DNA from: Arenivirga flava
GTDB lineage: Bacteria; Actinomycetota; Actinomycetes; Actinomycetales; Microbacteriaceae
Length of the DNA: 64,000 nucleotides
NCBI RefSeq assembly: GCF_030161575.1
Contig: NZ_BSUL01000001.1
Location: 1-64,000, forward strand
Reading direction: 5' to 3'
Below, in pieces: positions 1-64,000 of this stretch. The notes beneath the pieces were generated by a model. The model ran no database searches, had not been told where the DNA came from, and saw only the letters and a list, made by a program, of their open reading frames with translations. Made by a program: the position numbers and the translations under genes. Numbering within the stretch: position 1 is the first letter of the stretch; the number at the start of each line of letters is the position of its first letter.

Positions 1-428
1 CCGGCCAGGGCCACGGCCGCGGCGTACGAGTCGTAGAACGGTTCGAGCACGACGACCTCGTCGCCGTGGTCGACGAGCGCCAGGATCGTCGCGGTGAGCG
101 CCTCGGTCGCGCCGGCCGTGACGAGCACCTGCGCAGCATCGAGCGGGATGCCGTAGAACCGCAGCTGATGCTCGGCGACCGCCTCCCGCAGCGCCGGCAG
201 GCCGGGCCCGGGCGGGTACTGGTTGACGCCGTCGGCGATCGCCCGGCGCGCCGCCTCGAGCACCTCGGAGGGGCCGTCCTCATCGGGGAAGCCCTGCCCC
301 AGGTTGATCGCCCCGGTCGCCGCGGCGAGGGCGCTCATCTCGGCGAAGATCGTGGTCGCCAGCTCGCCGGCGTCGTCGAGCAGCAGGGCGCCGCGGGCGG
401 TGCGCTGCCAGGGGCCGGGGATGTCCAT
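1..428 (-). CDS. PLP-dependent aminotransferase class I/II (5' part only)
   Basis: Fold-type I pyridoxal-phosphate aminotransferase; the first 142 codons are present and the rest runs off the left edge. From the ATG at 428 the protein reads MDIPGPWQRTARG, then INLGQGFPDEDGP and NQYPPGPGLPALREA, the N-terminal arm and NQY-PG-G-P-LR signature of the methionine / kynurenine / N-succinyldiaminopimelate aminotransferase branch, followed by VLVTAGATEAL and the start of the large PLP domain. The catalytic lysine lies outside the window, so the substrate cannot be assigned. It is transcribed away from the lipoprotein genes. Confidence 0.85.
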   Translation of the reverse strand, partial: MDIPGPWQRTARGALLLDDAGELATTIFAEMSALAAATGAINLGQGFPDEDGPSEVLEAARRAIADGVNQYPPGPGLPALREAVAEHQLRFYGIPLDAAQVLVTAGATEALTATILALVDHGDEVVVLEPFYDSYAAAVALA

Positions 429-584
429 CGCTACCTCACGTCGAGCTCGGGGTCGGGCGGTCCACCAGCGGCGCGACCGCCCACCGCGAGGCTAGTGCCG
501 TGGGCGTCACGTCCTCCACAGCTGCTCAGCCCTGCGTCTCTTCACGGAGAGCGGATGCACGGCGCCGGCAGCGCCGCCGCCCCG

Positions 585-590
585 TAGGTT
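585..590 (+). promoter_or_regulatory. -10 element (TAGGTT), leaderless promoter
   Basis: TAGGTT ends 8 bases before the ATG at 599. That spacing would put transcription start at or next to the start codon, and there is no Shine-Dalgarno sequence. Confidence 0.5.
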
Positions 591-598
591 CCCGTGCC

Positions 599-1159
599 AT
601 GCACACCCCACGGACGCTCCTGCTCCCACTCATCACCCTCCCGCTCGCCGGCTGCGCTCTGCTGCCGATTCCGGGACCCGGTCGGGGCGACGTCGCTGCC
701 CCGACGACAGCGCCGGACTCGTCCGCGACCGCGTCGGCGGAGCCCGTCAGTGACGAGGACCTCATGCGCGTCGCGGTCGCCGACTACCAGGACTACGTCG
801 TCGTCGCTGGCGAGGTCGCCACGGGCCGGGCGGACCCGAGTGCGCTGAGCGCTCACCTCGACCCGTCGCTGCTCACGGCAGAGACATCCCTGAACGAGCG
901 CCTGCACGCGGCCGGCCTCACGTTCGGCGCCGTCCCGGAGCTGGGCGAGGTGCGCGGCACGATCCTGCAGCAGAGCGACGAGCTGGCGCAGGTGCAACTC
1001 GAGGTGTGCCTGGAGGGCGAGCACGTGGCGCTCGGCGACAGCGGCCGCACGCTTGGCCGACTCGAGCAGACCGTCGACCTCGTCGCCGCGCCCGAGACGG
1101 GCTGGGTCTTCGTCGTCGAGCGATTGGCCGAGGGCACTGCCTCGCCCATCTGCCGATGA
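599..1159 (+). CDS. small secreted lipoprotein, unknown function
   Basis: 186 residues. The ATG at 599 is chosen because it begins a clear lipoprotein signal peptide (MHTPRTLLLP, lipobox LAGC at about residues 15-18) and lies 8 bases after a TAGGTT -10 element, as in other leaderless genes of this window. The mature part starts with a Pro/Thr/Ser linker, then a mixed alpha/beta domain of about 140 residues with a Cys near the middle and another near the C-terminus (SPICR), perhaps a disulfide. No family recognised. The next gene encodes a lipoprotein of almost the same size and plan, which suggests a small tandem family, but I cannot show homology by eye. Confidence 0.7.
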   Translation: MHTPRTLLLPLITLPLAGCALLPIPGPGRGDVAAPTTAPDSSATASAEPVSDEDLMRVAVADYQDYVVVAGEVATGRADPSALSAHLDPSLLTAETSLNERLHAAGLTFGAVPELGEVRGTILQQSDELAQVQLEVCLEGEHVALGDSGRTLGRLEQTVDLVAAPETGWVFVVERLAEGTASPICR

Positions 1160-1209
1160 CCCTGTGGACGGCCGGTTCGCGGAGCAGCGGGTGCGGCTAC
1201 GGTGACGCC

Positions 1210-1767
1210 ATGCTCCTCCGCCGCGCCGCCGCCCCGATCGCGCTCTTCACCGCCGTGGCATTCGCCGGCTGCACCGCGCCCGAGCCTGAACCGGAGCCGA
1301 CGGTCGCGCCCCCGACGGACGAACCCATCTTCGCCTCGGAAGAGGAGGCGCTGGCGGCGGCGGAGGAGGTCTATCGCGCGTACGTGAAAGTCATCGACGA
1401 CATCCTCAAAGACGGAGGGGCGGAACCCGAACGACTCGATCGATATGCCATCGGGCAGGCCGCCGAACTTCAGAAGGCCGGGTTCGCCGAAGCGCTGTCC
1501 AGCGGCGTCAGGAGCCAGGGTGAGACAACCTTCGTGATCGACAAGCTGCAGCATTGGAGTGGCAACCCCTCTGAGGGCTCGGAATCGATAGCCATCTTCG
1601 TTTGTCAGGACGTCTCAGCCACAGATTTGGTCAACGCCGACGGAAAGTCCGTATCCGATCCGGGCCGGCCACCGGTCCTTCCGTTCGAGATTGGATTGAC
1701 GAGTACAGCGTCGGGCGCACTCGTGGTCTCGAGGGATGAGTTATGGCGCGGTCCAAACTTCTGCTGA
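1210..1767 (+). CDS. small secreted lipoprotein, unknown function
   Basis: 185 residues. Signal peptide MLLRRAAAPIALFTAVAFAGC with lipobox FAGC, then a Glu-Pro linker and a mainly alpha/beta domain. A TACGGT -10 element at 1198-1203 lies 6 bases before the ATG, so it is probably leaderless. The 3' end overlaps the next start (ATG 1743) by 25 bases, giving translational coupling with the PKD-like protein. It ends in NFC; Cys residues at the C-terminus and mid-domain may pair outside the membrane. Function unknown. The codon use of its second half is less GC-rich than neighbouring genes. Confidence 0.7.
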   Translation: MLLRRAAAPIALFTAVAFAGCTAPEPEPEPTVAPPTDEPIFASEEEALAAAEEVYRAYVKVIDDILKDGGAEPERLDRYAIGQAAELQKAGFAEALSSGVRSQGETTFVIDKLQHWSGNPSEGSESIAIFVCQDVSATDLVNADGKSVSDPGRPPVLPFEIGLTSTASGALVVSRDELWRGPNFC

Positions 1768-2605
1768 CACTCGCAGTTGTGACGCTACTAAGCCTCCTCC
1801 CAGGTGCCGCCTCGGCAGCTTCCGGGGCTGGCGGCACCGAGTGCGGGAGACTGCAGCAAGTCGCCGGATCCTGCCCGGTCATTGAGAGCGACAGCGACGG
1901 TCGGACTGTGACGTTGGACGGAGCAGTTGGTGCTCGTTCTGACGCCAACCAGTCGCGCTCCTCGGAGGCGACTGGTTCGGGTCCGGGCAAGAACGACTCC
2001 CCGTCGATGAAGCCCGAGGCGCCTGACCCGCGCGACTGCCTCCCGGTGAACGTCGTCGGCTCTGGAGAAGGATGCCTCGCGGGAGAGGACCAGCCGCCCC
2101 AGGACACCCCCGGCCCAGCCCCCACCGTCACGATCAACGACCTCGCCTCCTTCTCCCCGCGCGCCGACCGCCTCAGCGCCGAGCCCGGCGATTGGGCGAT
2201 CACCGGGCTCCCCGTCAACCCGGTGGCCGACGACGCGCCGGTGTCCGCATCCGGGGAGCTGCTGGGCCTGCCCGCGGAGGTCCGCTTCACGCCGGTCGAG
2301 TTCCTGTGGGACCGCGGCGACGGGTCGACCCTGAGCACGCCTGACGGCGGCGCGACCTGGGCCGAGCTCGGGCAGGCGGAGTTCTCCGACACCAGGACGA
2401 GCCACGTCTACGACGATCCCGGCGTCTACACGCTGGCGCTCTCGGTGCGTTTCGCCGCGGAGTACTCCGTCGGCGGCGGCCTTGGACGCCGGTCCCCGGC
2501 ACCCTGGTGTCGGAGTCCGGCTCGTTCGAGATCACGGTCGGCCGCGCGGGCACCGTGCTCGTCGACCGGGACTGCCGCACGGGAACCCGCGGCCCCGGCT
2601 GCTGA
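1743..2605 (+). pseudogene. secreted PKD-like domain protein, frameshifted
   Basis: Signal peptide MARSKLLLTLAVVTLLSLLPG (Ala-x-Ala cleavage), a low-complexity Ser/Asp-rich stretch, then a PKD/Ig-like domain with the diagnostic FLWDRGDGS and HVYDDPGVYTLALSV motifs. After SVGGG (about 2480) the frame is lost. Continuing in the -1 frame gives WTPVPGTLVSESGSFEITV and a natural C-terminus TGTRGPGC with stop at 2603-2605. Adding one base in the run at 2478-2483 makes a 287-residue protein, so this is a 1-base loss: either a real pseudogene or a sequence error. Without correction the frame would read on for about 400 bases of nonsense. Probably a cell-surface protein acting with the two coupled lipoproteins. 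Confidence 0.7.
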
Positions 2606-2725
2606 CCGAGCGCTGCAGCCCGAACGGAGCGGGTCCTACGGCGGACTGCTCGCAGAGGCGCTCCCGGACGCTGGCCGATGCGGCGAAGCGCCTCCGCACC
2701 CGTTCCGATCCTCATCGACGCGGTG

Positions 2726-2789
2726 TTGGGGCGCTTCGCCGACAGTGGGGCGCGTGCCCGCATGCCCCGCTGTCGTCGAGGCGCCCCAA
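2726..2789. repeat. 64-bp palindromic repeat, copy 1
   Basis: Two 26-base arms (2726-2751 and 2764-2789) with only three mismatches around a 12-base loop; arms start TTGGGGCGC and end GGGGC. A second copy with the same arm and loop lengths sits at 59644-59707. There is no T-run, so it is not a classic terminator. It lies in the 356-base gap between the frameshifted PKD gene and the htrA-like gene, in which I see no coding sequence. Confidence 0.75.
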
Positions 2790-2961
2790 TGCGGAGGATC
2801 GGACGCGAGCCGGCGCCCTCGGTCGCCTCTAGCCCCCTCCGTTCCGCCCCCGGCGAATCGCGCTGGCAACGCCATAGACAAGGGCCAACCCGCTCACAGA
2901 ATCGCCATACAGTTCATTCAGGTGTGCGCTGGAAGCTGGCTCCGCCTGAAAGGAAACCCCG

Positions 2962-4722
2962 ATGAACGAGAACCCGAACACCGGCGCCGGTGACACCGAC
3001 CCGAACCGTCAGCACGACAGCGCGTCCGTCCCCGCCGAGGAGGGCTCGACGCCGGAGCAGCAGCAGCACGCGAGCCAGCAGGGTGCCGAACCGCAGCATC
3101 CGGCAGCCGCCGACGCGACCGCGCAGACCGCGGCCCAGCGGCCCGACGCCGCGACCGCGCAGACCCCGGTCCAGCAGCCCGCCCACTCGGCCCAGCAGCC
3201 CGCCGCGAACCCGCAGCACGGCGAGCGCCAGCAGTTCGCGCCCCCGGTCGCGCCGCAGGCCGCCGCCCACGCGCAGCACGGCGCGCAGCACGCCGCCTAC
3301 CAGCAGCAGGGCCACCCCCAGCAGCACGGCCACCCCCAGCAGCAGGGCCAGCCCCAGCCGCAGTACGGCCAGTACGCCCAGCAGCAGTACTCCCAGCAGC
3401 AGCCGAGCCCGGGCTCGCACCACCTCCCGGGCGCCGCCTTCGGCCCCGCGGCCACGGGACCGGGCACCCAGCAGTGGGCCCCTCCCGCGCAGAACGCGCA
3501 GAACGCGCAGAAGAAGCCGAGGAACCGCCGCGCCGGCGTCGCCGTCGCGGCCCTGGCGCTCGCCGCGCTGGTCGGCGGCGTGTCCGGTGCCGGCATCACG
3601 TCGCTCATCGGCGGCGGTGCGGGCAGCAGCTCGGTCGCCGGCGTCGAGCACGCCAACCCCACCTCCGTCACCGTCAACGACACCGAGGACGTCAACCTCG
3701 TCACGGCCGTCGCTGCGCAGGCGACCCCCTCCGTCGTCACGATCTCCGTCTCCGGCGGCGACGCCTCCGGCAGCGGTTCGGGCGTCATCATCAGCGACGA
3801 CGGCTACGTGCTCACCAACAACCACGTCGTCTCGCTCGACGGCTCGGTCGCCGACCCGAGCATCCAGGTCACCGACTCCGAGGGCCGCCTCTACGACGCC
3901 ACGATCGTCGGGACCGACCCCGTCTACGACCTCGCGGTCATCAAGCTCGATGGCGCCAGCGACCTCACGCCGGTGGAGTTCGCGAACTCCGACGACCTCA
4001 ACGTCGGCGACCGCACGATCGCGATCGGCGCCCCGCTCGGTCTGAGCAACACCGTCACCGACGGCATCGTCAGCTCGCTCAACCGCAGCATCTCGGTCGC
4101 GTCGAGCGAGGTGCCCGACGGGGGATCGACCGACCAGGGCGAGGGCAACCAGCAGAGCCCCTACGACTTCTGGGGCTTCGACCTTCCCGGTCAGGAGCAG
4201 CAGCAGCAGGCGAGCTCGACCATCTCCCTCTCGGTCATCCAGACCGACGCGGCGATCAACCCGGGCAACTCGGGTGGCGCGCTGCTCGACGCCAACGGCG
4301 ACCTCATCGGCATCAACGTGGCGATCGCGACCGCGGGTGGCGGCGGCACGAGCTCGAGCGCGGGCTCCATCGGCGTCGGTTTCTCGATCCCGTCGAATGT
4401 CGCAGAGCGCATCTCCAGCGAGCTCATCGCGAACGGCGAGGCGACGCACGGCCTCCTCGGCGCGACGGTCGGCGACGTGACCAGCACCGACCAGTCCTCG
4501 ACGGTCGGCGCGCTCATCGACGACGTCTCCCCGGGCGGCGCGGCTGCAGCGGCCGGACTCCGCTCCGGCGATGTGGTCACCGCCATCGACGGCAAGCCGG
4601 TGACGAGCATGAGCGACCTCGTCGCCCAGGTGCGCGCCCAGGCCGCGGGTGCCTCCGTCACGATCACCTACAACCGGGGCGACGGCGCCGGCGAGGTCGA
4701 GGTGACGCTCGGCTCCATGTGA
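2962..4722 (+). CDS. HtrA/DegP-like membrane-anchored serine protease with PDZ domain
   Basis: 586 residues, start ATG 2962 behind AAAGGAAA. Residues 1-185 are a disordered cytoplasmic tail rich in Gln, His, Ala and Pro. One membrane span follows at about 191-213, so the protease domain is extracytoplasmic. The trypsin-like triad is intact: His288 (in LTNNHVV), Asp323 (YDLAVIKLD), Ser437 (NPGNSGGALLD). A single PDZ domain covers about 490-580 (GALIDDVSPGGAAAAAGLRSGD). This is the architecture of actinobacterial PepD/HtrA-type envelope quality-control proteases. A Gln-rich insert (EQQQQQASS) lies just before the Ser loop. Followed by a strong terminator, so monocistronic. Confidence 0.92.
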   Translation: MNENPNTGAGDTDPNRQHDSASVPAEEGSTPEQQQHASQQGAEPQHPAAADATAQTAAQRPDAATAQTPVQQPAHSAQQPAANPQHGERQQFAPPVAPQAAAHAQHGAQHAAYQQQGHPQQHGHPQQQGQPQPQYGQYAQQQYSQQQPSPGSHHLPGAAFGPAATGPGTQQWAPPAQNAQNAQKKPRNRRAGVAVAALALAALVGGVSGAGITSLIGGGAGSSSVAGVEHANPTSVTVNDTEDVNLVTAVAAQATPSVVTISVSGGDASGSGSGVIISDDGYVLTNNHVVSLDGSVADPSIQVTDSEGRLYDATIVGTDPVYDLAVIKLDGASDLTPVEFANSDDLNVGDRTIAIGAPLGLSNTVTDGIVSSLNRSISVASSEVPDGGSTDQGEGNQQSPYDFWGFDLPGQEQQQQASSTISLSVIQTDAAINPGNSGGALLDANGDLIGINVAIATAGGGGTSSSAGSIGVGFSIPSNVAERISSELIANGEATHGLLGATVGDVTSTDQSSTVGALIDDVSPGGAAAAAGLRSGDVVTAIDGKPVTSMSDLVAQVRAQAAGASVTITYNRGDGAGEVEVTLGSM

Positions 4723-4730
4723 GCCGCCGC

Positions 4731-4762
4731 GCAGGCCCCGTCCCGGCAGGGACGGGGCCTGC
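4731..4762 (+). terminator. hairpin terminator after htrA-like gene
   Basis: Perfect 14-bp stem (GCAGGCCCCGTCCC / GGGACGGGGCCTGC) with the 4-base loop GGCA, 8 bases past the stop codon. No T-run, as is common in high-GC actinobacteria. Confidence 0.75.
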
Positions 4763-4775
4763 GCCATGCCCCCAC

Positions 4776-4781
4776 TACCAT
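4776..4781 (+). promoter_or_regulatory. -10 element (TACCAT), leaderless promoter
   Basis: TACCAT ends 7 bases before the ATG at 4789. It overlaps an alternative upstream ATG at 4780 and so supports 4789 as the start of the glycosyltransferase. Confidence 0.45.
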
Positions 4782-4788
4782 GGGGCTC

Positions 4789-5826
4789 ATGCAGCAGGAC
4801 GACTCCCTTCCCGGCGTCTCCTACGTGATGCCGGTGCTCAACGAGGTCGAGCACGTCGAGGCCGCCGTCCGCTCGCTGCTCGCCCAGGACTACGCCGGCG
4901 AGGTCGAGGTCATCCTCGCGCTCGGCCCGAGCATCGACGGCACCACCGAGCTCATCGAGGCGATGTCGGCGCGGGATCCGCGCATCCGCTTCCTCGACAA
5001 CCCGGTCGGCTCGACGCCGGCCGGCCTGAACGTGGCGATCAGGGCGTCGGTCTTCCCGGTCGTCATCCGGGTCGACGCGCACTCGGTGCTCACGCCCGAC
5101 TACACCGCCGTCGCCGTCGAGACGCTGCTGCGCACGGGCGCCGACAACGTCGGCGGCATCATGCTGGCGGAGGGGACCAGCGCCTTCGAGCGCGCGGTCG
5201 CCTTCGCCTACGGCTCGCCCGTCGGGCTCGGCGGCGGCAGCCACCACGTCGGTGGCGAAGAGGGACCCAGCGAGACCGCCTACCTCGGCGTGTTCCAGCG
5301 GCACCGTCTGCTCGAGGTCGGCCTCTTCGACGAGGACATCAAGCGCGGCCAGGACTGGGAGCTCAACCGCCGGCTGCGCCAGACCGGCGGCACGGTGTGG
5401 TTCACCCCGCGCCTCACCGTCACGTACCGGCCCAGGTCGAGCCTGCGCCGCCTCACCCGCCAATTCGTCGCCACCGGCCTGTGGCGCGGCGAGCTGGCCC
5501 GCCGGTTCCCGGCGCAGAACTCGGTGCGCTACTTCGTGCCCCCGCTCGCGGTCGTCGCGATGCTGCTCGGCACCATCGCGGGCCTCGTGGGCGCGATCAC
5601 AGTGTCGCTCGGCGGCGCCGCCTGGCCGCTGCTCGGTTTCGCAGTGCCCGGCCTCTACCTGCTGGGTGTGATCGCGGTCGCACTGGCGTGCATCCCCCAG
5701 CTGGGTGCGGGCGCGGCCCTGCGTCTTCTCGTAGTCTTGCCCTGCATCCACATCGGATGGGGGCTGGGCTTCGTCATCGGCTTCGCCAAGCTCACCCGCA
5801 ACATCTCCTACTACCGAGGGCGCTAG
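4789..5826 (+). CDS. family 2 glycosyltransferase with C-terminal membrane segments
   Basis: 345 residues from ATG 4789 (an ATG at 4780 would add three residues but overlaps the -10 element). GT-A fold: VSYVMPVLNE nucleotide-binding start, then a DXD-like acidic motif (RVDAHS) and a GQDWELNRRLR motif in the acceptor region. Two to three hydrophobic segments cover the last 90 residues, so it is membrane-bound. Probably adds a sugar to a lipid-linked or cell-wall glycopolymer precursor. The stop TAG shares its last base with the GTG of the next gene, so the cassette is translationally coupled. Confidence 0.88.
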   Translation: MQQDDSLPGVSYVMPVLNEVEHVEAAVRSLLAQDYAGEVEVILALGPSIDGTTELIEAMSARDPRIRFLDNPVGSTPAGLNVAIRASVFPVVIRVDAHSVLTPDYTAVAVETLLRTGADNVGGIMLAEGTSAFERAVAFAYGSPVGLGGGSHHVGGEEGPSETAYLGVFQRHRLLEVGLFDEDIKRGQDWELNRRLRQTGGTVWFTPRLTVTYRPRSSLRRLTRQFVATGLWRGELARRFPAQNSVRYFVPPLAVVAMLLGTIAGLVGAITVSLGGAAWPLLGFAVPGLYLLGVIAVALACIPQLGAGAALRLLVVLPCIHIGWGLGFVIGFAKLTRNISYYRGR

Positions 5827-6632
5827 TGACCGCATCACCCGCCGGCGTCCGCCCGGCCTCGATCGCCGAGCTGCGCGCGGTCACCCAGCCGCCGGAGGTG
5901 CGTCAGCGCGCCAACGCCGAGCACTGGACCGCCAGCCTCTACCTGCGCGACCTCTCGCCGTACCTGACCTGGGTGCTGCTGAAGACCCCGATCAGCGCCA
6001 ACGGCGTGACCGGGCTCATGATCCTCACCGGCTGGGCCACGGCCGCCGCCGTGCTCATCCCGGGCATCCCCGGCGCGATCGTCGCCGTGCTGCTCGGCCA
6101 GCTGCAGATGCTCGTCGACTGCTGCGACGGCGAGGTCGCCCGCTGGCGCGGCACCCGCTCGCCGATGGGCGTCTTCCTCGACAAGGTGGGCCACTACACG
6201 ACCGAGGCGCTCATCCCGATCGCGCTCGGCGTGCGCGCCGCGGGCTGGCCCTTCGAGGCGCCGGCGGACTACCTCTGGACCACGCTCGGCCTGCTGCTCG
6301 CGCTCGTCATCGTGCTCAACAAGGCGCTCAACGACATGGTGCACGTCGCCCGTGCCAACGCGGGGCTCGAGAAGCTCGCCGACCGCAAGCACGAGTCGGT
6401 GCCGACCTCCGGTGCGCTCGCCACGCTGCGCCGCGCGGCGCGCTTCCTGCCGTTCCACCGCCTCTACCACTCGGTCGAGCTCACGCTGCTCATCGGCGCC
6501 TCCGCCGTCGTCGGCCTGTTCGTCGGCGACATCGAGGCGGCCCGTTGGCTGCTGATCGCGCTCGTCCCGCTGTCGCTGCTCGCACTGGCCGGCCACTTCG
6601 TTGCGATCCTGGCCTCGAAGCGGGTGCGTTGA
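5826..6632 (+). CDS. CDP-alcohol phosphatidyltransferase family membrane protein
   Basis: 268 residues from GTG 5826. Contains the family signature DCCDGEVAR, eight residues, then GVFLDKVGH. The usual form is DxxDG-xxAR-x8-G-xxxD-xxxD: the first three Asp are present but the fourth, normally the catalytic base, is His here. Six or so hydrophobic segments surround it. These enzymes transfer a phosphoalcohol from a CDP-alcohol to an acceptor alcohol at the membrane. Set between two glycosyltransferases and a glycerophosphotransferase, it more likely serves a cell-wall glycopolymer or glycolipid than bulk phospholipid synthesis. Starts on the last base of the upstream stop codon. Confidence 0.85.
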   Translation: MTASPAGVRPASIAELRAVTQPPEVRQRANAEHWTASLYLRDLSPYLTWVLLKTPISANGVTGLMILTGWATAAAVLIPGIPGAIVAVLLGQLQMLVDCCDGEVARWRGTRSPMGVFLDKVGHYTTEALIPIALGVRAAGWPFEAPADYLWTTLGLLLALVIVLNKALNDMVHVARANAGLEKLADRKHESVPTSGALATLRRAARFLPFHRLYHSVELTLLIGASAVVGLFVGDIEAARWLLIALVPLSLLALAGHFVAILASKRVR

Positions 6633-7609
6633 CCGCCGCCCCGGACGGCCGAGCGGATGCGGCGCCGAGCGTCCCCGCGGACCGAGCGGATGCGAGCACG
6701 CCGCAGCCGTCGGCCGCGCCGCACACGCAGCCGGCCGCACCCGCGGCGCCGAGCGTCGGCGTCGTCTCGCTGAGCCAGGGCACCCGCCCCGACGATCTGC
6801 GCCACGGCCTCGAGACCCTGCTCGCGCAGACCGGCGTCGAGCTCGACATCGTGGTGGTCGGCAACGGCTGGGCTCCCGTCGGCCTGCCCGAGGGCGTCCG
6901 CGGGCTGCACCTGCCCGAGAACCTCGGCATCTCCGCCGGCCGCAACCGCGGCGTCGACGCGGTGTCGGGGGAGTGGGTCTTCTTCCTCGACGACGACGCG
7001 AGCCTGCCGAGCCCGACCTTCCTCGCCGACGCGATCGCCCTCATCCGCTCGGATCCGTCGATCGGCCTGCTGCAGCCGCGCGTCGTCGACCCCGAGGGCC
7101 GAGCGAACCCGCGGCGCTGGATCCCGCGCATCCGCAAGGGTGAGGCCACCGACTCCGGCCCCGTGTTCTCGGTCTGGGAGGGTGCGACCCTGCTGCCCCG
7201 AGCGGTCTTCGACCGGACGGGCGGATGGGCGGCGCCCTTCTTCTACGCGCACGAGGGCGTCGAGCTGGCCTGGCGGGTCTGGGATCAGGGCCTGCGCGCC
7301 TGGTACGCCGGCGACCTCGTGGCGCACCACCCCGCCATCGACCCCGCCCGGCACGACTACTACTACCGGCTCAACGCCCGCAACCGGGTGTGGCTGGCCA
7401 AGCGCAACCTGCCGTGGGTGCTCGCGCCGATCTACGTGGGCAGCTGGACGGCCATCCAGGTGCTGCGCTGGGCGCGCCGCCCGGAACAGCTGCGCGCCTG
7501 GTTCGGCGGCTGGGCGGAGGGATGGCGCGAGACGCCGCCCGGACGGCGCCGTATCTCTTGGGTAACGGTCGCACGCATGTTCAGGGCCGGTCGAGGACCG
7601 ATCATTTAA
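6629..7609 (+). CDS. family 2 glycosyltransferase (rhamnosyltransferase-like)
   Basis: 326 residues. The only start linked to the upstream gene is TTG 6629, in a TTGA overlap with its stop. The first 40 residues are Ala/Pro-rich and unconserved in appearance. The GT-A domain follows: SVGVVSLSQGTRPDDL, NLGISAGRNRGVD, then VFFLDDDASLP with the metal-binding Asp cluster, and WEGATLLPRAVFDRTGGW in the acceptor site. No obvious membrane span, so probably a cytoplasmic enzyme at the membrane face. Third gene of the glycopolymer cassette. Confidence 0.85.
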   Translation: MTAAPDGRADAAPSVPADRADASTPQPSAAPHTQPAAPAAPSVGVVSLSQGTRPDDLRHGLETLLAQTGVELDIVVVGNGWAPVGLPEGVRGLHLPENLGISAGRNRGVDAVSGEWVFFLDDDASLPSPTFLADAIALIRSDPSIGLLQPRVVDPEGRANPRRWIPRIRKGEATDSGPVFSVWEGATLLPRAVFDRTGGWAAPFFYAHEGVELAWRVWDQGLRAWYAGDLVAHHPAIDPARHDYYYRLNARNRVWLAKRNLPWVLAPIYVGSWTAIQVLRWARRPEQLRAWFGGWAEGWRETPPGRRRISWVTVARMFRAGRGPII

Positions 7610-7643
7610 TCTGGTGCCTCCCCACGTTCGACTGGAGTTCACC

Positions 7644-8930
7644 ATGCCCTTCCGCCGCGATCTGGCCACGGCGCGCAAGCTGGTCGTCGAGGCGCTGCAC
7701 GCGCGGCGGCTGCAGCGCCGGCTCTGGCCCCTCTACCGCGAGCGCGAGCGGCTCGAGCGGGGCGAGGCCGAGGTGGTGGTCTACTTCGCCGACAGCGACG
7801 TGAACATGTACCAGATCCGCCAGTGGTACGCACCGCTGGCCGAGTTGCACAGGACGCATCCGGTGACGATCATCGCCCGGCACCCGACGGCCGCGCTCGC
7901 GCTGCTGCAGGAGTCGCCGGTGCCCATCGTCTACGCCAGGAAGGTGGCCCAGCTCGAGGACTTCATCGACAAGCAGGAGCTGCGCGTCGTCCTCTACGTC
8001 AACCAGAACGCCAAGAACTTCCAGATGATGCGCTACGGGCGCATGTGGCACGTGTTCATCAACCACGGCGAGTCCGACAAGATGTACATGACCACCAACC
8101 AGTTCAAGGCGTACGACTACGCCTTCGTGGCCGGCGACGCGGCGCTCGAGCGGCTCGGCAGGGTGCTCTGGGACTACGACTTCGACAAGCGCGCGATCCC
8201 GATCGGCCGCCCGCAGGCGGACCACTTCGCCGGCGCGCTGCCCTACGAGCCCGACGACCGCACGGTGGTGCTCTACGCCCCCACGTGGGAGGGCGACCGA
8301 CCGGCGGCGGCGTACGGCTCCATCGCCACGCACGGTCGCGAGCTGGTGCGCGCGCTCACCGCGACGGGACGCCATCGCGTGATCTACCGCCCGCACCCGC
8401 GCAGCGGCGTGCTCGACGAGGAGTACGGACGCGCGCACCGCGAGATCGTCGCCGAGCTCGCGCGCGCGAACGCCGCCGATCCGGGCGCGCAGCACGTCTT
8501 CGACGACGGCCCCGAGATGGGCTGGCAGCTCGCCGCCGCCGACATCGCGGTCTGCGACATCTCGGCGATGGTCTACGACCGCCTCGCCACCGGCAAGCCG
8601 ATCATGGTGACCCGGCCCGCGCATCCGGAGGCCAGCGTCGACGAGTCGGGCTACCTCGGTGCCGCCGAGTGGCTCACGGTCGAGGGCGCAGCGGATGCGG
8701 TGGCCGAGCTCGATCGTGTGATCGGCAGCAGCGACGCGCAGGAGCGCCTGCAGCACTGGGTGCACCGGCACTTCGGCGACACGGCCCCCGGCGCCGCCAC
8801 CGCGCGGTTCCACGCGGCGATCGAGCGTCTCCTGGAAGCCTGGGATCGTCATGCCCGCCTGCACGATGCCACGGACGTGCCGACCGCGTCGGACCCGTCG
8901 TCGCAGCATCCGCTCCGTCAGGCCGGCTGA
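7644..8930 (+). CDS. CDP-glycerol:glycerophosphate glycerophosphotransferase family protein
   Basis: 428 residues from ATG 7644 (CTGGAG just upstream; a GTG at 7614 is possible but has no ribosome site). TagB/TagF-type fold: VLYAPTWEGD, VIYRPHPRSG and CDISAMVYDRLATGKP are the family nucleotide-binding and catalytic motifs. Enzymes of this family add glycerol-phosphate or a related polyol phosphate from a CDP-activated donor to teichoic-acid-like chains. Here it ends a four-gene cassette that, with the TagGH-type exporter at 16246-17812, points to a phosphate-containing cell-wall glycopolymer. Confidence 0.88.
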   Translation: MPFRRDLATARKLVVEALHARRLQRRLWPLYRERERLERGEAEVVVYFADSDVNMYQIRQWYAPLAELHRTHPVTIIARHPTAALALLQESPVPIVYARKVAQLEDFIDKQELRVVLYVNQNAKNFQMMRYGRMWHVFINHGESDKMYMTTNQFKAYDYAFVAGDAALERLGRVLWDYDFDKRAIPIGRPQADHFAGALPYEPDDRTVVLYAPTWEGDRPAAAYGSIATHGRELVRALTATGRHRVIYRPHPRSGVLDEEYGRAHREIVAELARANAADPGAQHVFDDGPEMGWQLAAADIAVCDISAMVYDRLATGKPIMVTRPAHPEASVDESGYLGAAEWLTVEGAADAVAELDRVIGSSDAQERLQHWVHRHFGDTAPGAATARFHAAIERLLEAWDRHARLHDATDVPTASDPSSQHPLRQAG

Positions 8931-8951
8931 GTCGGGCTCACGCCGGCCGAG

Positions 8952-9824
8952 CTAGGACCGCTCCCGCTTGCGGCGGCCGGGGAGGAGCGCCCTGCGAGGC
9001 GCGAGGTCGCGCTGCTTCCGCTCCCGCGGGGCCTTCGTCTCGATCGCGAGCGCGTCGGGGAACACGTCGGCAGGCGGGCCGAACGCCGTGCGCGAGGCCG
9101 CGATCACGCGCCGGCCCAGGATGAGGTTGCCGCTGCCGCCGATCGCCGCGCCGATGCCGAACGGCACGAGCCGGCCGATCGCGCCGGCACCGGTGTTGGC
9201 CGCGAAGCGTCGCAGGAAGGCGTTGCGCAGCTGATCGCCGATCGGCCCGAACGCCGTGCGCGGCAGCCTCTGCGCCAGGGTGCTGCCCCAGTAGCCGCTC
9301 ATGCCGACGCCGCTGCCGGTGGCCTGCGCGGTGAGGTGCTTCACCAGCTCGACGCCCGGTCCGCCCATGATCATCGTCATGACGAGCGCGCGGGCCCGTG
9401 TCGGATCCTCCAGCGCGATGCCGTGCAGCTCGGTGATGGACTGGGCGTAGAGCGCACTCGCCTCGAGGAAGCCGGCCGTCTCGACGCCGGTGAGGGCGAG
9501 CGCGGCGCCGGTGCCGAGCCCGGGCACGGCGGCGCTCGCGCCGACCGCCGCTCCGCCCGTGGTGACGGCGGCGAGGTAGCGGCGCTCGAGGATGCGCGCG
9601 ATCTCGGCAGGGCTCGCATCCGGCTTGGCGCGACGGATGCTGCGCAGGTGGGCGAGCACGGCCGGCCGGTGCACGCTGAGCAGCTTGTCGACCCAGCCGC
9701 CGAGGCGCTCGGCCATCGGGTCCTGCGGCGGGCGCAGGTCGAAGTCCGGCATGTCGTGCGGTTGCGGTCCGCCGGATGCGATCGGCGGCACGATCGGGCG
9801 GATCGGCTCCTGGGGCTGGGACAT
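8952..9824 (-). CDS. conserved hypothetical protein with glycine-rich hydrophobic segments
   Basis: 290 residues; start ATG 9824 chosen for the strong AGGAGG site 5 bases upstream. Pro-rich N-terminus, then an amphipathic helical region (MAERLGGWVDKLLSVHRPA), a Gly/Ala hydrophobic stretch at about 88-120 (GGAAVGASAAVPGLGTG), a central helical part, and a second hydrophobic segment near 225-250 (PFGIGAAIGGSGNLILG). The basic tail ends RRKRERS. Probably membrane-associated. I do not recognise the family; it resembles uncharacterised actinobacterial proteins. Convergent with the glycerophosphotransferase and divergent from the ABC operon. Confidence 0.6.
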   Translation of the reverse strand: MSQPQEPIRPIVPPIASGGPQPHDMPDFDLRPPQDPMAERLGGWVDKLLSVHRPAVLAHLRSIRRAKPDASPAEIARILERRYLAAVTTGGAAVGASAAVPGLGTGAALALTGVETAGFLEASALYAQSITELHGIALEDPTRARALVMTMIMGGPGVELVKHLTAQATGSGVGMSGYWGSTLAQRLPRTAFGPIGDQLRNAFLRRFAANTGAGAIGRLVPFGIGAAIGGSGNLILGRRVIAASRTAFGPPADVFPDALAIETKAPRERKQRDLAPRRALLPGRRKRERS

Positions 9825-9964
9825 GCTCCTCCTGGTTCGGGTGATGCACACGCTACGAGGACGGGATGCATGACAGATGTCACACGTCCGCATGCCGCCT
9901 GACACTGGCCTGAGCGCACCTCAGGAAGCCAAGCTGGAGATCACTCAGAGGAGGGGAGCGCCGC

Positions 9965-10885
9965 ATGGCGAGACGAGGATCACCCATCGAGGTCAGGAAC
10001 CTCACCAAGCAGTACGGGAGCGCGCGGGCCGTCGACGACCTGAGCTTCACGGTCGAGCCGGGCCGGGTCACCGGCTTCCTCGGCCCGAACGGCGCGGGCA
10101 AGACCACGACGCTGCGCAGCCTGCTGGGGCTCATCCGCCCCACCTCCGGCTCCGCGACGATCGGCGGCAAGCGCTACGCGGAGCTCGACAGCCCGCTCAC
10201 CACGGTCGGCGCCGCCCTCGAGGCGAACAGCTTCCACCCCTCGCGCAGCGGTCGCGGGCACCTCGCCATCCAGGCGAAGGCCGCGGGCGTACCAGCGGCC
10301 CGCGTGGACGAGGTGCTGCTGCGCGTCGGCCTCGCCGAGGCCGGCTCGCGCAAGGTCGGCGGCTACAGCCTCGGCATGCGCCAGCGCCTCGGCCTCGCCG
10401 GAGCACTGCTCGGCGACCCGTCGGTGCTCGTGCTCGACGAGCCGATCAACGGGCTCGACCCGGAGGGCATCCGCTGGATGCGCTCGTTCCTCAAGGTGCT
10501 CGCCGAGGAGGGGCGCACGGTGCTGATCAGCTCGCACCTGCTCAGCGAGGTGCAGCAGACGGTCGACGAGCTCGTCATCATCGCGAAGGGCCGGCTCGCC
10601 TACCAGGGCGACCTGGCCGGCCTCGCCGGCGAGACCACCGTCACGGTCGACGCCCCGCGCCGGGCCGAGCTGCAGGCGGCGCTCGCGCCGCACGCCGCGG
10701 TGCAGCCGCTGCCGAACGGTCTCGTCGTCACTGGCCTCGACGCCGAGCAGGTCGGCGCGCACGCCTTCGCCGCGGGCATCCCGCTGAGCGCTCTGAGCAC
10801 GACCGCGAGCGGGCTCGAGGACGTCTTCCTGAACCTCGTGACCGGCGAGCATACGACCACCGCGATGGAAGGAGCGGGGCGATGA
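9965..10885 (+). CDS. ABC transporter ATP-binding protein
   Basis: 306 residues, ATG 9965 after GAGGGGAGCG. Walker A GPNGAGKTT, Q-loop region, signature YSLGMRQRLG, Walker B LVLDEPINGLD and the H-loop SSHLL are all present, then a C-terminal domain of about 90 residues as in Nod/drug or bacitracin-type exporters (DrrA/BcrA class). Its stop overlaps the permease ATG by 4 bases. Energises export by the ABC-2 permease; the substrate is unknown. Confidence 0.92.
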   Translation: MARRGSPIEVRNLTKQYGSARAVDDLSFTVEPGRVTGFLGPNGAGKTTTLRSLLGLIRPTSGSATIGGKRYAELDSPLTTVGAALEANSFHPSRSGRGHLAIQAKAAGVPAARVDEVLLRVGLAEAGSRKVGGYSLGMRQRLGLAGALLGDPSVLVLDEPINGLDPEGIRWMRSFLKVLAEEGRTVLISSHLLSEVQQTVDELVIIAKGRLAYQGDLAGLAGETTVTVDAPRRAELQAALAPHAAVQPLPNGLVVTGLDAEQVGAHAFAAGIPLSALSTTASGLEDVFLNLVTGEHTTTAMEGAGR

Positions 10886-11682
10886 CCCTCATCCGCTCGA
10901 TCAGCGCCGAGAGCGCGAAGCTCTTCGGCCTCAAGACCTGGTGGATCCTGCTGCTCGTCATGGTGGCGTACGTGGGCGCCTTCGCGGCCGGCATGGCCGC
11001 GATCTTCGGTGGTCTGCTCGGCGGCGATCAGCCGATCGAGGGCATCGCGGTCGCCGAGCTCGTCTACAGCCTGGGCAGCACGATCGCCTACGCCTTCCCG
11101 GTGCTCGTCGGCGCCTTCATCGTCACAGCGGAGTTCCGTCACGGCACCCTCACGCCCACCTTCCTCGCCACGCCGTCCCGTGCGGTCGTGCTCTCGGGCA
11201 AGGTCGTCGTCGCGGCGATCGTCGGCGCGGTCTTCGGCCTCGGCATCGTGCTCGCCTCGGTGGTGCCGGGTGCCGCGGTGCTCGGGGCGACGGGCGCCGA
11301 GACCGGGCTGGACGACCCCGACGTGTGGCTGATCATGGCGCGCACCGTGCTCGCCATGGCGATCTGGGCGGTGCTCGGCCTGGGGCTCGGCTCGGTGTTC
11401 CGCAACCAGGTGGTCGTCATCGTGATCGTGCTCGCGTTCACGCAGTTCCTCGAGCCCACCCTGCGCGTCGCGCTCGGCTTCACCGACCTCAACGCGAGCG
11501 TCGGGCAGTTCCTGCCGGGCGCCGCGGGCGACGCGCTCGTCGGGGGCAGCTCCTTCAACGCCATGATGGGCGGCGGGGGCGACCAGCTCGACTGGTGGCA
11601 GGGCGGGCTGGTGCTCGGCGGCATGGCCGCGGTGCTCGTGCTCATCGGGGCGCTGACCACCTGGCGACGCGACGTCGACTGA
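10882..11682 (+). CDS. ABC-2 type transporter permease
   Basis: 266 residues from ATG 10882 (ATGA overlap with the ATPase). Six hydrophobic segments, starting with a short cytoplasmic part MTLIRSISAESAKLFGLKTWW and an ABC-2 family TAEFRHGTLTPTFLATPSR coupling region. Works with the preceding ATPase as a drug, antimicrobial-peptide or lipid exporter. No regulator or resistance gene lies next to it. Followed by a hairpin terminator. Confidence 0.9.
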   Translation: MTLIRSISAESAKLFGLKTWWILLLVMVAYVGAFAAGMAAIFGGLLGGDQPIEGIAVAELVYSLGSTIAYAFPVLVGAFIVTAEFRHGTLTPTFLATPSRAVVLSGKVVVAAIVGAVFGLGIVLASVVPGAAVLGATGAETGLDDPDVWLIMARTVLAMAIWAVLGLGLGSVFRNQVVVIVIVLAFTQFLEPTLRVALGFTDLNASVGQFLPGAAGDALVGGSSFNAMMGGGGDQLDWWQGGLVLGGMAAVLVLIGALTTWRRDVD

Positions 11683-11730
11683 CGGTCCTGGCGTGCATCC
11701 GCTCGACTGACGACGCGCGCGGATGCACGG

Positions 11731-11766
11731 GACGGGGCGGATCGCGCACGGCGCGTCCGCCCCGTC
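11731..11766 (+). terminator. hairpin terminator after ABC operon
   Basis: 11-bp perfect stem (GACGGGGCGGA / TCCGCCCCGTC) with a 14-base loop, between the permease and the iron box of the haem operon. Confidence 0.6.
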
Positions 11767-11801
11767 CGCCGTTCCCGGGCCGACCTCCTCGGAACTGGGA
11801 T

Positions 11802-11821
11802 AGGTTAGGAGTTCCTAACCT
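11802..11821. promoter_or_regulatory. DtxR/IdeR-type iron box, palindromic (possibly two overlapping sites)
   Basis: Perfect inverted repeat AGGTTAGGA-GT-TCCTAACCT, 21 bases before the htaA start. In either direction 14 of 19 positions match the DtxR consensus TTAGGTTAGSCTAACCTWA, the two matches being offset by about 5 bases, so two overlapping operators are possible. Fits iron-dependent repression of haem uptake. Confidence 0.75.
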
Positions 11822-11841
11822 CTCGCAGTCCTGGAGCCCCC

Positions 11842-12678
11842 ATGCGCCCCCACCGCCTCCGTCACTCCGCGCCCGTCCTCGCGACGGCCCTGCTCGGCGG
11901 CGCGCTGCTCCTGCCCGCGTCGACCGTCGCTGCGGCGATGGAGGCGCCGACCGAGGGCTGCACCGTCGCCGACGCGAGCATCACCTGGGGCTTCAAGGAG
12001 TCGTTCCGCTCCTACATCTCCGGCTCGATCGCCAAGGGCACCTGGGAGGTGCTCGACGGCGCGACCTACGAGACGCCGTCCTTCGGCTTCAGCGGAGGCA
12101 CGGGCACGGCGGACGCGGAGGCCGGCACGGGCTCGATCGCGTTCGGCGGTGCCATCCGCTTCACCGGGCACGGCGGCCTGCTCGACACGACCGTCGCCAA
12201 CCCCACGATCGAGCTGACCGGACCGGATGCGGGCCGCCTGCTGCTCGATCTGCGCAGCGTGCCGATGGAGGCCGCGATGGCCGGGCAGACCGACGCCGAG
12301 ACGCTGATCCAGGTGCCCTTCGCCGATCTCGACCTCTCCGGCGCGACGATCGTGCAGGACGGCGGGACGCTGACCATCGGCGGCGACGCCGTACCCGCCG
12401 CGATCACCGCCGAGGGCTTCGAGGCGTTCGGCAGCTACGAGGCCGGCACGGCGCTCGACCCGCTGACCTTCAGTGCGACGGGCACGTGCGCGGTTCCGAC
12501 CGCCGCCGAGGCGACCGAGCCGTTGCCGGCCGCGTCGGAGGGGCCGGCGCTGGCGGCCGGTGACGACGACGTGCCGTCGCCCGGGCTCATCATCGCCATC
12601 GTCGGCGGCCTGATCGCCCTCGCCGGCGGAGTGACCGCGGCCATCGTCGCCGGCCGCAGGAAGTCCGGGGCGGCGTGA
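11842..12678 (+). CDS. htaA: HtaA domain haem-binding surface protein
   Basis: 278 residues. Signal peptide ending in STVAAAM, one HtaA domain (SITWGFKESFRSYISGSIAKG ... FTGHGGLLDTTVANP ... DFLDLSG-type strands), a Pro/Glu linker, and a C-terminal membrane anchor at about 246-270 followed by GRRKSGAA. HtaA domains bind haem or haemoglobin at the surface of corynebacteria and relatives and pass it to HmuT. Upstream iron box indicates DtxR control. The stop shares its last base with the hmuT ATG, so the two are coupled. Confidence 0.85.
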   Translation: MRPHRLRHSAPVLATALLGGALLLPASTVAAAMEAPTEGCTVADASITWGFKESFRSYISGSIAKGTWEVLDGATYETPSFGFSGGTGTADAEAGTGSIAFGGAIRFTGHGGLLDTTVANPTIELTGPDAGRLLLDLRSVPMEAAMAGQTDAETLIQVPFADLDLSGATIVQDGGTLTIGGDAVPAAITAEGFEAFGSYEAGTALDPLTFSATGTCAVPTAAEATEPLPAASEGPALAAGDDDVPSPGLIIAIVGGLIALAGGVTAAIVAGRRKSGAA

Positions 12679-13775
12679 TGCGGCGCACGGCGGGCATCCC
12701 CCTCGGGATCCTCGCGATCGTCGCGCTGGCCGCCTGCGCCGGCCCGTCCGGCAGCGGGCCGCTCGAGGCCGTCGCCGAGCAGCCGCGGGTGCCGCTCAGC
12801 GAGCTCGCTACCCTCGACGATCCCGGGGCGTACGTGGGGGAGTCGACCGCTCTCGTCGCCGACGCCGCCATCGAGCCGGTGCTCGACGACCCGCGGCCCG
12901 AGCTGCCGGTGACGATCGCCTCGCACGACCTGGCGGGCGATGTGGAGGTCACCGTCGACGACGCCTCGCGCATCATCGCCATGGATCTCTCCGGGTCGCT
13001 CGCCGCGACCGTCTGGGGCCTCGGCCTCGGCGGCTCCCTGGTCGGCCGCGACGTCTCGACGACCTTCCCCGGCAGCGAGGACCTGCCGGTGGTCACCTCC
13101 GGTGGGCACAGCGTCAACGCCGAATCGGTGCTCGGGTTGGACCCTTCCGTCGTGATCACCGACGGCAGCATCGGGCCGAACGACGTGGTGCTGCAGCTGC
13201 GCGATGCCGGCGTGCCGGTGGTCTTCGTCGACACCGCGACGTCGTACGAGGGCGCCGAGCAGCAGGCCCGCGAGGTCGCCGCGGCGCTGGGCGTGCCGGA
13301 GGCGGGGGAGCTGCTCGCCGAGCGCATCCGCTCCGACATCGCGGACGCCGTGCGGCAGATCGCGGCGATCGCTCCGCAGGACGAGTCCGAACGGCTGCGC
13401 ATGGCGTTCCTCTACCTGCGCGGCTCGGCGGGCGTCTACTACCTCTTCGGCGAGGAGTCCGGAGCGGATGAGCTCATCACCGCGCTCGGCGGCATCGACG
13501 CGGCGGGCGAGATCGGCTGGACCGGCATGATACCGGCAACGGACGAGGCGTTCACCGAGCTGGACCCGGACCTCATCCTCGTCATGACCGACGGCCTCGA
13601 GTCGGTCGGCGGCGTCGACGGCCTGCTGGCCGAGAAGCCAGCGATCGCCCTGACCGCCGCAGGGGAGCACCGCCGCTTCGTCGACATGGCCGACGGCCAG
13701 GTGCTCTCCTTCGGCCCGCGCTCGGCCGAGGTGCTCGACGCGCTCGCCCGCGCGATCTACGCGCCCGAGGCCTGA
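12678..13775 (+). CDS. hmuT: haem ABC transporter substrate-binding lipoprotein HmuT
   Basis: 365 residues from ATG 12678 (a GTG three bases upstream is possible). Lipobox LAAC near residue 17, then two periplasmic-binding lobes joined by a long helix: RIIAMDLSGSLAATVWGLG, VVTSGGHSVNAESVLGLDPSVV, and TGMIPATDEAFTELDPDLIL are typical of HmuT/BtuF-type (cluster A) receptors. Receives haem from HtaA proteins. The membrane permease HmuU and ATPase HmuV that usually follow are absent: the next gene encodes another HtaA protein and the one after is on the other strand. Confidence 0.87.
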   Translation: MRRTAGIPLGILAIVALAACAGPSGSGPLEAVAEQPRVPLSELATLDDPGAYVGESTALVADAAIEPVLDDPRPELPVTIASHDLAGDVEVTVDDASRIIAMDLSGSLAATVWGLGLGGSLVGRDVSTTFPGSEDLPVVTSGGHSVNAESVLGLDPSVVITDGSIGPNDVVLQLRDAGVPVVFVDTATSYEGAEQQAREVAAALGVPEAGELLAERIRSDIADAVRQIAAIAPQDESERLRMAFLYLRGSAGVYYLFGEESGADELITALGGIDAAGEIGWTGMIPATDEAFTELDPDLILVMTDGLESVGGVDGLLAEKPAIALTAAGEHRRFVDMADGQVLSFGPRSAEVLDALARAIYAPEA

Positions 13776-13822
13776 GCCTTCCTCCGTTACCGTTCCGTGA
13801 TCGGCGGATGCCCATGCGTCCT

Positions 13823-13841
13823 TAAGGTAAGGCTAAGCTCA
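13823..13841. promoter_or_regulatory. DtxR/IdeR-type iron box
   Basis: TAAGGTAAGGCTAAGCTCA matches the 19-base DtxR consensus at 15 positions. Immediately after it GTGAGG-CTGC-CCTCAC (13842-13857) forms a second inverted repeat that could be a weaker adjacent site. Lies 59 bases before the large htaA-type gene. Confidence 0.7.
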
Positions 13842-13899
13842 GTGAGGCTGCCCTCACTTCCGGGCGCCGACCCGACTCACAGCACCAGGAGGTCTTGTC

Positions 13900-16098
13900 G
13901 TGCACAGAACCAGGAGGGCGCCCGGACGGCGCACCCTCTCGAGCATCGCGATCGGAGCGCTGCTCGCGAGCGCGGCGGCCTTGGGCGTCGCGGCCCCGGC
14001 GAATGCGGCCGCAGCCGTGCCCACGCTGACGCTCTCCCAGGCGACGGGCCTCGACCCCGCAGGTCAGACGATCACGGTCACGGGGACGAATTTCGATCCG
14101 AACCAGGCGATCTACCTCGTCGAGTGCCCCGACGTGCCTCTGGCGCAGGTCTCCTTCGCGATGGCGTTCAGCTGCCAGTCGACCGCCAAGCGCGTCGTGC
14201 CGATCGACGATCCGTCGCCTTCCCCCACGGTCGTCCGTTTCGCCGCCGACGGCTCGTTCACCACCGAGCTCACCGTGCAGCCTCGGGCGAACGGCACCGC
14301 GGTCTTCACCCTCGCCGACCACACCGGCATGGATGTTCGCACGCAGGACGCCAAGGCGTCCGTCACCTTCGCCGAGCCGATCCCCCTGCCCTCGCTCGAG
14401 CTGTCGAAGTCCGCTGACCTCGACCCGGCCGGCGAGACGGTGAGGGTGACGGGGAGGCACTACGACCCGAACCAGGCCATGTACCTCATCGTGTGCGATG
14501 AGGCGCCGGTCGACGAGATCGATTTCAGGTTCGCCCAGTCCTGCACGGCTGGCGCCAAGCGCATCGTGCCGATGGACGACCTCACCGCCTCGCCGACGGC
14601 CGTCCGCTTCGCGGATGACGGCTCGTTCAGCACAGAACTGCACATCACGCCCAGGAGCGGCTCGACTGCCGTCTACACCCTGGCCGACCACACGGGCATG
14701 GACGTCCGCACACAGGACGTCAAAGTTCCAGTGAGCTTCGCCACGGTCGTCTCACCCGAGCCTGAGCCTGAGCCCGAGCCCGAGCCCGAGCCCGCGCCTG
14801 AGCCCGCTGCACCGGCAGTGACCGTGGCCCCGGGCACGGCACTCGACCCGAACGTCGCCAACACCCTCACGATCTCCGGCACCGGGTTCACCGGTCCGGG
14901 TGCCGCGAACGGCGCCTACGTCGTCTTCGGTGCGAAGACGCAGTGGGCTCCCGGGACCAAGCCCGGCCAGAACGCTTGGATCGCGCAGACTCACGTTCCG
15001 AAGGGCTCGATCGCCGATGGCGCCTTCACGACGACGCTCACCATCCCTCGCGGTGAGCTCGAGCCGGGCACCGAGTACCAGGTCGGCACGTTCGCCGCGC
15101 ACGGTCTGTCGCAGTCCGACCGCACCCTCGACACGTCGACGACCATCACCGTGCAGGACGTCGCCGTGAAGCCCGCGATCAACCTCAGCGTCGACACCGT
15201 TCTGCAGGGCGGCGAGCTCACCGTGCGCGGCGCCGGCCTCGCTGCCGGCAAGACCGCCGTCGTCACGGTCAACTCCGACCCCTACGAGCTCGGCCGCACC
15301 ACGGTCGGCAGCGACGGACGCTTCTCGGTCACGGGCGCCCTGCCCGCGGACTTCGCGACCGGCGAGCACACCGTGACGGTGTCGGTGGACGGCGTCGAGC
15401 TCGCCTCCGCTCCGCTCACGGTCGCCGCGGCGATCCTGCCCGCGGCCGTCGAGGCGCCGCCCGCAGAGACCTGCACGGCCCGTGCCGTCCGCGGCGCGAG
15501 CATCTCGTGGAACGTCAAGGAGAGCTTCCGCAGCTACGTCCAAGGTGGCACCGCGAAGGGTTCGTACTCGATCAACTGGGGCGGCGGCAACGGCGCGTTC
15601 AACACCGAGGACGACCGCGGTCGCGTCGCCTACAGCGGCTCGGCCACCTTCTCCGGTCACAGCGGCGCGCTCGACATGACCCTGTCGAACCCGCGCATCC
15701 AGGTGGCGAGCGCCACCAGCGCCTCGCTCATCCTCGACGTGCGCTCGGCCGGGCTCGGCTCCAACCCGGGTGTGGATGCGAGCGGCGTCGTCTTCGCGAC
15801 CCTGCGCCTGCCCGCGGCGACCGAGTCCGCGGACCGCATCAGCTGGAGCGGCGCCTCGGCGACGCTCACGGCCGCCGGAGCCGAGGCCTTCGCCGACTTC
15901 TACGACGCCGGCGAGGCCCTCGACCCCGTGTCGTTCAGCTTCCCGCTGGGCGCCGAGGTGGAGTGCGACGCCACCACCAGCACGACGCTCGCCAGCACCG
16001 GTTCCGAGCAGGGCGCTCAGACGCTCTGGATCGGCCTCGGTCTGCTGGTGCTCGGCGCGGGTGTCTTCGCCCTCCGCCGCCGCACCGCCGGCGTCTGA
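13900..16098 (+). CDS. large multi-domain HtaA surface protein with LAxTG sorting signal
   Basis: 732 residues from GTG 13900 behind AGGAGG. After the signal peptide (ends APANAAA) come two related Ig-like repeats of about 115 residues (both containing DPNQA-YL and the block YTLADHTGMDVRTQD or FTLADHTGMDVRTQD), a Glu-Pro repeat linker, a third related domain (ALDPNVANTLTISGTGF), a bacterial Ig-like domain, then one HtaA domain (SISWNVKESFRSYVQGGTAKG) near 535-690. The C-terminus has LASTG at 697-701, a hydrophobic span and RRR: a class E sortase (LAxTG) cell-wall anchor. Probably an extended surface haem collector. Preceded by an iron box. Confidence 0.88.
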   Translation: MHRTRRAPGRRTLSSIAIGALLASAAALGVAAPANAAAAVPTLTLSQATGLDPAGQTITVTGTNFDPNQAIYLVECPDVPLAQVSFAMAFSCQSTAKRVVPIDDPSPSPTVVRFAADGSFTTELTVQPRANGTAVFTLADHTGMDVRTQDAKASVTFAEPIPLPSLELSKSADLDPAGETVRVTGRHYDPNQAMYLIVCDEAPVDEIDFRFAQSCTAGAKRIVPMDDLTASPTAVRFADDGSFSTELHITPRSGSTAVYTLADHTGMDVRTQDVKVPVSFATVVSPEPEPEPEPEPEPAPEPAAPAVTVAPGTALDPNVANTLTISGTGFTGPGAANGAYVVFGAKTQWAPGTKPGQNAWIAQTHVPKGSIADGAFTTTLTIPRGELEPGTEYQVGTFAAHGLSQSDRTLDTSTTITVQDVAVKPAINLSVDTVLQGGELTVRGAGLAAGKTAVVTVNSDPYELGRTTVGSDGRFSVTGALPADFATGEHTVTVSVDGVELASAPLTVAAAILPAAVEAPPAETCTARAVRGASISWNVKESFRSYVQGGTAKGSYSINWGGGNGAFNTEDDRGRVAYSGSATFSGHSGALDMTLSNPRIQVASATSASLILDVRSAGLGSNPGVDASGVVFATLRLPAATESADRISWSGASATLTAAGAEAFADFYDAGEALDPVSFSFPLGAEVECDATTSTTLASTGSEQGAQTLWIGLGLLVLGAGVFALRRRTAGV

Positions 16099-16102
16099 CC
16101 CC

Positions 16103-16169
16103 GGTGCCGGGCCGCGACGCGCGGCCGGCACCGCACGAGCCCCGTCCCGCATCCCGCGGGGCGGGGCTC
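16103..16169. terminator. two adjacent hairpins between convergent genes
   Basis: First stem 16103-16132 (GGTGCCGG ... CCGGCACC extended by GC pairs); second stem 16137-16169 with 14-base arms (GAGCCCCGTCCCGC / GCGGGGCGGGGCTC, one mismatch). They separate the htaA-type gene from the convergent exporter ATPase gene. Confidence 0.65.
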
Positions 16170-16245
16170 CGTCGTCCCGCGGTGACGGCCGAGCGGATGC
16201 GGGACCACGCAGGCCGCATCCGCTCGGTGCGATGGGGAGGGGCGC

Positions 16246-16994
16246 CTACGCCTGGTCGGCGTTGTAGCGCTCCACGACCTCGTCGATCGGGCCGTCGAGC
16301 AGCAGGCGGCCGCCCTCGAGGTAGAGGCCGCGGGTGCAGAAGCGGCGCAGGTCGCGCTCGGAGTGCGAGACGAAGAACAGCGTGCGCCCCTCCGAGAGCA
16401 TCTCCTCGATGCGGGCGTAGCACTTCTCCCGGAAGCCCTTGTCGCCGACCGCCAGCACCTCGTCGACGAGCAGCACGGGCTCCTCGACGCGCGACATGAC
16501 CGAGAACGCGATGCGCACCTTCATGCCGCTCGAGAGGTGCTTGTAGGGGTGTCGACGAAGTCGCCGACGCCGGCGAAGTCGATGATCTCGGCGAAGGCGT
16601 CGTCGATCTCGGCCTTCGACATGCCGTGCAGTCCCGCGGTCAGGTACACGTTGTCGCGCACGCTCAGGTCATCGACGAAGCCTCCGGTGATCTCGATCAG
16701 CGGAGCGACGCCGCCGTTCACGCGCACGCTCCCCTCATCCGGAAGCTGCACCTCGGCGACGAGCTTCAGCAGCGTCGACTTGCCCTGGCCGTTGCGGCCG
16801 ACGACGCCGATCGCCTCACCGGCGCGCACCGTGAAGCTGACGTCGCGCAGCGCCCAGAACTCGTCGGGCCGCTTGCGGCGCAGGTTGCCGGAGAGCAGGT
16901 CCTTGAAGCTGCGACGTCCGCGACGGTTGCGGCGGTAGCTGATGCCCAGGCCCTCGACCTCGATCATCGGGTGCCCCTCGGTGACCGCGGCCAT
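16246..16994 (-). pseudogene. tagH: TagH-like polysaccharide/teichoic acid export ATPase, frameshifted
   Basis: The first part (from ATG 16994) has Walker A VVGRNGQGKSTLLKL and reads to GVGDFVDTP; the second part begins at SGMKVRIAFSV and has Walker B VLLVDEVLAVGD and the H-loop VSHS. The two lie in different frames that meet at a run of four G (C on the coding strand) at 16546-16549, exactly where the family has P-Y-K-x-L-S-S-G-M. Adding one base gives an uninterrupted 249-residue TagH/KpsT-type ATPase, so a 1-base loss is the only defect. As written the gene would give no complete ATPase. Start overlaps the tagG stop (ATGA). Confidence 0.85.
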
Positions 16995-17812
16995 CACAGC
17001 TCCTTCAGCACGGCGCGCTCGCACCGCTTGAACACGAGCAGGCCGATGCCCAGGATCGCGAGGCTCATCGCGGCGCCGATGCCGATCGTGAGCCACTCGA
17101 GCTCCTGCGGGAAGAACGCCGAGCGGTAGAGCGCGAAGATGCCGGCGAGCGGATTGAAGGACGCGAGCAGATGCAGCGACTGCGGCAGCAACGCGAAGCT
17201 GTAGACGATCGGCGTCGCGTAGAACATGAAGCGCATGATGAGCTTCACGGCCCGCTCGAGGTCGCGGAAGAACACGACGATCGGTGCGACGATCAGGCCG
17301 AGACCGACGATGAGCGCGGCCTGCAGGATGATCGCCGGGATCCAGAGCAGCGCGGTCCAGTGCAGCGTGAGGTCCGACTCCGCGTCGAAGAGCGCGAAGG
17401 CGAGAGCGAAGCCCGCGAGCACCGGGATCGAGAGCAGGAACTCGATGCCCTTCGACGCCACGACGCGCAGCACCCAGATGCTGCGCGGCAGCTTCGTGGA
17501 GCGCACGAGCTTGGCGTCCTTGAGGAAGGCCCGCGTCGACTCGTTGATCGACGTGCTGAACCACATCCACGGCAGCAGGCCGCAGAGCAGGAACACGATG
17601 TACGGGTCCTCGCCGACGTCGCGCTTGATGACCACCGTGAAGACGAACCAGTAGATCGCCGACATCATCAGCGGATCGAGGATCGACCAGAGGTAGCCGA
17701 GCACGGAGGTCGTGTAGCGCACCCGCAGGTCGCGCTGCGTCAGCAGCCAGAGCGAGTGCCGGTACCGCGCGAACGGGCTGCGCGCGGCGCGCGCAGTTGG
17801 TGCGGCGGTCAT
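16994..17812 (-). CDS. tagG: TagG-like ABC-2 polysaccharide export permease
   Basis: 272 residues. Six-span ABC-2 permease of the teichoic-acid/O-antigen/capsule exporter branch: RYRHSLWLLTQRDLRVRY, LGYLWSILDPL and NPLAGIFALYRSAFF are family motifs. Flips or exports a lipid-linked glycopolymer with the downstream ATPase. A TATGAT -10 element (17824-17819) ends 6 bases before the ATG, so transcription is probably leaderless. Together with the glycopolymer genes at 4.8-8.9 kb and the nucleotidyltransferase next door it makes a nearly complete set. Confidence 0.88.
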   Translation of the reverse strand: MTAAPTARAARSPFARYRHSLWLLTQRDLRVRYTTSVLGYLWSILDPLMMSAIYWFVFTVVIKRDVGEDPYIVFLLCGLLPWMWFSTSINESTRAFLKDAKLVRSTKLPRSIWVLRVVASKGIEFLLSIPVLAGFALAFALFDAESDLTLHWTALLWIPAIILQAALIVGLGLIVAPIVVFFRDLERAVKLIMRFMFYATPIVYSFALLPQSLHLLASFNPLAGIFALYRSAFFPQELEWLTIGIGAAMSLAILGIGLLVFKRCERAVLKEL

Positions 17813-17861
17813 CCGCTCATCATATTGGGCGCGCCGGAGTGAGCGGGCCCGCGCACGACGA

Positions 17862-17896
17862 AGGGCGACCGGATGCTCGAAGCATCCGGTCGCCCT
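17862..17896 (-). terminator. hairpin terminator of nucleotidyltransferase gene
   Basis: 15-bp perfect stem (AGGGCGACCGGATGC / GCATCCGGTCGCCCT) with a 5-base loop, 34 bases past the stop of the minus-strand gene at 17930. It also separates it from the start region of tagG. Confidence 0.7.
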
Positions 17897-17929
17897 CCGG
17901 TCGCGCGCCGCAGCGGCGCGTCATGACGC

Positions 17930-18622
17930 TCAGACGAAGAGGTTCGCCCGCTCCAGGTCCTCGGCGAAGTCGACCTCGACCGCGTACAGGTCGGAGATGT
18001 CGACCGGCTCGATGCGCACGCCGTCCTGCTCGATGGCGAGCTCGAGGCCGCGCTCGAAGTAGTCCTGGTCGCCGACGCGGGCCAGCTGGCGCACGAGGGC
18101 CGCCTTCTGGTGCGAGGCGATGTAGTTGATGCCCACGGCCTCGCCCAGACCGCCCTTGACGGTCTTCGACAGCTCCTTGATGAAGCCCTCGGCGTCGGTC
18201 GTGTACTTGACCTCCTCGTCGCTCACCTTGGCGGTGTTGACGGTCACGAAGGACTGGTCGCGGGCGACGAGCTTGGCCGCGCGGCGCAGCGCCTCGGGGT
18301 CGAAGACGACGTCGCCGTTCATCCAGAGCGTGCCGCCACTGCCGCCGGCGCGCAGCGCGCGCAGCAGGCTCTTCGACGTGTTCGTCTGGTCGTACTCCTC
18401 GTTGTAGACGAAGTCGGCGTCGGGGAACGCCTCGACGATGTGCTCGAGCTTGTAGCCGACCACGATGGTGACCTTGGCGTCCGCGCCGAAGGCGGCGTGG
18501 ATGTTGTCGAACTGCTGCTGCATGATGGTGCGGCCGTCGCTGAGCTCGGTCAGCGGCTTCGGCAGCGAACGGCCGAGGCGGCTGCCCATCCCGGCGGCGA
18601 GGATGACGATCTGCGTGCTCAC
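17930..18622 (-). CDS. sugar-phosphate/phosphoalcohol nucleotidyltransferase (LicC-like)
   Basis: 230 residues from GTG 18622, with GGAGG 8 bases upstream. GT-A-type nucleotidyltransferase: VILAAGMGSRLGRSLPKPL (the GxGxRx7PK motif), WMNGDVVFDPEAL (metal-binding Asp) and a short C-terminal region EVDFAEDLERA. The pattern NEEYDQTNTSKSLLRAL resembles LicC-type phosphocholine cytidylyltransferases. It may make the CDP-activated alcohol used by the CDP-alcohol phosphotransferase at 5826 or the glycerophosphotransferase at 7644; this is inference from context. Confidence 0.78.
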   Translation of the reverse strand: MSTQIVILAAGMGSRLGRSLPKPLTELSDGRTIMQQQFDNIHAAFGADAKVTIVVGYKLEHIVEAFPDADFVYNEEYDQTNTSKSLLRALRAGGSGGTLWMNGDVVFDPEALRRAAKLVARDQSFVTVNTAKVSDEEVKYTTDAEGFIKELSKTVKGGLGEAVGINYIASHQKAALVRQLARVGDQDYFERGLELAIEQDGVRIEPVDISDLYAVEVDFAEDLERANLFV

Positions 18623-18827
18623 GTGGAGTACCTCCCTGATACGTCGTGAATGCGGGAGGGACATGGCGGCGTCGTTCGCTCGCCATTCACCCGCAGGTGG
18701 CTTGCTAGACACGACGACGTGCCTCCTCGATCATGACAGAGCGCCTGCGATTCCGCGGTGAAGCGCTTGCTCTGTGGCCAATTCGTGACCCGCGCTCCAA
18801 CCTCCCGGCGGCGTCCTCGGCCGTTGG

Positions 18828-18833
18828 TACGGT
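18828..18833 (+). promoter_or_regulatory. -10 element (TACGGT), leaderless promoter
   Basis: TACGGT ends 6 bases before the GTG at 18840, with no ribosome binding site between. Confidence 0.45.
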
Positions 18834-18839
18834 GGTGCG

Positions 18840-20072
18840 GTGGAGTCGAAGAATACCCCCGAACTGGGCACGGATGCCGAGTTTCCTGTGAACGCGCAGG
18901 AACCGGTTGCGGAGACCTCCGGCAGCGACCCCGAACCCTCCTCGGAGGAGTCGGCTCCCGCGAAGCCCGCGCGGGCGCCGCGCAAGCCCGTCGCGCGCAA
19001 GCCGACGACGAAGCCGGCCGGGGCGGCCGCGACGGACGCGCCGGTCGATGAGACCGAGCTGCCGGGAGCCGCTGCGGCCGCGACGAAGCCCTCGACCGCC
19101 GCGCGCAAGCCCGCCGCGGCGAAGGCGACGGCCGGGACGACCGGTGCCAAGCGACCCGCCGCGCGCAAGACGGCTGCCGCGAAGACGACCGCGGGAGCGA
19201 AGACGCCTGCGGAGACGCCTGCAGCCGCGAAGAAGCCCGCCGCCGCGAAGAAGCCCGCCGCACGCAAGCCCGCTGCCCGCAAGCAGCCCGCGCCGCCGCC
19301 GGCGCCGCCGAAGCCCGTGGTGCTGCAGGTCAGCGGTCTCGAGAAGCGATTCGGCCAGAAGGTCGCCGTCGCCGGGATCGACCTCGAGGTGCGCGAGGGC
19401 TCCATCTACGGCGTGGTCGGCCCCAACGGCGCAGGCAAGACGACGACGCTCTCGATGGCCACGGGACTGCTCCGTCCTGATGCGGGCGCCGTGACCGTCC
19501 ACGGCGCCGACGTCTGGGGCGACCCCGAGAAGGCCAAGCGCAACATGGGCGTGCTGCCCGACCGGCTGCGGCTCTTCGACCGCCTCACCGGTGCGCAGCT
19601 GCTGCACTACTCCGGCGTGCTGCGCGGGCTCGACGTCGCCGAGGTGCGCCGGCGCAGCGCCGACCTCGTCGCAGCCTTCGGCCTCGAGGAGGCGACGGGC
19701 CGGCTCGTCACCGACTACTCCGCCGGCATGACCAAGAAGATCGCCCTGGCGTGCGCGATGATCCACTCGCCGCGCCTGCTCGTCCTCGACGAGCCCTTCG
19801 AGTCGGTCGACCCGGTCTCGGCGGCGAACGTCACCGAGATCCTGCAGCGGTACGTGGCCAGCGGCGGCACGGTGGTGCTGTCGAGCCACAGCATGGACCT
19901 CATCCAGCGCGTCTGCGACACGGTCGCGGTGGTCGTCGACGGCCACATCCTGGCCTCCGGGCCGGTCGACGAGGTGCGCGCGGGCGCGACCCTCGAGGAG
20001 CGCTTCGTCGAACTGGCGGGCGGACGCAAGGCAGCGGAGGGCATGGAGTGGTTGCACACCTTCTCCGACTGA
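18840..20072 (+). CDS. ABC transporter ATP-binding protein with long basic low-complexity N-terminus
   Basis: 410 residues from GTG 18840. The first 50 residues are acidic/Ser-rich; residues 50-155 are Ala/Lys/Pro repeats (AAKKPAAAKKPAARKPAARK and similar), like the tails of histone-like or nucleoid proteins. A standard ABC-2 exporter ATPase follows: Walker A GPNGAGKTTT at about 194, signature YSAGMTKKIALA, Walker B LLVLDEPFESVD and H-loop SSHSM. Such an N-terminal extension is unusual for an ABC ATPase. Partner is the permease that starts inside its 3' end. Confidence 0.88.
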   Translation: MESKNTPELGTDAEFPVNAQEPVAETSGSDPEPSSEESAPAKPARAPRKPVARKPTTKPAGAAATDAPVDETELPGAAAAATKPSTAARKPAAAKATAGTTGAKRPAARKTAAAKTTAGAKTPAETPAAAKKPAAAKKPAARKPAARKQPAPPPAPPKPVVLQVSGLEKRFGQKVAVAGIDLEVREGSIYGVVGPNGAGKTTTLSMATGLLRPDAGAVTVHGADVWGDPEKAKRNMGVLPDRLRLFDRLTGAQLLHYSGVLRGLDVAEVRRRSADLVAAFGLEEATGRLVTDYSAGMTKKIALACAMIHSPRLLVLDEPFESVDPVSAANVTEILQRYVASGGTVVLSSHSMDLIQRVCDTVAVVVDGHILASGPVDEVRAGATLEERFVELAGGRKAAEGMEWLHTFSD

Positions 20073-21622
20073 GGCTCAGCCTCTTCGCGAACAACTTCAA
20101 GCGGTCCCCGTGGCAGGTCGTCGGCCTGGTCGTCGGCCTGCTCTACGGCGGCATCATGGCGGTCGTGCTGCTCGGCGGTCTCATCGCGCTGCGCTTCGCG
20201 CCGCTCGACATCGCCCGGCCCGCGGTGGTGCTCGGCGGTGCGCTCGTGCTGATCGGCGCGCTCGTCGTGCCGCTGCTGATGGGCAGCGACGACGACCTCG
20301 ATCCGCGTCGCTTCGCGCTCTTCGGCATCCCGCTCGACCGGCTGGTGCGCGGGCTGTTCCTCGCCGGGCTGGTCGCGATCCCGTCCGTCGTGCTGGCGCT
20401 GGCCGGGATCGCGCAGATCGTCACCTGGAGCCGCGATCCGCTCGCCCTGGCGCTCGCCATCCCGGTCGCGGCGCTCGTGCCGCTCGCCTGGGTGCTGGGT
20501 GCGCGGCTCACGACGAGCATCGCCTCGCTCTTCCTCTCCACCCGCCGCGCCCGCGAGTGGACCGGCATCATCGCACTGCTGCTCGTCCTGATGGTCTCGC
20601 CCGTGTTCGTGCTGCTCGGCCAGGTCGACTGGTCGGAGGACGGCGCGGATGTGGTGAGCCTGCTCGCATCCATCGCCGGGTGGACGCCGTTCGGCGCGGT
20701 CTGGGCGGCTCCCGCCGACGCTGCCGCGGGACTCGTCGGGCCGGCGCTGCTGAAGCTGCTGATCGGCCTCGCGTACGTGGCGCTGCTCTGGTTCGGCTGG
20801 CGCGCGATGGTGGCTCGGATGCTCTCGGCCCCGGACCACGAGGGGGCGGCGAAGGAGTACTCGGGCCTCGGCTGGTTCGATCGCATGCCCGGCACCCCGA
20901 CCGGGGTCATCGCCGCGCGCAGCTTCGTCTACTGGCTGCGCGACCCGCGCTACCGGGCCTCCCTGCTGGTGCTGCCGATCGTGCCGATCGTGATGATCGT
21001 GCCGCTGGCCGTGTCGGGCGTGTCCACGGAGGTGCTCGCGCTCATCCCGGTGCCGATGATCGCGCTGTTCCTCGGCTGGAGCCTGCACGACGATGTCGCC
21101 TTCGACAGCACCGCGTTCTGGATGCACGTGGCCTCCAACGTGACCGGTCGCGCCGATCGCTTCGGTCGCCTCGTGCCCGCCCTGACGATCGGCCTGCCGG
21201 TCGTGCTCCTCGGTTCGGTCGTGAGCGCTTGGGTGCACGGCGACTGGTCGGTGCTCGGCTCGATCCTGGGCGTGAGCCTGTTCACGCTGCTGTGGGGTCT
21301 GGGGCTGTCGAGCGTCATGTCGGCGGCGTTCCCGTACCCGGTGGTGCGCCCCGGCGACAACCCGTTCACGCAGCCGCAGTCCGGCGGCGGACTGACGGCG
21401 CTGCTGCAGTCGCTCACGTTCCTCGGCACCCTCGTGGCCGCGGTGCCGGTCATCGTGCTCGCCGCGCTCGGACTGTTCCTCGACCCCGGCTGGCACGTGG
21501 CGGCGCTCATCGTCGGCGCGGTGCTCGGCGGCGCGTCCCTCGTCGGCGGCGTGGTCTGGGGAGCGCGCATCTTCGAGCGCCGCGCGCCCGAGCTGCTCGC
21601 GTTCACGATCAAGCACGACTGA
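20048..21622 (+). CDS. large ABC-type permease, about 12 membrane segments
   Basis: 524 residues from GTG 20048, the last in-frame start before the membrane core, overlapping the ATPase gene by 25 bases. Hydrophobic throughout, with a central soluble stretch (SAPDHEGAAKEYSGLGW) between two groups of spans, as in duplicated ABC-2 permeases of actinobacteria. Motif FANNFKRSPWQVVGL starts the first span group. Substrate unknown. The start is not certain, since no ribosome site is visible and coupling to the upstream gene is likely. Confidence 0.82.
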   Translation: MVAHLLRLRLSLFANNFKRSPWQVVGLVVGLLYGGIMAVVLLGGLIALRFAPLDIARPAVVLGGALVLIGALVVPLLMGSDDDLDPRRFALFGIPLDRLVRGLFLAGLVAIPSVVLALAGIAQIVTWSRDPLALALAIPVAALVPLAWVLGARLTTSIASLFLSTRRAREWTGIIALLLVLMVSPVFVLLGQVDWSEDGADVVSLLASIAGWTPFGAVWAAPADAAAGLVGPALLKLLIGLAYVALLWFGWRAMVARMLSAPDHEGAAKEYSGLGWFDRMPGTPTGVIAARSFVYWLRDPRYRASLLVLPIVPIVMIVPLAVSGVSTEVLALIPVPMIALFLGWSLHDDVAFDSTAFWMHVASNVTGRADRFGRLVPALTIGLPVVLLGSVVSAWVHGDWSVLGSILGVSLFTLLWGLGLSSVMSAAFPYPVVRPGDNPFTQPQSGGGLTALLQSLTFLGTLVAAVPVIVLAALGLFLDPGWHVAALIVGAVLGGASLVGGVVWGARIFERRAPELLAFTIKHD

Positions 21623-21681
21623 CCTGTCGTTTGCGCCGCCGTCCCCGCCGTGCGCGGGCGCCGAGGCTTATCATCGAGGGC

Positions 21682-21945
21682 ATGAGCAGCAACGAGCCGA
21701 CCGGCGGTGGCACCGACGTCCTGGACCGCGAGCTCGAGGAGCTCCTGAACCAGGAGGCCATCGAGCCGGGCGACCACGAGCGCTTCTCGCACTACGTGCC
21801 GAAGGACAAGATCCTCGAGTCCGCGATGACCGGCAAGCCGGTGCGCGCGCTCTGCGGCAAGAAGTGGACCCCGGGGCGCGACCCGGAGAAGTTCCCGGTC
21901 TGCCCGGCCTGCAAGAAGGTCTACGAGAAGATGAAGGCCGAGTAG
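21682..21945 (+). CDS. DUF3039 small zinc-ribbon-like protein
   Basis: 87 residues. Acidic N-terminus, then FSHYVPKDKI, RALCGKKW and FPVCPACKKVY. His37, Cys58, Cys74 and Cys77 are good zinc ligands. Widespread, short, conserved actinobacterial family of unknown function (DUF3039). A TATCAT -10 element (21669-21674) ends 7 bases before the ATG, so probably leaderless. Followed by a terminator. Confidence 0.88.
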   Translation: MSSNEPTGGGTDVLDRELEELLNQEAIEPGDHERFSHYVPKDKILESAMTGKPVRALCGKKWTPGRDPEKFPVCPACKKVYEKMKAE

Positions 21946-21959
21946 CACTCGGCCGCACC

Positions 21960-21991
21960 ACGAAGGGCTCCGCCGCGGCGGGGCCCTTCGT
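21960..21991 (+). terminator. hairpin terminator after DUF3039 gene
   Basis: Stem ACGAAGGGC / GCCCTTCGT closed by a GC-rich 14-base loop, followed by TCATT, 15 bases past the stop codon. Confidence 0.65.
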
Positions 21992-22129
21992 CATTCCGGG
22001 GCGGCGCATTCGGCCCGGCTTCGGGCGGGCCCGGGAACCAGCCGCGCCCCCGGCCGCGTCCGCGGCACGGGCGCCGCGCATCCGCGCGCCGCGCATCCGC
22101 TCGCCCAGCTGGCAAACCGGCACCAGTTC

Positions 22130-22241
22130 CCAAATGACGGAGATTCGAGCGGATGCACGCCTCATCCAGCCCGGAAGTGCTCGAAATCAAGCCCTAAGGC
22201 TTGTTGCCGCCGATCGAGCGCCCGACAGTTCCGTCATTTGG
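22130..22241. repeat. spaced inverted repeat CCAAATGACGGA
   Basis: The 12-mer CCAAATGACGGA at 22130-22141 recurs inverted, without mismatch, as TCCGTCATTTGG at 22230-22241. The 88 bases between hold no gene. Could be a pair of protein-binding sites or the remnant ends of a small element. Confidence 0.45.
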
Positions 22242-22245
22242 CACA

Positions 22246-22317
22246 GGGGAGCTGGGGGGCCGGGAAGCTGGGGGCCGGGAAGCTGGGGGCTGGGGGCTGG
22301 GGGCTGGGAGCAGAGTG
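22246..22317. repeat. G-rich tandem repeat (GGGAAGCTGGGGGCC / GCTGGGG units)
   Basis: Repeating GGGAAGCTGGGGGCC then GGCTGGG units with many runs of three to six G on the plus strand, next to the 3' end of the minus-strand pncB-like gene. Such tracts can form G-quadruplexes and often cause sequencing errors. Confidence 0.6.
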
Positions 22318-22364
22318 CGGAGGCGGGGAGCAGCTTGGCGGCGAGCAGCGGGGATCGGGGTGCG

Positions 22365-23662
22365 TCAGTCGATGAGGGTGGGGATGCCGGCCTCGTCGCT
22401 GCGGCCGATGCGCAGCGCCTCGCGGGGAGCTCGCCCATCGCGTAGGCGTGGTGGGCGCGGGCCGCCGTGACGCCCGCCGGGCCGGTCCAGCGCTCGTCGA
22501 CGGCGCCATCGACGACGAGCGGCACGAGCAGCTCGCGGGCGCGCTCGGGCGGCAGCCCCCGGGTGCGCACGATCTCGGCGATGGCGGTGCCCCGCGCATC
22601 CGTCTGCCGCCAGGCGCGCTTGCGCCCGCCGACGCTGGCCTTCGAGGCGCTGCGCTTCGCCACGGGCACCCAGGCGCCGTCGTCGTCGACGTGCGCGACC
22701 AGCTTGTAGACCATGCCCGCGGTCGGGGCTCCCGAGCCCGTCACGAGCGACGTGCCCACGCCGTAGGAATCGACGGGGGCGGCGCGGAGCGCGCCGATGG
22801 TCGCCTCGTCGAGGTCGTTGGTGACGGTGATACGGGTGCCGGTGGCGCCGAGCCCGTCGAGCTGGGCGCGCACCTCGGCGACGAGCGCGGGCAGGTCGCC
22901 GCTGTCGAGGCGCACCGCGCCGAGGCCGGTGCCGGCGACGCGCACGGCGGTCTCGACGCCCTGGCGCACGTCGTAGGTGTCGACCAGCAGCGTGGTGCCG
23001 GGGCCGAGCGCCTCGACCTGGGCGCGGAACGCCTGCTCCTCGCTGTCGTGCAGCAGCGTGAAGGCGTGCGCCGCGGTGCCCATGGTGGGCACGCCCCAGG
23101 CGCGACCGGCCTCGAGGTTGCTGGTCGCCGAGAAGCCGGCGATGTACGCGGCGCGCGATGCGGCCACGGCGGAGACCTCGCCCGTGCGGCGCGAGCCCAT
23201 CTCGCTGAGCGGGCGGCCGTCGGCGACCGACACCATCCGTGCCGCGGCGGCGGCGACCGCGCTGTCGTGGTTGAGGATGCTGAGGATCACCGTCTCGAGC
23301 AGCACCGTCTCGGCGAAGCCGCCCTCGAGCACGAGGATGGGGGAGTTCGGGAAGAAGGGCTCGCCCTCGCGGTAGCCGTGCACCGTGCCGGTGAAGCGGT
23401 AGTCGGCGAGCCAGGCGAGGGTCGCCGGCGTGACGACGTTCTCGCGCTCCAGCCAACCGAGCTCCTCGTCGCCGAAGCGGAAGTCGCGGATCGCGTCGAG
23501 CATGCGGCCGGTCCCGGCGACGACGCCGTAGCGGCGACCGTTCGGCAGCGAGCGGGCGAACACCTCGAAGACGCTGCGGCGGTGCGCGGTGCCGGCGCGC
23601 AGGGCGGCATCGACCATCGTCAGCTCGTAGCGGTCGGTGAGGAAAGCGGTCGTGCCGGTCAC
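22365..23662 (-). pseudogene. pncB: nicotinate phosphoribosyltransferase, frameshifted near C-terminus
   Basis: From GTG 23662: [21 protein letters not shown], then the family motifs [43 protein letters not shown] and [12 protein letters not shown]. Makes nicotinate mononucleotide from nicotinate and PRPP in the NAD salvage pathway. At GELP the frame breaks in a run of four G at 22424-22427. With one added base it ends [19 protein letters not shown] (stop 22365-22367), 432 residues and the expected family length. Unrepaired, it reads on to 22187 with a low-complexity Pro/Ser tail. Catalytic core unaffected, so the product may be functional either way. Confidence 0.85.
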
Positions 23663-23729
23663 CGCGCCAGCCTAGCCATCCGCGCCGGGGGCCCATCCCA
23701 TCCGGGCGGGACGGCCAGGCGCCCCGCAC

Positions 23730-23735
23730 TAGACT
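23730..23735 (+). promoter_or_regulatory. -10 element (TAGACT), leaderless promoter of murI
   Basis: TAGACT ends 8 bases before the GTG at 23744; no ribosome binding site is present. Confidence 0.45.
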
Positions 23736-23743
23736 CGACCCCC

Positions 23744-24574
23744 GTGAACGATGCGCCGATCGGAGTCTTCGACTCGGGAGTGGGCGGCCTGACGGTCGCC
23801 CGGGCGATCATCGACCAGCGGCCGAACGAGAGCATCCTCTACGTCGGCGACACCGCGCACTCGCCGTACGGGCCGAAGCCCATCGCCGAGGTGCGCCGCT
23901 ACGCGCTCGAGGTGCTCGACGACCTCGTCGCCCAGGGCGTGAAGCTGCTCGTCATCGCCTGCAACACCGCCAGCGCCGCCATGCTGCGCGACGCGCGCGA
24001 GCGCTACGACGTGCCCGTCGTCGAGGTCATCCAGCCCGCCGTGCGCCGCGCCGTGAAGACCACCCGCAACGGGCGGGTCGGCGTGATCGCGACCGCCGGC
24101 ACCATCGGCTCGCGCGCCTACGACGACGCCTTCGCCGCCGCCCCGCACCTCGAGCTCTTCTCGAACGCCTGCCCGCGCTTCGTCGAGTTCGTGGAGGCCG
24201 GCGTCACGAGCGGGCCCGAGCTGCTCGCCGCCGCCGAGGAGTACCTGGCACCGCTGCGCGCCGCCGACGTCGACACCCTCGTGCTCGGCTGCACGCACTA
24301 CCCCTACCTCAAGGGCGCGATCTCCTACGTGATGGGTGAGGACGTGACGCTCGTCTCGAGCGACGTCGAGACCGCCAACGATGTGTACCGCGTGCTCGCC
24401 GACCGCCGCATCGAGCGCACCGCCTCGACGCCGCCGACCTACCGCTTCCGCGCCACCGGCGAGAGCGAGGACGAGTTCCTGCGCCTCGCGCACCGCTTCC
24501 TCGGCCCCGAGGTGAACACGGTGTCGCTGGTGGAGACCGGCGCGATCGCCCTGCCGCGCGACCTGCGCGCCTGA
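23744..24574 (+). CDS. murI: glutamate racemase
   Basis: 276 residues from GTG 23744. [18 protein letters not shown] (substrate-binding Asp-Ser), then the two catalytic cysteines in VIACNTASA and [12 protein letters not shown], with [10 protein letters not shown] between. Converts L- to D-glutamate for peptidoglycan synthesis. Followed after 45 bases by rph and rdgB, the conserved actinobacterial order murI-rph-rdgB. Confidence 0.95.
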
Positions 24575-24619
24575 CCCGACCCTCCGCATCCGTCCATCCC
24601 CTCGAGAAGGAGCACCCCC

Positions 24620-25351
24620 ATGAGCGAGACCCGCGTCGACGGCCGCAGCAACGACCAGCTGCGCCCCATCACGATCGAGCGCGGCTGGAGCGCCCAGGCC
24701 GAGGGCAGCGCGCTCATCAGCTTCGGCGGCACGAAGGTGCTGTGCACCGCCAGCTTCACGAACGGCGTGCCGCGCTGGATGGCCGGCAAGGGCAAGGGCT
24801 GGGTGACGGCCGAGTACTCGATGCTGCCGCGATCGACGAACGAGCGGATGCAGCGCGAGAGCATCAAGGGCAAGGTCGGCGGCCGCACCCACGAGATCAG
24901 CCGGCTCATCGGCCGCAGCCTGCGCGCCGCCGTCGACATGAAGGCGCTCGGCGAGAACACCATCGTCATCGACTGCGACGTGCTGCAGGCGGACGGCGGC
25001 ACCCGCACCGCCGCGATCACCGGCGCCTTCGTCGCGCTCGTCGACGCCATCGAGTGGGGCCGCGAGAAGAAGTTCATCGGGCAGAAGGCGCAGGCGATCG
25101 TCGACAGCATCCAGGCGGTCTCCGTCGGCATCATCGATGGCACGCCGATGCTCGACCTCGCCTACACCGAGGACGTGCGCGCGGAGACCGACATGAACGT
25201 CGTCATGACCGGCCGCGGTCTCTTCATCGAGGTGCAGGGCACGGCCGAGGGCGCGCCCTTCGACCGCGAGGAGCTGAACGCGCTGCTCGAGCTCGGCACC
25301 GTCGGCAACGCCGAGCTGGCCCGCATCCAGGCCGAGGTGCTCGAGCAGTGA
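24620..25351 (+). CDS. rph: ribonuclease PH
   Basis: 243 residues, ATG 24620 after GAGAAGGAG. Phosphorolytic 3'-5' exoribonuclease that trims tRNA 3' ends. RNase PH fold from [19 protein letters not shown] through [33 protein letters not shown] and [19 protein letters not shown]; full family length. Stop overlaps the GTG of rdgB by 4 bases. Confidence 0.96.
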
Positions 25352-25938
25352 GCACCGTCGTGCTCGCCACGCACAACCAGCACAAGGTGCGCGAGCTGGG
25401 CGAGATCCTCGGCCCGCAGCTCGGCGGCATCGAGCTCGTCGCCTACGACGGCCCCGCCCCGGTCGAGGACGGGCTGAGCTTCACGGCGAACGCGTTCATC
25501 AAGGCCCGCGCCGCGGCGGCGCACACCGGGCTGCCGGCCCTCGCCGACGACTCGGGCATCTGCGTCGACGTGCTGGGCGGCTCGCCCGGCATCTTCTCGG
25601 CGCGCTGGGGCGGCCCGGCGCGCGACGCCGACGCGAACCTGGAACTGCTGCTCTGGCAGCTCGCCGACGTGGCCGACGAGCATCGCGGCGCGCAGTTCGC
25701 CTGCGCGGCGGCGCTCGTGCTGCCCGACGGCCGCGAGCACGTGGAGGAGTCGCGCTGGCGCGGGAGCATCCTGCGCGAGCGCACCGGTGCGGGCGGGCAC
25801 GGCTACGACCCGATCTTCCGCCCCGAGGGCTCCGCGATCTCGGCCGCCGAGATGACCGCCGCCGAGAAGAACGCGGTCTCGCACCGCACGCAGGCGTTCA
25901 GCGCCCTGCTGCCGACCCTGCGCGAGCTGCTCGGCTGA
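25348..25938 (+). CDS. rdgB: non-canonical purine NTP pyrophosphatase (RdgB/HAM1)
   Basis: 196 residues from GTG 25348 (GTGA overlap with rph). [14 protein letters not shown] substrate loop, the catalytic [22 protein letters not shown] block, and [12 protein letters not shown] near the C-terminus. Hydrolyses ITP, XTP and dITP to monophosphates, keeping them out of nucleic acids. Acts in the cytoplasm. Standard partner of rph. Confidence 0.95.
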
Positions 25939-25947
25939 GCGCTCCTG

Positions 25948-25968
25948 CGCGCCGCCCCCTGCGGCGCG
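25948..25968. terminator. bidirectional hairpin between convergent genes
   Basis: CGCGCCGC / GCGGCGCG stem with loop CCCCT in the 60-base gap between rdgB and the convergent response regulator gene. Confidence 0.55.
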
Positions 25969-25998
25969 TGGCCGGGCGCGGTCGCTCGCCCCGCCGGC

Positions 25999-26601
25999 TC
26001 AGAGCCAGCTGCGCTCGCGGGCGACCCGCGCCGCCTGGTGTCGTGAGCTGGTGCCCGTCTTGCCCATCGCGCTCGAGAGGTAGTTGCGCACGGTGCCGCC
26101 CGCGAGGTGCAGGCGCGCGCCGATCTCGCGTACCGAGTAGCCCTCCACGGTGAGCCGCAGCGCGTCGAGCTCGCGCTCGGTGAGCGGGCAGTCGTCCATC
26201 ATCGCCGCCGCGGAGATCTCGCTGTCGATGTAGCGCTGGCCGCCGTGCACGCGCTCGACGACCTCGGCGAGCTGCGCCGGGTCGATCGACTTCGACACGA
26301 AGCCGCGCACGCCCGCGCCGAGGGCCCGCTTGAGCAGGCCCGGCCGCCCGTGCCGGGTGAGCAGCACGATCGCGCGGTCCGGGAACGCCTGCAGGATGCG
26401 GGTGGTCGCCTCGATGCCGTCCATTCGCGGCATCTCCATGTCGAGCAGCACGACATCCGGTCGGTGCTCGGCGTCGAGGGCGACCGCATCCGCTCCGTTG
26501 TCGGCCTGGGCGACGACCTCGATCTGGCCCTCCAGCTCCAGCAGGGCGCCGATGGCACCGCGCAGCAGGTTCTCGTCGTCGGCGAGCAGCACCCGGATCA
26601 T
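25999..26601 (-). CDS. NarL/LuxR-family response regulator
   Basis: 200 residues from ATG 26601 (ATGA overlap with the kinase stop). Receiver domain 1-120: acidic pair Asp8/Asp9, phosphoacceptor Asp54 in VVLLDMEMPRMDG, and a Lys at about 105 (FVSKSID). C-terminal LuxR helix-turn-helix at about 140-195 (LTERELDALRL ... SVREIGARLHLAGGTVRNYL). DesR-type regulator, phosphorylated by the neighbouring kinase. Probably controls the divergent ABC operon at 27880. Confidence 0.92.
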   Translation of the reverse strand: MIRVLLADDENLLRGAIGALLELEGQIEVVAQADNGADAVALDAEHRPDVVLLDMEMPRMDGIEATTRILQAFPDRAIVLLTRHGRPGLLKRALGAGVRGFVSKSIDPAQLAEVVERVHGGQRYIDSEISAAAMMDDCPLTERELDALRLTVEGYSVREIGARLHLAGGTVRNYLSSAMGKTGTSSRHQAARVARERSWL

Positions 26602-27749
26602 GCGCGCACCGCCTCGCGGCTGCCGGCGAGGCTCGCCTCGGTCGTGAAGACGCCCTTGTTCACCGAGGCCTGCAGTGCGCCGCCCGCGTCGCGGAAGCGC
26701 TCGCCGAGGCGGGCCAGCCCGCGCAGCTTCGGCTCCGCATCCGCCGCCCCATCGTTGCTGAGCAGGATGCGCCGGTCGCCGAAGCGCACGTCGACCCTGC
26801 TGGCCTGCGCGTGCCGCAGGATGTTCGTCGTGCCCTCGCGCACGACGAGGCCGAGCAGCTCCTCGCCCTCCTCGGGCGGTGCGCCGTGCACGGTGAAGCG
26901 GATGCCCGCGGCCTCGAACAGCGCCTGCGAGTTCGCGAGCTCGGCGCGCAGCGACACCTCCCGCTGGCCGTAGGCGAGCGAGCGTGTCTCGGCGAGCGTC
27001 TCGGCCACCAGCCCCTCGATCTCGGCGAGGTGCTGCCGAGCGGCAGCGGGGTCGCGCTCGAGTAGCCGGTCGGCGAGGCGCGCCTTGAGCCGGATGACGT
27101 GCAGGGTGTGGCCCTGGATGTCGTGCAGGTCGGCGGCGAAGCGGAAGCGCTCCTGCATGACGGCCAGGCTCGCGGTGGCCTGGCGCGAGTCCTCGAGCTC
27201 GAGGGAGATGTTCCAGGCGTAGCGGTTGAGCCACATCATGAGCACGAACGCGAAGATCGTGCCGACGCCGAGCCCCAAGCCGAAGCCGGGCCCGTTCTCG
27301 ACCGCGGCGCCCATGGTGGGCGGCCCGTCGAGGTCGACCCCGAGCGCCCGGACGATGACGAGGGGCGCCCAGCCGATCGCGCAGGCGAGCAGCGCCCACC
27401 ACAGCCGGTGCCGCGGGGCGTACGAGACGAGCATGCCGGCGCCGAGCGCGAAGGGCAGGGCTCCCAGCGGGTTCGTGAGGCAGAGCACCGACACCCACCA
27501 GAGCGCATAGCCGGCGGCGGTCATGGTCGGCACGATCCAGCGCGGGCCCTGCTCGGCCCAGTAGAGCGCCAGCACGACCGTGGCGAGCACGCTGAAGGCG
27601 AGGCTCGTGAGCAGCAGGCCGGGGTTGTCGAACCAGCCGAGGCCGACGAACATGAGCATGAGGATCGAGCTCAGCAGCGACCACGTGGTGTACCGGTGCA
27701 TCCGGGTCAGCGGCGACGCCCGCCGCTTCACGCGCTTGGTCCTCATCAC
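26598..27749 (-). CDS. DesK/NarX-like sensor histidine kinase
   Basis: 383 residues. N-terminal half has five or six membrane segments without a large extracellular loop, so it may sense the membrane itself. HisKA_3 phosphorylation site at about 207 (FAADLHDIQGHTLHVIRLK) and a short ATPase domain with N-box REGTTNILRHAQAS. The G-box appears degenerate (NDGAADAEPKLRGLARLGERF, with GLxxLxERF partly kept). DesK-type sensors commonly control an adjacent ABC exporter, as here. Start codon could be the first or second Met (27749 or 27746). Confidence 0.9.
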   Translation of the reverse strand: MMRTKRVKRRASPLTRMHRYTTWSLLSSILMLMFVGLGWFDNPGLLLTSLAFSVLATVVLALYWAEQGPRWIVPTMTAAGYALWWVSVLCLTNPLGALPFALGAGMLVSYAPRHRLWWALLACAIGWAPLVIVRALGVDLDGPPTMGAAVENGPGFGLGLGVGTIFAFVLMMWLNRYAWNISLELEDSRQATASLAVMQERFRFAADLHDIQGHTLHVIRLKARLADRLLERDPAAARQHLAEIEGLVAETLAETRSLAYGQREVSLRAELANSQALFEAAGIRFTVHGAPPEEGEELLGLVVREGTTNILRHAQASRVDVRFGDRRILLSNDGAADAEPKLRGLARLGERFRDAGGALQASVNKGVFTTEASLAGSREAVRA

Positions 27750-27879
27750 GCGTCCACGCTAGCGCGGCCGCACGGCACGGAGCAGAGCGGATGCGCACGC
27801 CGCGATGTGACATCCGTCACGCGGATGCGTGCTCGCCGGGCACTACTGCGCCGCCGTCCTCCGGCGTTGGATCGGAGCC

Positions 27880-28776
27880 ATGACGAACTCCACCGTGATC
27901 CAGGCCACCGGCCTCCGCGTCTCCTACGGCTCCTTCGAGGCCGTCAGCGGCGTCGACCTCACCGTGCAGCGCGGCGAGATCTACGCGCTGCTCGGCACCA
28001 ACGGCGCCGGCAAGACCACGACCCTCGAGACGCTCGAGGGCCACCGCGCGCCGAGCGCCGGCACCGTCGAGGTGCTCGGCGGCGACCCCGCCGACCGCAA
28101 GCGCATCCGCCCGCGCATGGGCGTGATGCTGCAGGAGACGGGTTTCGCCGGCGAGCTCACCACGATCGAGATGGTCGAGCTGGTGGGCCGGCTCTCGGGG
28201 CGCAGCGATGACGCGATGCGCCTGCTGCAGGCCGTCGGACTGGCCGACAAGGCGCGCACCCGCCTCGATCAGCTCTCCGGCGGGCAGAAGCGCCGGGTCG
28301 ACTTCGTCATGGCCATCTACGGCACCCCCGAGCTGGTCTTCCTCGACGAGCCGACCACCGGCCTCGACCCGAGCGCCCGCGAGGCGCTCTGGCAGGTCGT
28401 GGAGGACGTGCGCCGGGCCGGCAGCACGATCGTGCTCACCACCCACTACCTGGAGGAGGCGGAGCGCCACGCCGACCGCATCGGGCTCATGCACGAGGGC
28501 CGTCTGCAGCGGGAGGGCTCGCTGCAGGAGCTCGTGGAGGCGCATCCCTCCCGCATCCGCTTCGCGCCCGTCGAAGGGCTGGCGGAGCTGCCGCTCGCGC
28601 ACCGCCTCGACGACGAGCTCGTGACCATCGAGACCTCCGAGCTGCAGGACGACCTCACCGCCCTGCTCGGCTGGGCCGCCGCCCGGGGCGTGCGACTCGA
28701 CCGCCTCAGCGCCACCAGCTCGAGCCTGGAGGACGTCTTCCGTCAGCTCGGCACCGCGCAGCCCGCGAACGCCTGA
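27880..28776 (+). CDS. ABC transporter ATP-binding protein (drug/antibiotic exporter type)
   Basis: 298 residues from ATG 27880 with CGGAG upstream. Walker A GTNGAGKTTTLE, signature LSGGQKRRVDFVMA, Walker B LVFLDEPTTGLDPSAR, H-loop TTHYLEEAE, then a DrrA-type C-terminal domain (about residues 220-298). Divergent from the two-component genes with a 130-base shared promoter region, so probably their target. The permease follows after 28 bases. Confidence 0.92.
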   Translation: MTNSTVIQATGLRVSYGSFEAVSGVDLTVQRGEIYALLGTNGAGKTTTLETLEGHRAPSAGTVEVLGGDPADRKRIRPRMGVMLQETGFAGELTTIEMVELVGRLSGRSDDAMRLLQAVGLADKARTRLDQLSGGQKRRVDFVMAIYGTPELVFLDEPTTGLDPSAREALWQVVEDVRRAGSTIVLTTHYLEEAERHADRIGLMHEGRLQREGSLQELVEAHPSRIRFAPVEGLAELPLAHRLDDELVTIETSELQDDLTALLGWAAARGVRLDRLSATSSSLEDVFRQLGTAQPANA

Positions 28777-28804
28777 CACCCCCGAACCCGACAAGGAGAA
28801 CCTG

Positions 28805-29530
28805 ATGCTCGCCATCGCCGCCGCCGAGTCCAAGATGCTCGTGCGCAACAAGCTCGTCGCCTTCAGCGCCCTGCTCATGCCGTTCCTGTTCGGCTTCCTC
28901 ATGATCAACATGAGCGACAACTTCGGCGGCTTCGCCTTCGCCGCCTCGTCCCTGGTCATCAGCGTGGTCGCGACCGCGGTCTACCTGACGTCGACGACGA
29001 CGCTCTCCGCGCGCCGCCAGAACCTCTTCCTGAAGCGGATGCGCTCCACCGCCGAGAGCGATCTCGGCATCATCACCGGGCTGCTGCTGCCCACCGTCGT
29101 GCTCGCCGCGGTGCAGCTCGCGGTGATCCTCACCGGCATGGTGGTGTTCGGCGGCACGACCATCGCGAACCCCGTCGTCGTGATCGCGGCGATCCTGCTC
29201 GCGGTCGTCATGTTCGTCGGTCTCGCGCTCGCGACCGCCGGCGTGACGAACTCGCCGGAGCACGCCCAGGTCACCACGCTGCCGGTCTTCTTCATCGCCA
29301 TCGCGGCCTCCGTGTGGGCGGGCATCGGCTCGCGGATCGAGGAGCCGGGCTCGGTCTTCGGCCTGGTGCGCGCCTTCCTGCCCGGCGGCGGCGTGGCCGA
29401 GCTCGTCGGGCTGGGCTGGAGCGGCGCACCGGTGGGCGAGCTCCTGGCCCCGCTCGGCGGAGCGGTGCTCTGGGCGGTCATCGGCCTCGTCGCGGCGCGG
29501 CGGATGTTCCGCTGGGAGCCGCGGGTCTGA
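28805..29530 (+). CDS. ABC-2 type permease
   Basis: 241 residues, ATG 28805 behind AAGGAGA. Six membrane segments; short cytoplasmic start MLAIAAAESKMLVRNKLVAF and an ABC-2 coupling region (TLSARRQNLFLKRMRSTAES). Forms an exporter with the preceding ATPase. Substrate unknown; the kinase-linked setting suggests antibiotic, lipid or membrane-stress response. Confidence 0.9.
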   Translation: MLAIAAAESKMLVRNKLVAFSALLMPFLFGFLMINMSDNFGGFAFAASSLVISVVATAVYLTSTTTLSARRQNLFLKRMRSTAESDLGIITGLLLPTVVLAAVQLAVILTGMVVFGGTTIANPVVVIAAILLAVVMFVGLALATAGVTNSPEHAQVTTLPVFFIAIAASVWAGIGSRIEEPGSVFGLVRAFLPGGGVAELVGLGWSGAPVGELLAPLGGAVLWAVIGLVAARRMFRWEPRV

Positions 29531-29563
29531 GCGATCCGGTGCGCCGCCGCCCCGCGGCGCACG

Positions 29564-29635
29564 CCCGGCGGGAGCGACCGAGCGCGGTCGCTCCTGCCGG
29601 GCCGATCGGCACCGGGCCCCGTCTCGGCGGGGCCC
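29564..29635 (+). terminator. two successive hairpin terminators
   Basis: A 17-bp stem with one mismatch at 29564-29601 (CCCGGCGGGAGCGACCG and its partner) and a second stem GGGCCCCG / CGGGGCCC at 29614-29635. They insulate the exporter operon from the manganese operon. Confidence 0.7.
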
Positions 29636-29721
29636 TCTGCCATGTCGGCCGCCAGGCCGTCCGTCCGCAGTCCGTGGCCGGGCACGGATCCGGGGCTACT
29701 GTCGTGCTGCCGTGGTCTAAG

Positions 29722-29739
29722 GTTTCGGTATGCCGAAAC
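29722..29739. promoter_or_regulatory. palindromic operator overlapping start codon of Mn-type ABC operon
   Basis: GTTTCGG-TATG-CCGAAAC, a perfect 7-4-7 inverted repeat. It overlaps the end of the TAAGGT -10 element (29718-29723) and contains the ATG at 29730. The operon encodes a DtxR-family MntR-like regulator, so this is a good candidate for its own operator; the assignment is inference. Confidence 0.5.
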
Positions 29740-30656
29740 TTCGATCGTCGACGTCCCTCGCGGCGGTGCTCACCGCTGGTCTGCTGCTGAGCGGATGCGC
29801 GAACCCGTTCGCCGACGGGGCACCGCCGACCGCCTCCGACGCCGCCGAGCGCCCGGTGGTGCTGACCACCTTCACGGTGCTCGCCGACCTCGTCGCCGAG
29901 ATCGGCGGCGATGCCGTCGAGGTGCGCTCCATCACGCGGGTCGGCGCCGAGATCCACGGCTACGAACCGACGCCCTCCGACCTCGTCGCGGCGCAGGACG
30001 CGGACCTCATCCTGGACAACGGCCTGGGCCTGGAAGGCTGGTTCGCGCAGTTCACGGACGGCATCGATGCGCCGCACGCGACGCTCAGCGACGGCGTCGA
30101 GACCATCGCGATCGGCACCGGCGAGTACGAGGGGCGGGTCAATCCGCACGCCTGGATGTCGCCGAAGGAGGCCGCCGTCTACGTCGACAACGCGGTGGAT
30201 GCCCTCTCGGCGCTGGTGCCCGCATCCGCTCGCTCCTTCGAGGAGAACGGCGAGGCGTACCAGGCCTCCCTCGCGGAGCTCGAGGCGAGGATCGTCGACG
30301 CCGTCGCCACGATCCCGCCGGAGCAGCGGATGCTCGTCACCTGCGAGGGCGCCTTCAGCTACCTCGCGCGCGACGCCGGCCTCGACGAGGCGTACCTCTG
30401 GGCGGTGAATCAGGAGCGTCAGGGCACTCCGCAGCAGACCGCCGCGGTCGTCGACACGGTGCGCGAGCGCGGGGTGCGCGCCGTGTTCTGCGAGTCGACC
30501 GTCAGCGACGCCGCGCAGCGCCAGGTGGCGCTCGAGACCGGGGCGGTCCTGGCGGGACCGCTGTACGTGGACTCGCTCAGCGAGGGCGCCCCCGTGCCCA
30601 CACTGCTCGACCTGCTCGAGCACGACATCGACACCATCGTGGCGGCGCTCGCGTGA
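29730..30656 (+). CDS. metal ABC transporter substrate-binding lipoprotein (Mn/Zn type)
   Basis: 308 residues. Lipobox LLSGC near residue 22. Cluster A-I (PsaA/ZnuA) receptor: His in EIHGYEPTPSD, second His in NPHAWMSP, Glu in TCEGAFSYLA and an Asp in the last lobe form the metal site. The Glu-Gly-Ala-Phe motif and absence of a His-rich loop favour manganese or iron over zinc. The ATG lies within a palindrome and 6 bases after a TAAGGT -10 element, so the gene is leaderless and autoregulation is plausible. GTGA overlap with the ATPase gene. Confidence 0.9.
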   Translation: MPKLRSSTSLAAVLTAGLLLSGCANPFADGAPPTASDAAERPVVLTTFTVLADLVAEIGGDAVEVRSITRVGAEIHGYEPTPSDLVAAQDADLILDNGLGLEGWFAQFTDGIDAPHATLSDGVETIAIGTGEYEGRVNPHAWMSPKEAAVYVDNAVDALSALVPASARSFEENGEAYQASLAELEARIVDAVATIPPEQRMLVTCEGAFSYLARDAGLDEAYLWAVNQERQGTPQQTAAVVDTVRERGVRAVFCESTVSDAAQRQVALETGAVLAGPLYVDSLSEGAPVPTLLDLLEHDIDTIVAALA

Positions 30657-31437
30657 GCGCCGTGGTGGTCGCCGACCTCACCGTGCACTACGGCGAGGTG
30701 CTCGCGTTGAGCGCGGTCGACCTGCGGCTCGAGGAGGGCCGCGTGATCGGGCTGCTCGGCACCAACGGTGCCGGCAAGTCGACGCTCTTCAACTCCGTCA
30801 TGGGTCTCGTCGCCCCCACCCGCGGGCGTGTCGAAGTGCTGGGCGGCGCCTCGTCCGACGCCCGCCGCCGCGGGCTCGTCGCCTTCGTGCCGCAGAGCGA
30901 GCGGATCGACACCGACTTCCCGGTCTCGGTGCGCGACGTCGTGGCGATGGGCCGCTACGGCCGCCTCGGCATCACGCGACGGCTGCGCGCAGCGGACCGC
31001 GACGCCGTGGAGTCGGCGATCGCGCGCGTCGGACTCGCGGAGCTGGCCGACCGGCAGATCGGCGAGCTCTCCGGCGGGCAGCGCAAGCGCGCCTTCGTCG
31101 CCCGCGGCATCGCGCAGGACGCCCGCCTGCTGCTGCTCGACGAGCCCTTCGCCGGCGTCGACGTCACCTCGCAGGCGCTCATCACACAGCTGCTGCACGA
31201 GCTGCGCGACGAGGGCCGCACCGTGCTGATCTCGACCCACGACCTCGCCGGCGTGCCCGCCCTCTGCGACGAGGTGGTGCTGCTGCACCACCGCGTCGTC
31301 TTCCACGGCGACCCGGCGTCGGCCATGGCCCCCGAGCGGCTCGCGCACGCCTTCGTGGGGCCGGACGCGCCGGATGCGGCGCACGCCCCGCCCGCCGCCT
31401 CCGCGCATCCGCTCGACCGATCGGGGAGCCCGCATGA
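30653..31437 (+). pseudogene. metal ABC transporter ATP-binding protein, C-terminal frameshift
   Basis: From GTG 30653: Walker A GTNGAGKSTLFN, FVPQSERIDTDFP, signature LSGGQRKRAF, Walker B LLLLDEPFAGVD and H-loop STHDL, so the ATPase core is complete. The frame then has no stop of its own: it runs through the permease region and into the regulator gene to 33028. In the next frame a TGA at 31435-31437 makes the usual ATGA overlap with the permease start. One added base between 31381 and 31434 gives a 261-residue protein. The indel affects only the tail. Confidence 0.83.
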
Positions 31438-32360
31438 TCGACCTCATCCTCGAGCCGCTGCAGTACTCGTTCATGACACGCGCGCTCCTGGTCAGCCTCG
31501 TCGCGGCGGTCACCTGCGCCCTGCTCAGCGTCTGGCTCGTGCAGATCGGCTGGTCGCTCATGGGCGACGCGGTGTCGCACGCCGTGCTGCCCGGGGTGGT
31601 CATCGCCTACCTCATCGGCTGGCCGTTCGCGATCGGCGCCTTCGTGTTCGGCGTCGGGGCGGTGGCCCTGATCGGCGGCATCCAGGCGACGACGCGGATC
31701 AAGGCGGATGCGGCGATCGGCGTCGTCTTCACCGCGCTCTTCGCGCTCGGCGTGGTGCTCATCAGCCGCACGCCGTCGGGCGTCGATCTGAGCCACATCC
31801 TCTTCGGCAACGTGCTCGGCACCAGCGCCGCGGACCTCGTGCAGGTGCTGATCATCGGTGCGGTCACGGCCGCGGTGCTGCTGCTCAAACGCCGCGACCT
31901 GACGCTGTTCGCCTTCGATCCCTCGCACGCGCATGCGCTGGGGCTCAGCGTGCGGTGGCTGCGCGCACTGCTCCTGGGCCTGCTGGCGCTCACGGTCGTC
32001 ACGGCGCTGCAGGCCGTGGGCATCATCCTCGTGGTGGCGATGCTCATCACGCCGGGCGCCACGGTCGTGCTGCTCAGCCGGCGTTTCGACCGCATGCTGC
32101 TGCTGGCCGTGCTCATCACGGCGGTGAGCGCCGCCGTCGGCGTCTACGCCAGCTACCACCTCGACGTCGCGACCGGCGGGTCGATCGTGCTCGCGCAGGC
32201 CGCGGCGTTCCTGCTCGCGTTCCTGTTCGGTCCGCGCGGCGGGATGCTCGTGCGGTTGCGCGGGCGGCGGCGGGCGCGGGCGGCGACGGCGCCGCCCTCC
32301 GGAGCCGGTCCGCTGCCGGCCGGCGGCGCATCCGCTCGTCTCGACGGAGTCGCGCCGTGA
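31434..32360 (+). CDS. metal ABC transporter permease (ABC-3 family)
   Basis: 308 residues from ATG 31434. Eight to nine membrane segments with ABC-3 motifs MGDAVSHAVLPGVVIAYL and LILVVAML-TPGATVVLLSRRF-like blocks, and a Pro/Ala-rich basic cytoplasmic tail. Imports manganese, iron or zinc with the two preceding gene products. GTGA-type overlap with the regulator gene that follows. Confidence 0.92.
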   Translation: MIDLILEPLQYSFMTRALLVSLVAAVTCALLSVWLVQIGWSLMGDAVSHAVLPGVVIAYLIGWPFAIGAFVFGVGAVALIGGIQATTRIKADAAIGVVFTALFALGVVLISRTPSGVDLSHILFGNVLGTSAADLVQVLIIGAVTAAVLLLKRRDLTLFAFDPSHAHALGLSVRWLRALLLGLLALTVVTALQAVGIILVVAMLITPGATVVLLSRRFDRMLLLAVLITAVSAAVGVYASYHLDVATGGSIVLAQAAAFLLAFLFGPRGGMLVRLRGRRRARAATAPPSGAGPLPAGGASARLDGVAP

Positions 32361-33028
32361 AGGCCGTCGCCGGGGCGCCCACCTCGGTCGCCGAGGACTA
32401 TGTGAAGGTCGTCTACGGGCACACCGAGTGGCAGCCGGCGCCCATCACGACCTCGGGCATCGCGGTGCGACTCGGGCTCGCGGCCTCGAGCGTCACGGAG
32501 ATGGTCAAGAAGCTCGCCGCGGCCGGCCTGCTCACCCACGTGCCCTACGGCGCCGTCGAGCTCACCGATCGCGGCCGCGAGCTCGCGCTGCGCATGGTGC
32601 GCCGGCACCGTCTGATCGAGACGTGGCTCGTCGAGCAGCACGGCTACGGCTGGGACGAGGTGCACGACGAGGCCGAGGTGCTGGAGCACACCGTCAGCGA
32701 CCGGCTGCTCGACTCGATCGACGAGCAGCTCGGCCGGCCCGTGCGCGATCCGCACGGCGACCCGATCCCCGACGCGGCCGGAGCCCTGCACCGACCGGAC
32801 GCCGTGCTGCTCGGCGAGGCTCCCGACGGCCACGTCGGGGCGGTCGTGCGCATCAGCGACCGCGACCCCGACCTGCTGCGCTACCTGGAGGCGGAGGGCA
32901 TCGGGCTCGACACGACCATCTCGGTGCTCGGCAGGCGCCCGTTCGGCGGAGCGCTGGCCGTGCGCGCAGCGGAGGCGGAGCTCGACCTCGGCGAGGAGGT
33001 CGCGTCCAGCGTGTGGATCGCGCGCTGA
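32357..33028 (+). CDS. mntR: DtxR-family metal-dependent regulator (MntR-like)
   Basis: 223 residues from GTG 32357. N-terminal winged helix (TSVAEDYVKVVYGHTEW ... GLAASSVTEMVKKLAAAGLL), a dimerisation/metal domain with RRHRLIETWLVEQHGYGWDEVHDEAEVLEH, and a C-terminal FeoA/SH3-like domain (from about 150). His and Glu ligands of the family are present. Being last in the importer operon, it probably represses the operon in the presence of manganese through the palindrome at 29722-29739. Confidence 0.88.
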   Translation: MKAVAGAPTSVAEDYVKVVYGHTEWQPAPITTSGIAVRLGLAASSVTEMVKKLAAAGLLTHVPYGAVELTDRGRELALRMVRRHRLIETWLVEQHGYGWDEVHDEAEVLEHTVSDRLLDSIDEQLGRPVRDPHGDPIPDAAGALHRPDAVLLGEAPDGHVGAVVRISDRDPDLLRYLEAEGIGLDTTISVLGRRPFGGALAVRAAEAELDLGEEVASSVWIAR

Positions 33029-33092
33029 CGCGCATCCGATCGCGCAGGTGTCGGCGGTGGGCATCCGCTGTGCGTGAAAGCGCCGATCAGAG

Positions 33093-33107
33093 CGAGGATC
33101 GTTCTCA
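33093..33107. promoter_or_regulatory. possible Zur-like site upstream of cation exporter
   Basis: Read on the minus strand TGAGAACGATCCTCG matches about 10 of 15 positions of a Zur-like palindrome (TGAAAATGATTATCA-type). It lies 47 bases before the exporter start, upstream of its TACGGT -10 element. Weak evidence. Confidence 0.25.
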
Positions 33108-33153
33108 TTCCCGAGATGCCCCACGGGTGACGGATGCGCCCTACGGTGGTCGC

Positions 33154-34065
33154 ATGAGTCACGCGCACGAGCACGGTCAGGGATCGAACCGGCGGCGCCT
33201 GCTGCTCGCGATCGCGGTCATCGGCGGGTTCCTGCTCATCGAGGTCATCGGCGCCCTGCTGAGCGGTTCGCTGGCGCTGCTCGCCGACGCCGGCCACATG
33301 CTCGGCGACCTCGTCGGGCTCTGCGTCGCGCTCGTCGCGCTGTCGGTCGCCGCTCGGCCGGCCACGGATCGGCAGACCTTCGGCTTCCGCCGCGCCGAGG
33401 TGTTCGGCGCCCTGGTGAACGGCGTCATCCTCGCCGCCGTCGCGGTGAGCGTGGGCATCGAGGGCGTGCGCCGGCTCCTGGAGCCGGCTGAGGGCCACGT
33501 CGACGGCCCGCTCATGCTCGCGGTCGCCGCGGCGGGCCTGCTGGCGAACGTCGCGGCGCTGCTCGTGCTGCGCGGCGGCCGCGGCGAGTCCATCAACCTG
33601 CGCGGTGCCTACCTCGAGGTGCTCGGCGACCTGATCGGCTCCGTCGCGGCGATCCTCGCCGGCGCCGTCATCCTGACGACCGGATGGGCGCCCACCGACG
33701 CCATCGCCTCGCTCGCCATCGCGGCCCTCATCCTGCCCCGCGCCATCGCGCTGCTGCGCGAGGTCGTCCACGTGCTCAGCGAGAGCGCTCCGCGCGAGAC
33801 GAGCGTCGCCGAGATCCGCGAGCACGTGCTCCGCGCCGACGGCGTCGTGGCGGTGCACGACGTGCACGTGTGGGCGATCACCTCGGGGCACCCGGTGTTC
33901 ACCGCGCACGTCGTGGTCGAGGACTCGGTGCTCGAGTCGGGCGGCACCGATGCGCTGCTCGACCGACTCGCCGGCTGCCTGGCCGAGCACTTCGACGTGG
34001 CGCACTCCACGTTCCAGCTCGAGCCGGCCTCGCACGCCCACCACGAGGACGTCGCGCACCGCTGA
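33154..34065 (+). CDS. cation diffusion facilitator (CzcD/ZitB-like)
   Basis: 303 residues. His-rich ends (MSHAHEHGQG and SHAHHEDVAHR). Six membrane segments; transport-site HxxxD in the second helix (DAGHMLGDLVGL). The matching helix-5 motif, usually HxxxD, reads EVLGD, i.e. Glu in place of His. C-terminal metal-binding domain from about 205 (VHDVHVWAITSGHPVFTAHV). Exports Zn or related divalent ions in exchange for protons. TACGGT -10 (33142-33147) ends 6 bases before the ATG, so leaderless. Confidence 0.92.
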   Translation: MSHAHEHGQGSNRRRLLLAIAVIGGFLLIEVIGALLSGSLALLADAGHMLGDLVGLCVALVALSVAARPATDRQTFGFRRAEVFGALVNGVILAAVAVSVGIEGVRRLLEPAEGHVDGPLMLAVAAAGLLANVAALLVLRGGRGESINLRGAYLEVLGDLIGSVAAILAGAVILTTGWAPTDAIASLAIAALILPRAIALLREVVHVLSESAPRETSVAEIREHVLRADGVVAVHDVHVWAITSGHPVFTAHVVVEDSVLESGGTDALLDRLAGCLAEHFDVAHSTFQLEPASHAHHEDVAHR

Positions 34066-34216
34066 TCGGTGCGCTCCTCGTGGCCCTCGCCGGTGCCGCT
34101 CCTCTGCTCCCGGCCGCCGCTCCTCTGCTCCCCGGCAGCTGCTCCTCGTTGCGCAGTGCAGCACGCGAGCGACACGGGAGTATCGAGACTCCTACGTCTT
34201 GGTCGGTCGGATACGG

Positions 34217-35143
34217 CTACTCGATGGCCCGCGGCTGCGCACGCCAGCGCCCCTGGGGGATGCCGGCGCGCAGCATGGCCAGCCTCAGGGGCTCCACGCG
34301 CATCACGTCGCTCCAGATCCAGCGGATGAACGCATCACCGGTGGCGGCACGGATCGCGTCTTCGCGGAGCTTCTCATCGATGACCACCTCGGCGGGCGTG
34401 CGCCCCTTGCGGAACTCCGCGGCGCGGTACTTCTCCAGACCGTCGAACTCGCCCCGCCGACGCCAGCGGGGCCAGCCGAAGTCCGTCGCGTACGGCGTGC
34501 CGATGGCCGGCACCTGCAGCAGCGGCGCCGGGAAGCCGAGCTCGAGCAGCGTGGCTCGACTCGTCGACTCGCCCGCGTTCGCGGCGTGGCCGTCGGCCCA
34601 GCTGATGGCGAGCTGCGCACGGCGATGCGCACGGGGCGCAGCGGCATCCAGTTCGGCCGACAACGCCTCGCGCGACCAGCCGCGGCGCAGCGCCTCATCG
34701 AGGGGTGCCAGCGCGAAACGGAACGGCGACGTCGCAGCGAGATCCACGAGGGTGCGTCCGATGGGCGTGGCGAGCGCCGCCCCGACCCGCACGACGTCGA
34801 CGGTTCCGCTGCTGGTATGGCGCAGGACCGCGGCGGTCGAACGCGAGCGGACCGTGCGTCGCTCCACGACCTCGGGGCGCTCCGGCATCGGCCCGATGAG
34901 CGGCAGACCGTGCGCGACGGCTGCCGAGCGATGGCTCAGCACCGCCTCCGGCACGGTCGCGACCAGCGCGTGGGTGCGGAGGGCGAACCGCTCCCTGGGG
35001 TTCACGAGCTCCCAGTCCCGTCGCGCGATGTAGGCGCCGGGGCGGATGCGCACGAGCGCGCCGCGCTGCTGCGCGCGCTGCAAGCCGCGAGGGTCCGATC
35101 CCGGGGAGCGGCCGATGATGATGAGTCGCGGGTCGATCTGCAT
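34217..35143 (-). CDS. AbiEi-like / DUF559-like protein, orphan
   Basis: 308 residues from ATG 35143. N-terminal winged-helix type segment (RAQQRGALVRIRPGAYIARRDW) like that of type IV AbiEi antitoxin-like proteins, a central domain (VLSHRSAAVAHGLP), and a C-terminal PD-(D/E)xK-like part (TDFGWPRWRRRGEFDGLEKY, with E-x-D-G-x-x-K) typical of the VSR/DUF559 nuclease fold. Common as a lone gene in Microbacteriaceae. There is no AbiEii nucleotidyltransferase partner next to it, so a working toxin-antitoxin pair is not supported. Function unknown. Confidence 0.65.
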   Translation of the reverse strand: MQIDPRLIIIGRSPGSDPRGLQRAQQRGALVRIRPGAYIARRDWELVNPRERFALRTHALVATVPEAVLSHRSAAVAHGLPLIGPMPERPEVVERRTVRSRSTAAVLRHTSSGTVDVVRVGAALATPIGRTLVDLAATSPFRFALAPLDEALRRGWSREALSAELDAAAPRAHRRAQLAISWADGHAANAGESTSRATLLELGFPAPLLQVPAIGTPYATDFGWPRWRRRGEFDGLEKYRAAEFRKGRTPAEVVIDEKLREDAIRAATGDAFIRWIWSDVMRVEPLRLAMLRAGIPQGRWRAQPRAIE

Positions 35144-35377
35144 CCGTCGACGATGCCGGCCGCGTCGCGGCCACGGTGACCGCCCGGGAGACCCGTGCTG
35201 GGAGCTCCCGTTGCGCCCGATGTGGAGGGATGGAGCACCGGAGCGTCACGGCGGTATCGGCACCGGTACGGCGCAGTCGTCCGCGTACTGCGCCGACGGC
35301 GTGGCATCGCCGGTGGCCCGGCGAGCGCCGTGAGAGGAGCGCACCGCGCACGCGGCTCGCATCCGCTCGGGGTGCCT

Positions 35378-35521
35378 CAGCGCCCGCGTCATACAGCGCC
35401 CGCGTCATACAGCGCCCGCGTCATACAGTGCCCGTGTCATGCAGTGCCCGTGTCATGCAGTGCCCGTGTCGTGCAGCGCCGGTGTCATGCAGTGCCCGTG
35501 TCATGCAGTACCGGTGCGACA
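35378..35521. repeat. 16-bp tandem repeat array (nine units)
   Basis: Unit CAGYGCCCGYGTCATR. Units 1-3 are identical (CAGCGCCCGCGTCATA), units 4 and 5 and unit 8 read CAGTGCCCGTGTCATG, units 6 and 7 differ slightly, and unit 9 is degenerate. There are no spacers, so it is not a CRISPR. 16 is not a multiple of 3, so the array is not coding. The whole stretch 35144-35641 (498 bases) holds no gene I can support. Confidence 0.8.
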
Positions 35522-35641
35522 CGGTCGTACGGATGCCGCTACGACTGGGACGTTCGCGTACTCCTTCACGGGGAGGCGCGGCCGTGGTGGCCACAGCGCG
35601 TCGGCGCGCTGCCGCGGCATCGCGTCAGCCGAGGTGGCGCG

Positions 35642-36478
35642 TCAGCCGCGGCGTCGCGGCTCCGGGCCGTGCTCGTCGAGCGAGCCGTGCTCGATCGACG
35701 GCGACCTATGCGGCGCACCGGTCGACTCCGACCCGGTGCCGGGCGCAGCGGGCGCACCGATCGCCCCCGACTCGGTGCCGGGACCCCCGGGCGCACCGGT
35801 CGGCGCCGACTCGGCGCCGGGCGCCCCGGCATCCTCCTCCTCCTGGCGCTCGCGCCGCTCCTTCAGCCAGTGCACGACCATGCTCGCCACGACGATGACG
35901 ACCAGCCCGATGAGCACGTACTCGATGTAGTGCGTGACGAGGTCCGCGACTCCGGGGATATGGGCCACGCCCCAGCCGACCATGACGAGCCCGACGCCCC
36001 AGACCAGTGCGCCCAGCACGTTGAAGAAGAGGAACTTGCGGTACGGCATCCGGCCGACGCCCGCGGCGACCGGCGCGATGGTGCGGGCAACCGGCACGAA
36101 GCGCGCGATCGTGACCGCGAGGCCCCCGTATCGCTCGAAGAAGGCGTTGGTGCGCTCGACGCTGCGGCGCGAGAAGAAGCCGCTCGACTTGCGCTCGAAG
36201 ATCGCCGGGCCGCTCTTGACGCCGATCAGGTACCCCAGCTGGTCGCCGAGCACCGCTGCGGCGAAGACGGCCAGGCACACCAGCCACACGGGCTGCGGAA
36301 TCGTGCCCTGGAAGGTGAGCACCCCCGTCACCAGCAGCAGGGTGTCGCCCGGCAGCAGGAAGCCGATGAGCAGCCCGGTCTCGACGAACACGATGGCGCA
36401 CACGACGAGCAGGCCCCAGGTGCCGGCGCCGGAGATCAGGCCCTCCACGTCGAACAGGCCTGCGGCGAGCGTCTCCAC
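35642..36478 (-). CDS. DedA-family (SNARE-associated/VTT domain) membrane protein
   Basis: 278 residues from GTG 36478 with CAGGAGA 5 bases upstream. The frame is open further upstream but only by reading through the tRNA-Leu gene. VTT-domain motifs: FVETGLLIGFLLPGDTLL, a re-entrant ERYGGLAVTIARFVPVARTIAPVAAG (Arg and Pro of the family), and NVLGALVWGVGLVMVGWGVA. The last 60 residues are a Gly/Ala/Pro/Thr-rich repeat tail. DedA proteins flip or scramble lipids such as undecaprenyl phosphate or phosphatidylethanolamine. Confidence 0.9.
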   Translation of the reverse strand: METLAAGLFDVEGLISGAGTWGLLVVCAIVFVETGLLIGFLLPGDTLLLVTGVLTFQGTIPQPVWLVCLAVFAAAVLGDQLGYLIGVKSGPAIFERKSSGFFSRRSVERTNAFFERYGGLAVTIARFVPVARTIAPVAAGVGRMPYRKFLFFNVLGALVWGVGLVMVGWGVAHIPGVADLVTHYIEYVLIGLVVIVVASMVVHWLKERRERQEEEDAGAPGAESAPTGAPGGPGTESGAIGAPAAPGTGSESTGAPHRSPSIEHGSLDEHGPEPRRRG

Positions 36479-36570
36479 GGGGGTCTCCTGATGCGGGGCC
36501 ACGAAGCCGCGGCAGGGTGTGCGGGCCTCCTCCGCCATCGCGGCGAGCGGATGCGGGGAGGTTCGATCGG

Positions 36571-36652
36571 TGCGGAAGGAGGGACTCGAACCCTCACGCC
36601 CTGGAGCACAGGAACCTAAATCCTGCGTGTCTGCCGATTCCACCACTCCCGC
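36571..36652 (-). tRNA. tRNA-Leu (anticodon TAG)
   Basis: Minus-strand cloverleaf: acceptor GCGGGAG pairs with CTTCCGC, anticodon arm CAGGA-TTTAGGT-TCCTG gives anticodon TAG, a variable arm of class II size, and T-loop GGTTCGAGTCC. Discriminator A followed by CCG, so the CCA end is only partly encoded. Confidence 0.95.
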
Positions 36653-36766
36653 GGGTGTGCCCAGTGTATCCGCGGGCGCCGTGCAGCCTCGTCCGACCGC
36701 GGGATGACGCAGGACGGCGCCCCGGACCAGTCGGGCCGTCGCCCGCCAGCGTCCTCCCGGCCCGCC

Positions 36767-37560
36767 TCAGCCGCAGAGCTGGAACACGTGCGCCGGGTCG
36801 CCGGGCACCGTGAGATCGCGATCGCGCAGCACCACCGAGGCCGGCGTGGCCGGATCGTCGCAGATCTCCTCGAAGGGCGCGGCAGCGCATCCGTGTACTC
36901 GATGTCGATGACCGCGTCGCCGTAGACGTCGGTGTAGGCACGGCACTCGTCGAAGGCCGCGCACTCCTCGACGACGGCGAAGTCGAAGCCGGCCTCGTCG
37001 TGCATCCGCTCGGTCAGCTCCGCCGCGTTCTTCTGGCCCGCGGCGAGCCCCGCGCCGTGCGCGATGTCGACGAGGGCGGATGCGAGCGCCAGGTTGTCGT
37101 CCACGGTCAGCGCGTCGTCCGAGCGCGTGAACGTGTCGAGGTTGTCGAACTCGACCGCGTCGAAGCCGTCCTCGGCGCAGCCCTCGATCCACGGGCCGAC
37201 GAGGTCGACGATCGCGTCGCGGCCCTCGGCCGTGCTCGTGTCGAGCAGCGCCTCGTCCGGCCAGTCGGGGTCGAAGACGGTCTCGCCGTCCCGCTGCAGC
37301 AGCAGCTCGTCGGGCCACTGCTCGAGCTCGCCGGGCTGGGTCTGGAAGCCGTTGACGTAGCAGACCGAGTAGGCGCCCTCCGCGGGTTCCGCGGACCGGT
37401 CGCGGCCGACGATACCGACCGCGGGGTCGGGGTCGTAGGCGCCGCCGAGCTGGTAGTCGGGGGCCGCGCCGGCGGGGAAGCCGTCGTCCGGCTGCGCGGC
37501 GCATCCGCTCAGCAGCAGGGCCGTGACGGCGACGGCGGCGAGCGGGCGGATGCGGGGCAC
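36767..37560 (-). pseudogene. GH114-like endo-alpha-1,4-polygalactosaminidase family lipoprotein, frameshifted
   Basis: Lipobox LLLSGCAAQ near residue 19, then a TIM-barrel of the GH114/TM1410 type: YSVCYVNGFQTQPGE, DGFDAVEFDNLDTF (catalytic acid region) and AGQKNAAELTERM. The frame breaks at about 36877-36892, after DIEYTDA; one added base restores FEEICDDPATPASVVL and a C-terminus HVFQLCG with stop at 36767-36769, 264 residues in all. Without it the reading continues into the tRNA-Leu gene. The start GTG 37560 lies 6 bases after a TAGGCT -10 element. Substrate is probably a galactosamine-containing polysaccharide; not proven. Confidence 0.8.
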
Positions 37561-37566
37561 GGGATG

Positions 37567-37572
37567 AGCCTA
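37567..37572 (-). promoter_or_regulatory. -10 element (TAGGCT), leaderless promoter
   Basis: On the minus strand TAGGCT ends 6 bases before the GTG at 37560. It overlaps the stop codon of the upstream glycolipid-binding gene. Confidence 0.45.
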
Positions 37573-38085
37573 GGCTCGCTCGAACAGCCCCGGGTAGTCC
37601 ACGACGAGCCCCTCGTCGTCGACCTCGATCTCGCGCTCGAAGCCCCCGTCGAGCGCCTCGTACCGGTAGCGGCGGGCATCGAGGCGGGTGTACCGCTGCC
37701 CGTCGGGTTGCACGGCGAGGTCGGGGGAGACGTAGGCGGTGACGATCTCGGCGCTCGCCCCGACGGGCAGCCGCAGCCGCCGGATCGGCAGCGTGTTGGT
37801 GAACGGCGACAGGGCCAGGTCGATGTCGACGGCCGCCGCCAGATCGTCGCGGCGCTCGCCGTCGACCCGCCAGGTGCAGTGCGAGCGCTCCAGTCGCAGC
37901 TCCCGCTCGCCGTGGCGCAGCAGCAGGCTGCGGAACCACCACAGGGGCGACAGCTCGAGGCTGTAGCGGATGCGCCGACCGCCGGACTCGAGCGTGGACT
38001 CGGCCCGGATCCGCTCCGGTTCGCTGCGGAGCGCCAGACGCTCGATGCTCGCGGGATCGGTGCCGCGCCACGCTACGACGGTCAT
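37570..38085 (-). CDS. putative glycolipid-binding family protein (PF06475 type)
   Basis: 171 residues from ATG 38085; TAGCGT -10 (38097-38092) ends 6 bases upstream. Shows the conserved blocks of the putative glycolipid-binding family: SPFTNTLPIRRLRLPVGAS, RYTRLDARRYRYEAL and LVVDYPGLFERA. No signal peptide, so probably cytoplasmic. The biochemical role is poorly known. Just upstream of the GH114-like gene. Confidence 0.85.
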   Translation of the reverse strand: MTVVAWRGTDPASIERLALRSEPERIRAESTLESGGRRIRYSLELSPLWWFRSLLLRHGERELRLERSHCTWRVDGERRDDLAAAVDIDLALSPFTNTLPIRRLRLPVGASAEIVTAYVSPDLAVQPDGQRYTRLDARRYRYEALDGGFEREIEVDDEGLVVDYPGLFERA

Positions 38086-38283
38086 GCCCGAACGCTACGC
38101 ATCGACGCTGATCAGCGGATGAACGAGGGTGGGGGCCGACGCCGGGGGGACATGACATCGACCCCCGGGAGACGAGAGTAGCCAGCGGCGGATGTGCGGA
38201 CGCTCGGAGCGCCGGACGGTGGAGAACACTGCGCCCTGTGGATAACGCAGGCCCGCCGATCCGCGGCGAACGACCATGACCGC

Positions 38284-39456
38284 ATGCCCACCGCCGTCGC
38301 CGTCATCACCGATCGGGTGCGCGAGCGCCTGCGACGCGACGGCGTCGATCTCGCCGTCCGTCCGGAGGCCGCGGGCTCCCTCGTGCGCGAGGAGGTGCGC
38401 CGCTACGCGGAGCGCGCGCTCGCCGGCGACGGCCCGCTGCTCGGCGACGAGCCCGGCACCGCGCGGCAGGTGCTCGCCCAGCTGACCGGCCACGGACCGC
38501 TGCAGCCGCTGTTCGACGACCCCTCGGTCGAGGAGATCTGGATCAACGGCGTCGACAAGGTCTTCGCCGCGAGGAACGGCGTCTCCGAGTCCACCGGCAT
38601 CCGGCTCTCGCAGATCGAGATCCGCGACCTCGTCGAGCGGATGCTGCAGACCTCCGGTCGCCGCGTCGACCTCTCGAGCCCGTTCGTGGACGCGTCGCTG
38701 CCGGACGGCTCGCGGCTCCACGTCACGATCCCGGACATCACGCGCGAGTGGTCCGTCAACATCCGCCGCTTCCCGCAGCGCATCCGCTCGCTGCAGCGGC
38801 TCGTCGAGCTCGGGTCGCTCGACGCGGCGCTCGCCGAGGTGCTGCGCGACGCGGTGCGCGCCGGGCGCAGCATCCTGGTCACCGGCGCGACGCAGGCCGG
38901 CAAGACGACGACGCTGGCGGCGCTGCTCGGCGAGAGCGCGCCGAGCGATCGCATCGTCACGGTCGAGGAGACCTTCGAGCTCGCGATCGAGGCCCGCGAC
39001 GTCGTGGCCATGCAGTGCCGGCAGCCGAGCCTCGAGGGCACCGGCGAGGTGACGTTGCGCCGCCTCGTCAAGGAGGCGCTGCGCATGCGGCCCGACCGCA
39101 TCGTCGTGGGCGAGGTGCGCGACGCCGAGGCGCTCGACCTGCTGCTCGCGCTCAACGCCGGCCTGCCCGGCATGTGCACGCTGCACGCCAACAGCGCCCG
39201 CGATGCCCTCGCCAAGCTCTGCACGCTGCCGCTGCTGGCCGGGCGCAACATCGACGCCGGCTTCATCCTGCCGACCGTGGCCGCCAGCCTCGACCTCGTC
39301 GTGCACTGCGAGCTGCTCCCGGACGGGCGGCGCCGCATCCGCGAGGTCGTCGCGCCGATGGGCGTCGAGGGGGCGACGATCGCGGTGCGCACGGTCTACG
39401 AAGCGGATGCGGCGCCGTCCCCCGCTGCATCGCCGGCCCGGGCGGTGACCCGGTGA
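38284..39456 (+). CDS. tadA: tad pilus assembly ATPase TadA/CpaF
   Basis: 390 residues from ATG 38284. Type II/IV secretion ATPase: GHGPLQPLFDDPSVEEIWING, Walker A TGATQAGKTTTLA, Asp box VTVEETFEL, Walker B PDRIVVGEVRDAEALD and the His box GMCTLHANSARDAL. Walker A has TQAGKTT rather than the usual GSGKTT, but the key Gly-Lys-Thr is kept. Powers assembly of Flp-type pili. First gene of the tad operon, coupled to tadB by a GTGA overlap. Confidence 0.93.
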   Translation: MPTAVAVITDRVRERLRRDGVDLAVRPEAAGSLVREEVRRYAERALAGDGPLLGDEPGTARQVLAQLTGHGPLQPLFDDPSVEEIWINGVDKVFAARNGVSESTGIRLSQIEIRDLVERMLQTSGRRVDLSSPFVDASLPDGSRLHVTIPDITREWSVNIRRFPQRIRSLQRLVELGSLDAALAEVLRDAVRAGRSILVTGATQAGKTTTLAALLGESAPSDRIVTVEETFELAIEARDVVAMQCRQPSLEGTGEVTLRRLVKEALRMRPDRIVVGEVRDAEALDLLLALNAGLPGMCTLHANSARDALAKLCTLPLLAGRNIDAGFILPTVAASLDLVVHCELLPDGRRRIREVVAPMGVEGATIAVRTVYEADAAPSPAASPARAVTR

Positions 39457-40322
39457 CCGGGCCGATCCTGCTGGGGGCGCTGCTCGGCGCCGGTGTGCTG
39501 CTGCTCGCGGCGCCGAAGCTCTGGCCGCGCGCGACGCGCGAGCGCCGCCGCGAACCCGGCCCGCTGCGCCTGCTCCGCGACCGCCTCGTGCAGGCGGGCC
39601 TCGCCTCCGTCTCCGCCCCGGTCTTCCTGCTGGTCGTGCTGCTCGTCGCCCTCGCCACGACGGTGCTGGGCGCCGCGCTGCTGCCGGTGCCCGCGCTGGG
39701 CCTCGTGCTCGGCGCCGTGGCGCTCGTGCTGCCCTTCCTGCTGCTCGGCTCGCGGGCGCGCAGCCGGCGGCGCTCCGGCCGTGAGCACTGGCCCGACGTG
39801 GTCGACCTGCTCGTCTCCGCGGTACGCGCGGGCAGCACGCTGCCCGAGGCGATCGCGCGTCTCGGCGACGTGGCGCCGGAGCCCGTACGGCCGGTGTTCA
39901 TCCGCTTCGCCGACGACTACGAGACGACCGGCGATGTCGGCCGTTGCCTCGACGACGCGAAGGCGCGGCTCGCGGACCCCGTCGCGGACCGCATCCTCGA
40001 GACGCTGCGCATGGCGCGCGAGGTCGGCGGCACCGAGCTGACCAGCGTGCTGCGCGGCCTCGCCGCCGCCCTGCGCGCCGAGGCTGCGGTGCGCCGCGAA
40101 CTGGAGGCTCGGCAGGGCTGGCTCGTCAACGCCGCCCGGCTCGGCGTCGCCGCGCCGTGGATCGTGCTCGTCATGCTCGTCTCCCGACCCGAGGCCGCGG
40201 CGGCCTACGACACCCCGACGGGCGCCGCGGTGATCGTCGGCGGCGTCGGCGTCTCGCTGCTGGCGTACCGGGTGATGCGCGGTCTCGGACGGCTGCCGGA
40301 GGAGCGGCGGTGGTTCCGATGA
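39453..40322 (+). CDS. tadB: tad pilus inner-membrane platform protein TadB
   Basis: 289 residues from GTG 39453. Type II secretion F-domain protein: N-terminal spans, then WPDVVDLLVSAVRAGSTLPEAIARLGD and AREVGGTELTSVLRGLAAAL (the F domain), and C-terminal spans. Forms the inner-membrane platform with TadC, on which TadA acts. ATGA overlap with tadC. Confidence 0.93.
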   Translation: MTGPILLGALLGAGVLLLAAPKLWPRATRERRREPGPLRLLRDRLVQAGLASVSAPVFLLVVLLVALATTVLGAALLPVPALGLVLGAVALVLPFLLLGSRARSRRRSGREHWPDVVDLLVSAVRAGSTLPEAIARLGDVAPEPVRPVFIRFADDYETTGDVGRCLDDAKARLADPVADRILETLRMAREVGGTELTSVLRGLAAALRAEAAVRRELEARQGWLVNAARLGVAAPWIVLVMLVSRPEAAAAYDTPTGAAVIVGGVGVSLLAYRVMRGLGRLPEERRWFR

Positions 40323-41256
40323 CGCTGCCGCTCGCGCTCGCGGTGCTCTGCGGCATCGGCCTCGGGCTCGGGACGTGGTCGCTCGCCTCCCTAGCGCCGC
40401 CGCTGCGCGGCCCCGCCTGCTGCTGCGGGTCGCGCCGGCGGTGGTCGACGTGTCGCCCGAGGCGCGCCGCCTGCTCGCACGGCGTCCCGCCGACCCGCTG
40501 CCCGTGCTCGGGTTCCTGCTCGCGCCCATCGCCGACGCCGGTCGCACCCTGCTCGACCGGGTGCTCGGCGGCGGTGAGACCATCGCTCGGCGGCTCAGCC
40601 AATCCGGCAGCTCCCTCGACCTGCGCGCCTACCGGTCGCAGCAGCTGCTCTGCGTCATCGGCGGCGGGGTGGGCGGGGCCGTGCTCGGCATCCTGCTGCT
40701 CGCCTCCGCCGGCGCCTCGCCCCTGCTGCCGTTCGGCCTCAGCCCGCTCGGCGCCGTCGTCGCGCTGCTGGTGCGGGAGCAGCTGCTGGCGCGTGCGGCG
40801 CGCGCACGCCTCGACCGGCTGGCCGAGGAGCTGCCCACGACGCTCGAGTTCCTCACCCTCAGCCTCTCCGCGGGCGAGGGGGTGCTGGATGCGCTGCGCC
40901 GCCTCGCCCGCGTCGGCCGCGGCGAGCTGGCCGCCGAGTTCTCCCGAGCCCTCGCCGAGCACGCCGCCGGTCGCCCGCTGAGCGAGGCCCTGCTCGAGCT
41001 GAGCGCCCGACTGCGCCTGCCCGTGCTGGAGCGTTGCATCGACCAGCTCGTCGTCGCCCTCGAGCGCGGCACCCCGCTCATCGAGGTGCTCCGCGCCCAT
41101 GCCGACGACGCCCGCGAGCTCGGCAAGCGCGAGCTGCTCGAGTCGGCCGGGCGCAAGGAGGTCGCGATGCTCGTGCCGCTCGTCTTCCTCATCCTGCCCA
41201 TCACGGTCGTGTTCGCGATGTACCCGGGCCTCGCCGTGCTGCAGATGGGCTTCTGA
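40319..41256 (+). pseudogene. tadC: tad pilus platform protein TadC, frameshifted near N-terminus
   Basis: From ATG 40319: MTLPLALAVLCGIGLGLGTWS, reading to APPLR; from there the sense continues one frame back as RPRLLLRVAPAVVDVSPEARR to the stop at 41256. One added base at 40405-40414 (CGCGGCCCC) gives 312 residues. The main part holds the F domain: LPTTLEFLTLSLSAGEGVLDAL and LIEVLRAHADDARELGKRELLE, and C-terminal spans (VPLVFLILPITVVFAMYPGLA). A 1-base loss is the only defect. Confidence 0.85.
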
Positions 41257-41398
41257 GATGGGGGAGCGGATGCGGGGACGGGCCGGCACGGCGCCCGCGG
41301 CCACGAAGGCGGCCGGGAGCCGAGCGACCGCTTCGCGCCGCACGACCGCTTCGCGCCGCACGACCACGGATCGACCGACCACGACGAGAGGAACGACC

Positions 41399-41485
41399 AT
41401 GCGAACCCTTCGAACGCGAGCCGCGCTCGCCGCGGCCGCGGTGCACCGCCGCGCCGCCGACGATCGTGGCGACGTGCCCGGCTGG
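41399..41485 (+). pseudogene. small pilin-like tad gene, 5' fragment (interrupted by element)
   Basis: ATG 41399 behind GAGAGGA. Reads MRTLRTRAALAAAAVHRRAA then DDRGDVPGW (29 codons), then enters the mobile element and stops after SEIG at 41498-41500. The missing rest is at 51853-51963. Joined at GGCTGG the gene encodes a 65-residue peptide with a basic/Ala leader, DRGDVPGW, one hydrophobic span (VLITLMTAGLVLIIWALAEP) and a short tail. By position between tadC and tadE and by shape it is the Flp pilin-like or minor pilin gene of the operon. Confidence 0.85.
41480..41485. other. left attachment-site core (GGCTGG)
   Basis: Last bases shared between the interrupted pilin-like gene and the element. 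Left context GACGTGCCC-GGCTGG-TCTGAAATT. Serine recombinases use a very short core, consistent with a 6-base repeat. Confidence 0.7.
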
Positions 41486-41575
41486 TCTGAAATTGGCTAG
41501 CACATATGACAGGCAGGTGTATGGAGGCTCGGGCGCAGGCTAGGCTTCACGGGTGGTTGGGGGCGAACGATAGCG

Positions 41576-42112
41576 ATGTGGAATCCGGCGGATTATTTCG
41601 GCGCGGGACAACTCTTCGTCGCGATTTTGGGGTTCGGGATTGCCATATGGCAATTGGTGCGCACAGCGGACGCGACGGTCGAGTCCACCCGCCTCCTCGG
41701 TGCGAGGCTGCTCGCTAACGACTTGCTCGTACTGCTTCCGGAGCTTGAGGCTCTAGAAGACGCTGTTCACTCTGCAGTGAAATCCGAGGACGCGGATAAA
41801 GTTGGCATCGCGCTGGCAAAGTACGCGCGTCGGGCCCAGAGGGTTCACGGACACCTCACGTCAAGCCCAGTGTATGAAGGCGTTGTTCTCGTCGGCCTGA
41901 TCAATGAGAGCGTTGAAGCCTGCCGTGACGCGAAGCAGAAGCTTTACGATAAGCCCAAAGTCAACATCATCCCAACCGTTCGCGCCGCAAGGCAAAGCAT
42001 CGATAAAGTAGTTCTAGAAGCAGCAAGTTTCTCAGCTACTCTTCAGAAGGGGACCGAAAGTGGCAACAACAGAAGAAAACGTTGGTTCGGTTCTCGCCGC
42101 TCTGATCAGTGA
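41576..42112 (+). CDS. element-encoded hypothetical protein with N-terminal membrane segment
   Basis: 178 residues; ATG 41576. N-terminal hydrophobic segment (FGAGQLFVAILGFGIAIWQLV, about 9-29), then a helical, charged domain to the end with a basic tail RRKRWFGSRRSDQ. Probably a single-pass membrane protein with a cytoplasmic coiled-coil-like domain. Lower GC than host genes. Its 3' end overlaps the next gene by 53 bases. No family recognised. Confidence 0.6.
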   Translation: MWNPADYFGAGQLFVAILGFGIAIWQLVRTADATVESTRLLGARLLANDLLVLLPELEALEDAVHSAVKSEDADKVGIALAKYARRAQRVHGHLTSSPVYEGVVLVGLINESVEACRDAKQKLYDKPKVNIIPTVRAARQSIDKVVLEAASFSATLQKGTESGNNRRKRWFGSRRSDQ

Positions 42113-42425
42113 GACTCGCTCAGGGGAGATGCACTGGGAGGACTCCATCGAGCCAACAGAGTACACCGCTCGAACAGGAAAATTTGGTTACTACATCAAA
42201 TCTCGTGATGAAGACGGTCTCTCGCCCTTCAGGTTCCAAATCTTCTCGGAAGATACACCTTCGCGACCGATCTTAGAGATTGTCTCGGCAGACTTCCTCG
42301 AGAACCTGAATGACTCCTTCCGGGAACTCTACAACCTGGCGAAGGGAGCGGCGTCCGGGCTGTCCTCAAAACTCACAGCAGAAGTGCTCGAGGCCATCGA
42401 AAGGCATCGCGCCAACCCGTCATAA
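42060..42425 (+). CDS. element-encoded hypothetical protein
   Basis: 121 residues from GTG 42060, with AAGGGG 9 bases upstream. Acidic soluble protein (MATTEENVGSVLAALISET ... EWLENLNDSF-like helical part, ending ERHRANPS). No recognised domain. Starts within the previous gene, so the two are probably made together. Might be a partner or immunity-type protein; no evidence beyond the overlap. Confidence 0.55.
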   Translation: MATTEENVGSVLAALISETRSGEMHWEDSIEPTEYTARTGKFGYYIKSRDEDGLSPFRFQIFSEDTPSRPILEIVSADFLENLNDSFRELYNLAKGAASGLSSKLTAEVLEAIERHRANPS

Positions 42426-42603
42426 GTAAGGCGTATTTACTTCAAAACACGCCTGCCCTCGAGCGTCGCCACAGGTTGGTGGAGCTCGGGGGCTTCTCTA
42501 TTTGGTACTTGCCAGGTACTCTTCTCAAGCCGGGACCATCCTGGTGGGCCAATCTTCTGTACGGTGGAATCCCAAATTTTGGGACGGCATGTGTAGTTAG
42601 CAC

Positions 42604-43458
42604 ATGGGCTCTTGCAGTACGCGCGGAGCATTCGTGTCTATCTCGGAATCTAGGGCTAACTGGGCCGCATCCTTCTATGGCCAGCCTGTTCATTATCAAG
42701 ACAGAACTCGTTATACCCCTAAGCCTGTACTGCAGCTAACCAGGGAGCTTCAGAACTTCCTATTCGAGCAAAGTACACTCCAGGGACTCAAGCGGTGTAG
42801 TGACAGGTTTCCCTGCAGATGCGCCCTGTGCCCCTTCTGCGCTAGACGCCTTGCGGCCAAGGCGCGACGGGGCATCCACGGCAGTGATGTAGCTAACGCT
42901 CCCGCGTTGCTGCTTACCCTCACTACAGCGAGCTCGGCGAGCCTTGCTGAAGCATGGGATAACCAATCGCGAGTACGTGCAAGATTCCAGCGCAAATCAT
43001 GGCTGTCGAGTCGAACTCAAGGCTGGACGCGAAATTCAGAAATTACGATGACGGACGCCGGATGGCACGTGCACGACCACTTTGTGGTGATGCCCGATGC
43101 AGCCAACCACGCCTTCCTCGAGGCGGCTATCCGGCACTGGCTCGCCGCTGCGGAGCATGAGGGCGTGGGAGCCTCGCAGAGCGGCCAGGACGCCCGGAGC
43201 TACAGGGATGCCCGGACAGCGGTGGCTTATGCGTCCAAGGGCTGGTTCAAGCCCGCCAAGGGCGCATCGCAGTCCCCGGGTGACATCCTTGCCGCCTTCA
43301 TAGCCGGAGAGGCCGATGCGGCTGAGCGATGGCGTGAGTTGGAGGATCTTCTTATACAACGGAGGGTAGTTACCCGGGGTGCAGGTGGATGCCTCAAGAA
43401 GAACGCGCTGCTCAGAATTGCGAATGTGGAGTCTAGTGAGACCGTTACGAGTTCGTGA
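42604..43458 (+). CDS. rolling-circle replication initiator (Rep_1-like, HUH family)
   Basis: 284 residues (start ATG 42604 tentative). Cys-rich zinc-finger-like segment (CRCALCPFCARRLAAKARRG) near 75-90, HUH metal motif WHVHDHFVVM (His155, His157, His159 region), and the catalytic Tyr motif AYASKGW with Tyr209 and Lys212 (YxxK of the Rep_1 class); Tyr200 is an alternative. Nicks a double-strand origin and starts rolling-circle replication. In an integrated element this suggests an excised, replicating circular form, as in actinobacterial integrative elements that use Rep proteins. The origin is probably in the AT-rich gap 42426-42603 or within the gene; not located. Confidence 0.75.
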   Translation: MGSCSTRGAFVSISESRANWAASFYGQPVHYQDRTRYTPKPVLQLTRELQNFLFEQSTLQGLKRCSDRFPCRCALCPFCARRLAAKARRGIHGSDVANAPALLLTLTTASSASLAEAWDNQSRVRARFQRKSWLSSRTQGWTRNSEITMTDAGWHVHDHFVVMPDAANHAFLEAAIRHWLAAAEHEGVGASQSGQDARSYRDARTAVAYASKGWFKPAKGASQSPGDILAAFIAGEADAAERWRELEDLLIQRRVVTRGAGGCLKKNALLRIANVESSETVTSS

Positions 43459-43566
43459 CCGGATGGCGCCGATATAGCGACTTTTCCGGAATCCGAAAGC
43501 CGATAGTACTAGTAGAGGTAGTAGTAGAGAATAAGTCGTTCTACTCGGAATCGAATGGAGTTCGAA

Positions 43567-44118
43567 ATGGCCAGGCCATGCGCTCTCTGCGGGCTCGCAA
43601 ACCGCGACAACGTAGACGCCCGACTCGTTGCGGGTGCTCGCGTTGTGGACATCGCGGCTGAAGCCCGAGTCAGTGAGTCTGCCGTCCGCCGCCATGTCCG
43701 GAACCACCTCTCGCTGCCGCTCTTCCGCGACGGACTCGATGTAGACGATTTGTCGCCTTCTGACCTCATCGAAAAGCTCAGCGAGAACCTCCGTGACCTT
43801 GAGCGGGTTCGGAGTGCCGCATTGCGCACTGGTGCGAGCGGGACGGTTATCCGGGCCGCGTCTACTTCCTCAGACATCATCGCCACCCTCATGAACAGGC
43901 TTGGCATCGATGACCTGAGTATTGCGGGAGAGCTGGCGTACGCCGAGCAGCTAGCCCGAGCAGTCGCCACCGCCACGCGGTCCAGTCCGGCCCTCGCCGC
44001 CCTACTCGCGCCCGAACTCCGCACGGTCGGACTCGAAGCCGAGGCCGCCTCTCTAGATGCCTACGTCGCCCACCTAGGCGCGCTAACTACCCTACGCAAG
44101 GAGCCCTCTCATGACTGA
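43567..44118 (+). CDS. element-encoded zinc-ribbon/HTH protein
   Basis: 183 residues from ATG 43567, chosen for GGAG 6 bases upstream (an ATG at 43555 is less likely). MARPCALCGLANRDNVDARL is a small Cys motif, followed by a helix-turn-helix (VVDIAAEARVSESAVRRHVRNH), then a long helical region. Resembles phage small DNA-binding or terminase-small-like proteins but without diagnostic motifs. Overlaps the next gene by 8 bases. The upstream 100 bases hold repeated TAGTAG motifs. Confidence 0.6.
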   Translation: MARPCALCGLANRDNVDARLVAGARVVDIAAEARVSESAVRRHVRNHLSLPLFRDGLDVDDLSPSDLIEKLSENLRDLERVRSAALRTGASGTVIRAASTSSDIIATLMNRLGIDDLSIAGELAYAEQLARAVATATRSSPALAALLAPELRTVGLEAEAASLDAYVAHLGALTTLRKEPSHD

Positions 44119-44512
44119 TAAGAAGCATCCTCTAGAAGGTGCGGAGATTCACTTCCTCCGCTCCATCACCGTCTATTTGGGTCAGCGCCAAAGCCGGGTG
44201 TTCGACCGCGGCGAGACCCTGACCCTCACCGCCGAGATTCTGGAATTCTCTCGGGACCGCCTCGGACAGTCTTGGTTCGAAACCGAGCTGGCGAAGGGCT
44301 CCGCGTCGCTAAAGATCGCTCGCGGCGCATGGCCGGAGGGGGTGCCGACTTGGATCGCTGGGGACGCAGCTTGGGCTACAGCGCGCGAGCAGGCGCGGCT
44401 GGAGGCATGGGCGCATCCCACGCTTGAAGAGCAGCTTGCTGCGCGAGCCGAAGTCAACAGGGTGTACGGCCCCGCGGTCACCTCCCGCACGCTAGGGCAG
44501 GTCGTGCGATGA
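44111..44512 (+). CDS. element-encoded hypothetical protein
   Basis: 133 residues from ATG 44111. N-terminal beta-rich part (EIHFLRSITVYLGQRQSRVF), Trp-rich middle (SWFETELAKGSA, GVPTWIAGDAAW) and helical C-terminus. Similar in size and in the N-terminal strand pattern to small phage/element accessory proteins. GTGA-like 4-base overlap with the next gene (ATGA at 44509). No known domain. Confidence 0.55.
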   Translation: MTDKKHPLEGAEIHFLRSITVYLGQRQSRVFDRGETLTLTAEILEFSRDRLGQSWFETELAKGSASLKIARGAWPEGVPTWIAGDAAWATAREQARLEAWAHPTLEEQLAARAEVNRVYGPAVTSRTLGQVVR

Positions 44513-44880
44513 GTGCCCCCATGGCCCCTATGGCGTTTCGGCAGCGCATCGCCGACGTGTTGCGGTCCTTCGGGGCTCCGGCACACGTCCGTGCCCGTTC
44601 AGACCGTCAACTCTCCGAGCTACTCGCCGAAGCTGAGCAGAACGCCGTGCGTCCGGACATCTTGGGACTGAAACGGTGGAGCATCAACGCTCGTGCCGAC
44701 CTTGCAGTGTCCGGCGTTATCGCTTCCGCCGCGGAGGTTACGCGCGACGGGGCAGACTTCTCCGCCGTTGTAGTGCGTCGCCACGTCGCTGCGGGTGGCC
44801 GTGGCGGACTCGTCGCGGTCGTGCCTATTGCTGTCCTTGCCGATTTGATCGCGGAGAGTGAGGGTCAGCAGGGTATCTAA
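44509..44880 (+). CDS. element-encoded hypothetical protein
   Basis: 123 residues from ATG 44509 (overlaps the previous stop). N-terminal helix (FRQRIADVLRSFGAPA), a basic middle and two beta strands (DFSAVVVRRHVAAGGRGGLVAVVPIAVL). No family recognised. Last gene of a co-directional run that began with the Rep gene, closed by a T-run terminator. Confidence 0.5.
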   Translation: MSAPMAPMAFRQRIADVLRSFGAPAHVRARSDRQLSELLAEAEQNAVRPDILGLKRWSINARADLAVSGVIASAAEVTRDGADFSAVVVRRHVAAGGRGGLVAVVPIAVLADLIAESEGQQGI

Positions 44881-44979
44881 TCTTGCGGGCCGCTTCCGTC
44901 CCCTACATGCGGCGGCCCGCGAGCGCGGATTTTCTTCGGGTCCGCGGTGGTGGCTGGGTTCTCCTTCCCTCAGCCCCCG

Positions 44980-45012
44980 GGGCCGGGCCTCTGCTGGGGC
45001 CCGGCCCTTTTT
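44980..45012 (+). terminator. rho-independent terminator with T-run
   Basis: GGGCCGGGC / GCCCGGCCC stem with a 10-base loop followed by TTTTT. The clearest intrinsic terminator in the window; ends the left-arm operon of the element. Confidence 0.85.
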
Positions 45013-45082
45013 CGTTGCACTGATGCCGAGATTTCCGAATCTCGGGCTCGTAACGCGACCGCAGTCGCTGCATGACTTGAGC

Positions 45083-45108
45083 CACACGATAATGTCAGTT
45101 ATCGTGTG
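45083..45108. promoter_or_regulatory. dif-like palindrome upstream of tyrosine recombinase
   Basis: Perfect CACACGATAA-TGTCAG-TTATCGTGTG: 10-base arms and a 6-base centre, ending 3 bases before the recombinase ATG. Arm/centre geometry and the inner GATAA...TTAT match XerCD dif-type crossover sites. It could be this recombinase's recombination site, its operator, or both. Confidence 0.6.
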
Positions 45109-45111
45109 TTT

Positions 45112-46050
45112 ATGAGCGCGAGCGTCCAGGCCACCGACATCACGAGCAACACAACACGCCACGGGGCTCTCGCCGGAGCTTGGCTCGCATCGCTGACCAG
45201 CGACAACACCCGCCGCGCGTACCGCCGTGACCTGACGGCATTTCTCGAGTTCCTGGACGGTCACGGGGTCGACTTGTTCGCAGCTGAGCGCCCTCACGTT
45301 GACCTCTACCGGCTCAGCATCGAAGAGCAGTCCGCTGCCACGGTGGCCCGCAAGCTCTCTGCGCTGAGCGCGTTTTACCGCTATGCGCAGGATGAGGGGG
45401 CGGCGACGTCCAACCCCGTCGTTCGCGTCAAGCGCCCCAAGATCGATGCAGACCACTCTGAGACGCAGGGCCTCACCCGTGCACAGGCAATGGCGCTGCT
45501 CGAAGCTGCGAAAGAAGATTCCGCACGCTCGCACGCGCTCGTGGCGCTGCTCCTCTTCACCGGCGCTCGCGTCTCTGAGGCCCTAGGAGCGCGCGTGAGC
45601 GACCTCAAGCACAGTGGGGGCCACAGGGTACTTAGCGTGACCCGGAAGGGCGGTAAGCGGGCTCTGCTCGTGCTTCCGGCACAGGTGCTCGACGCGCTCG
45701 GCGGCTACCTGGGAACAGGGACGGCTCATGGCACTGAGGTCACCACCGCGGATGCGGCGAGCGCCGCCGATGCCCTGCTCTTCACTACCCGCACCGGGAA
45801 GTCGTGGGCGCCCTCTGAAGCCTTCCGCACGGTACAGCGGCTCGCTAAGGGCGCGGGTATTGAAGGGGCGCTCAGCCCGCACAGCCTCCGCCACACGCAC
45901 GCCACGCTGGCGCTCGACGCCGGTATGCCTCTTGCCGAACTCCAGGATTCGCTAGGTCACGCCGACCCCCGAACCACGCAGCGGTACAACCGTGCCCGGA
46001 ACCGGCTGGAGCGGTCGAGCGCTCACACCCTGGCGGCGGTGTTGTCCTGA
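45112..46050 (+). CDS. tyrosine recombinase (XerC/D-like)
   Basis: 312 residues from ATG 45112 (GTG 45106 overlaps the palindrome). N-terminal SAM-like core-binding domain (WLASLTSDNTRRAYRRDL ... ATVARKLSALSAFYRYA) and catalytic domain with Arg in FTGARVSEAL, Lys in VTRKGGKRALL, HSLRHTHAT (His-x-x-Arg), His in LGHADPRTTQRY and the nucleophile Tyr in QRYNRAR. All six catalytic residues are present. In an element that already has a serine integrase its likely job is dimer resolution or a second integration route. Full length for the family. Confidence 0.9.
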   Translation: MSASVQATDITSNTTRHGALAGAWLASLTSDNTRRAYRRDLTAFLEFLDGHGVDLFAAERPHVDLYRLSIEEQSAATVARKLSALSAFYRYAQDEGAATSNPVVRVKRPKIDADHSETQGLTRAQAMALLEAAKEDSARSHALVALLLFTGARVSEALGARVSDLKHSGGHRVLSVTRKGGKRALLVLPAQVLDALGGYLGTGTAHGTEVTTADAASAADALLFTTRTGKSWAPSEAFRTVQRLAKGAGIEGALSPHSLRHTHATLALDAGMPLAELQDSLGHADPRTTQRYNRARNRLERSSAHTLAAVLS

Positions 46051-46160
46051 GGTCGCACGCCTGTCGTACGTATCTTCACGCCGGAACAGCCGTACGCCAG
46101 TCGGGCGTGCATTGGGGTGTACATCCCATATACACGTGGTGCTAGAGTCAGACCATTGCT

Positions 46161-46197
46161 CCCCGCCCTCCCTAACGGGACTGGCGGGGCCTTTTTC
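46161..46197 (+). terminator. rho-independent terminator with T-run
   Basis: CCCCGCC / GGCGGGG stem, 15-base loop, then CCTTTTT. It lies between the tyrosine recombinase and NYN genes, only 13 bases before the NYN start, so it may also act as an attenuator. Confidence 0.7.
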
Positions 46198-46210
46198 TTT
46201 GGGGGACGTT

Positions 46211-46801
46211 TTGAGCACCGGCTGGCTCCTGATCGACTATCAGAATCTCCATTTCAGCGCTGGAGACGTGTTCGAGCCCCACGGGACGCCGCCCGAGGAC
46301 TACCTTGTGCACCCCGACCGTTTCGCCGCGCAAGTCGAAGTCGAGTGGCAAAACAAGTTCGCTCAGCCTCTTGAGATTCGCCGTGTAGATGTGTTTCGGG
46401 GACTCCCTGATCCTCGCAAAGAGGGTGCGCTCAACGGTCATGTGAGCAGACAGAACCGCCTATGGACTAGTGGTCGAGTCAACGTCTACACCCGTGCTCT
46501 TCGCTATCCGCGGGACTGGCCGAACTCTCGCGCCGAGGAAAAGGGCATCGACGTGCTGCTTGCGCTGTCCTTCTTCCGCGCGGTGCTCGTCAAGAAATCG
46601 GACTATGTAATTCTCGCGTCGCGAGACACGGACCTCGTGCCTGCGCTTGAGATGGCCGAGACTGCTGTCCCTGGACGCGCTGCAATCGCGACATGGAGTG
46701 GTAGCTCCGTTCTCCGCCCGAAGACGGCGAACCAAATTCCGACCGTGCAACTCGGGCGTGCTGCGTACGAGAAAACTTTGGCCGAGCACGACGGGAGCTA
46801 G
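46211..46801 (+). CDS. NYN/PIN-like domain ribonuclease
   Basis: 196 residues from TTG 46211, with GGGGGAC just upstream. NYN fold: LLIDYQNLHFSAGDVF (first Asp and Asn), EEKGIDVLLALSFFRA (Lys-Gly-Ile-Asp), VILASRDTDLVPALEMA (Ser-x-D-x-D) acidic cluster of a metal-dependent RNase, LabA/limkain type. NYN proteins degrade RNA and occur in several phage-defence and toxin systems. Here it opens the right half of the element, tail to tail with the minus-strand genes. A role in defence is inference only. Confidence 0.8.
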   Translation: MSTGWLLIDYQNLHFSAGDVFEPHGTPPEDYLVHPDRFAAQVEVEWQNKFAQPLEIRRVDVFRGLPDPRKEGALNGHVSRQNRLWTSGRVNVYTRALRYPRDWPNSRAEEKGIDVLLALSFFRAVLVKKSDYVILASRDTDLVPALEMAETAVPGRAAIATWSGSSVLRPKTANQIPTVQLGRAAYEKTLAEHDGS

Positions 46802-47079
46802 CCCCATCCGAAGTGATGGCGGAAACGTTTGGGATCAGCCCGGAACTCAAGAACCTTGCGCACCCGCTCCTCCCGATCTGCGCTGAGTTCGAGCGGAATC
46901 ATCCGCCCGTCGTCCGGATGCACCCCATACGCCATCCAAAAGATCGTGTGTCCGCGCCCGATCCGCCGCCGCTCGATCTTGCCGAGCATGTCGCCGTTCT
47001 CGTTATGCAGCGTCCACGCCTCGCTTCCGGGTACCTTGCGTTCTTCCACAAGCTCGAAGGTAAAGGGCGCCTGAGACAT
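46798..47079 (-). CDS. element-encoded small hypothetical protein
   Basis: 93 residues from ATG 47079. Beta-rich sequence (FTFELVEERKVPGSEAWTL, GKIERRRIGRGHTIFWMAY) ending in PKRFRHHFGWG. Overlaps the NYN gene end by 4 bases in the opposite direction. No recognised domain; could be an accessory or immunity-type protein. Confidence 0.5.
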   Translation of the reverse strand: MSQAPFTFELVEERKVPGSEAWTLHNENGDMLGKIERRRIGRGHTIFWMAYGVHPDDGRMIPLELSADREERVRKVLEFRADPKRFRHHFGWG

Positions 47080-47095
47080 TGAACCTTTCGAGCCC

Positions 47096-47557
47096 TCAGG
47101 CAGTGGATGGCCGCTCGCTCAGCGCCCGAATCCGAGCGACTGTGCGGTCCATTGCGATCTGGACTTCGATGGCGTCTTTCTTCCACTCCGGCCAGTCGGG
47201 GTCCTCAAGAAACTTCTGAAACCCCTCCTCGTCATGACCTACCTGCCGATCCCACTGCTCAGGCACGAGGTCTCGGCCAAGGAGTCCAACCAGGGTCAAT
47301 GCCTCCGCGCCCATGACCTTCCGCTCCTGAGGATCACTTGATCCACCACGGTTTCGGTTCTGGAGAAGGCGGATCATCATTTCCAGGTCCAGCATGAGTT
47401 TGGCTTGCTCGATACTGGCACGCCGATCCTCCGCGGCGATGCGACGGGAGTTCACTCGATCTCGCCACGACACGATTAGAGCAACGACTGAAGCGCCTAC
47501 GGCAACCACGACGGCAGCCGTCTGAATCCATAGAGCTAGGGCCTCTGGGTAATCCAC
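47096..47557 (-). CDS. element-encoded single-span membrane protein
   Basis: 153 residues from GTG 47557, chosen for the strong GAGGAGG a few bases upstream. One hydrophobic segment near the N-terminus (ALWIQTAAVVVAVGASVVALIV), then basic and helical cytoplasmic sequence (SWRDRVNSRRIAAEDRRASIEQAK) typical of a short coiled coil, then a charged C-terminus. Its layout (membrane span plus charged helix) is like that of the plus-strand protein at 41576, but no common family is evident. Unknown function. Confidence 0.6.
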   Translation of the reverse strand: MDYPEALALWIQTAAVVVAVGASVVALIVSWRDRVNSRRIAAEDRRASIEQAKLMLDLEMMIRLLQNRNRGGSSDPQERKVMGAEALTLVGLLGRDLVPEQWDRQVGHDEEGFQKFLEDPDWPEWKKDAIEVQIAMDRTVARIRALSERPSTA

Positions 47558-47656
47558 GGGTTTCCTCCTCGTTGTGCACGATGCTGGTTCCATTCAGACA
47601 CACTCAATGGCGGATGCCGTTTTGCCTTGACCGATGCGTACCCCCTCGACACGGGT

Positions 47657-48969
47657 CTACAGAATTGGATCGTCCGACTGCTTCCAATCCGGTGGCCAGC
47701 GCTTGCGGATGAACCCTGCTGACCACTCCTCGCCCTCTCCGGGCCACGAGGTTGGAGGTGCGTCGCCTTGGAAGACGAACTTGCTCCTATGCTCCGAACC
47801 CCCGATGCCTAGCACCCCACCGCCAGGTGTGATTCGCCAGGCGCGCCATACCTTGAACGCGTCAGCGGTCTCGATGTGCACACCGTGATTGGCGGGCAGC
47901 CCGTGAGCCGCGGCATCGATTAGAACATCGGGCACATCGTCCCAATATTGTGAGCCGCGTCTTTCGTACTGTCCGTTTTGCAGGACCCACAACCACTCAA
48001 GCTGTTCTTTCGTTTCGCGAAACTCACGACGATCAAGGTGCCTGCCGTCGGCGTCTCGCTCGTTCCGCCCGACGTTGCGTTCCAGTGCCGCGAGGCGATC
48101 CGCTTCGGCTTGAGCGGTCTTCCGAATGTCCGCCCGAACTTCTCTCATCCCGAGGAGCGACCCCCGCAAAGTACCGTCACGGGCGAACTCATCATGACGA
48201 GGGCGATATCTCTGCAAGATGCTCAGCCTGCCCTGAGAACCCAGGGCGAGACCAGTCACGTTGCGACGTGTGAGCTTCGTCCCTCGGATGCTGATGCGGG
48301 TGGTCACCTCTTGGAGGACTACGGAATATCCGAACCAGTAAAAGAAAGGAAACAGCGACAGCGGTAGCCAGAATCCGTAGAACAGGGACTGCATCACATC
48401 TGCCCAGTCCGGTGGCTGCGTAACGAAGCTCACCGACGTCCAAATGAATAGAGATGCCCCGATGAGGGCGAGTCCTTTGGTTGCCCAGTTGCTACCGCTG
48501 TCCTTGCCTTGCCGGGCCACTGCCACCGACGCAGCGACCAGGACAAGCACGATGACTTGAAGGAGAAGCTCGCCTAGGAGCGGAAGGGGGCTGTGTCTAG
48601 ATAGAACGTGAGTAGGACGGACAACCCGAACGTCTCTTTCATGAGACGAGAGGCGAGGTGTCCTCCTGAGTCAGCTTTAAACGAGCGGTATGCAAGGGGA
48701 AACACCACAGTTGTGGTGAGGATGATGGAGTCCTTGAGCAGGTTCAAATCCCACAGCCCGATGCTCCTCGCAAGGCCGGTGGAGATGACTGCTGCACCTG
48801 CGACGACCATGAAGACCTTCAGCATGGTGATGTTGAAGACAGCGCGGAGCAGTTCGCTGAGGGATGGGCGAATCTGCCGCCGCACGTTGGGGATCGCGAC
48901 AAAGATCAAGCCTGTAGCAACGATCACGATCAGAGAGGCAAGCTCTCGTGTAGTAAGCACATCCAGCAT
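47657..48969 (-). pseudogene. element-encoded polytopic membrane protein with cytoplasmic domain, frameshifted
   Basis: Two frames that belong together. From ATG 48969 (GAGGGA upstream): four or so spans (TRELASLIVIVATGLIFVAI, FMVVAGAAVISTGLA, IILTTTVVFPLAYRSF) to TFYLDTAP. A run of five G at 48586-48590 then breaks the frame. Adding one base continues as LPLLGELLLQVIVLVLVAAS through further spans and a cytoplasmic domain of about 190 residues to the stop at 47657, 437 residues in all. The C-terminal part has a charged helical region and a Trp-rich end (WLWVLQNGQYERRG, FKVWRAWR). Not recognised. If the break is real it would yield two smaller membrane proteins. Confidence 0.6.
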
Positions 48970-49194
48970 GTTGACTCCCTCGGTCAACAGCGTACGGTTC
49001 TCCACCGTCACCCATCTGCCCTCCCTACAGCACGAGACGGTTGCCGCGTGAGGTACCTGACGGTCGGAGCCGCACGCCATCGGCGAACGGCGGGCAGTGT
49101 GAGATGACGCCTTCGCTTAGCAGAGTGCCGCTGGGCTGAGAGGGAAGGAAGATCGCTAGGGTACGAGCGGCATTCGATGATCCTGGGGGGACTA

Positions 49195-50031
49195 ATGCAC
49201 GTCGTGTTCGTTGACGATTCGAAGCAAAAGGGCCGCAGGGAGGCGATGGGGAATCTCATCACCCTCGGCGCAGTCGCGTTCGCTGAGGACAAAGTGCGTC
49301 CCTTCGCGGAAGCGTTCAACGCCCGCCTCGATGAGTTCGATGTGCCGCGTGAAGTCGAACTGAAGTGGTCTCCTGACTCGAAGACCGACTGGTTCCGCAA
49401 GAACAAAAAGACCAGCATTATCGCTCCGCTCCGCGAGGCCATCCTTGCGGACGCTCTCGCACACGGTTGCAGGGTGGTTGCAGCTGTCTGGGATGACGAG
49501 CTCGCCGGACTAGGGATGAGAAATCAGACGGCGGAGCAATGGGTGATTCGGTTCCTCTTCGAACGCGTCGAGATGATGCTTCAAAATGAGGGGCACCGTG
49601 GGATTCTGGTTTTTGACAAGCCAGGCGGCGATCACCGTGCAGAGGATGCTTGGTTAGGTGAGACAGCGGACTTGACCTCGATAGGCACCGAATTCGTGAA
49701 GTCGGAAGCCATCGTGATACCCGTCTTGACTGCACCGTCTCACCGGCATCCACATCTCCAACTGGCCGATCTTGTGACGGGCGTAGTGACCGCAGCCCTC
49801 GCAGGATCGAAGTATGGAATGGCCCTCGCGAACATGGTCACTCCCATGTTTCACCGGAATTACTACGGAGGCATTGGAGGCGCGGGCCTCAAGCTCTACC
49901 CGGACTCGCTACTCAACCTGCTGCACTGGGTGTTCGAGGAAGAACGTTTCGTGCGTAACGGCATGGGCTTCGCCTTACCTGCGCCAGCGCTCGGGCGCTT
50001 CGGCGAGAACGACGGCCTTGCACCATCCTGA
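49195..50031 (+). CDS. DUF3800 domain protein
   Basis: 278 residues from ATG 49195 (GGGGGGAC 3 bases upstream). Opens with the DUF3800 motif MHVVFVDDSKQKG (paired Asp), has LEWSPDSK-like KWSPDSKTDWF, and ends with HPHLQLADLVTGVVTAAL, the second family motif. The fold is predicted RNase H-like, with the conserved acidic residues suggesting a nuclease. Family members turn up in mobile elements and defence islands. Transcribed away from the membrane genes and toward the serine recombinase. Confidence 0.78.
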   Translation: MHVVFVDDSKQKGRREAMGNLITLGAVAFAEDKVRPFAEAFNARLDEFDVPREVELKWSPDSKTDWFRKNKKTSIIAPLREAILADALAHGCRVVAAVWDDELAGLGMRNQTAEQWVIRFLFERVEMMLQNEGHRGILVFDKPGGDHRAEDAWLGETADLTSIGTEFVKSEAIVIPVLTAPSHRHPHLQLADLVTGVVTAALAGSKYGMALANMVTPMFHRNYYGGIGGAGLKLYPDSLLNLLHWVFEEERFVRNGMGFALPAPALGRFGENDGLAPS

Positions 50032-50175
50032 CCTGCACGACACTGGTGCCACATCTCTTGATAACGGCCTCGAGCCCGGCTGGGCGTCAATCATTTCGCG
50101 TAGCCATGACCGGTGTCGGGGCTGTGAGCGCCACGCCGCCGAGATACACCGGGGTGCAGCAGGCTGATCCGAAAG

Positions 50176-51828
50176 TCACGAGATGGCTGCCCAGCCCTCG
50201 GGCTCGGGTTCGAATGAAACCGGATTGTCGAAGCCCATATAGTCCCCGCCAGGCAACTGCCCCAAACTCAGCCGACTGATCCCACGTCCACCAACCTTCA
50301 CGGATGGGCGGTAGCGGGCGCGGATCATGGCCCGCTGACGGTCGATGGGCAGGCTGCCCCAAGCCTCACGGAGGCGAGCCTCCCAGGCCTCGCGCTCCTC
50401 GGTGTCTTTGAACGGAGCATCGTCCGAACGCCGCCACTCATCCAGGAACCCGGAGAGCGCACCACCATCGGCAGCGCGGGAGAGGAGGCGATCTCGCTCC
50501 GCTTCGAGCTCTTCTCGTTCGCTGTCGAGGGCTGCCAGATTCGATTTGCCCTGAGCGTGGATCGACTTGAGGGCAGGGTCGAGCAACTGTGCCCCTACGT
50601 GCTTCACGTTCTCTTGGTTCTCAATGAGTCGTTGAGCCAGGTCGCTCAGTTTGGCGCTTACGTCGTCGCCAGGAGCCTTGATCCTGTCGTGAAAGAGGTC
50701 CGCCAGGAGCGTAGCCGTGAAGAAATCATCGACGGCACCTTGGGCTATCGATGCATGGCGCTGGCTCTTGTCGTAGAGGGCCTTTGAGCATTTGTAGTTC
50801 TTGAAGACGTAGCGCTTGCCCGCGGGGACGTTGCCGCGCTCCTTATTGCGCTGGGAATAGCTCGTGGTGCCGTGCATGACGGCTCCGCACTCACAGCGGA
50901 GGACGCCGCCGAGCAGGGTCACGGCACGCTCAGACACCGGTGTCCCGGCCTTCACGCGGCTTTTCAGGGCCTCATGCTGTTCCGGCTCGATGATGCGCTC
51001 GATCTTGCTCTCTGCGAGCTGCTGACCCTTGTACACGAGCAGGCCAGCATTCCGAGGGCGAAGGAGCAGCTGACGGACCGTCGTCGCGGTCCAGACCGTT
51101 GACACCGGGCGCTTCTCACCATCCCTGCTGACTCGCTCCCGGTAGTCCCGGCCCGCCTCGACATCTGCCTCTGAAGGTCGCATCGCGTCCGTCTTGACGC
51201 CAGCAGCGGTCCAGTCCTTTGCGATTCTCAGCATGGAGCGCGTCCCGCTGAGGTAGTCGGCGACGGCGGTCCGAATGTATGCCGCCTCCTCCTCACGGAC
51301 CGTGATCCGGTCGGGCTCGAATCCGAACGGACGGGTGCCCCACAAGGGCATCCCCGCGGCTCGCTCCCGCTCGTAGCGTCGTCGCTGACGTGCATCGCGG
51401 ATGCGGCCCTCACGACGCCCTGACGTGAAGATCGCTACGGCTGTCTCCTCTCCATTCGGTGTGGAAACGTCCAGCGGGGTCCGGTCGCCCTCGAAGTGCC
51501 AGAGAACACCAGCGTCGGCGGAGGTCGAAATGAACTTCAAGCCGTCTTGATACGTCCTCGCCAGTCGCTCGCCTTCAACAGCAAGGAGCACATCGAACTC
51601 CTTGGCCTCCATAGCCTTCAGGAGAGCTTGTGCGCCGGGGCGCTTCTCCAACGTGGTGTCGTCGATGCTCTTGCCTGACGCCGCGATGCCGTCGTCCTGG
51701 AACACCGGCCCCACGGTGTAGCCGCACTCGCCAGCGAACAGCTTCAGGATCGCAATCTGATCTGCGACCTTTGGCGTTCGCTTGTCCTTATTGCTGATCC
51801 GGGCGTATATCGCAGCGCGCAGCTTCAT
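50176..51828 (-). CDS. large serine recombinase (integrase of the element)
   Basis: 550 residues from ATG 51828, 19 bases from the right att core. N-terminal resolvase domain with nucleophile Ser12 in AAIYARISNKDKR, then VLLAVEGERLART and the long linking helix (RIRDARQRRRYERERAAGM), recombinase domain (GTRPFGFEPDRI ... NAGLLVYKGQQL), a zinc ribbon (LGGVLRCECGAVMHG ... YKCSKALY), and a C-terminal coiled coil rich in Glu/Arg. Size and order fit phage-type serine integrases. Position next to the right att core marks it as the integrase that put the element into the pilin-like gene. Confidence 0.93.
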   Translation of the reverse strand: MKLRAAIYARISNKDKRTPKVADQIAILKLFAGECGYTVGPVFQDDGIAASGKSIDDTTLEKRPGAQALLKAMEAKEFDVLLAVEGERLARTYQDGLKFISTSADAGVLWHFEGDRTPLDVSTPNGEETAVAIFTSGRREGRIRDARQRRRYERERAAGMPLWGTRPFGFEPDRITVREEEAAYIRTAVADYLSGTRSMLRIAKDWTAAGVKTDAMRPSEADVEAGRDYRERVSRDGEKRPVSTVWTATTVRQLLLRPRNAGLLVYKGQQLAESKIERIIEPEQHEALKSRVKAGTPVSERAVTLLGGVLRCECGAVMHGTTSYSQRNKERGNVPAGKRYVFKNYKCSKALYDKSQRHASIAQGAVDDFFTATLLADLFHDRIKAPGDDVSAKLSDLAQRLIENQENVKHVGAQLLDPALKSIHAQGKSNLAALDSEREELEAERDRLLSRAADGGALSGFLDEWRRSDDAPFKDTEEREAWEARLREAWGSLPIDRQRAMIRARYRPSVKVGGRGISRLSLGQLPGGDYMGFDNPVSFEPEPEGWAAIS

Positions 51829-51846
51829 ATGTTGAACTCTAGTACT

Positions 51847-51852
51847 GGCTGG
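51847..51852. other. right attachment-site core (GGCTGG)
   Basis: Context TCTAGTACT-GGCTGG-GTGCTGATC. The host reading frame resumes in phase immediately after it. See the left core at 41480-41485. Confidence 0.7.
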
Positions 51853-51963
51853 GTGCTGATCACGCTCATGACCGCCGGGCTGGTCCTCATCATCTGGGCG
51901 CTCGCCGAGCCTGCGCTCAGCGGGGTCTTCGACGCGGCCATCGCCCGCGTCATGGGGTACTGA
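51853..51963 (+). pseudogene. small pilin-like tad gene, 3' fragment
   Basis: Codons continue the interrupted gene: VLITLMTAGLVLIIWALAEP, then ALSGVFDAAIARVMGY and TGA at 51961-51963. It has no start codon of its own in the right place. Fused to the fragment at 41399 it gives 65 residues. Confidence 0.85.
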
Positions 51964-51974
51964 GGGGCTGCGCC

Positions 51975-52404
51975 GTGCATCCGCTCGTCCGCTCCGTGCC
52001 CGCTTTCGTGGTGCGGATGCGGCATCCCCTCGCGGACGAGCGCGGTTCGGCGCCGGCGGAGTTCGTGATGGTGAGCGCCCTGCTGCTCGCGCTGCTGCTG
52101 GCGGTGCTGCAGCTGGGAGTCGCGCTGCACGTGCGCAACACCGTGACCGACGCGGCCTCGGAGGGCGCGCTTCGCGGCGCTCGCCGACGGCTCCGCCGCC
52201 GCGGGCGTTGAGCGCACGCGCGAGCTGATCGGCACCGCGCTCGGCCCGTCCTACGCCGATGACGTGACGGCGGTCGAGGGCGAGCATCTCGGCGTGCCGT
52301 CCGTCGAGGTCACGGTGCGGGCCGCACTGCCGCTCTTCGGACTGCTCGGTGTCGAACGCGGTCTGGAGGTGCGCGGCCATGCGGCCCTCGAGACGCTGCC
52401 GTGA
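51975..52404 (+). pseudogene. tadE: TadE-like pilus protein, frameshifted
   Basis: From GTG 51975 (GAGGGG upstream): MHPLVRSVPAFVVRMRHPL, ADERGSAPAEFVMVSALLL then a membrane span and VTDAASEGA. TadE proteins usually read E-G-A-R here. The frame breaks in GGGCGCGCTT at 52164-52170 and resumes as FAALADGSAAAGVERTREL to LEVRGHAALETLP and a stop at 52402-52404. Restoring GC in the GC repeat gives 143 residues; removing one base also restores a frame. Pseudopilin-like minor component of the tad system. Unlike the other indels here it needs +2 or -1. Confidence 0.8.
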
Positions 52405-52861
52405 CACGAGCTCGGCGGTCGGAGCGCGACTGCGCGACGATCGCGGCAGCGCCTCGCTCGAGTTCCTCGGTGCCGGCGTCGTGCTGCTCGTGCCGCTGAT
52501 CTACCTCGTGCTCGCCGTGTCGCAGATCCAGGCCGGAGCGCTCGCCGTCGAGGGCGCGGCGCGGCAGGCCGCCCGGGTGCTCGTCGCGGCGCCCGACGTG
52601 GCCTCCGGGCGGGAATCGGCCGAGCTCGCGCTGGCGTTCGCGCTCGAGGATCACGGACTCGACGACGTCGACGCCTCGCTCGCGCTCCGCTGCGATCCGG
52701 AGCCCTGCCTCGGGCGCGGCAGCCTGGTGCACGTGACCGTCACGGCCGAGGTTCCGCTGCCGCTCGTGCCGCCCTTCGTCCAGTCCGCGCTGCCCGTCAC
52801 CGTGCCGCTCGAGGCCGTCGCCAGCCAGCGCGTCTCGCGCTTCGCGGGAGCCGGGTCGTGA
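52379..52861 (+). CDS. TadE/TadF-like pilus assembly protein
   Basis: 160 residues from ATG 52379, which has GGAGGT 9 bases upstream and overlaps the tadE-like gene by 26 bases. LRDDRGSASLEFLGAGVVLL is the TadE-type leader, with cleavage region and membrane span, followed by a beta-rich extracytoplasmic domain with a Cys pair (LRCDPEPCLG). An alternative is GTG 52401 with one more missing base near 52421-52430 (VTRARRSE then LRDDRG), which would match the GTGA-overlap style of the operon; I cannot decide between them. Confidence 0.8.
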   Translation: MRPSRRCRDTSSAVGARLRDDRGSASLEFLGAGVVLLVPLIYLVLAVSQIQAGALAVEGAARQAARVLVAAPDVASGRESAELALAFALEDHGLDDVDASLALRCDPEPCLGRGSLVHVTVTAEVPLPLVPPFVQSALPVTVPLEAVASQRVSRFAGAGS

Positions 52862-53313
52862 GGGCGGCCGAGCGGATGCGCATCCTCCGCCGCGATGACG
52901 GCTCCGTCCTGCCGCTGGTGCTGCTCGGGGCCTTGCTCGGCCTGACGCTGATCATCGTGGCGATGGGCGCCACCTCGCTCTACCTGGAGCGCAAGCGGCT
53001 GCTGAGCCTCGCCGACGGTGCCGCGCTCGCCGGAGCGGAGGCGTTCGACCTGGCCGGCGTCGGCCCGGGCGGCGACTGGCGCGCGCCGAACCTCGACTCC
53101 GGCGACGTGCTCGTCACCGTCGAGGACCACCTCGCTGTGGTGCCCCACCGGCTCGAGGGCCTCGAGCTCGTGCAGGCCGGCACGCCCGACGGCCGCAGCG
53201 CCCGCGTCGTGCTCGCCGCCGAGTGGCGACCGCCGGTCGTCGGGGTCGTGCTGCCGGAGGCGCTGCGCCTCGAGGTGACGACGACGGCGCGCTCGGTGCT
53301 CGTCGCGCCGTAG
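52858..53313 (+). CDS. TadG-like/helicase-secretion neighbourhood pilus protein
   Basis: 151 residues from GTG 52858 (GTGA overlap with the preceding gene). MRILRRDDGSVLPLVLLGALLG leader, one membrane span, YLERKRLLSLADGAALAGAEAF (the DUF2134/TadG-type block) and a short beta-rich domain ending ARSVLVAP. Last gene of the tad operon; shorter than typical TadG, closer to the 'secretion/DUF4190-like' actinobacterial tad proteins. A minor pilus or secretion component. Confidence 0.75.
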   Translation: MRAAERMRILRRDDGSVLPLVLLGALLGLTLIIVAMGATSLYLERKRLLSLADGAALAGAEAFDLAGVGPGGDWRAPNLDSGDVLVTVEDHLAVVPHRLEGLELVQAGTPDGRSARVVLAAEWRPPVVGVVLPEALRLEVTTTARSVLVAP

Positions 53314-53346
53314 GGGCCTTCCGCGACGTCTGGTCTCGACGCCGCC

Positions 53347-54012
53347 TCAGCGAGCGGTCGCGGGCGACTCGCCGGCCGGGCCGCCGACGGTCGTGTCGAC
53401 GCGGTCGCCGCCGAGCGCCTCGCCCTGGAAGGTGCGCACGATCCACTCGCCCTCGGGGGTGTCCTCGGCCACGACGACGCCGGTGTTGTGCATCGGGTTG
53501 CTCAGGATGTGCTCGCGCGGCACGTTGATGCCGCGGATCGAGGCCCACGCGCGGATCGCCGCGCCGTGGCTCACGAAGGCGACGGTGCCCCATCCGCTCT
53601 CCTGCGCCTCCGCGATGACGGCGTCGTAGCGTGCGACGAACTCGTGGCCGTCCTCGCCGCCCGGGATGCGCGCACCGAGGTCGCCCTGCGACCAGGAGTA
53701 GACGGCGGTCATGTAGGTCTCGACGCTGGGACGGTCGCTGTGCATCTCGAGGTCGCCCGAGGTGATCTCGCGGATGCCGGCACGCTGGATCGGCTCGAGG
53801 TCGAGGGTCGCGGAGAGGTGTGCCGCGGTGATGCTGGTGCGCACCATGTCCGACACGTAGATCGCGTCGATGCGCTCGTCGCGCAGCGCCCCCGGCAGCG
53901 CCGCCGCCTGCTCGAGGCCGAGCAGCGTGAGGCCGGGGCCGGGCAGCCGGGTGTCGAGCACCCCCTTCACGTTCGACGGTGTCTGTCCGTGGCGGATGAG
54001 GATGAGGCGCAC
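53347..54012 (-). CDS. histidine phosphatase family protein (phosphoglycerate mutase-like)
   Basis: 221 residues from GTG 54012 with GGGAGC upstream. MRLILIRHGQTPSN carries the catalytic His and Arg (RHG), a second Arg is in VSDMVRTSITAAHL, and the second His is in VAFVSHGAAIRAW. Typical cytoplasmic phosphohydrolase of broad or unknown substrate. Its C-terminal 40 residues (GGDRVDTTVGGPAGESP) are loosely structured. Confidence 0.9.
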   Translation of the reverse strand: MRLILIRHGQTPSNVKGVLDTRLPGPGLTLLGLEQAAALPGALRDERIDAIYVSDMVRTSITAAHLSATLDLEPIQRAGIREITSGDLEMHSDRPSVETYMTAVYSWSQGDLGARIPGGEDGHEFVARYDAVIAEAQESGWGTVAFVSHGAAIRAWASIRGINVPREHILSNPMHNTGVVVAEDTPEGEWIVRTFQGEALGGDRVDTTVGGPAGESPATAR

Positions 54013-54080
54013 GTCGCTCCCTGTCTGTTCGGTGCGCCCAGGCTAACCGCGCAAGGGCGTCATCCGTCCCCACGACGTAG

Positions 54081-54136
54081 ATCGTTGGCACTCGCGGTCG
54101 GCGAGGCGCGGCCCGAGCGCCGGAAGTGGCAACGAT
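54081..54136. repeat. 56-bp palindromic-end repeat, copy A
   Basis: Begins ATCGTTGGCACTCGCGG and ends GGAAGTGGCAACGAT. The outer 12 bases are inverted copies of each other with one mismatch. Nearly identical to 54256-54311. Part of the 392-base non-coding gap 54013-54404. Confidence 0.75.
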
Positions 54137-54255
54137 CCCGGCGCGAGCGACCCGAGCGCCAGAAGCCGCGACGATTCCGAGGCGCGGAGTGGGCCAGGGG
54201 ACACCAGTTGCTCCCCGCGGACTCGGGAAGCGCAGCTTCCGTCCCCTCGGCGGGC

Positions 54256-54311
54256 ATCGTTGCCACTCGCGGTCGGCGAGGCGCGGCCCGAGCGCCGGAA
54301 GTGGCACCGAT
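54256..54311. repeat. 56-bp palindromic-end repeat, copy B
   Basis: Same orientation as copy A at 54081-54136 and only about two differences (TTGCCACT for TTGGCACT, ACCGAT for AACGAT). Hairpin-forming ends suggest a REP-like element. Confidence 0.75.
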
Positions 54312-54319
54312 CGCGGCGT

Positions 54320-54412
54320 GCGGCGTGCGGCGTGCGGGGTGCTCAGTCCCGCGGCGTGCGGCGTGCGGGGTGCTCAGTCCCGCGGCGTGCGGCGTGCGGG
54401 GTGCTCAGTCCC
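54320..54412. repeat. 31-bp tandem repeat, three units, including an MFS gene's stop codon
   Basis: Units 54320-54350, 54351-54381 and 54382-54412 are identical (GCGGCGTGCGGCGTGCGGGG then TGCTCAGTCCC). The third overlaps the 3' end of the MFS gene on the minus strand, so the array is an expansion of that gene's terminal codons (R-T-P-R-D-stop) into the gap. Confidence 0.8.
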
Positions 54413-55808
54413 GCGGCGTGCGGCCCGGCGCGTAGCGCGGCAGGTAGCGCAGGAACACCAGGCCGCCGATCACGCCGAGCACGCCCATCGCAGCGCTCGC
54501 CGCCGAGAGCGACACGAGCGCGGTCAGCCCCGAGATGATGAGCGGAGCGGATGCGGTGCCGCTGTCCGCGATGAAGCGCCACGCCCCGAGGAAGGGCGCC
54601 GGGTCGCGCGGGTCGGCCAGGTCGGCGCCGACCGTCATCATGATGCCGCTGCCGACGCCGTTGGCGAGCGCCAGGAAGACGGCGACGGCGCCGAACCACC
54701 AGGCGGCGGCGCCGACGTCGTGCGTGAGGGCCAGGACCAGGTGCCCGAGTCCCAGACCCGTCATGGCGGGCACCGCCGACCAGGCGCGGCCGAAGCGGTC
54801 CATGATCCATCCGCTCACGAAGAAGAGGCCGAAGTCGATGGCCGCCCCGAGGCCGATGATCAGCGCCGCGTCGCGCTCGCCGATGCCGAGGCTCACGGCC
54901 CACAGCGGCAGCAGGGTCATGCGGCTCGAGCGCAGCGCCCCCATGAGCAGCACGCCCCAGCCGAGCCGCAGCAGCACGTCGCGCCGCCGCCACAGCGTGC
55001 GGAAGGTGCCGGCGGATGCGGCGGGCGGGTCGTCGTCCGCCCCCGGTCCGCGCTCGGTCGGCTCGAGTGCGGTGCGCGAGCCGGCGCCCGCTCCGAGCTC
55101 GGGCGACTCCGCCCTCGGGCGCTCGGCCGCGTTCGCTCCGAGCCCGCCGGCTCCGCCCGCCGCGGTCCTATCGGCAGCGCCGCCCGGACCCCGCCGCGCA
55201 GCGGCCCCGGCACCGCCGAAGCCGCGCAGCCCGGTCTCCGGGTCGCGCAGCGCCGCGAGCAGCACCACGCAGGCCAGCGCCATGACGGCCTGCACCCAGA
55301 ACACGTTCCGCGCGTCGCCGGTCAGCTCGATGATGAGCGCGCCGACGAACGGGCCGATGAAGAGCCCGAGCCGGAACGAGCCGCCGAGGGTCGACAGCGC
55401 CCGGGCGCGCACCCGCAGCGGCACCCGCTGGGTCATGAACGAGTGCCGGGCCAGCGCGAAGGCGGTGGTCGCGATGCCGAGCACGAGGATCGCCGCCGCG
55501 AGCACGGCCGGGGTCGGCGCCAGCAGGCAGCCGCCCATCGCCAGCAGCGCGAGCACGCAGCTGGCGATCATGGCCGGGCGCTCCCCGATGCGGCTGATCA
55601 CCCATCCGCTCGGCAGGTCGCCGATCAGCGTGCCGATCATGAGCATGCCGGCGACGAGCCCGGCGATCGCGAGGCTGCCCCCGGCGTTCGCCACGATCTG
55701 CGGGATGACCGGCAGGATGGCGCCCTCGCCGGTGGCGAAGAGCACGGTCGGCAGGAACACCGGGATCGCCACGGAGCGCCAACGGAAGGGCTGCTCGGCG
55801 ACGCTCAT
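54405..55808 (-). CDS. major facilitator superfamily transporter
   Basis: 467 residues from ATG 55808 (GTG 55811 also possible); a TAGGCT -10 (55822-55817) lies 5 to 8 bases upstream, so leaderless. Twelve predicted spans; MFS motif A-like [18 protein letters not shown] after span 2, and a partial copy [15 protein letters not shown] in the second half. A long Ala/Gly/Arg-rich cytoplasmic loop (about 210-275) sits between the halves. Probably a small-molecule/drug exporter; substrate unknown. Confidence 0.88.
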
Positions 55809-55866
55809 CACCGCCGAGCCTACGCCCGTCGGCGCGGGCCTCCGGGGCGGTAGGCTGGTCGGCACA

Positions 55867-56979
55867 ATGCTGGACGACTTCAACGATCAGATCGCCGCTG
55901 CGCGGGCCACCTTCGCCGACATCAAGGCGGTGGTGGACACCGAGCGCCTCGAGCGCGAGATCGCTGAGCTCAGCGAGCAGGCGGGCGCCCCCGACCTCTG
56001 GGACGACACCGCGAACGCGCAGAAGGTGACCAGCGCGCTCAGCCACGCGCAGGCCGCACTCGGCCGCGTCACCGCGCTCGAGCGCCGGCTCGACGACCTC
56101 GAGGTGCTGGCCGAGCTGGCCCGCGAGATGGAGGACGACGACAGCGCCGCCGAGGCGGAGACCGAGCTGAAGTCGATCGAGAAGACCATCGCCGACCTCG
56201 AGGTGCAGACGCTGCTCGACGGCGAGTACGACAGCCGCGGCGCGGTCGTGACCATCCGCTCCGGTGCCGGCGGCGACGACGCCACCGACTTCGCCGAGAT
56301 GCTCATGCGCATGTACCTGCGCTGGGCGGAGCGGCACAAGTACTCGGTCAAGGTGATGGATACCTCCTTCGCGGAGGGCGCCGGCATCAAGAGCGCGACC
56401 TTCGAGATCGACGCCCCCTACGTCTTCGGCACGCTCAGCGTCGAGGCGGGCACGCACCGCCTGGCGCGCATCAGCCCGTTCGGCGGCGCCGACAAGCGAC
56501 AGACGAGCTTCGCCGCGGTCGAGGTCATCCCCGTCATGGAGGAGGCCCAGGCCGTGGAGGTGCCCGAGAACGACATCCGCGTCGACGTGTTCCGCTCGTC
56601 CGGCCCCGGCGGCCAGTCGGTCAACACGACCGACTCGGCGGTGCGCATCACGCACATCCCGACCGGCATCGTCGTGTCGATGCAGAACGAGAAGTCGCAG
56701 ATCCAGAACCGCGCCGCCGCCATGCGCGTGCTGCAGACCCGCCTCATGCTGCTGCAGCGCGAGGAGGAGGCCGCAAAGAAGAAGGAGCTCGCAGGCACCA
56801 TCACCGCGAGCTGGGGCGACCAGATGCGGTCGTACTTCCTCTACGGCCAGCAGCTGGTCAAGGACCTGCGCACCGGACACGAGGTCGGCAACCCCGCGAT
56901 CGTGCTCGACGGCGACCTCGACGGCTTCATCGCCGCGGGCATCCGCTGGCGCAAGCAGCGCGCTGGAGCTGAAGGCTGA
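55867..56979 (+). CDS. prfB: peptide chain release factor 2
   Basis: 370 residues from ATG 55867. Contains the RF2 stop-codon recognition tripeptide SPF ([16 protein letters not shown]) and the universal GGQ ([14 protein letters not shown]) that releases the peptide. The reading frame is continuous: there is no programmed +1 frameshift site near codon 25 as in many other bacteria. TAGGCT -10 (55851-55856) ends 10 bases upstream. Followed by ftsE-ftsX-smpB, the conserved actinobacterial order. Confidence 0.97.
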
Positions 56980-57140
56980 CGCGAAGCGTCAGTGCGACGC
57001 CAGCGCCGATCGAGCTGTGCTCGATCGGTTCGATGACGAGCACCGGGCGCTCTGTTCATAAGGAACCCTCAGGGACCCGCCGCCCCCGCGCGGGTGTCGC
57101 TCCCGGGATCGCGGATGCGGCGACCTAGGCTCGTGCCGTC

Positions 57141-58121
57141 ATGATTCGATTCGACCAGGTCACCAAGCAGTACGCGCGCACCGCCCGCCCTGCCCTCAAC
57201 GCGGTCGACCTCGAGATCCTGCGGGGCGAATTCGTCTTCCTCGTCGGCGCATCGGGGTCGGGCAAGTCCAGCTTCCTGCGGCTGATCCTGCGCGAGGAGC
57301 GCCCCAACCGCGGGCAGATCCACGTGCTCGGTCAGGACCTCCAGAGCCTGCCGAGCCGCAAGGTGCCGTACTTCCGGCGCAACCTGGGCGTCGTGTTCCA
57401 GGACTTCCGCCTGCTGCCGAACAAGACCGTGGCCGAGAACGTCGCGTTCACGCTGCAGGTCATCGGCAAGAGCCGCGGCTTCATCCAGGAGGCCGTGCCC
57501 GACGTGCTGCAGATGGTCGGCCTCGGCAACAAGTCGGAGCGCCTGCCCCACGAGCTCTCCGGCGGCGAGCAGCAGCGCGTCGCCATCGCCCGCGCGATCG
57601 TCAACAAGCCGCAGCTGCTGCTGGCGGACGAGCCGACCGGCAACCTCGACCCCGCCACGAGCCAGGGCATCATGAACCTGCTCGAGCGCATCAACGCCAA
57701 CGGCACGACGGTGGTCATGGCCACCCACGCCGCCGATCTGGTCGACCAGATGCAGCGCCGCGTCGTCGAGCTCAGCGCGGGTGACATCGTGCGCGACGAG
57801 CGCGGCGGCGGCTACCAGACGCAGGCCGTGCCGATCCAGGCGCCGGCGGACGCGGAGCCCGTCGCCCGGCGACGCGATCTGCGCGAGACCGGCGCGGTGA
57901 CCATCCCGAGCACGCCGGTGACCGCGGCGACGGACCTGCCGTCCGCGCCCGAGTCGCTGCGCACCGGCCAGCAGCCCGCATCCGCTCCCGCCGCGACGGA
58001 ACGGCCCGCCAGCGCCGCGCAGCCTGCGAGCGCCGCCCAGCCCGGCGACGACGACCGCGACCCGCGCGGCTTCGACAAGCCCATCCGCAGTACCCGGTTC
58101 GACAAGGGGGACCGCGCATGA
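57141..58121 (+). CDS. ftsE: cell division ATP-binding protein FtsE
   Basis: 326 residues, ATG 57141; TAGGCT -10 (57126-57131) ends 9 bases upstream. ABC ATPase with Walker [14 protein letters not shown], signature [14 protein letters not shown], Walker [13 protein letters not shown] and H-loop ATHAADL. Core ends near 225; the remaining 100 residues are an Ala/Pro/Asp-rich tail ([13 protein letters not shown]) not found in typical FtsE. Pairs with FtsX to control peptidoglycan hydrolases at division. ATGA overlap with ftsX. Confidence 0.96.
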
Positions 58122-59026
58122 GGTTCGCACTCGTCATGGGCGAGGTGGGCCAGGGCCTGCGTCGCAACCTGTCCATGGTCGTCTCGGTCGTGCTCGTCAC
58201 GTTCATCTCGCTGACCTTCGTGGGCGCCTCGGCCCTGCTGCAGCTGCAGGTCAACGAGATGCGCCAGTTCTGGAGCGACCGCGCCCAGGTGGTCGTCTAC
58301 ATGTGCACGGAGTCCGCGGCCAACTGCGAGGGCGTGGCGGCCACGGATGCGCAGATCGAGGCGGTGCAGGCGGAGCTCGACTCCGACGTGCTGCAGCCCT
58401 TCGTCTCCTCCATGTCGTACGACACCCCGCAGGAGAGCTACGACCGCTTCGTGCAGCAGTTCTCGGGCACGCCGACCGCCGAGCTCGGCAGCGCCGAGAA
58501 CTTCGGCGGCACCTTCTGGGTCAACCTGGTCGACCCGGCGCAGTTCGAGGTGCTCACCGAGTCGCTGGCCGGCCTGGCCGGCGTGGACGAGGTCGTCAAC
58601 CAGCTCAGCTACCTGGCGCCGATCTTCGACGCCCTCAACGCCTCGAGCGTCGCGGCGATCGGCATCGCGGCCCTCATGCTCGTCGCGGCGGTGCTGCTGA
58701 TCGCCACGACCATCCGTCTCTCCGCCTTCTCCCGGAGGCGCGAGCTCGGCATCATGCGCCTCGTCGGCGCCTCGAACGCGTTCATCAAGACGCCGTTCAT
58801 CCTCGAGGGCATCGTGGCGGCGCTCATCGGCTCGGTGCTCGCCTGCGCCGCACTGGTGGCGCTCGTGCACTTCTTCGTGGGCGACTACCTGACGGCGCAG
58901 CTCACCGCCTTCAGCTTCATCGACCTCGACGAGGTGTGGCTCGTGCTGCCGCTCGTGATCGGCGTCGGGGTGCTGCTCTCGGCGCTCAGCGCCCAGTTCG
59001 CCATCAGCCGGTACCTGCGGGTCTGA
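58118..59026 (+). CDS. ftsX: cell division permease-like protein FtsX
   Basis: 302 residues, ATG 58118. MacB-like: one N-terminal span, an extracytoplasmic domain (about 50-170, with two Cys in [13 protein letters not shown]), then three C-terminal spans (FtsX domain; [22 protein letters not shown]). Transmits ATP-driven changes of FtsE to periplasmic hydrolase regulators (RipC/PcsB-type). Standard partner of ftsE. Confidence 0.96.
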
Positions 59027-59100
59027 GGCCCGTCCGCGCGGTAGGCTGTGAGGCTGCCCGCACGGTCCGGTGCGCGGCGATGGACGGATGAGGTGAGACG

Positions 59101-59574
59101 GTGCCCAGGGAGCAGGGAGAGCGCGTCGTCGCGACGAACCGCAAGGCGCGACACGACTACTCGATCGAGGACACCTACGAGGCGGGCCTCGTGCTCTCGG
59201 GCACCGAGGTGAAGTCGCTGCGCGAGGGCAAGGCCTCGCTGGTGGACGGCTACGCGTACATCGACCGCGAGGAGGCGTGGCTCGACAACGTGCACATCCC
59301 CGAGTGGGGATCGGGCTCGTGGACGAACCACGCGACCCGCCGCAAGCGCAAGCTGCTGCTGCACAAGGCGCAGATCATCAAGATCAGCCAGCGCATCCAG
59401 GGCGGCGGCTACACGCTCGTGCCGCTCAGGATCTACTTCAGCGACGGCAGGGCCAAGGTCGAGATCGCGATCGCGAAGGGCAAGCGCGAGTACGACAAGC
59501 GTCAGGCGCTGCGCGAGCAGCAGGACAACCGCGAGGCGCAGCGCGCCATGCGCTACCGCAACCTGGGGGAGTAG
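59101..59574 (+). CDS. smpB: SsrA-binding protein SmpB
   Basis: 157 residues from GTG 59101 (GAGGTGAGACG upstream). Oligonucleotide-binding beta barrel with [35 protein letters not shown] and the basic tail [20 protein letters not shown]. Delivers tmRNA to stalled ribosomes. The tmRNA gene itself lies 1.9 kb downstream, past cysE and cysK. Confidence 0.97.
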
Positions 59575-59643
59575 GGCTCAGGCCGCGCTCCGCCCAGCAC
59601 ATCGCCCCCTGCTTCTCCGCCCCTCCGCTGTCCTCACCAGCCT

Positions 59644-59707
59644 TTGGGGCGCTTTGGCGACGCTGGGGCATGCGGGCGCACGCCCCGTTGTCGCCGATGC
59701 GCCCCAA
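59644..59707. repeat. 64-bp palindromic repeat, copy 2
   Basis: Arms 59644-59669 and 59682-59707 around a 12-base loop; same arm sequence family (TTGGGGCGC ... GGGGC) as 2726-2789. Its loop is more similar to copy 1 when inverted. Lies in the 160-base gap between convergent smpB and cysE genes. Confidence 0.75.
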
Positions 59708-59736
59708 CGGGAGGATGAGGCGGGTGCGACCCGGCC

Positions 59737-60285
59737 TCAGATCCCCGCGCCCAGGTCGAGCTCGACGGGTACGGCTGGACCGGTGCCGATCTGCCGTGCG
59801 GGCACGCCGACCAGCGTGCTGCCCGGCGCCGCGTCGCGGGTGACGACGGCGTTCGCGCCGACGCGGGTGTCCGCGCCGACCGTGACGGGGCCGATGACCT
59901 TGGCGCCGGCGCCGATGACGACGCGGTCGCCGATGGTGGGGTGGCGCTTGCCGGTGCGCAGCGTGCGCCCGCCGAGCGTGACGCCGTGGTAAATCAGCAC
60001 GTCGTCGCCGACGACCGCGGTGGCGCCGATCACGACGCCCATGCCGTGGTCGATGACGACGCGGCGGCCGATGCGGGCGGCCGGATGGATCTCGACGCCG
60101 GTGAGCGAGCGGACGAGCTGTGAGAGCAGCCGGGCCGGCAGCCGCAGGCCCGCGCGCCAGAGGGTGTGGGACGCCCGGTGGGCCCAGAGCGCGTGCATGC
60201 CGGAGTAGGCGAGCACGATCTCCAGGCCCGACCGGGCGGCGGGGTCGCGGGCCTGGACGGCGCGCACGTCCTCGCGAAGCCTCAT
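59737..60285 (-). CDS. cysE: serine O-acetyltransferase
   Basis: 182 residues from ATG 60285; a TAGCCT -10 (60298-60293) ends 7 bases upstream. Left-handed beta-helix acetyltransferase: [25 protein letters not shown] (catalytic His region), [24 protein letters not shown], and [23 protein letters not shown]. Makes O-acetylserine for cysteine synthesis. Downstream of cysK, with its own probable promoter. Shorter than enterobacterial CysE (no long N-terminal domain), as usual in actinobacteria. Confidence 0.95.
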
Positions 60286-60292
60286 GCGACCA

Positions 60293-60298
60293 AGGCTA
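60293..60298 (-). promoter_or_regulatory. -10 element (TAGCCT), leaderless promoter of cysE
   Basis: Minus-strand TAGCCT ends 7 bases before the ATG at 60285. Confidence 0.4.
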
Positions 60299-60311
60299 TC
60301 GGGCCGTGAGG

Positions 60312-61244
60312 TCAGGCCAGGTCCTCGTAGAGCACCGTCGAGAGGTAGCGCTCGCCGTAGCTGGCGAGGATCACGACGATGGTCTTGCCGGCGTTCTCGG
60401 GTCGCTTCGCGAGCTCGAGCGCGGCGTGCACCGTGGCGCCCGACGAGATGCCGGCGAGGATGCCCTCCTCCGTGCCGAGGCGGCGGGCGGTGGCCACCGA
60501 GGTCGCGATGTCGACGTCGATGATCTCGTCGTAGACCTCGCGGTCGAGGATCGGCGGCACGAAGTTGGCGCCGATGCCCTGAATCTTGTGCGGGCCCGGG
60601 TTGCCGCCGTTGAGGATCGGCGACTCGGCGGGCTCGACGCCGACGACCTGCAGGCCCGGCTTCTGCTCCTTCAGGTAGCGGCCGGCGCCCGTGATGGTGC
60701 CGCCCGTGCCGATGCCGGAGACGAAGATGTCGACCTCGCCGTCCGTGTCCTGCCAGATCTCGGGGCCGGTGGTCGCGTGGTGGATGGCGGGGTTCGCCTC
60801 GTTCGCGAACTGGCTCGCCAGCACCGCGCCCTCGCGCTCGGCGGCGATCTGCTCGGCACGGGCGACGGCGCCCTTCATGCCCTCGCCGCCCGGGGTGAGC
60901 ACGAGCTCGGCACCGTAGGCGCGCAGCAGCAGCTTGCGCTCGTTCGACATGGTCTCGGGCATCGCGAGCACGACCTCGTAGCCGCGCGCCGCGCCGACCG
61001 CGGCGAGCGCGATGCCGGTGTTGCCGCTGGTGCCCTCGACGATCGTGCCGCCGGGCTGCAGCGCACCGGACGCCTCGGCGGCGTCGACGATGGCGATGCC
61101 CAGGCGGTCCTTGACGCTGGCGGAGGGGTTGTAGAACTCGAGCTTGCCCAGCACGGTGGCGCCGACGCCCTCGGTGACGCGGTTCAGTCGCACGAGCGGG
61201 GTCTTGCCGAAGGCACCGGTGATGTCGGCGTGGATGTTGGCCAT
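60312..61244 (-). CDS. cysK: cysteine synthase (O-acetylserine sulfhydrylase)
   Basis: 310 residues from ATG 61244; GGGAGCGTCTG upstream. PLP enzyme of fold type II: PLP lysine in [11 protein letters not shown], substrate loop [16 protein letters not shown], phosphate-binding [17 protein letters not shown]. Converts O-acetylserine and sulfide to cysteine; forms a complex with CysE, the next gene. Confidence 0.97.
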
Positions 61245-61473
61245 GGGTTGCAGACGCTCCCTTGTCGGTCGGACGGGTCGTTGCGAAGCCTAGTGAGAGC
61301 GGGTGAGCGGTGACCTCGCGTGACGGCTCGATGCATCCGCTTCGCTCTGAGCGGATGCGCGGGGCATGCGCCGCGGGCGGGATGCGGGTTACACTGAACG
61401 GCCCGCCGGAAACGGCGGACACCGCTCGCGAGGGCGGCTTGGCAACTCCACAGCGCATGACGACGGCCCGCAG

Positions 61474-61844
61474 GGGGATGATCGGTTTCGACATCGCCTG
61501 GATGCGCACGAGAAGCGGGCCGAGGACGCGGGGTTATCTCGTTAACGCCCTCCGCAAACCAATAGGTGCCAATGCTAAGCGCACCGACTTCGCCCTCGCC
61601 GCCTAAGGCCAGCGCGTAAGTCCGTCAGACCGGGTTCGCCTCCGCCCCGGTTCCTGGCGTCATCTAGGAGGCTCGCTGCGCGGCGACGCCTGAGCGTCGC
61701 GCGGGACTTGTACTCGGGCTGGGCCTGTCGATCCAGGGGCTCATGGCAAGGATCGGGGCCGAGTAGAACGCCTTCATGAGCTGCGCCCGGAGAAGACGTG
61801 CAAACTCAGCGATGGACGGGGGTTCAATTCCCCCATCTCCACCA
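61474..61844 (+). ncRNA. ssrA: tmRNA (ssrA)
   Basis: 371 nt. The 5' end GGGGATGATCGGTTTCGAC pairs with the 3' end CATCTCC-ACCA (tRNA-like acceptor), the T-arm GGGTTCAATTCCC is present, and CCA is encoded (61842-61844). The tag frame starts at GCC 61568 and encodes ANAKRTDFALAA followed by TAA. Rescues stalled ribosomes with SmpB and tags the peptide for proteolysis. A TTACACT -10 at 61389-61395 fits a precursor with a leader of about 75 nt. Confidence 0.97.
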
Positions 61845-63184
61845 TAGGAGGCTTATTAGAAACACCGTCCGCTGAAGCGGCGGTGATCAAGTAAGTCCAA
61901 GTCGTCGTCATGCGCTGTGAGCTGTCGAGAAGGCCGTCCTCCTGGGCGGCCTTCTGCTTTGCGGGGACGTTCCGCGCGAATGCAGCGTTGTAAGCCGCCT
62001 TGATCGCCTCAGCCCCGAGCCCAGCGTCCGATGCTCGGTAGGCTGCCTCCGTCGCCAGCAACTGGCCGAGCGGCTCGTTGAGCTCGGCGCCCTCCACGAC
62101 CTCATCGCTGATGTAGAGCCGGTGGAAGATCGCCTGGTTGAGCCGGCGCCGAACCTCGTCCTCCGCGACCACGTAGAGCTCCTGCGGGTTCTCGAGGAGA
62201 CGAAGGTTGGCCTCGATGTAGCGCACGCCCATCTTGAGATCGGTCTCGACGCCACCAAGCTGTCCGGAGAGGCGCTCGCGCTCGAGCTTGATCTTGGACA
62301 GTCGCGCCCGGATGCGAGCCTGCGGAACCTCGGGATCGGCCGCGAGATCGAGGAGGTTCTCCTCCTGCACGTCGTAGGACTTGAGCTGCTCGCGGAGCTG
62401 TCGCTGGAGCAGGCGCTGAGCGTCGGACTGGTCGGCGATCGTGCCCGTCATGAGGTCGCGCATCGCAGCGATGAAGTCGGGGCCGAAGCGCTTCGTCTTG
62501 TAGAAGTCCTCGACCGCGTACTCAACGCGCAGCACGTTGTGGTGCGGCTGGTTGCAGTCGCGCTCTCGCCGGCCAGGGCAGAAGAAGTAGTAGTACTCGC
62601 CGCCATTGCGCCCAACCGCCCGCTGCAGGATGAGACGCTGCTCGACACCGAATCGGCGCCTGCATTCACCGCAGTAGACGGAGCCCTTGAGGTAATGGTG
62701 GTGCTCACGGCGACGCTCACCCGAACGACCTCGTGATTCGACGAGTGCCTGTACGGCATTGAACAGTTCTTCGTCAATCAGCGGCTCGTGGCGCCCGGCG
62801 AACTGCTCGCCCTTGTAGCTGACGATGCCGACGTAGTAACTGTCGGTGAGCATCTGGTGGATCTTGTTGACCGATACCGGGCCGGCGGGGCGACTTGCTG
62901 TCGGGCGCGTAGTGAGGCCGCGCTCCGTCAACTCGTCCACGATGTCATTGAGGGTGTAGTTGCCGGTGGCGTAAAGCTCGAACGCGAGCTTGACGAAGGG
63001 GGCCCGATCCGGGTCGAGACCGACCGTGCGGATTTGCCGGCCCTCGCTCGAGTCGATCACGTTGAGGTAGCCGAGCTTGGCCTTGCCGAGCGTTCCACCG
63101 CGCCTGGCCTTCTCGCCCATCTTGAAGGCGATGTCAGCTCCTGAAGCCTTGGACTGGTACTCATTGATCACGGCCAGCATGCCG
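61774..63184 (-). pseudogene. serine recombinase lacking its catalytic domain, cut by IS
   Basis: Reads (minus strand) GMLAVINEYQSKASGADIAF, then recombinase domain (GTLGKAKLGYLNVID ... YYVGIVSYKGEQFAGRHEPL), zinc ribbon (GSVYCGECRRRFGVEQ ... FFCPGRRERDC), coiled-coil (LKSYDVQEENLLD ... RLSGQLGGVETDL) and C-terminal part. The N-terminal resolvase domain with the nucleophile serine is missing; before GMLAVIN the sequence is that of the left end of an IS3-type element. The 3' end of the frame runs antisense through the tmRNA 3' end, so this is an integrase at an ssrA attachment site. As it stands it is inactive. Confidence 0.8.
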
Positions 63185-63245
63185 GGGACTGCCCCGACTT
63201 TGGTTGACATCTGAGTTCTGAGGCCCGTGGGTCTCTGATGGAAGG

Positions 63246-63542
63246 ATGTTCCCTGTGCCGAAGCCGTATCCGAAAGAGTTCCGTGACGATGTCGTGGCCG
63301 TCGCCCGACGCGGGCAAGCGCCGCTGGTCCAGATCGCGAAGGACTTCGGGATCTCCGAAGGCTCGTTGACGAACTGGATCAAGCGCGCCGACATCGAAGA
63401 CGGCGTTCGTGCCGGTGCGAGCGACGCCGACCGTGCCGAACTGCGTGAAGCGAGGAAGCGGATCCGTTTGCTCGAGCAGGAGAACGAGGTGCTGCGGCGG
63501 GCGGCGGCGTATCTGTCGCAGGCAAACCTGCCGGGAAAATAG
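63246..63542 (+). CDS. IS3-family transposase OrfA
   Basis: 98 residues from ATG 63246 (GGAAGG upstream). HTH_Tnp_1-type helix-turn-helix (PYPKEFRDDVVAVARRG ... QIAKDFGISEGSLTNWIKRA) and a C-terminal leucine-zipper helix (LREARKRIRLLEQENEVLRRA). Ends at TAG 63540-63542. Normally joined to OrfB by -1 frameshifting just before the stop. Confidence 0.92.
   Translation: MFPVPKPYPKEFRDDVVAVARRGQAPLVQIAKDFGISEGSLTNWIKRADIEDGVRAGASDADRAELREARKRIRLLEQENEVLRRAAAYLSQANLPGK
63533..63539 (+). promoter_or_regulatory. -1 programmed frameshift signal G_GGA_AAA
   Basis: GGGAAAA lies in the zero frame as G-GGA-AAA directly before the TAG of orfA. A -1 slip enters the orfB frame (next codon ATA 63539). This is a classical X-XXY-YYZ heptamer. 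Confidence 0.7.
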
Positions 63543-64000
63543 TCTTCCCGCTCGTCCGAGAGATGGCCGAGCCCGGCGCCCGCGTGCGGGTGCCGGTCGC
63601 GGTGGCGTTGCGGGTCCTCGGCCTCTCGAGGCAGGGGTATTACCAGTGGTTGGCGGAGCCGGTGTCCCAGCGGGACTGGGACGACGCGCATGTCATCGAC
63701 GCGCTGCGCGTCGAGCACGACAAGGACGCGACGCTCGGGTACCGGTTCCTGACCGACGAGCTCGCCAGTGAGCACGACCTGGTCGTGGGCGAGAACCGGG
63801 TGGCGCGACTGTGTCGTATCGCGGGCATCCAGGCCTCACACCACCCCAAACGCAGCAAGGCCGGCAGCGCCGGGCCCGCCCCGCACGACGATCTCCTCGC
63901 GATCGTCGACGAGCACGGCGTCGTCCGGCACCGGTTCGTCGCGGCCGGGCCGAACACGGTCTGGTTGTGGGACATCTCCGAGCACCCGACCCGGGAGGGC
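63539..64000 (+). CDS. IS3-family transposase OrfB (5' part, made by frameshift)
   Basis: Frame starts at 63539 (IVFPLVREMAEPGARVRV), reached by -1 frameshift; no good independent start. HTH_21 region (ALRVLGLSRQGYYQWLAEP; TLGYRFLTDELASE; NRVARLCRIAGI), then the integrase core with NTVWLWDISEHPT, whose Asp is the first residue of the DDE triad. The rest runs off the window. Confidence 0.9.
   Translation, partial: MVFPLVREMAEPGARVRVPVAVALRVLGLSRQGYYQWLAEPVSQRDWDDAHVIDALRVEHDKDATLGYRFLTDELASEHDLVVGENRVARLCRIAGIQASHHPKRSKAGSAGPAPHDDLLAIVDEHGVVRHRFVAAGPNTVWLWDISEHPTREG

Follow-up and report, generated by a model that had tools for sequence, protein, structure and literature searches.

In the 64,000-nucleotide stretch of Arenivirga flava DNA analysed here (the window), a palindromic site (45083..45108, + strand) and the adjoining gene for an Xer-like tyrosine recombinase (45112..46050, + strand) are best read as a self-contained, Xer-like plasmid-dimer-resolution module, in which the palindrome would be the crossover site and its occupancy would repress the gene's own leaderless promoter. 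We hold this reading with good, though not full, confidence. The proposed crossover (resolution) site, assigned from its sequence and its conservation upstream of homologues, consists of a left arm CACACGATAA (45083-45092), a centre TGTCAG (45093-45098) and a right arm TTATCGTGTG (45099-45108). The arms pair at 10/10 positions around the 6-base centre, and the recombinase ATG lies at 45112, 3 bases past the end of the palindrome. An earlier description of this DNA (hereafter the sequence-only reading) had reported just such a dif-like perfect palindrome before the ATG, and the sequence is exactly as claimed there. With two 10-11-bp half-sites, a 6-bp centre and ATAA/TTAT borders, the palindrome has the make-up of a dif-like Xer site.

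The recombinase is a protein of 312 aa (translation of 45112-46047), with a SAM-like N-terminal domain and a catalytic domain (Pfam PF00589 and PF02899) in which the catalytic R-K-H-R-H-Y residues are retained. The R, K, H-x-x-R, H and Y residues, together with the SAM-like N-terminal domain, place it in the Xer family of tyrosine recombinases. XerD 1a0p is the nearest solved structure (E 1.2e-23, residues 21-296), all six catalytic residues are present in that alignment, and XerD, XerA and XerH are the main solved relatives. Against the NCBIfam equivalog models, the recombinase stays far below the cut-offs for XerD (TIGR02225, 155.9 bits vs 329.6), XerC (TIGR02224, 147.1 bits vs 335.2) and XerS (NF003462, 77.3 vs 267).

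A bare 10-6-10 palindrome is unremarkable, because about 0.57 perfect ones are expected per 64 kb by chance (Markov-1 simulations), and on that count the palindrome could be an accident or an unrelated hairpin. Palindromes with an ATAA/TTAT core appeared in 0 of 60 simulations, and the window holds no second match to the palindrome arms, even with 3 mismatches (0.00 expected). It is conservation with homologous genes that raises the palindrome above chance, and as this conservation goes far beyond shuffled regions, we give an accidental origin practically no weight.

Relatives of the recombinase were drawn from plasmids, from phages and from genomes at the family, order and class level. Of 53 homologue genes, 23 have an ATAA-N6-TTAT palindrome in the ~500 bp upstream, compared with a mean of 0.03 and a maximum of 1 in shuffled regions. 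The sequence-only reading had named lack of conservation with the gene as a refuting outcome; this search bears out the conservation, and the palindrome withstands that check. A further five homologues have the site farther upstream than ~500 bp. Other centre lengths (3-5, 7-10) gave 0 sites in the 53 loci, except two for a 9-bp centre. The site accompanies 8/9 homologues of at least 50% identity vs 3/11 below 37%, and presence of the predicted site tracks relatedness of the recombinase. Upstream sites are found on plasmids of Kocuria, Rothia, Pseudonocardia, Streptomyces, Micromonospora and Pseudomonas and also in several genomes, and across relatives the site is linked to its own recombinase gene, as in a resolution module. 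The arms vary by lineage and are palindromic throughout (CACACGATAA; ACAGTCATAA; GGTACATAA; CTGGTGATAA; TACAGAATAA; CCCAACACAA), as would be expected of recombinase specificity. Among 347 genomes of the order, exact CACGATAA-N6-TTATCRTG occurs only beside four homologues of the recombinase.

Some homologues have no adjacent site; where their identity is ~40% or lower, these may be XerC/XerD of the chromosome. For the Arthrobacter phage integrases (36%), the single example examined (L032) had no such site. A protein search of the genome contigs returned one distant match and that of the viral contigs none. The arm pattern matches 69 stretches of viral contigs, none of them near a recombinase of the same family (tblastn), and these matches are probably mostly due to chance. 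Further, two Pseudomonas plasmids (L055, L056) carry recombinases of 36-37% identity with perfect or near-perfect upstream ATAA-AATACG-TTAT palindromes, in which the centre is identical and the arms differ; putative recombinase-site modules of a similar kind occur, then, beyond actinobacteria. In an Arthrobacter agilis plasmid (L025), the 59% identical recombinase is truncated by 70 residues at its N-terminus and no site lies upstream; loss of the gene start and loss of the site seem to have gone together.

The GATAA and TTAT motifs around the centre had been likened to actinobacterial dif, correctly so, as dif sites of the family read CGATAA-N6-TTATGTC. The family chromosomal dif is CGATAA-N6-TTATGTCAG, and the best candidate dif of the host, CGATAATCCTTATTATGTCGGA at G000:C1:733408, is separate from the palindrome. 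By eye, the left arms of the palindrome and of chromosomal dif are alike at 8/10 bases and have the inner CGATAA in common. This common stretch would suit a dif mimic used by host XerC/XerD, either as a second integration route (IMEX-like) or for host-driven resolution. However, the palindrome, unlike dif, has two arms of one type (10/10 symmetric), and its right arm is not dif-like. The 11-bp arms of the host candidate dif match at 4/11 positions across the dyad (by eye), likewise those of the predicted Frankia dif, CACGCCGATAATGCACATTATGTCAAGT (PMC3025954); module sites match at between 7 and 11 positions of 11, in most cases 9 or 10. Such near-perfect arm symmetry points to one enzyme serving the two halves. 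In addition, the centres TGTCAG (palindrome) and TCCTTA (candidate chromosomal dif) are alike at 1/6 positions, the first base, which disfavours exchange with host dif; the sites of relatives have non-dif-like arms but retain their own recombinase; and the element occupies an apparent serine-integrase attachment site. A dif mimic is therefore quite improbable, and the second integration route into host dif that the sequence-only reading had envisaged is not supported. Asymmetric arms (CCGATAA and TTATGTC) and occurrence once per chromosome characterize host chromosomal dif, and the palindrome does not fit this description. Nor does the element qualify as an IMEX, as it is integrated within a tad cluster, next to the gene for a serine integrase, and its centre has 1 of 6 bases in common with that of dif.

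The integrated mobile element that carries the site (41480..51852, no strand assigned) is bounded by two GGCTGG core copies (41480-41485, 51847-51852). It interrupts a small, conserved gene for a membrane protein (MRTLRTR...DERGDVPGWVLITLMTAGLVLIIW...) in a tad pilus cluster, the gene parts lying at 41399-41470 and 51853-51960. A congeneric genome (G072) has this gene whole, reading DERGDVPGWVLITLM across the junction. The split gene is apparently the attachment site of the element's large serine integrase (50176..51828, - strand; Pfam Resolvase and Recombinase; phrog_95 integrase), which probably inserted the element. Given the element's ends and the whole gene in G072, integration is most simply explained by the serine integrase, and the tyrosine recombinase is probably not the element's integrase.

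The element also encodes a replication protein of the Rep_1 family (rolling-circle type; 42604..43458, + strand; PF01446, E 2e-8), a match that agrees with a presumed rolling-circle element. Two conserved element proteins are encoded at 43555..44118 (+ strand), with a helix-turn-helix-like stretch by eye, and at 44111..44512 (+ strand). Rep and the helix-turn-helix-like protein have homologues in a related element (G668), in which the gene order Rep, HTH-like protein, orfD, recombinase is kept and a serine integrase is also present; homologues of the second conserved protein lie beside the recombinase in G668 and G339. The rep operon ends in an intrinsic terminator (44979..45008, + strand) upstream of the recombinase gene, which is therefore probably transcribed from a promoter of its own in the roughly 100 bp that follow. 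After the terminator and before the recombination site, at 45026-45045, comes a perfect 8-bp stem whose loop has 4 bases (CCGAGATT-TCCG-AATCTCGG); it has no T tract.

The host assembly holds three copies of the palindrome. Three separate elements were considered and rejected, since BLAST traced the copies to one locus at overlapping redundant contig ends (G000 C1:1-64535, C1:3116120-3180654 and C2, 60 kb). The window sequence is thus present three times at ~99.9% identity, and copy counts for anything in the window can be inflated. The redundant copies bear an insertion that is absent from the window copy (window 46796-46802; L005 10916-11990; L007 9179-9739); seven bases, AGCTAGC, are duplicated there, at the stop codon of an NYN-like gene. 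The insert in L005 is ~1.05 kb, with a 339-aa frame resembling an IS481-type transposase, and that of the C2 copy is shorter, ~0.56 kb, at the same stop codon. The difference between copies suggests a mixed population, or an assembly joining two alleles.

The position of the site bears on how the recombinase gene is expressed. In ten loci (the window, L033, L034, L035, L020, L031, L037, L062, L064 and L070), exactly 3 nt separate the 26-bp site from an ATG or GTG. These fused loci belong to several families and are scattered over the recombinase tree; a Streptomyces plasmid is among them, as are two loci of another family. In the window, the right arm contains a proposed -10 box, TATCGT (TANNNT; 45100..45105, + strand), which is followed by 6 nt and the ATG. 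The series of TANNNT in the right arm, 6 nt and start codon is found in 10/10 fused loci, compared with TANNNT in 3/11 unfused sites (Fisher p 0.001, a value that overstates independence because fused and unfused loci are kin by descent; part of TANNNT also comes free from the core TTAT). TANNNT is the main mapped promoter motif in Mycobacterium tuberculosis, where there is no conserved -35 and many transcripts are leaderless (PMC3898074). Its spacing to the start codon in the fused loci would fit the -10 box of a leaderless actinobacterial promoter, in which TANNNT stands about 7 nt ahead of a transcript start at the start codon. A sigma-70 hexamer scan returned no promoter by its criteria, and by eye no conserved -35 motif was found in the fused loci.

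A recombinase sitting on the site would probably cover the -10 box and shut off its own gene. The sequence-only reading had proposed that recombination at the site controls expression of the recombinase. The site does overlap the control region of the gene; strand exchange as the switch is the unlikely part, because identical sites recombine into the same promoter and expression should not change. Occupancy, that is autorepression, is the likelier form of control. Another proposal would have the site used for DNA inversion or cassette exchange, switching the recombinase gene or its neighbours on or off. A crossover site touching a promoter could indeed swap upstream sequences, but there is a single site in the window and one per monomer in five plasmids, and recombination of identical sites leaves the promoter unchanged. 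We consider such a switch highly improbable.

The overlap of site and presumed promoter, at fixed spacing in ten loci, could also mean that the palindrome is an operator only, bound by a dimeric repressor, with recombination elsewhere or absent. The repressor would be the recombinase itself or the HTH protein of the element, which does encode a conserved protein with a helix-turn-helix-like stretch. Among the loci compared, however, a homologue of that protein is found only in G668, whereas the site is far more widespread. The sites on the Kocuria, Rothia, Pseudonocardia, Micromonospora and Pseudomonas plasmids lie ~30 to 450 bp upstream, yet are palindromic with the ATAA-N6-TTAT core. Further, the centre is invariant in length at 6 bp and asymmetric, as in Xer sites. 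These features make a role as operator alone unlikely, and a crossover site that also represses by occupancy remains our preferred reading.

Five complete plasmids have one site per monomer, which is the arrangement expected for dimer resolution. This arrangement and the module architecture make dimer resolution, one of the roles raised in the sequence-only reading, the most likely role of the site. From the architecture and the plasmid distribution, resolution of dimers of a replicating or tandem form would be the most economical role, although the element here is integrated. In the mechanism that we propose, the element, once excised and replicating, would form head-to-tail dimers, as might a tandem array of integrated copies. 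Four recombinase protomers would bind both halves of two site copies, and cuts 6 bp apart at the ATAA/TTAT borders, followed by strand exchange, would yield monomers. TATCGT in the right half-site would serve as the -10 box of a leaderless promoter, with transcription beginning at or beside the ATG, and recombinase on the site would block its own transcription and so keep its level low. We infer binding, cleavage, dimer resolution, the leaderless start and autorepression from sequence comparison. More tentatively, the site, -10 box and start codon may be locked in a 32-base unit of a widespread actinobacterial plasmid-resolution module, in which occupancy reports and limits expression. The two sites of a dimer might then titrate the recombinase and briefly raise its expression only when a dimer is present, a form of self-sensing. 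As a separate observation, a Streptomyces plasmid of 26,964 bases labelled linear (NZ_CP108534.1, L166) is an exact head-to-tail dimer of 2 x 13,482 bases, possibly through an artefact of assembly.

The predicted pairs of recombinase and site, with their many distinct arms, would make it possible to test directly how half-sites are recognised by Xer-like enzymes, and such pairs could supply orthogonal recombination tools. If a recombination core also serves as a leaderless promoter, point changes could separate autoregulation from recombination. The element also suggests a division of labour in mobile elements, with a serine integrase for integration and an Xer-like enzyme for monomer maintenance.

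The module resembles chromosomal dif/XerCD of actinobacteria in its ATAA-N6-TTAT core and in the homologous recombinases (about 36-40% identity), whereas actinobacterial dif needs two recombinases, is distant from their genes and has arms ~4/11 alike across the dyad. In XerS/difSL of streptococci and XerH/difH of epsilon-proteobacteria, a single recombinase gene is linked to its dif site (PMC5357621, PMC2731167). Similarly, the present module places a lone Xer-like recombinase beside its own dif-like site. These two systems differ in that they resolve chromosomes, the difSL centre is 11 bp with imperfect arms, and no promoter inside the site is reported in the text consulted; the present module is found on plasmids and mobile elements, always with a 6-bp centre and near-perfect arm symmetry, and its protein similarity to them is weak. 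In archaeal XerA/dif, one recombinase works on an 11-6-11 dif-like site independently of FtsK (PMC5357621). The present module shares with XerA the use of one recombinase on a dif-like site and a similar domain organisation, but the XerA system is chromosomal. We know of no overlap between the xerA promoter and archaeal dif.

In TnpI/irs of Tn5401 and Tn4430 and in Tn3 res/TnpR, the resolvase promoters lie inside the element's own resolution site and are autoregulated by binding (PMC7157771). These transposon systems serve cointegrate resolution and have accessory repeats, and Tn3 res and the site of the Tn5401 tyrosine resolvase are longer, whereas the present module has a bare 26-bp core, with a proposed -10 box inside the half-site and a proposed leaderless start. 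Cre/loxP of P1 and ResD/rfsF of F are plasmid-borne tyrosine recombinases that resolve dimers at their own sites; in loxP the arms are 13 bp long and the spacer 8 bp, and the site is not adjacent to the cre start. The likeness to these lies in a plasmid-encoded tyrosine recombinase with its own site. No earlier description of the site-promoter-start arrangement was found in the open-access papers searched. XerS/difSL-type modules and the autoregulation of Tn3 res and Tn5401 irs are known already, and the present arrangement is a variant of these.
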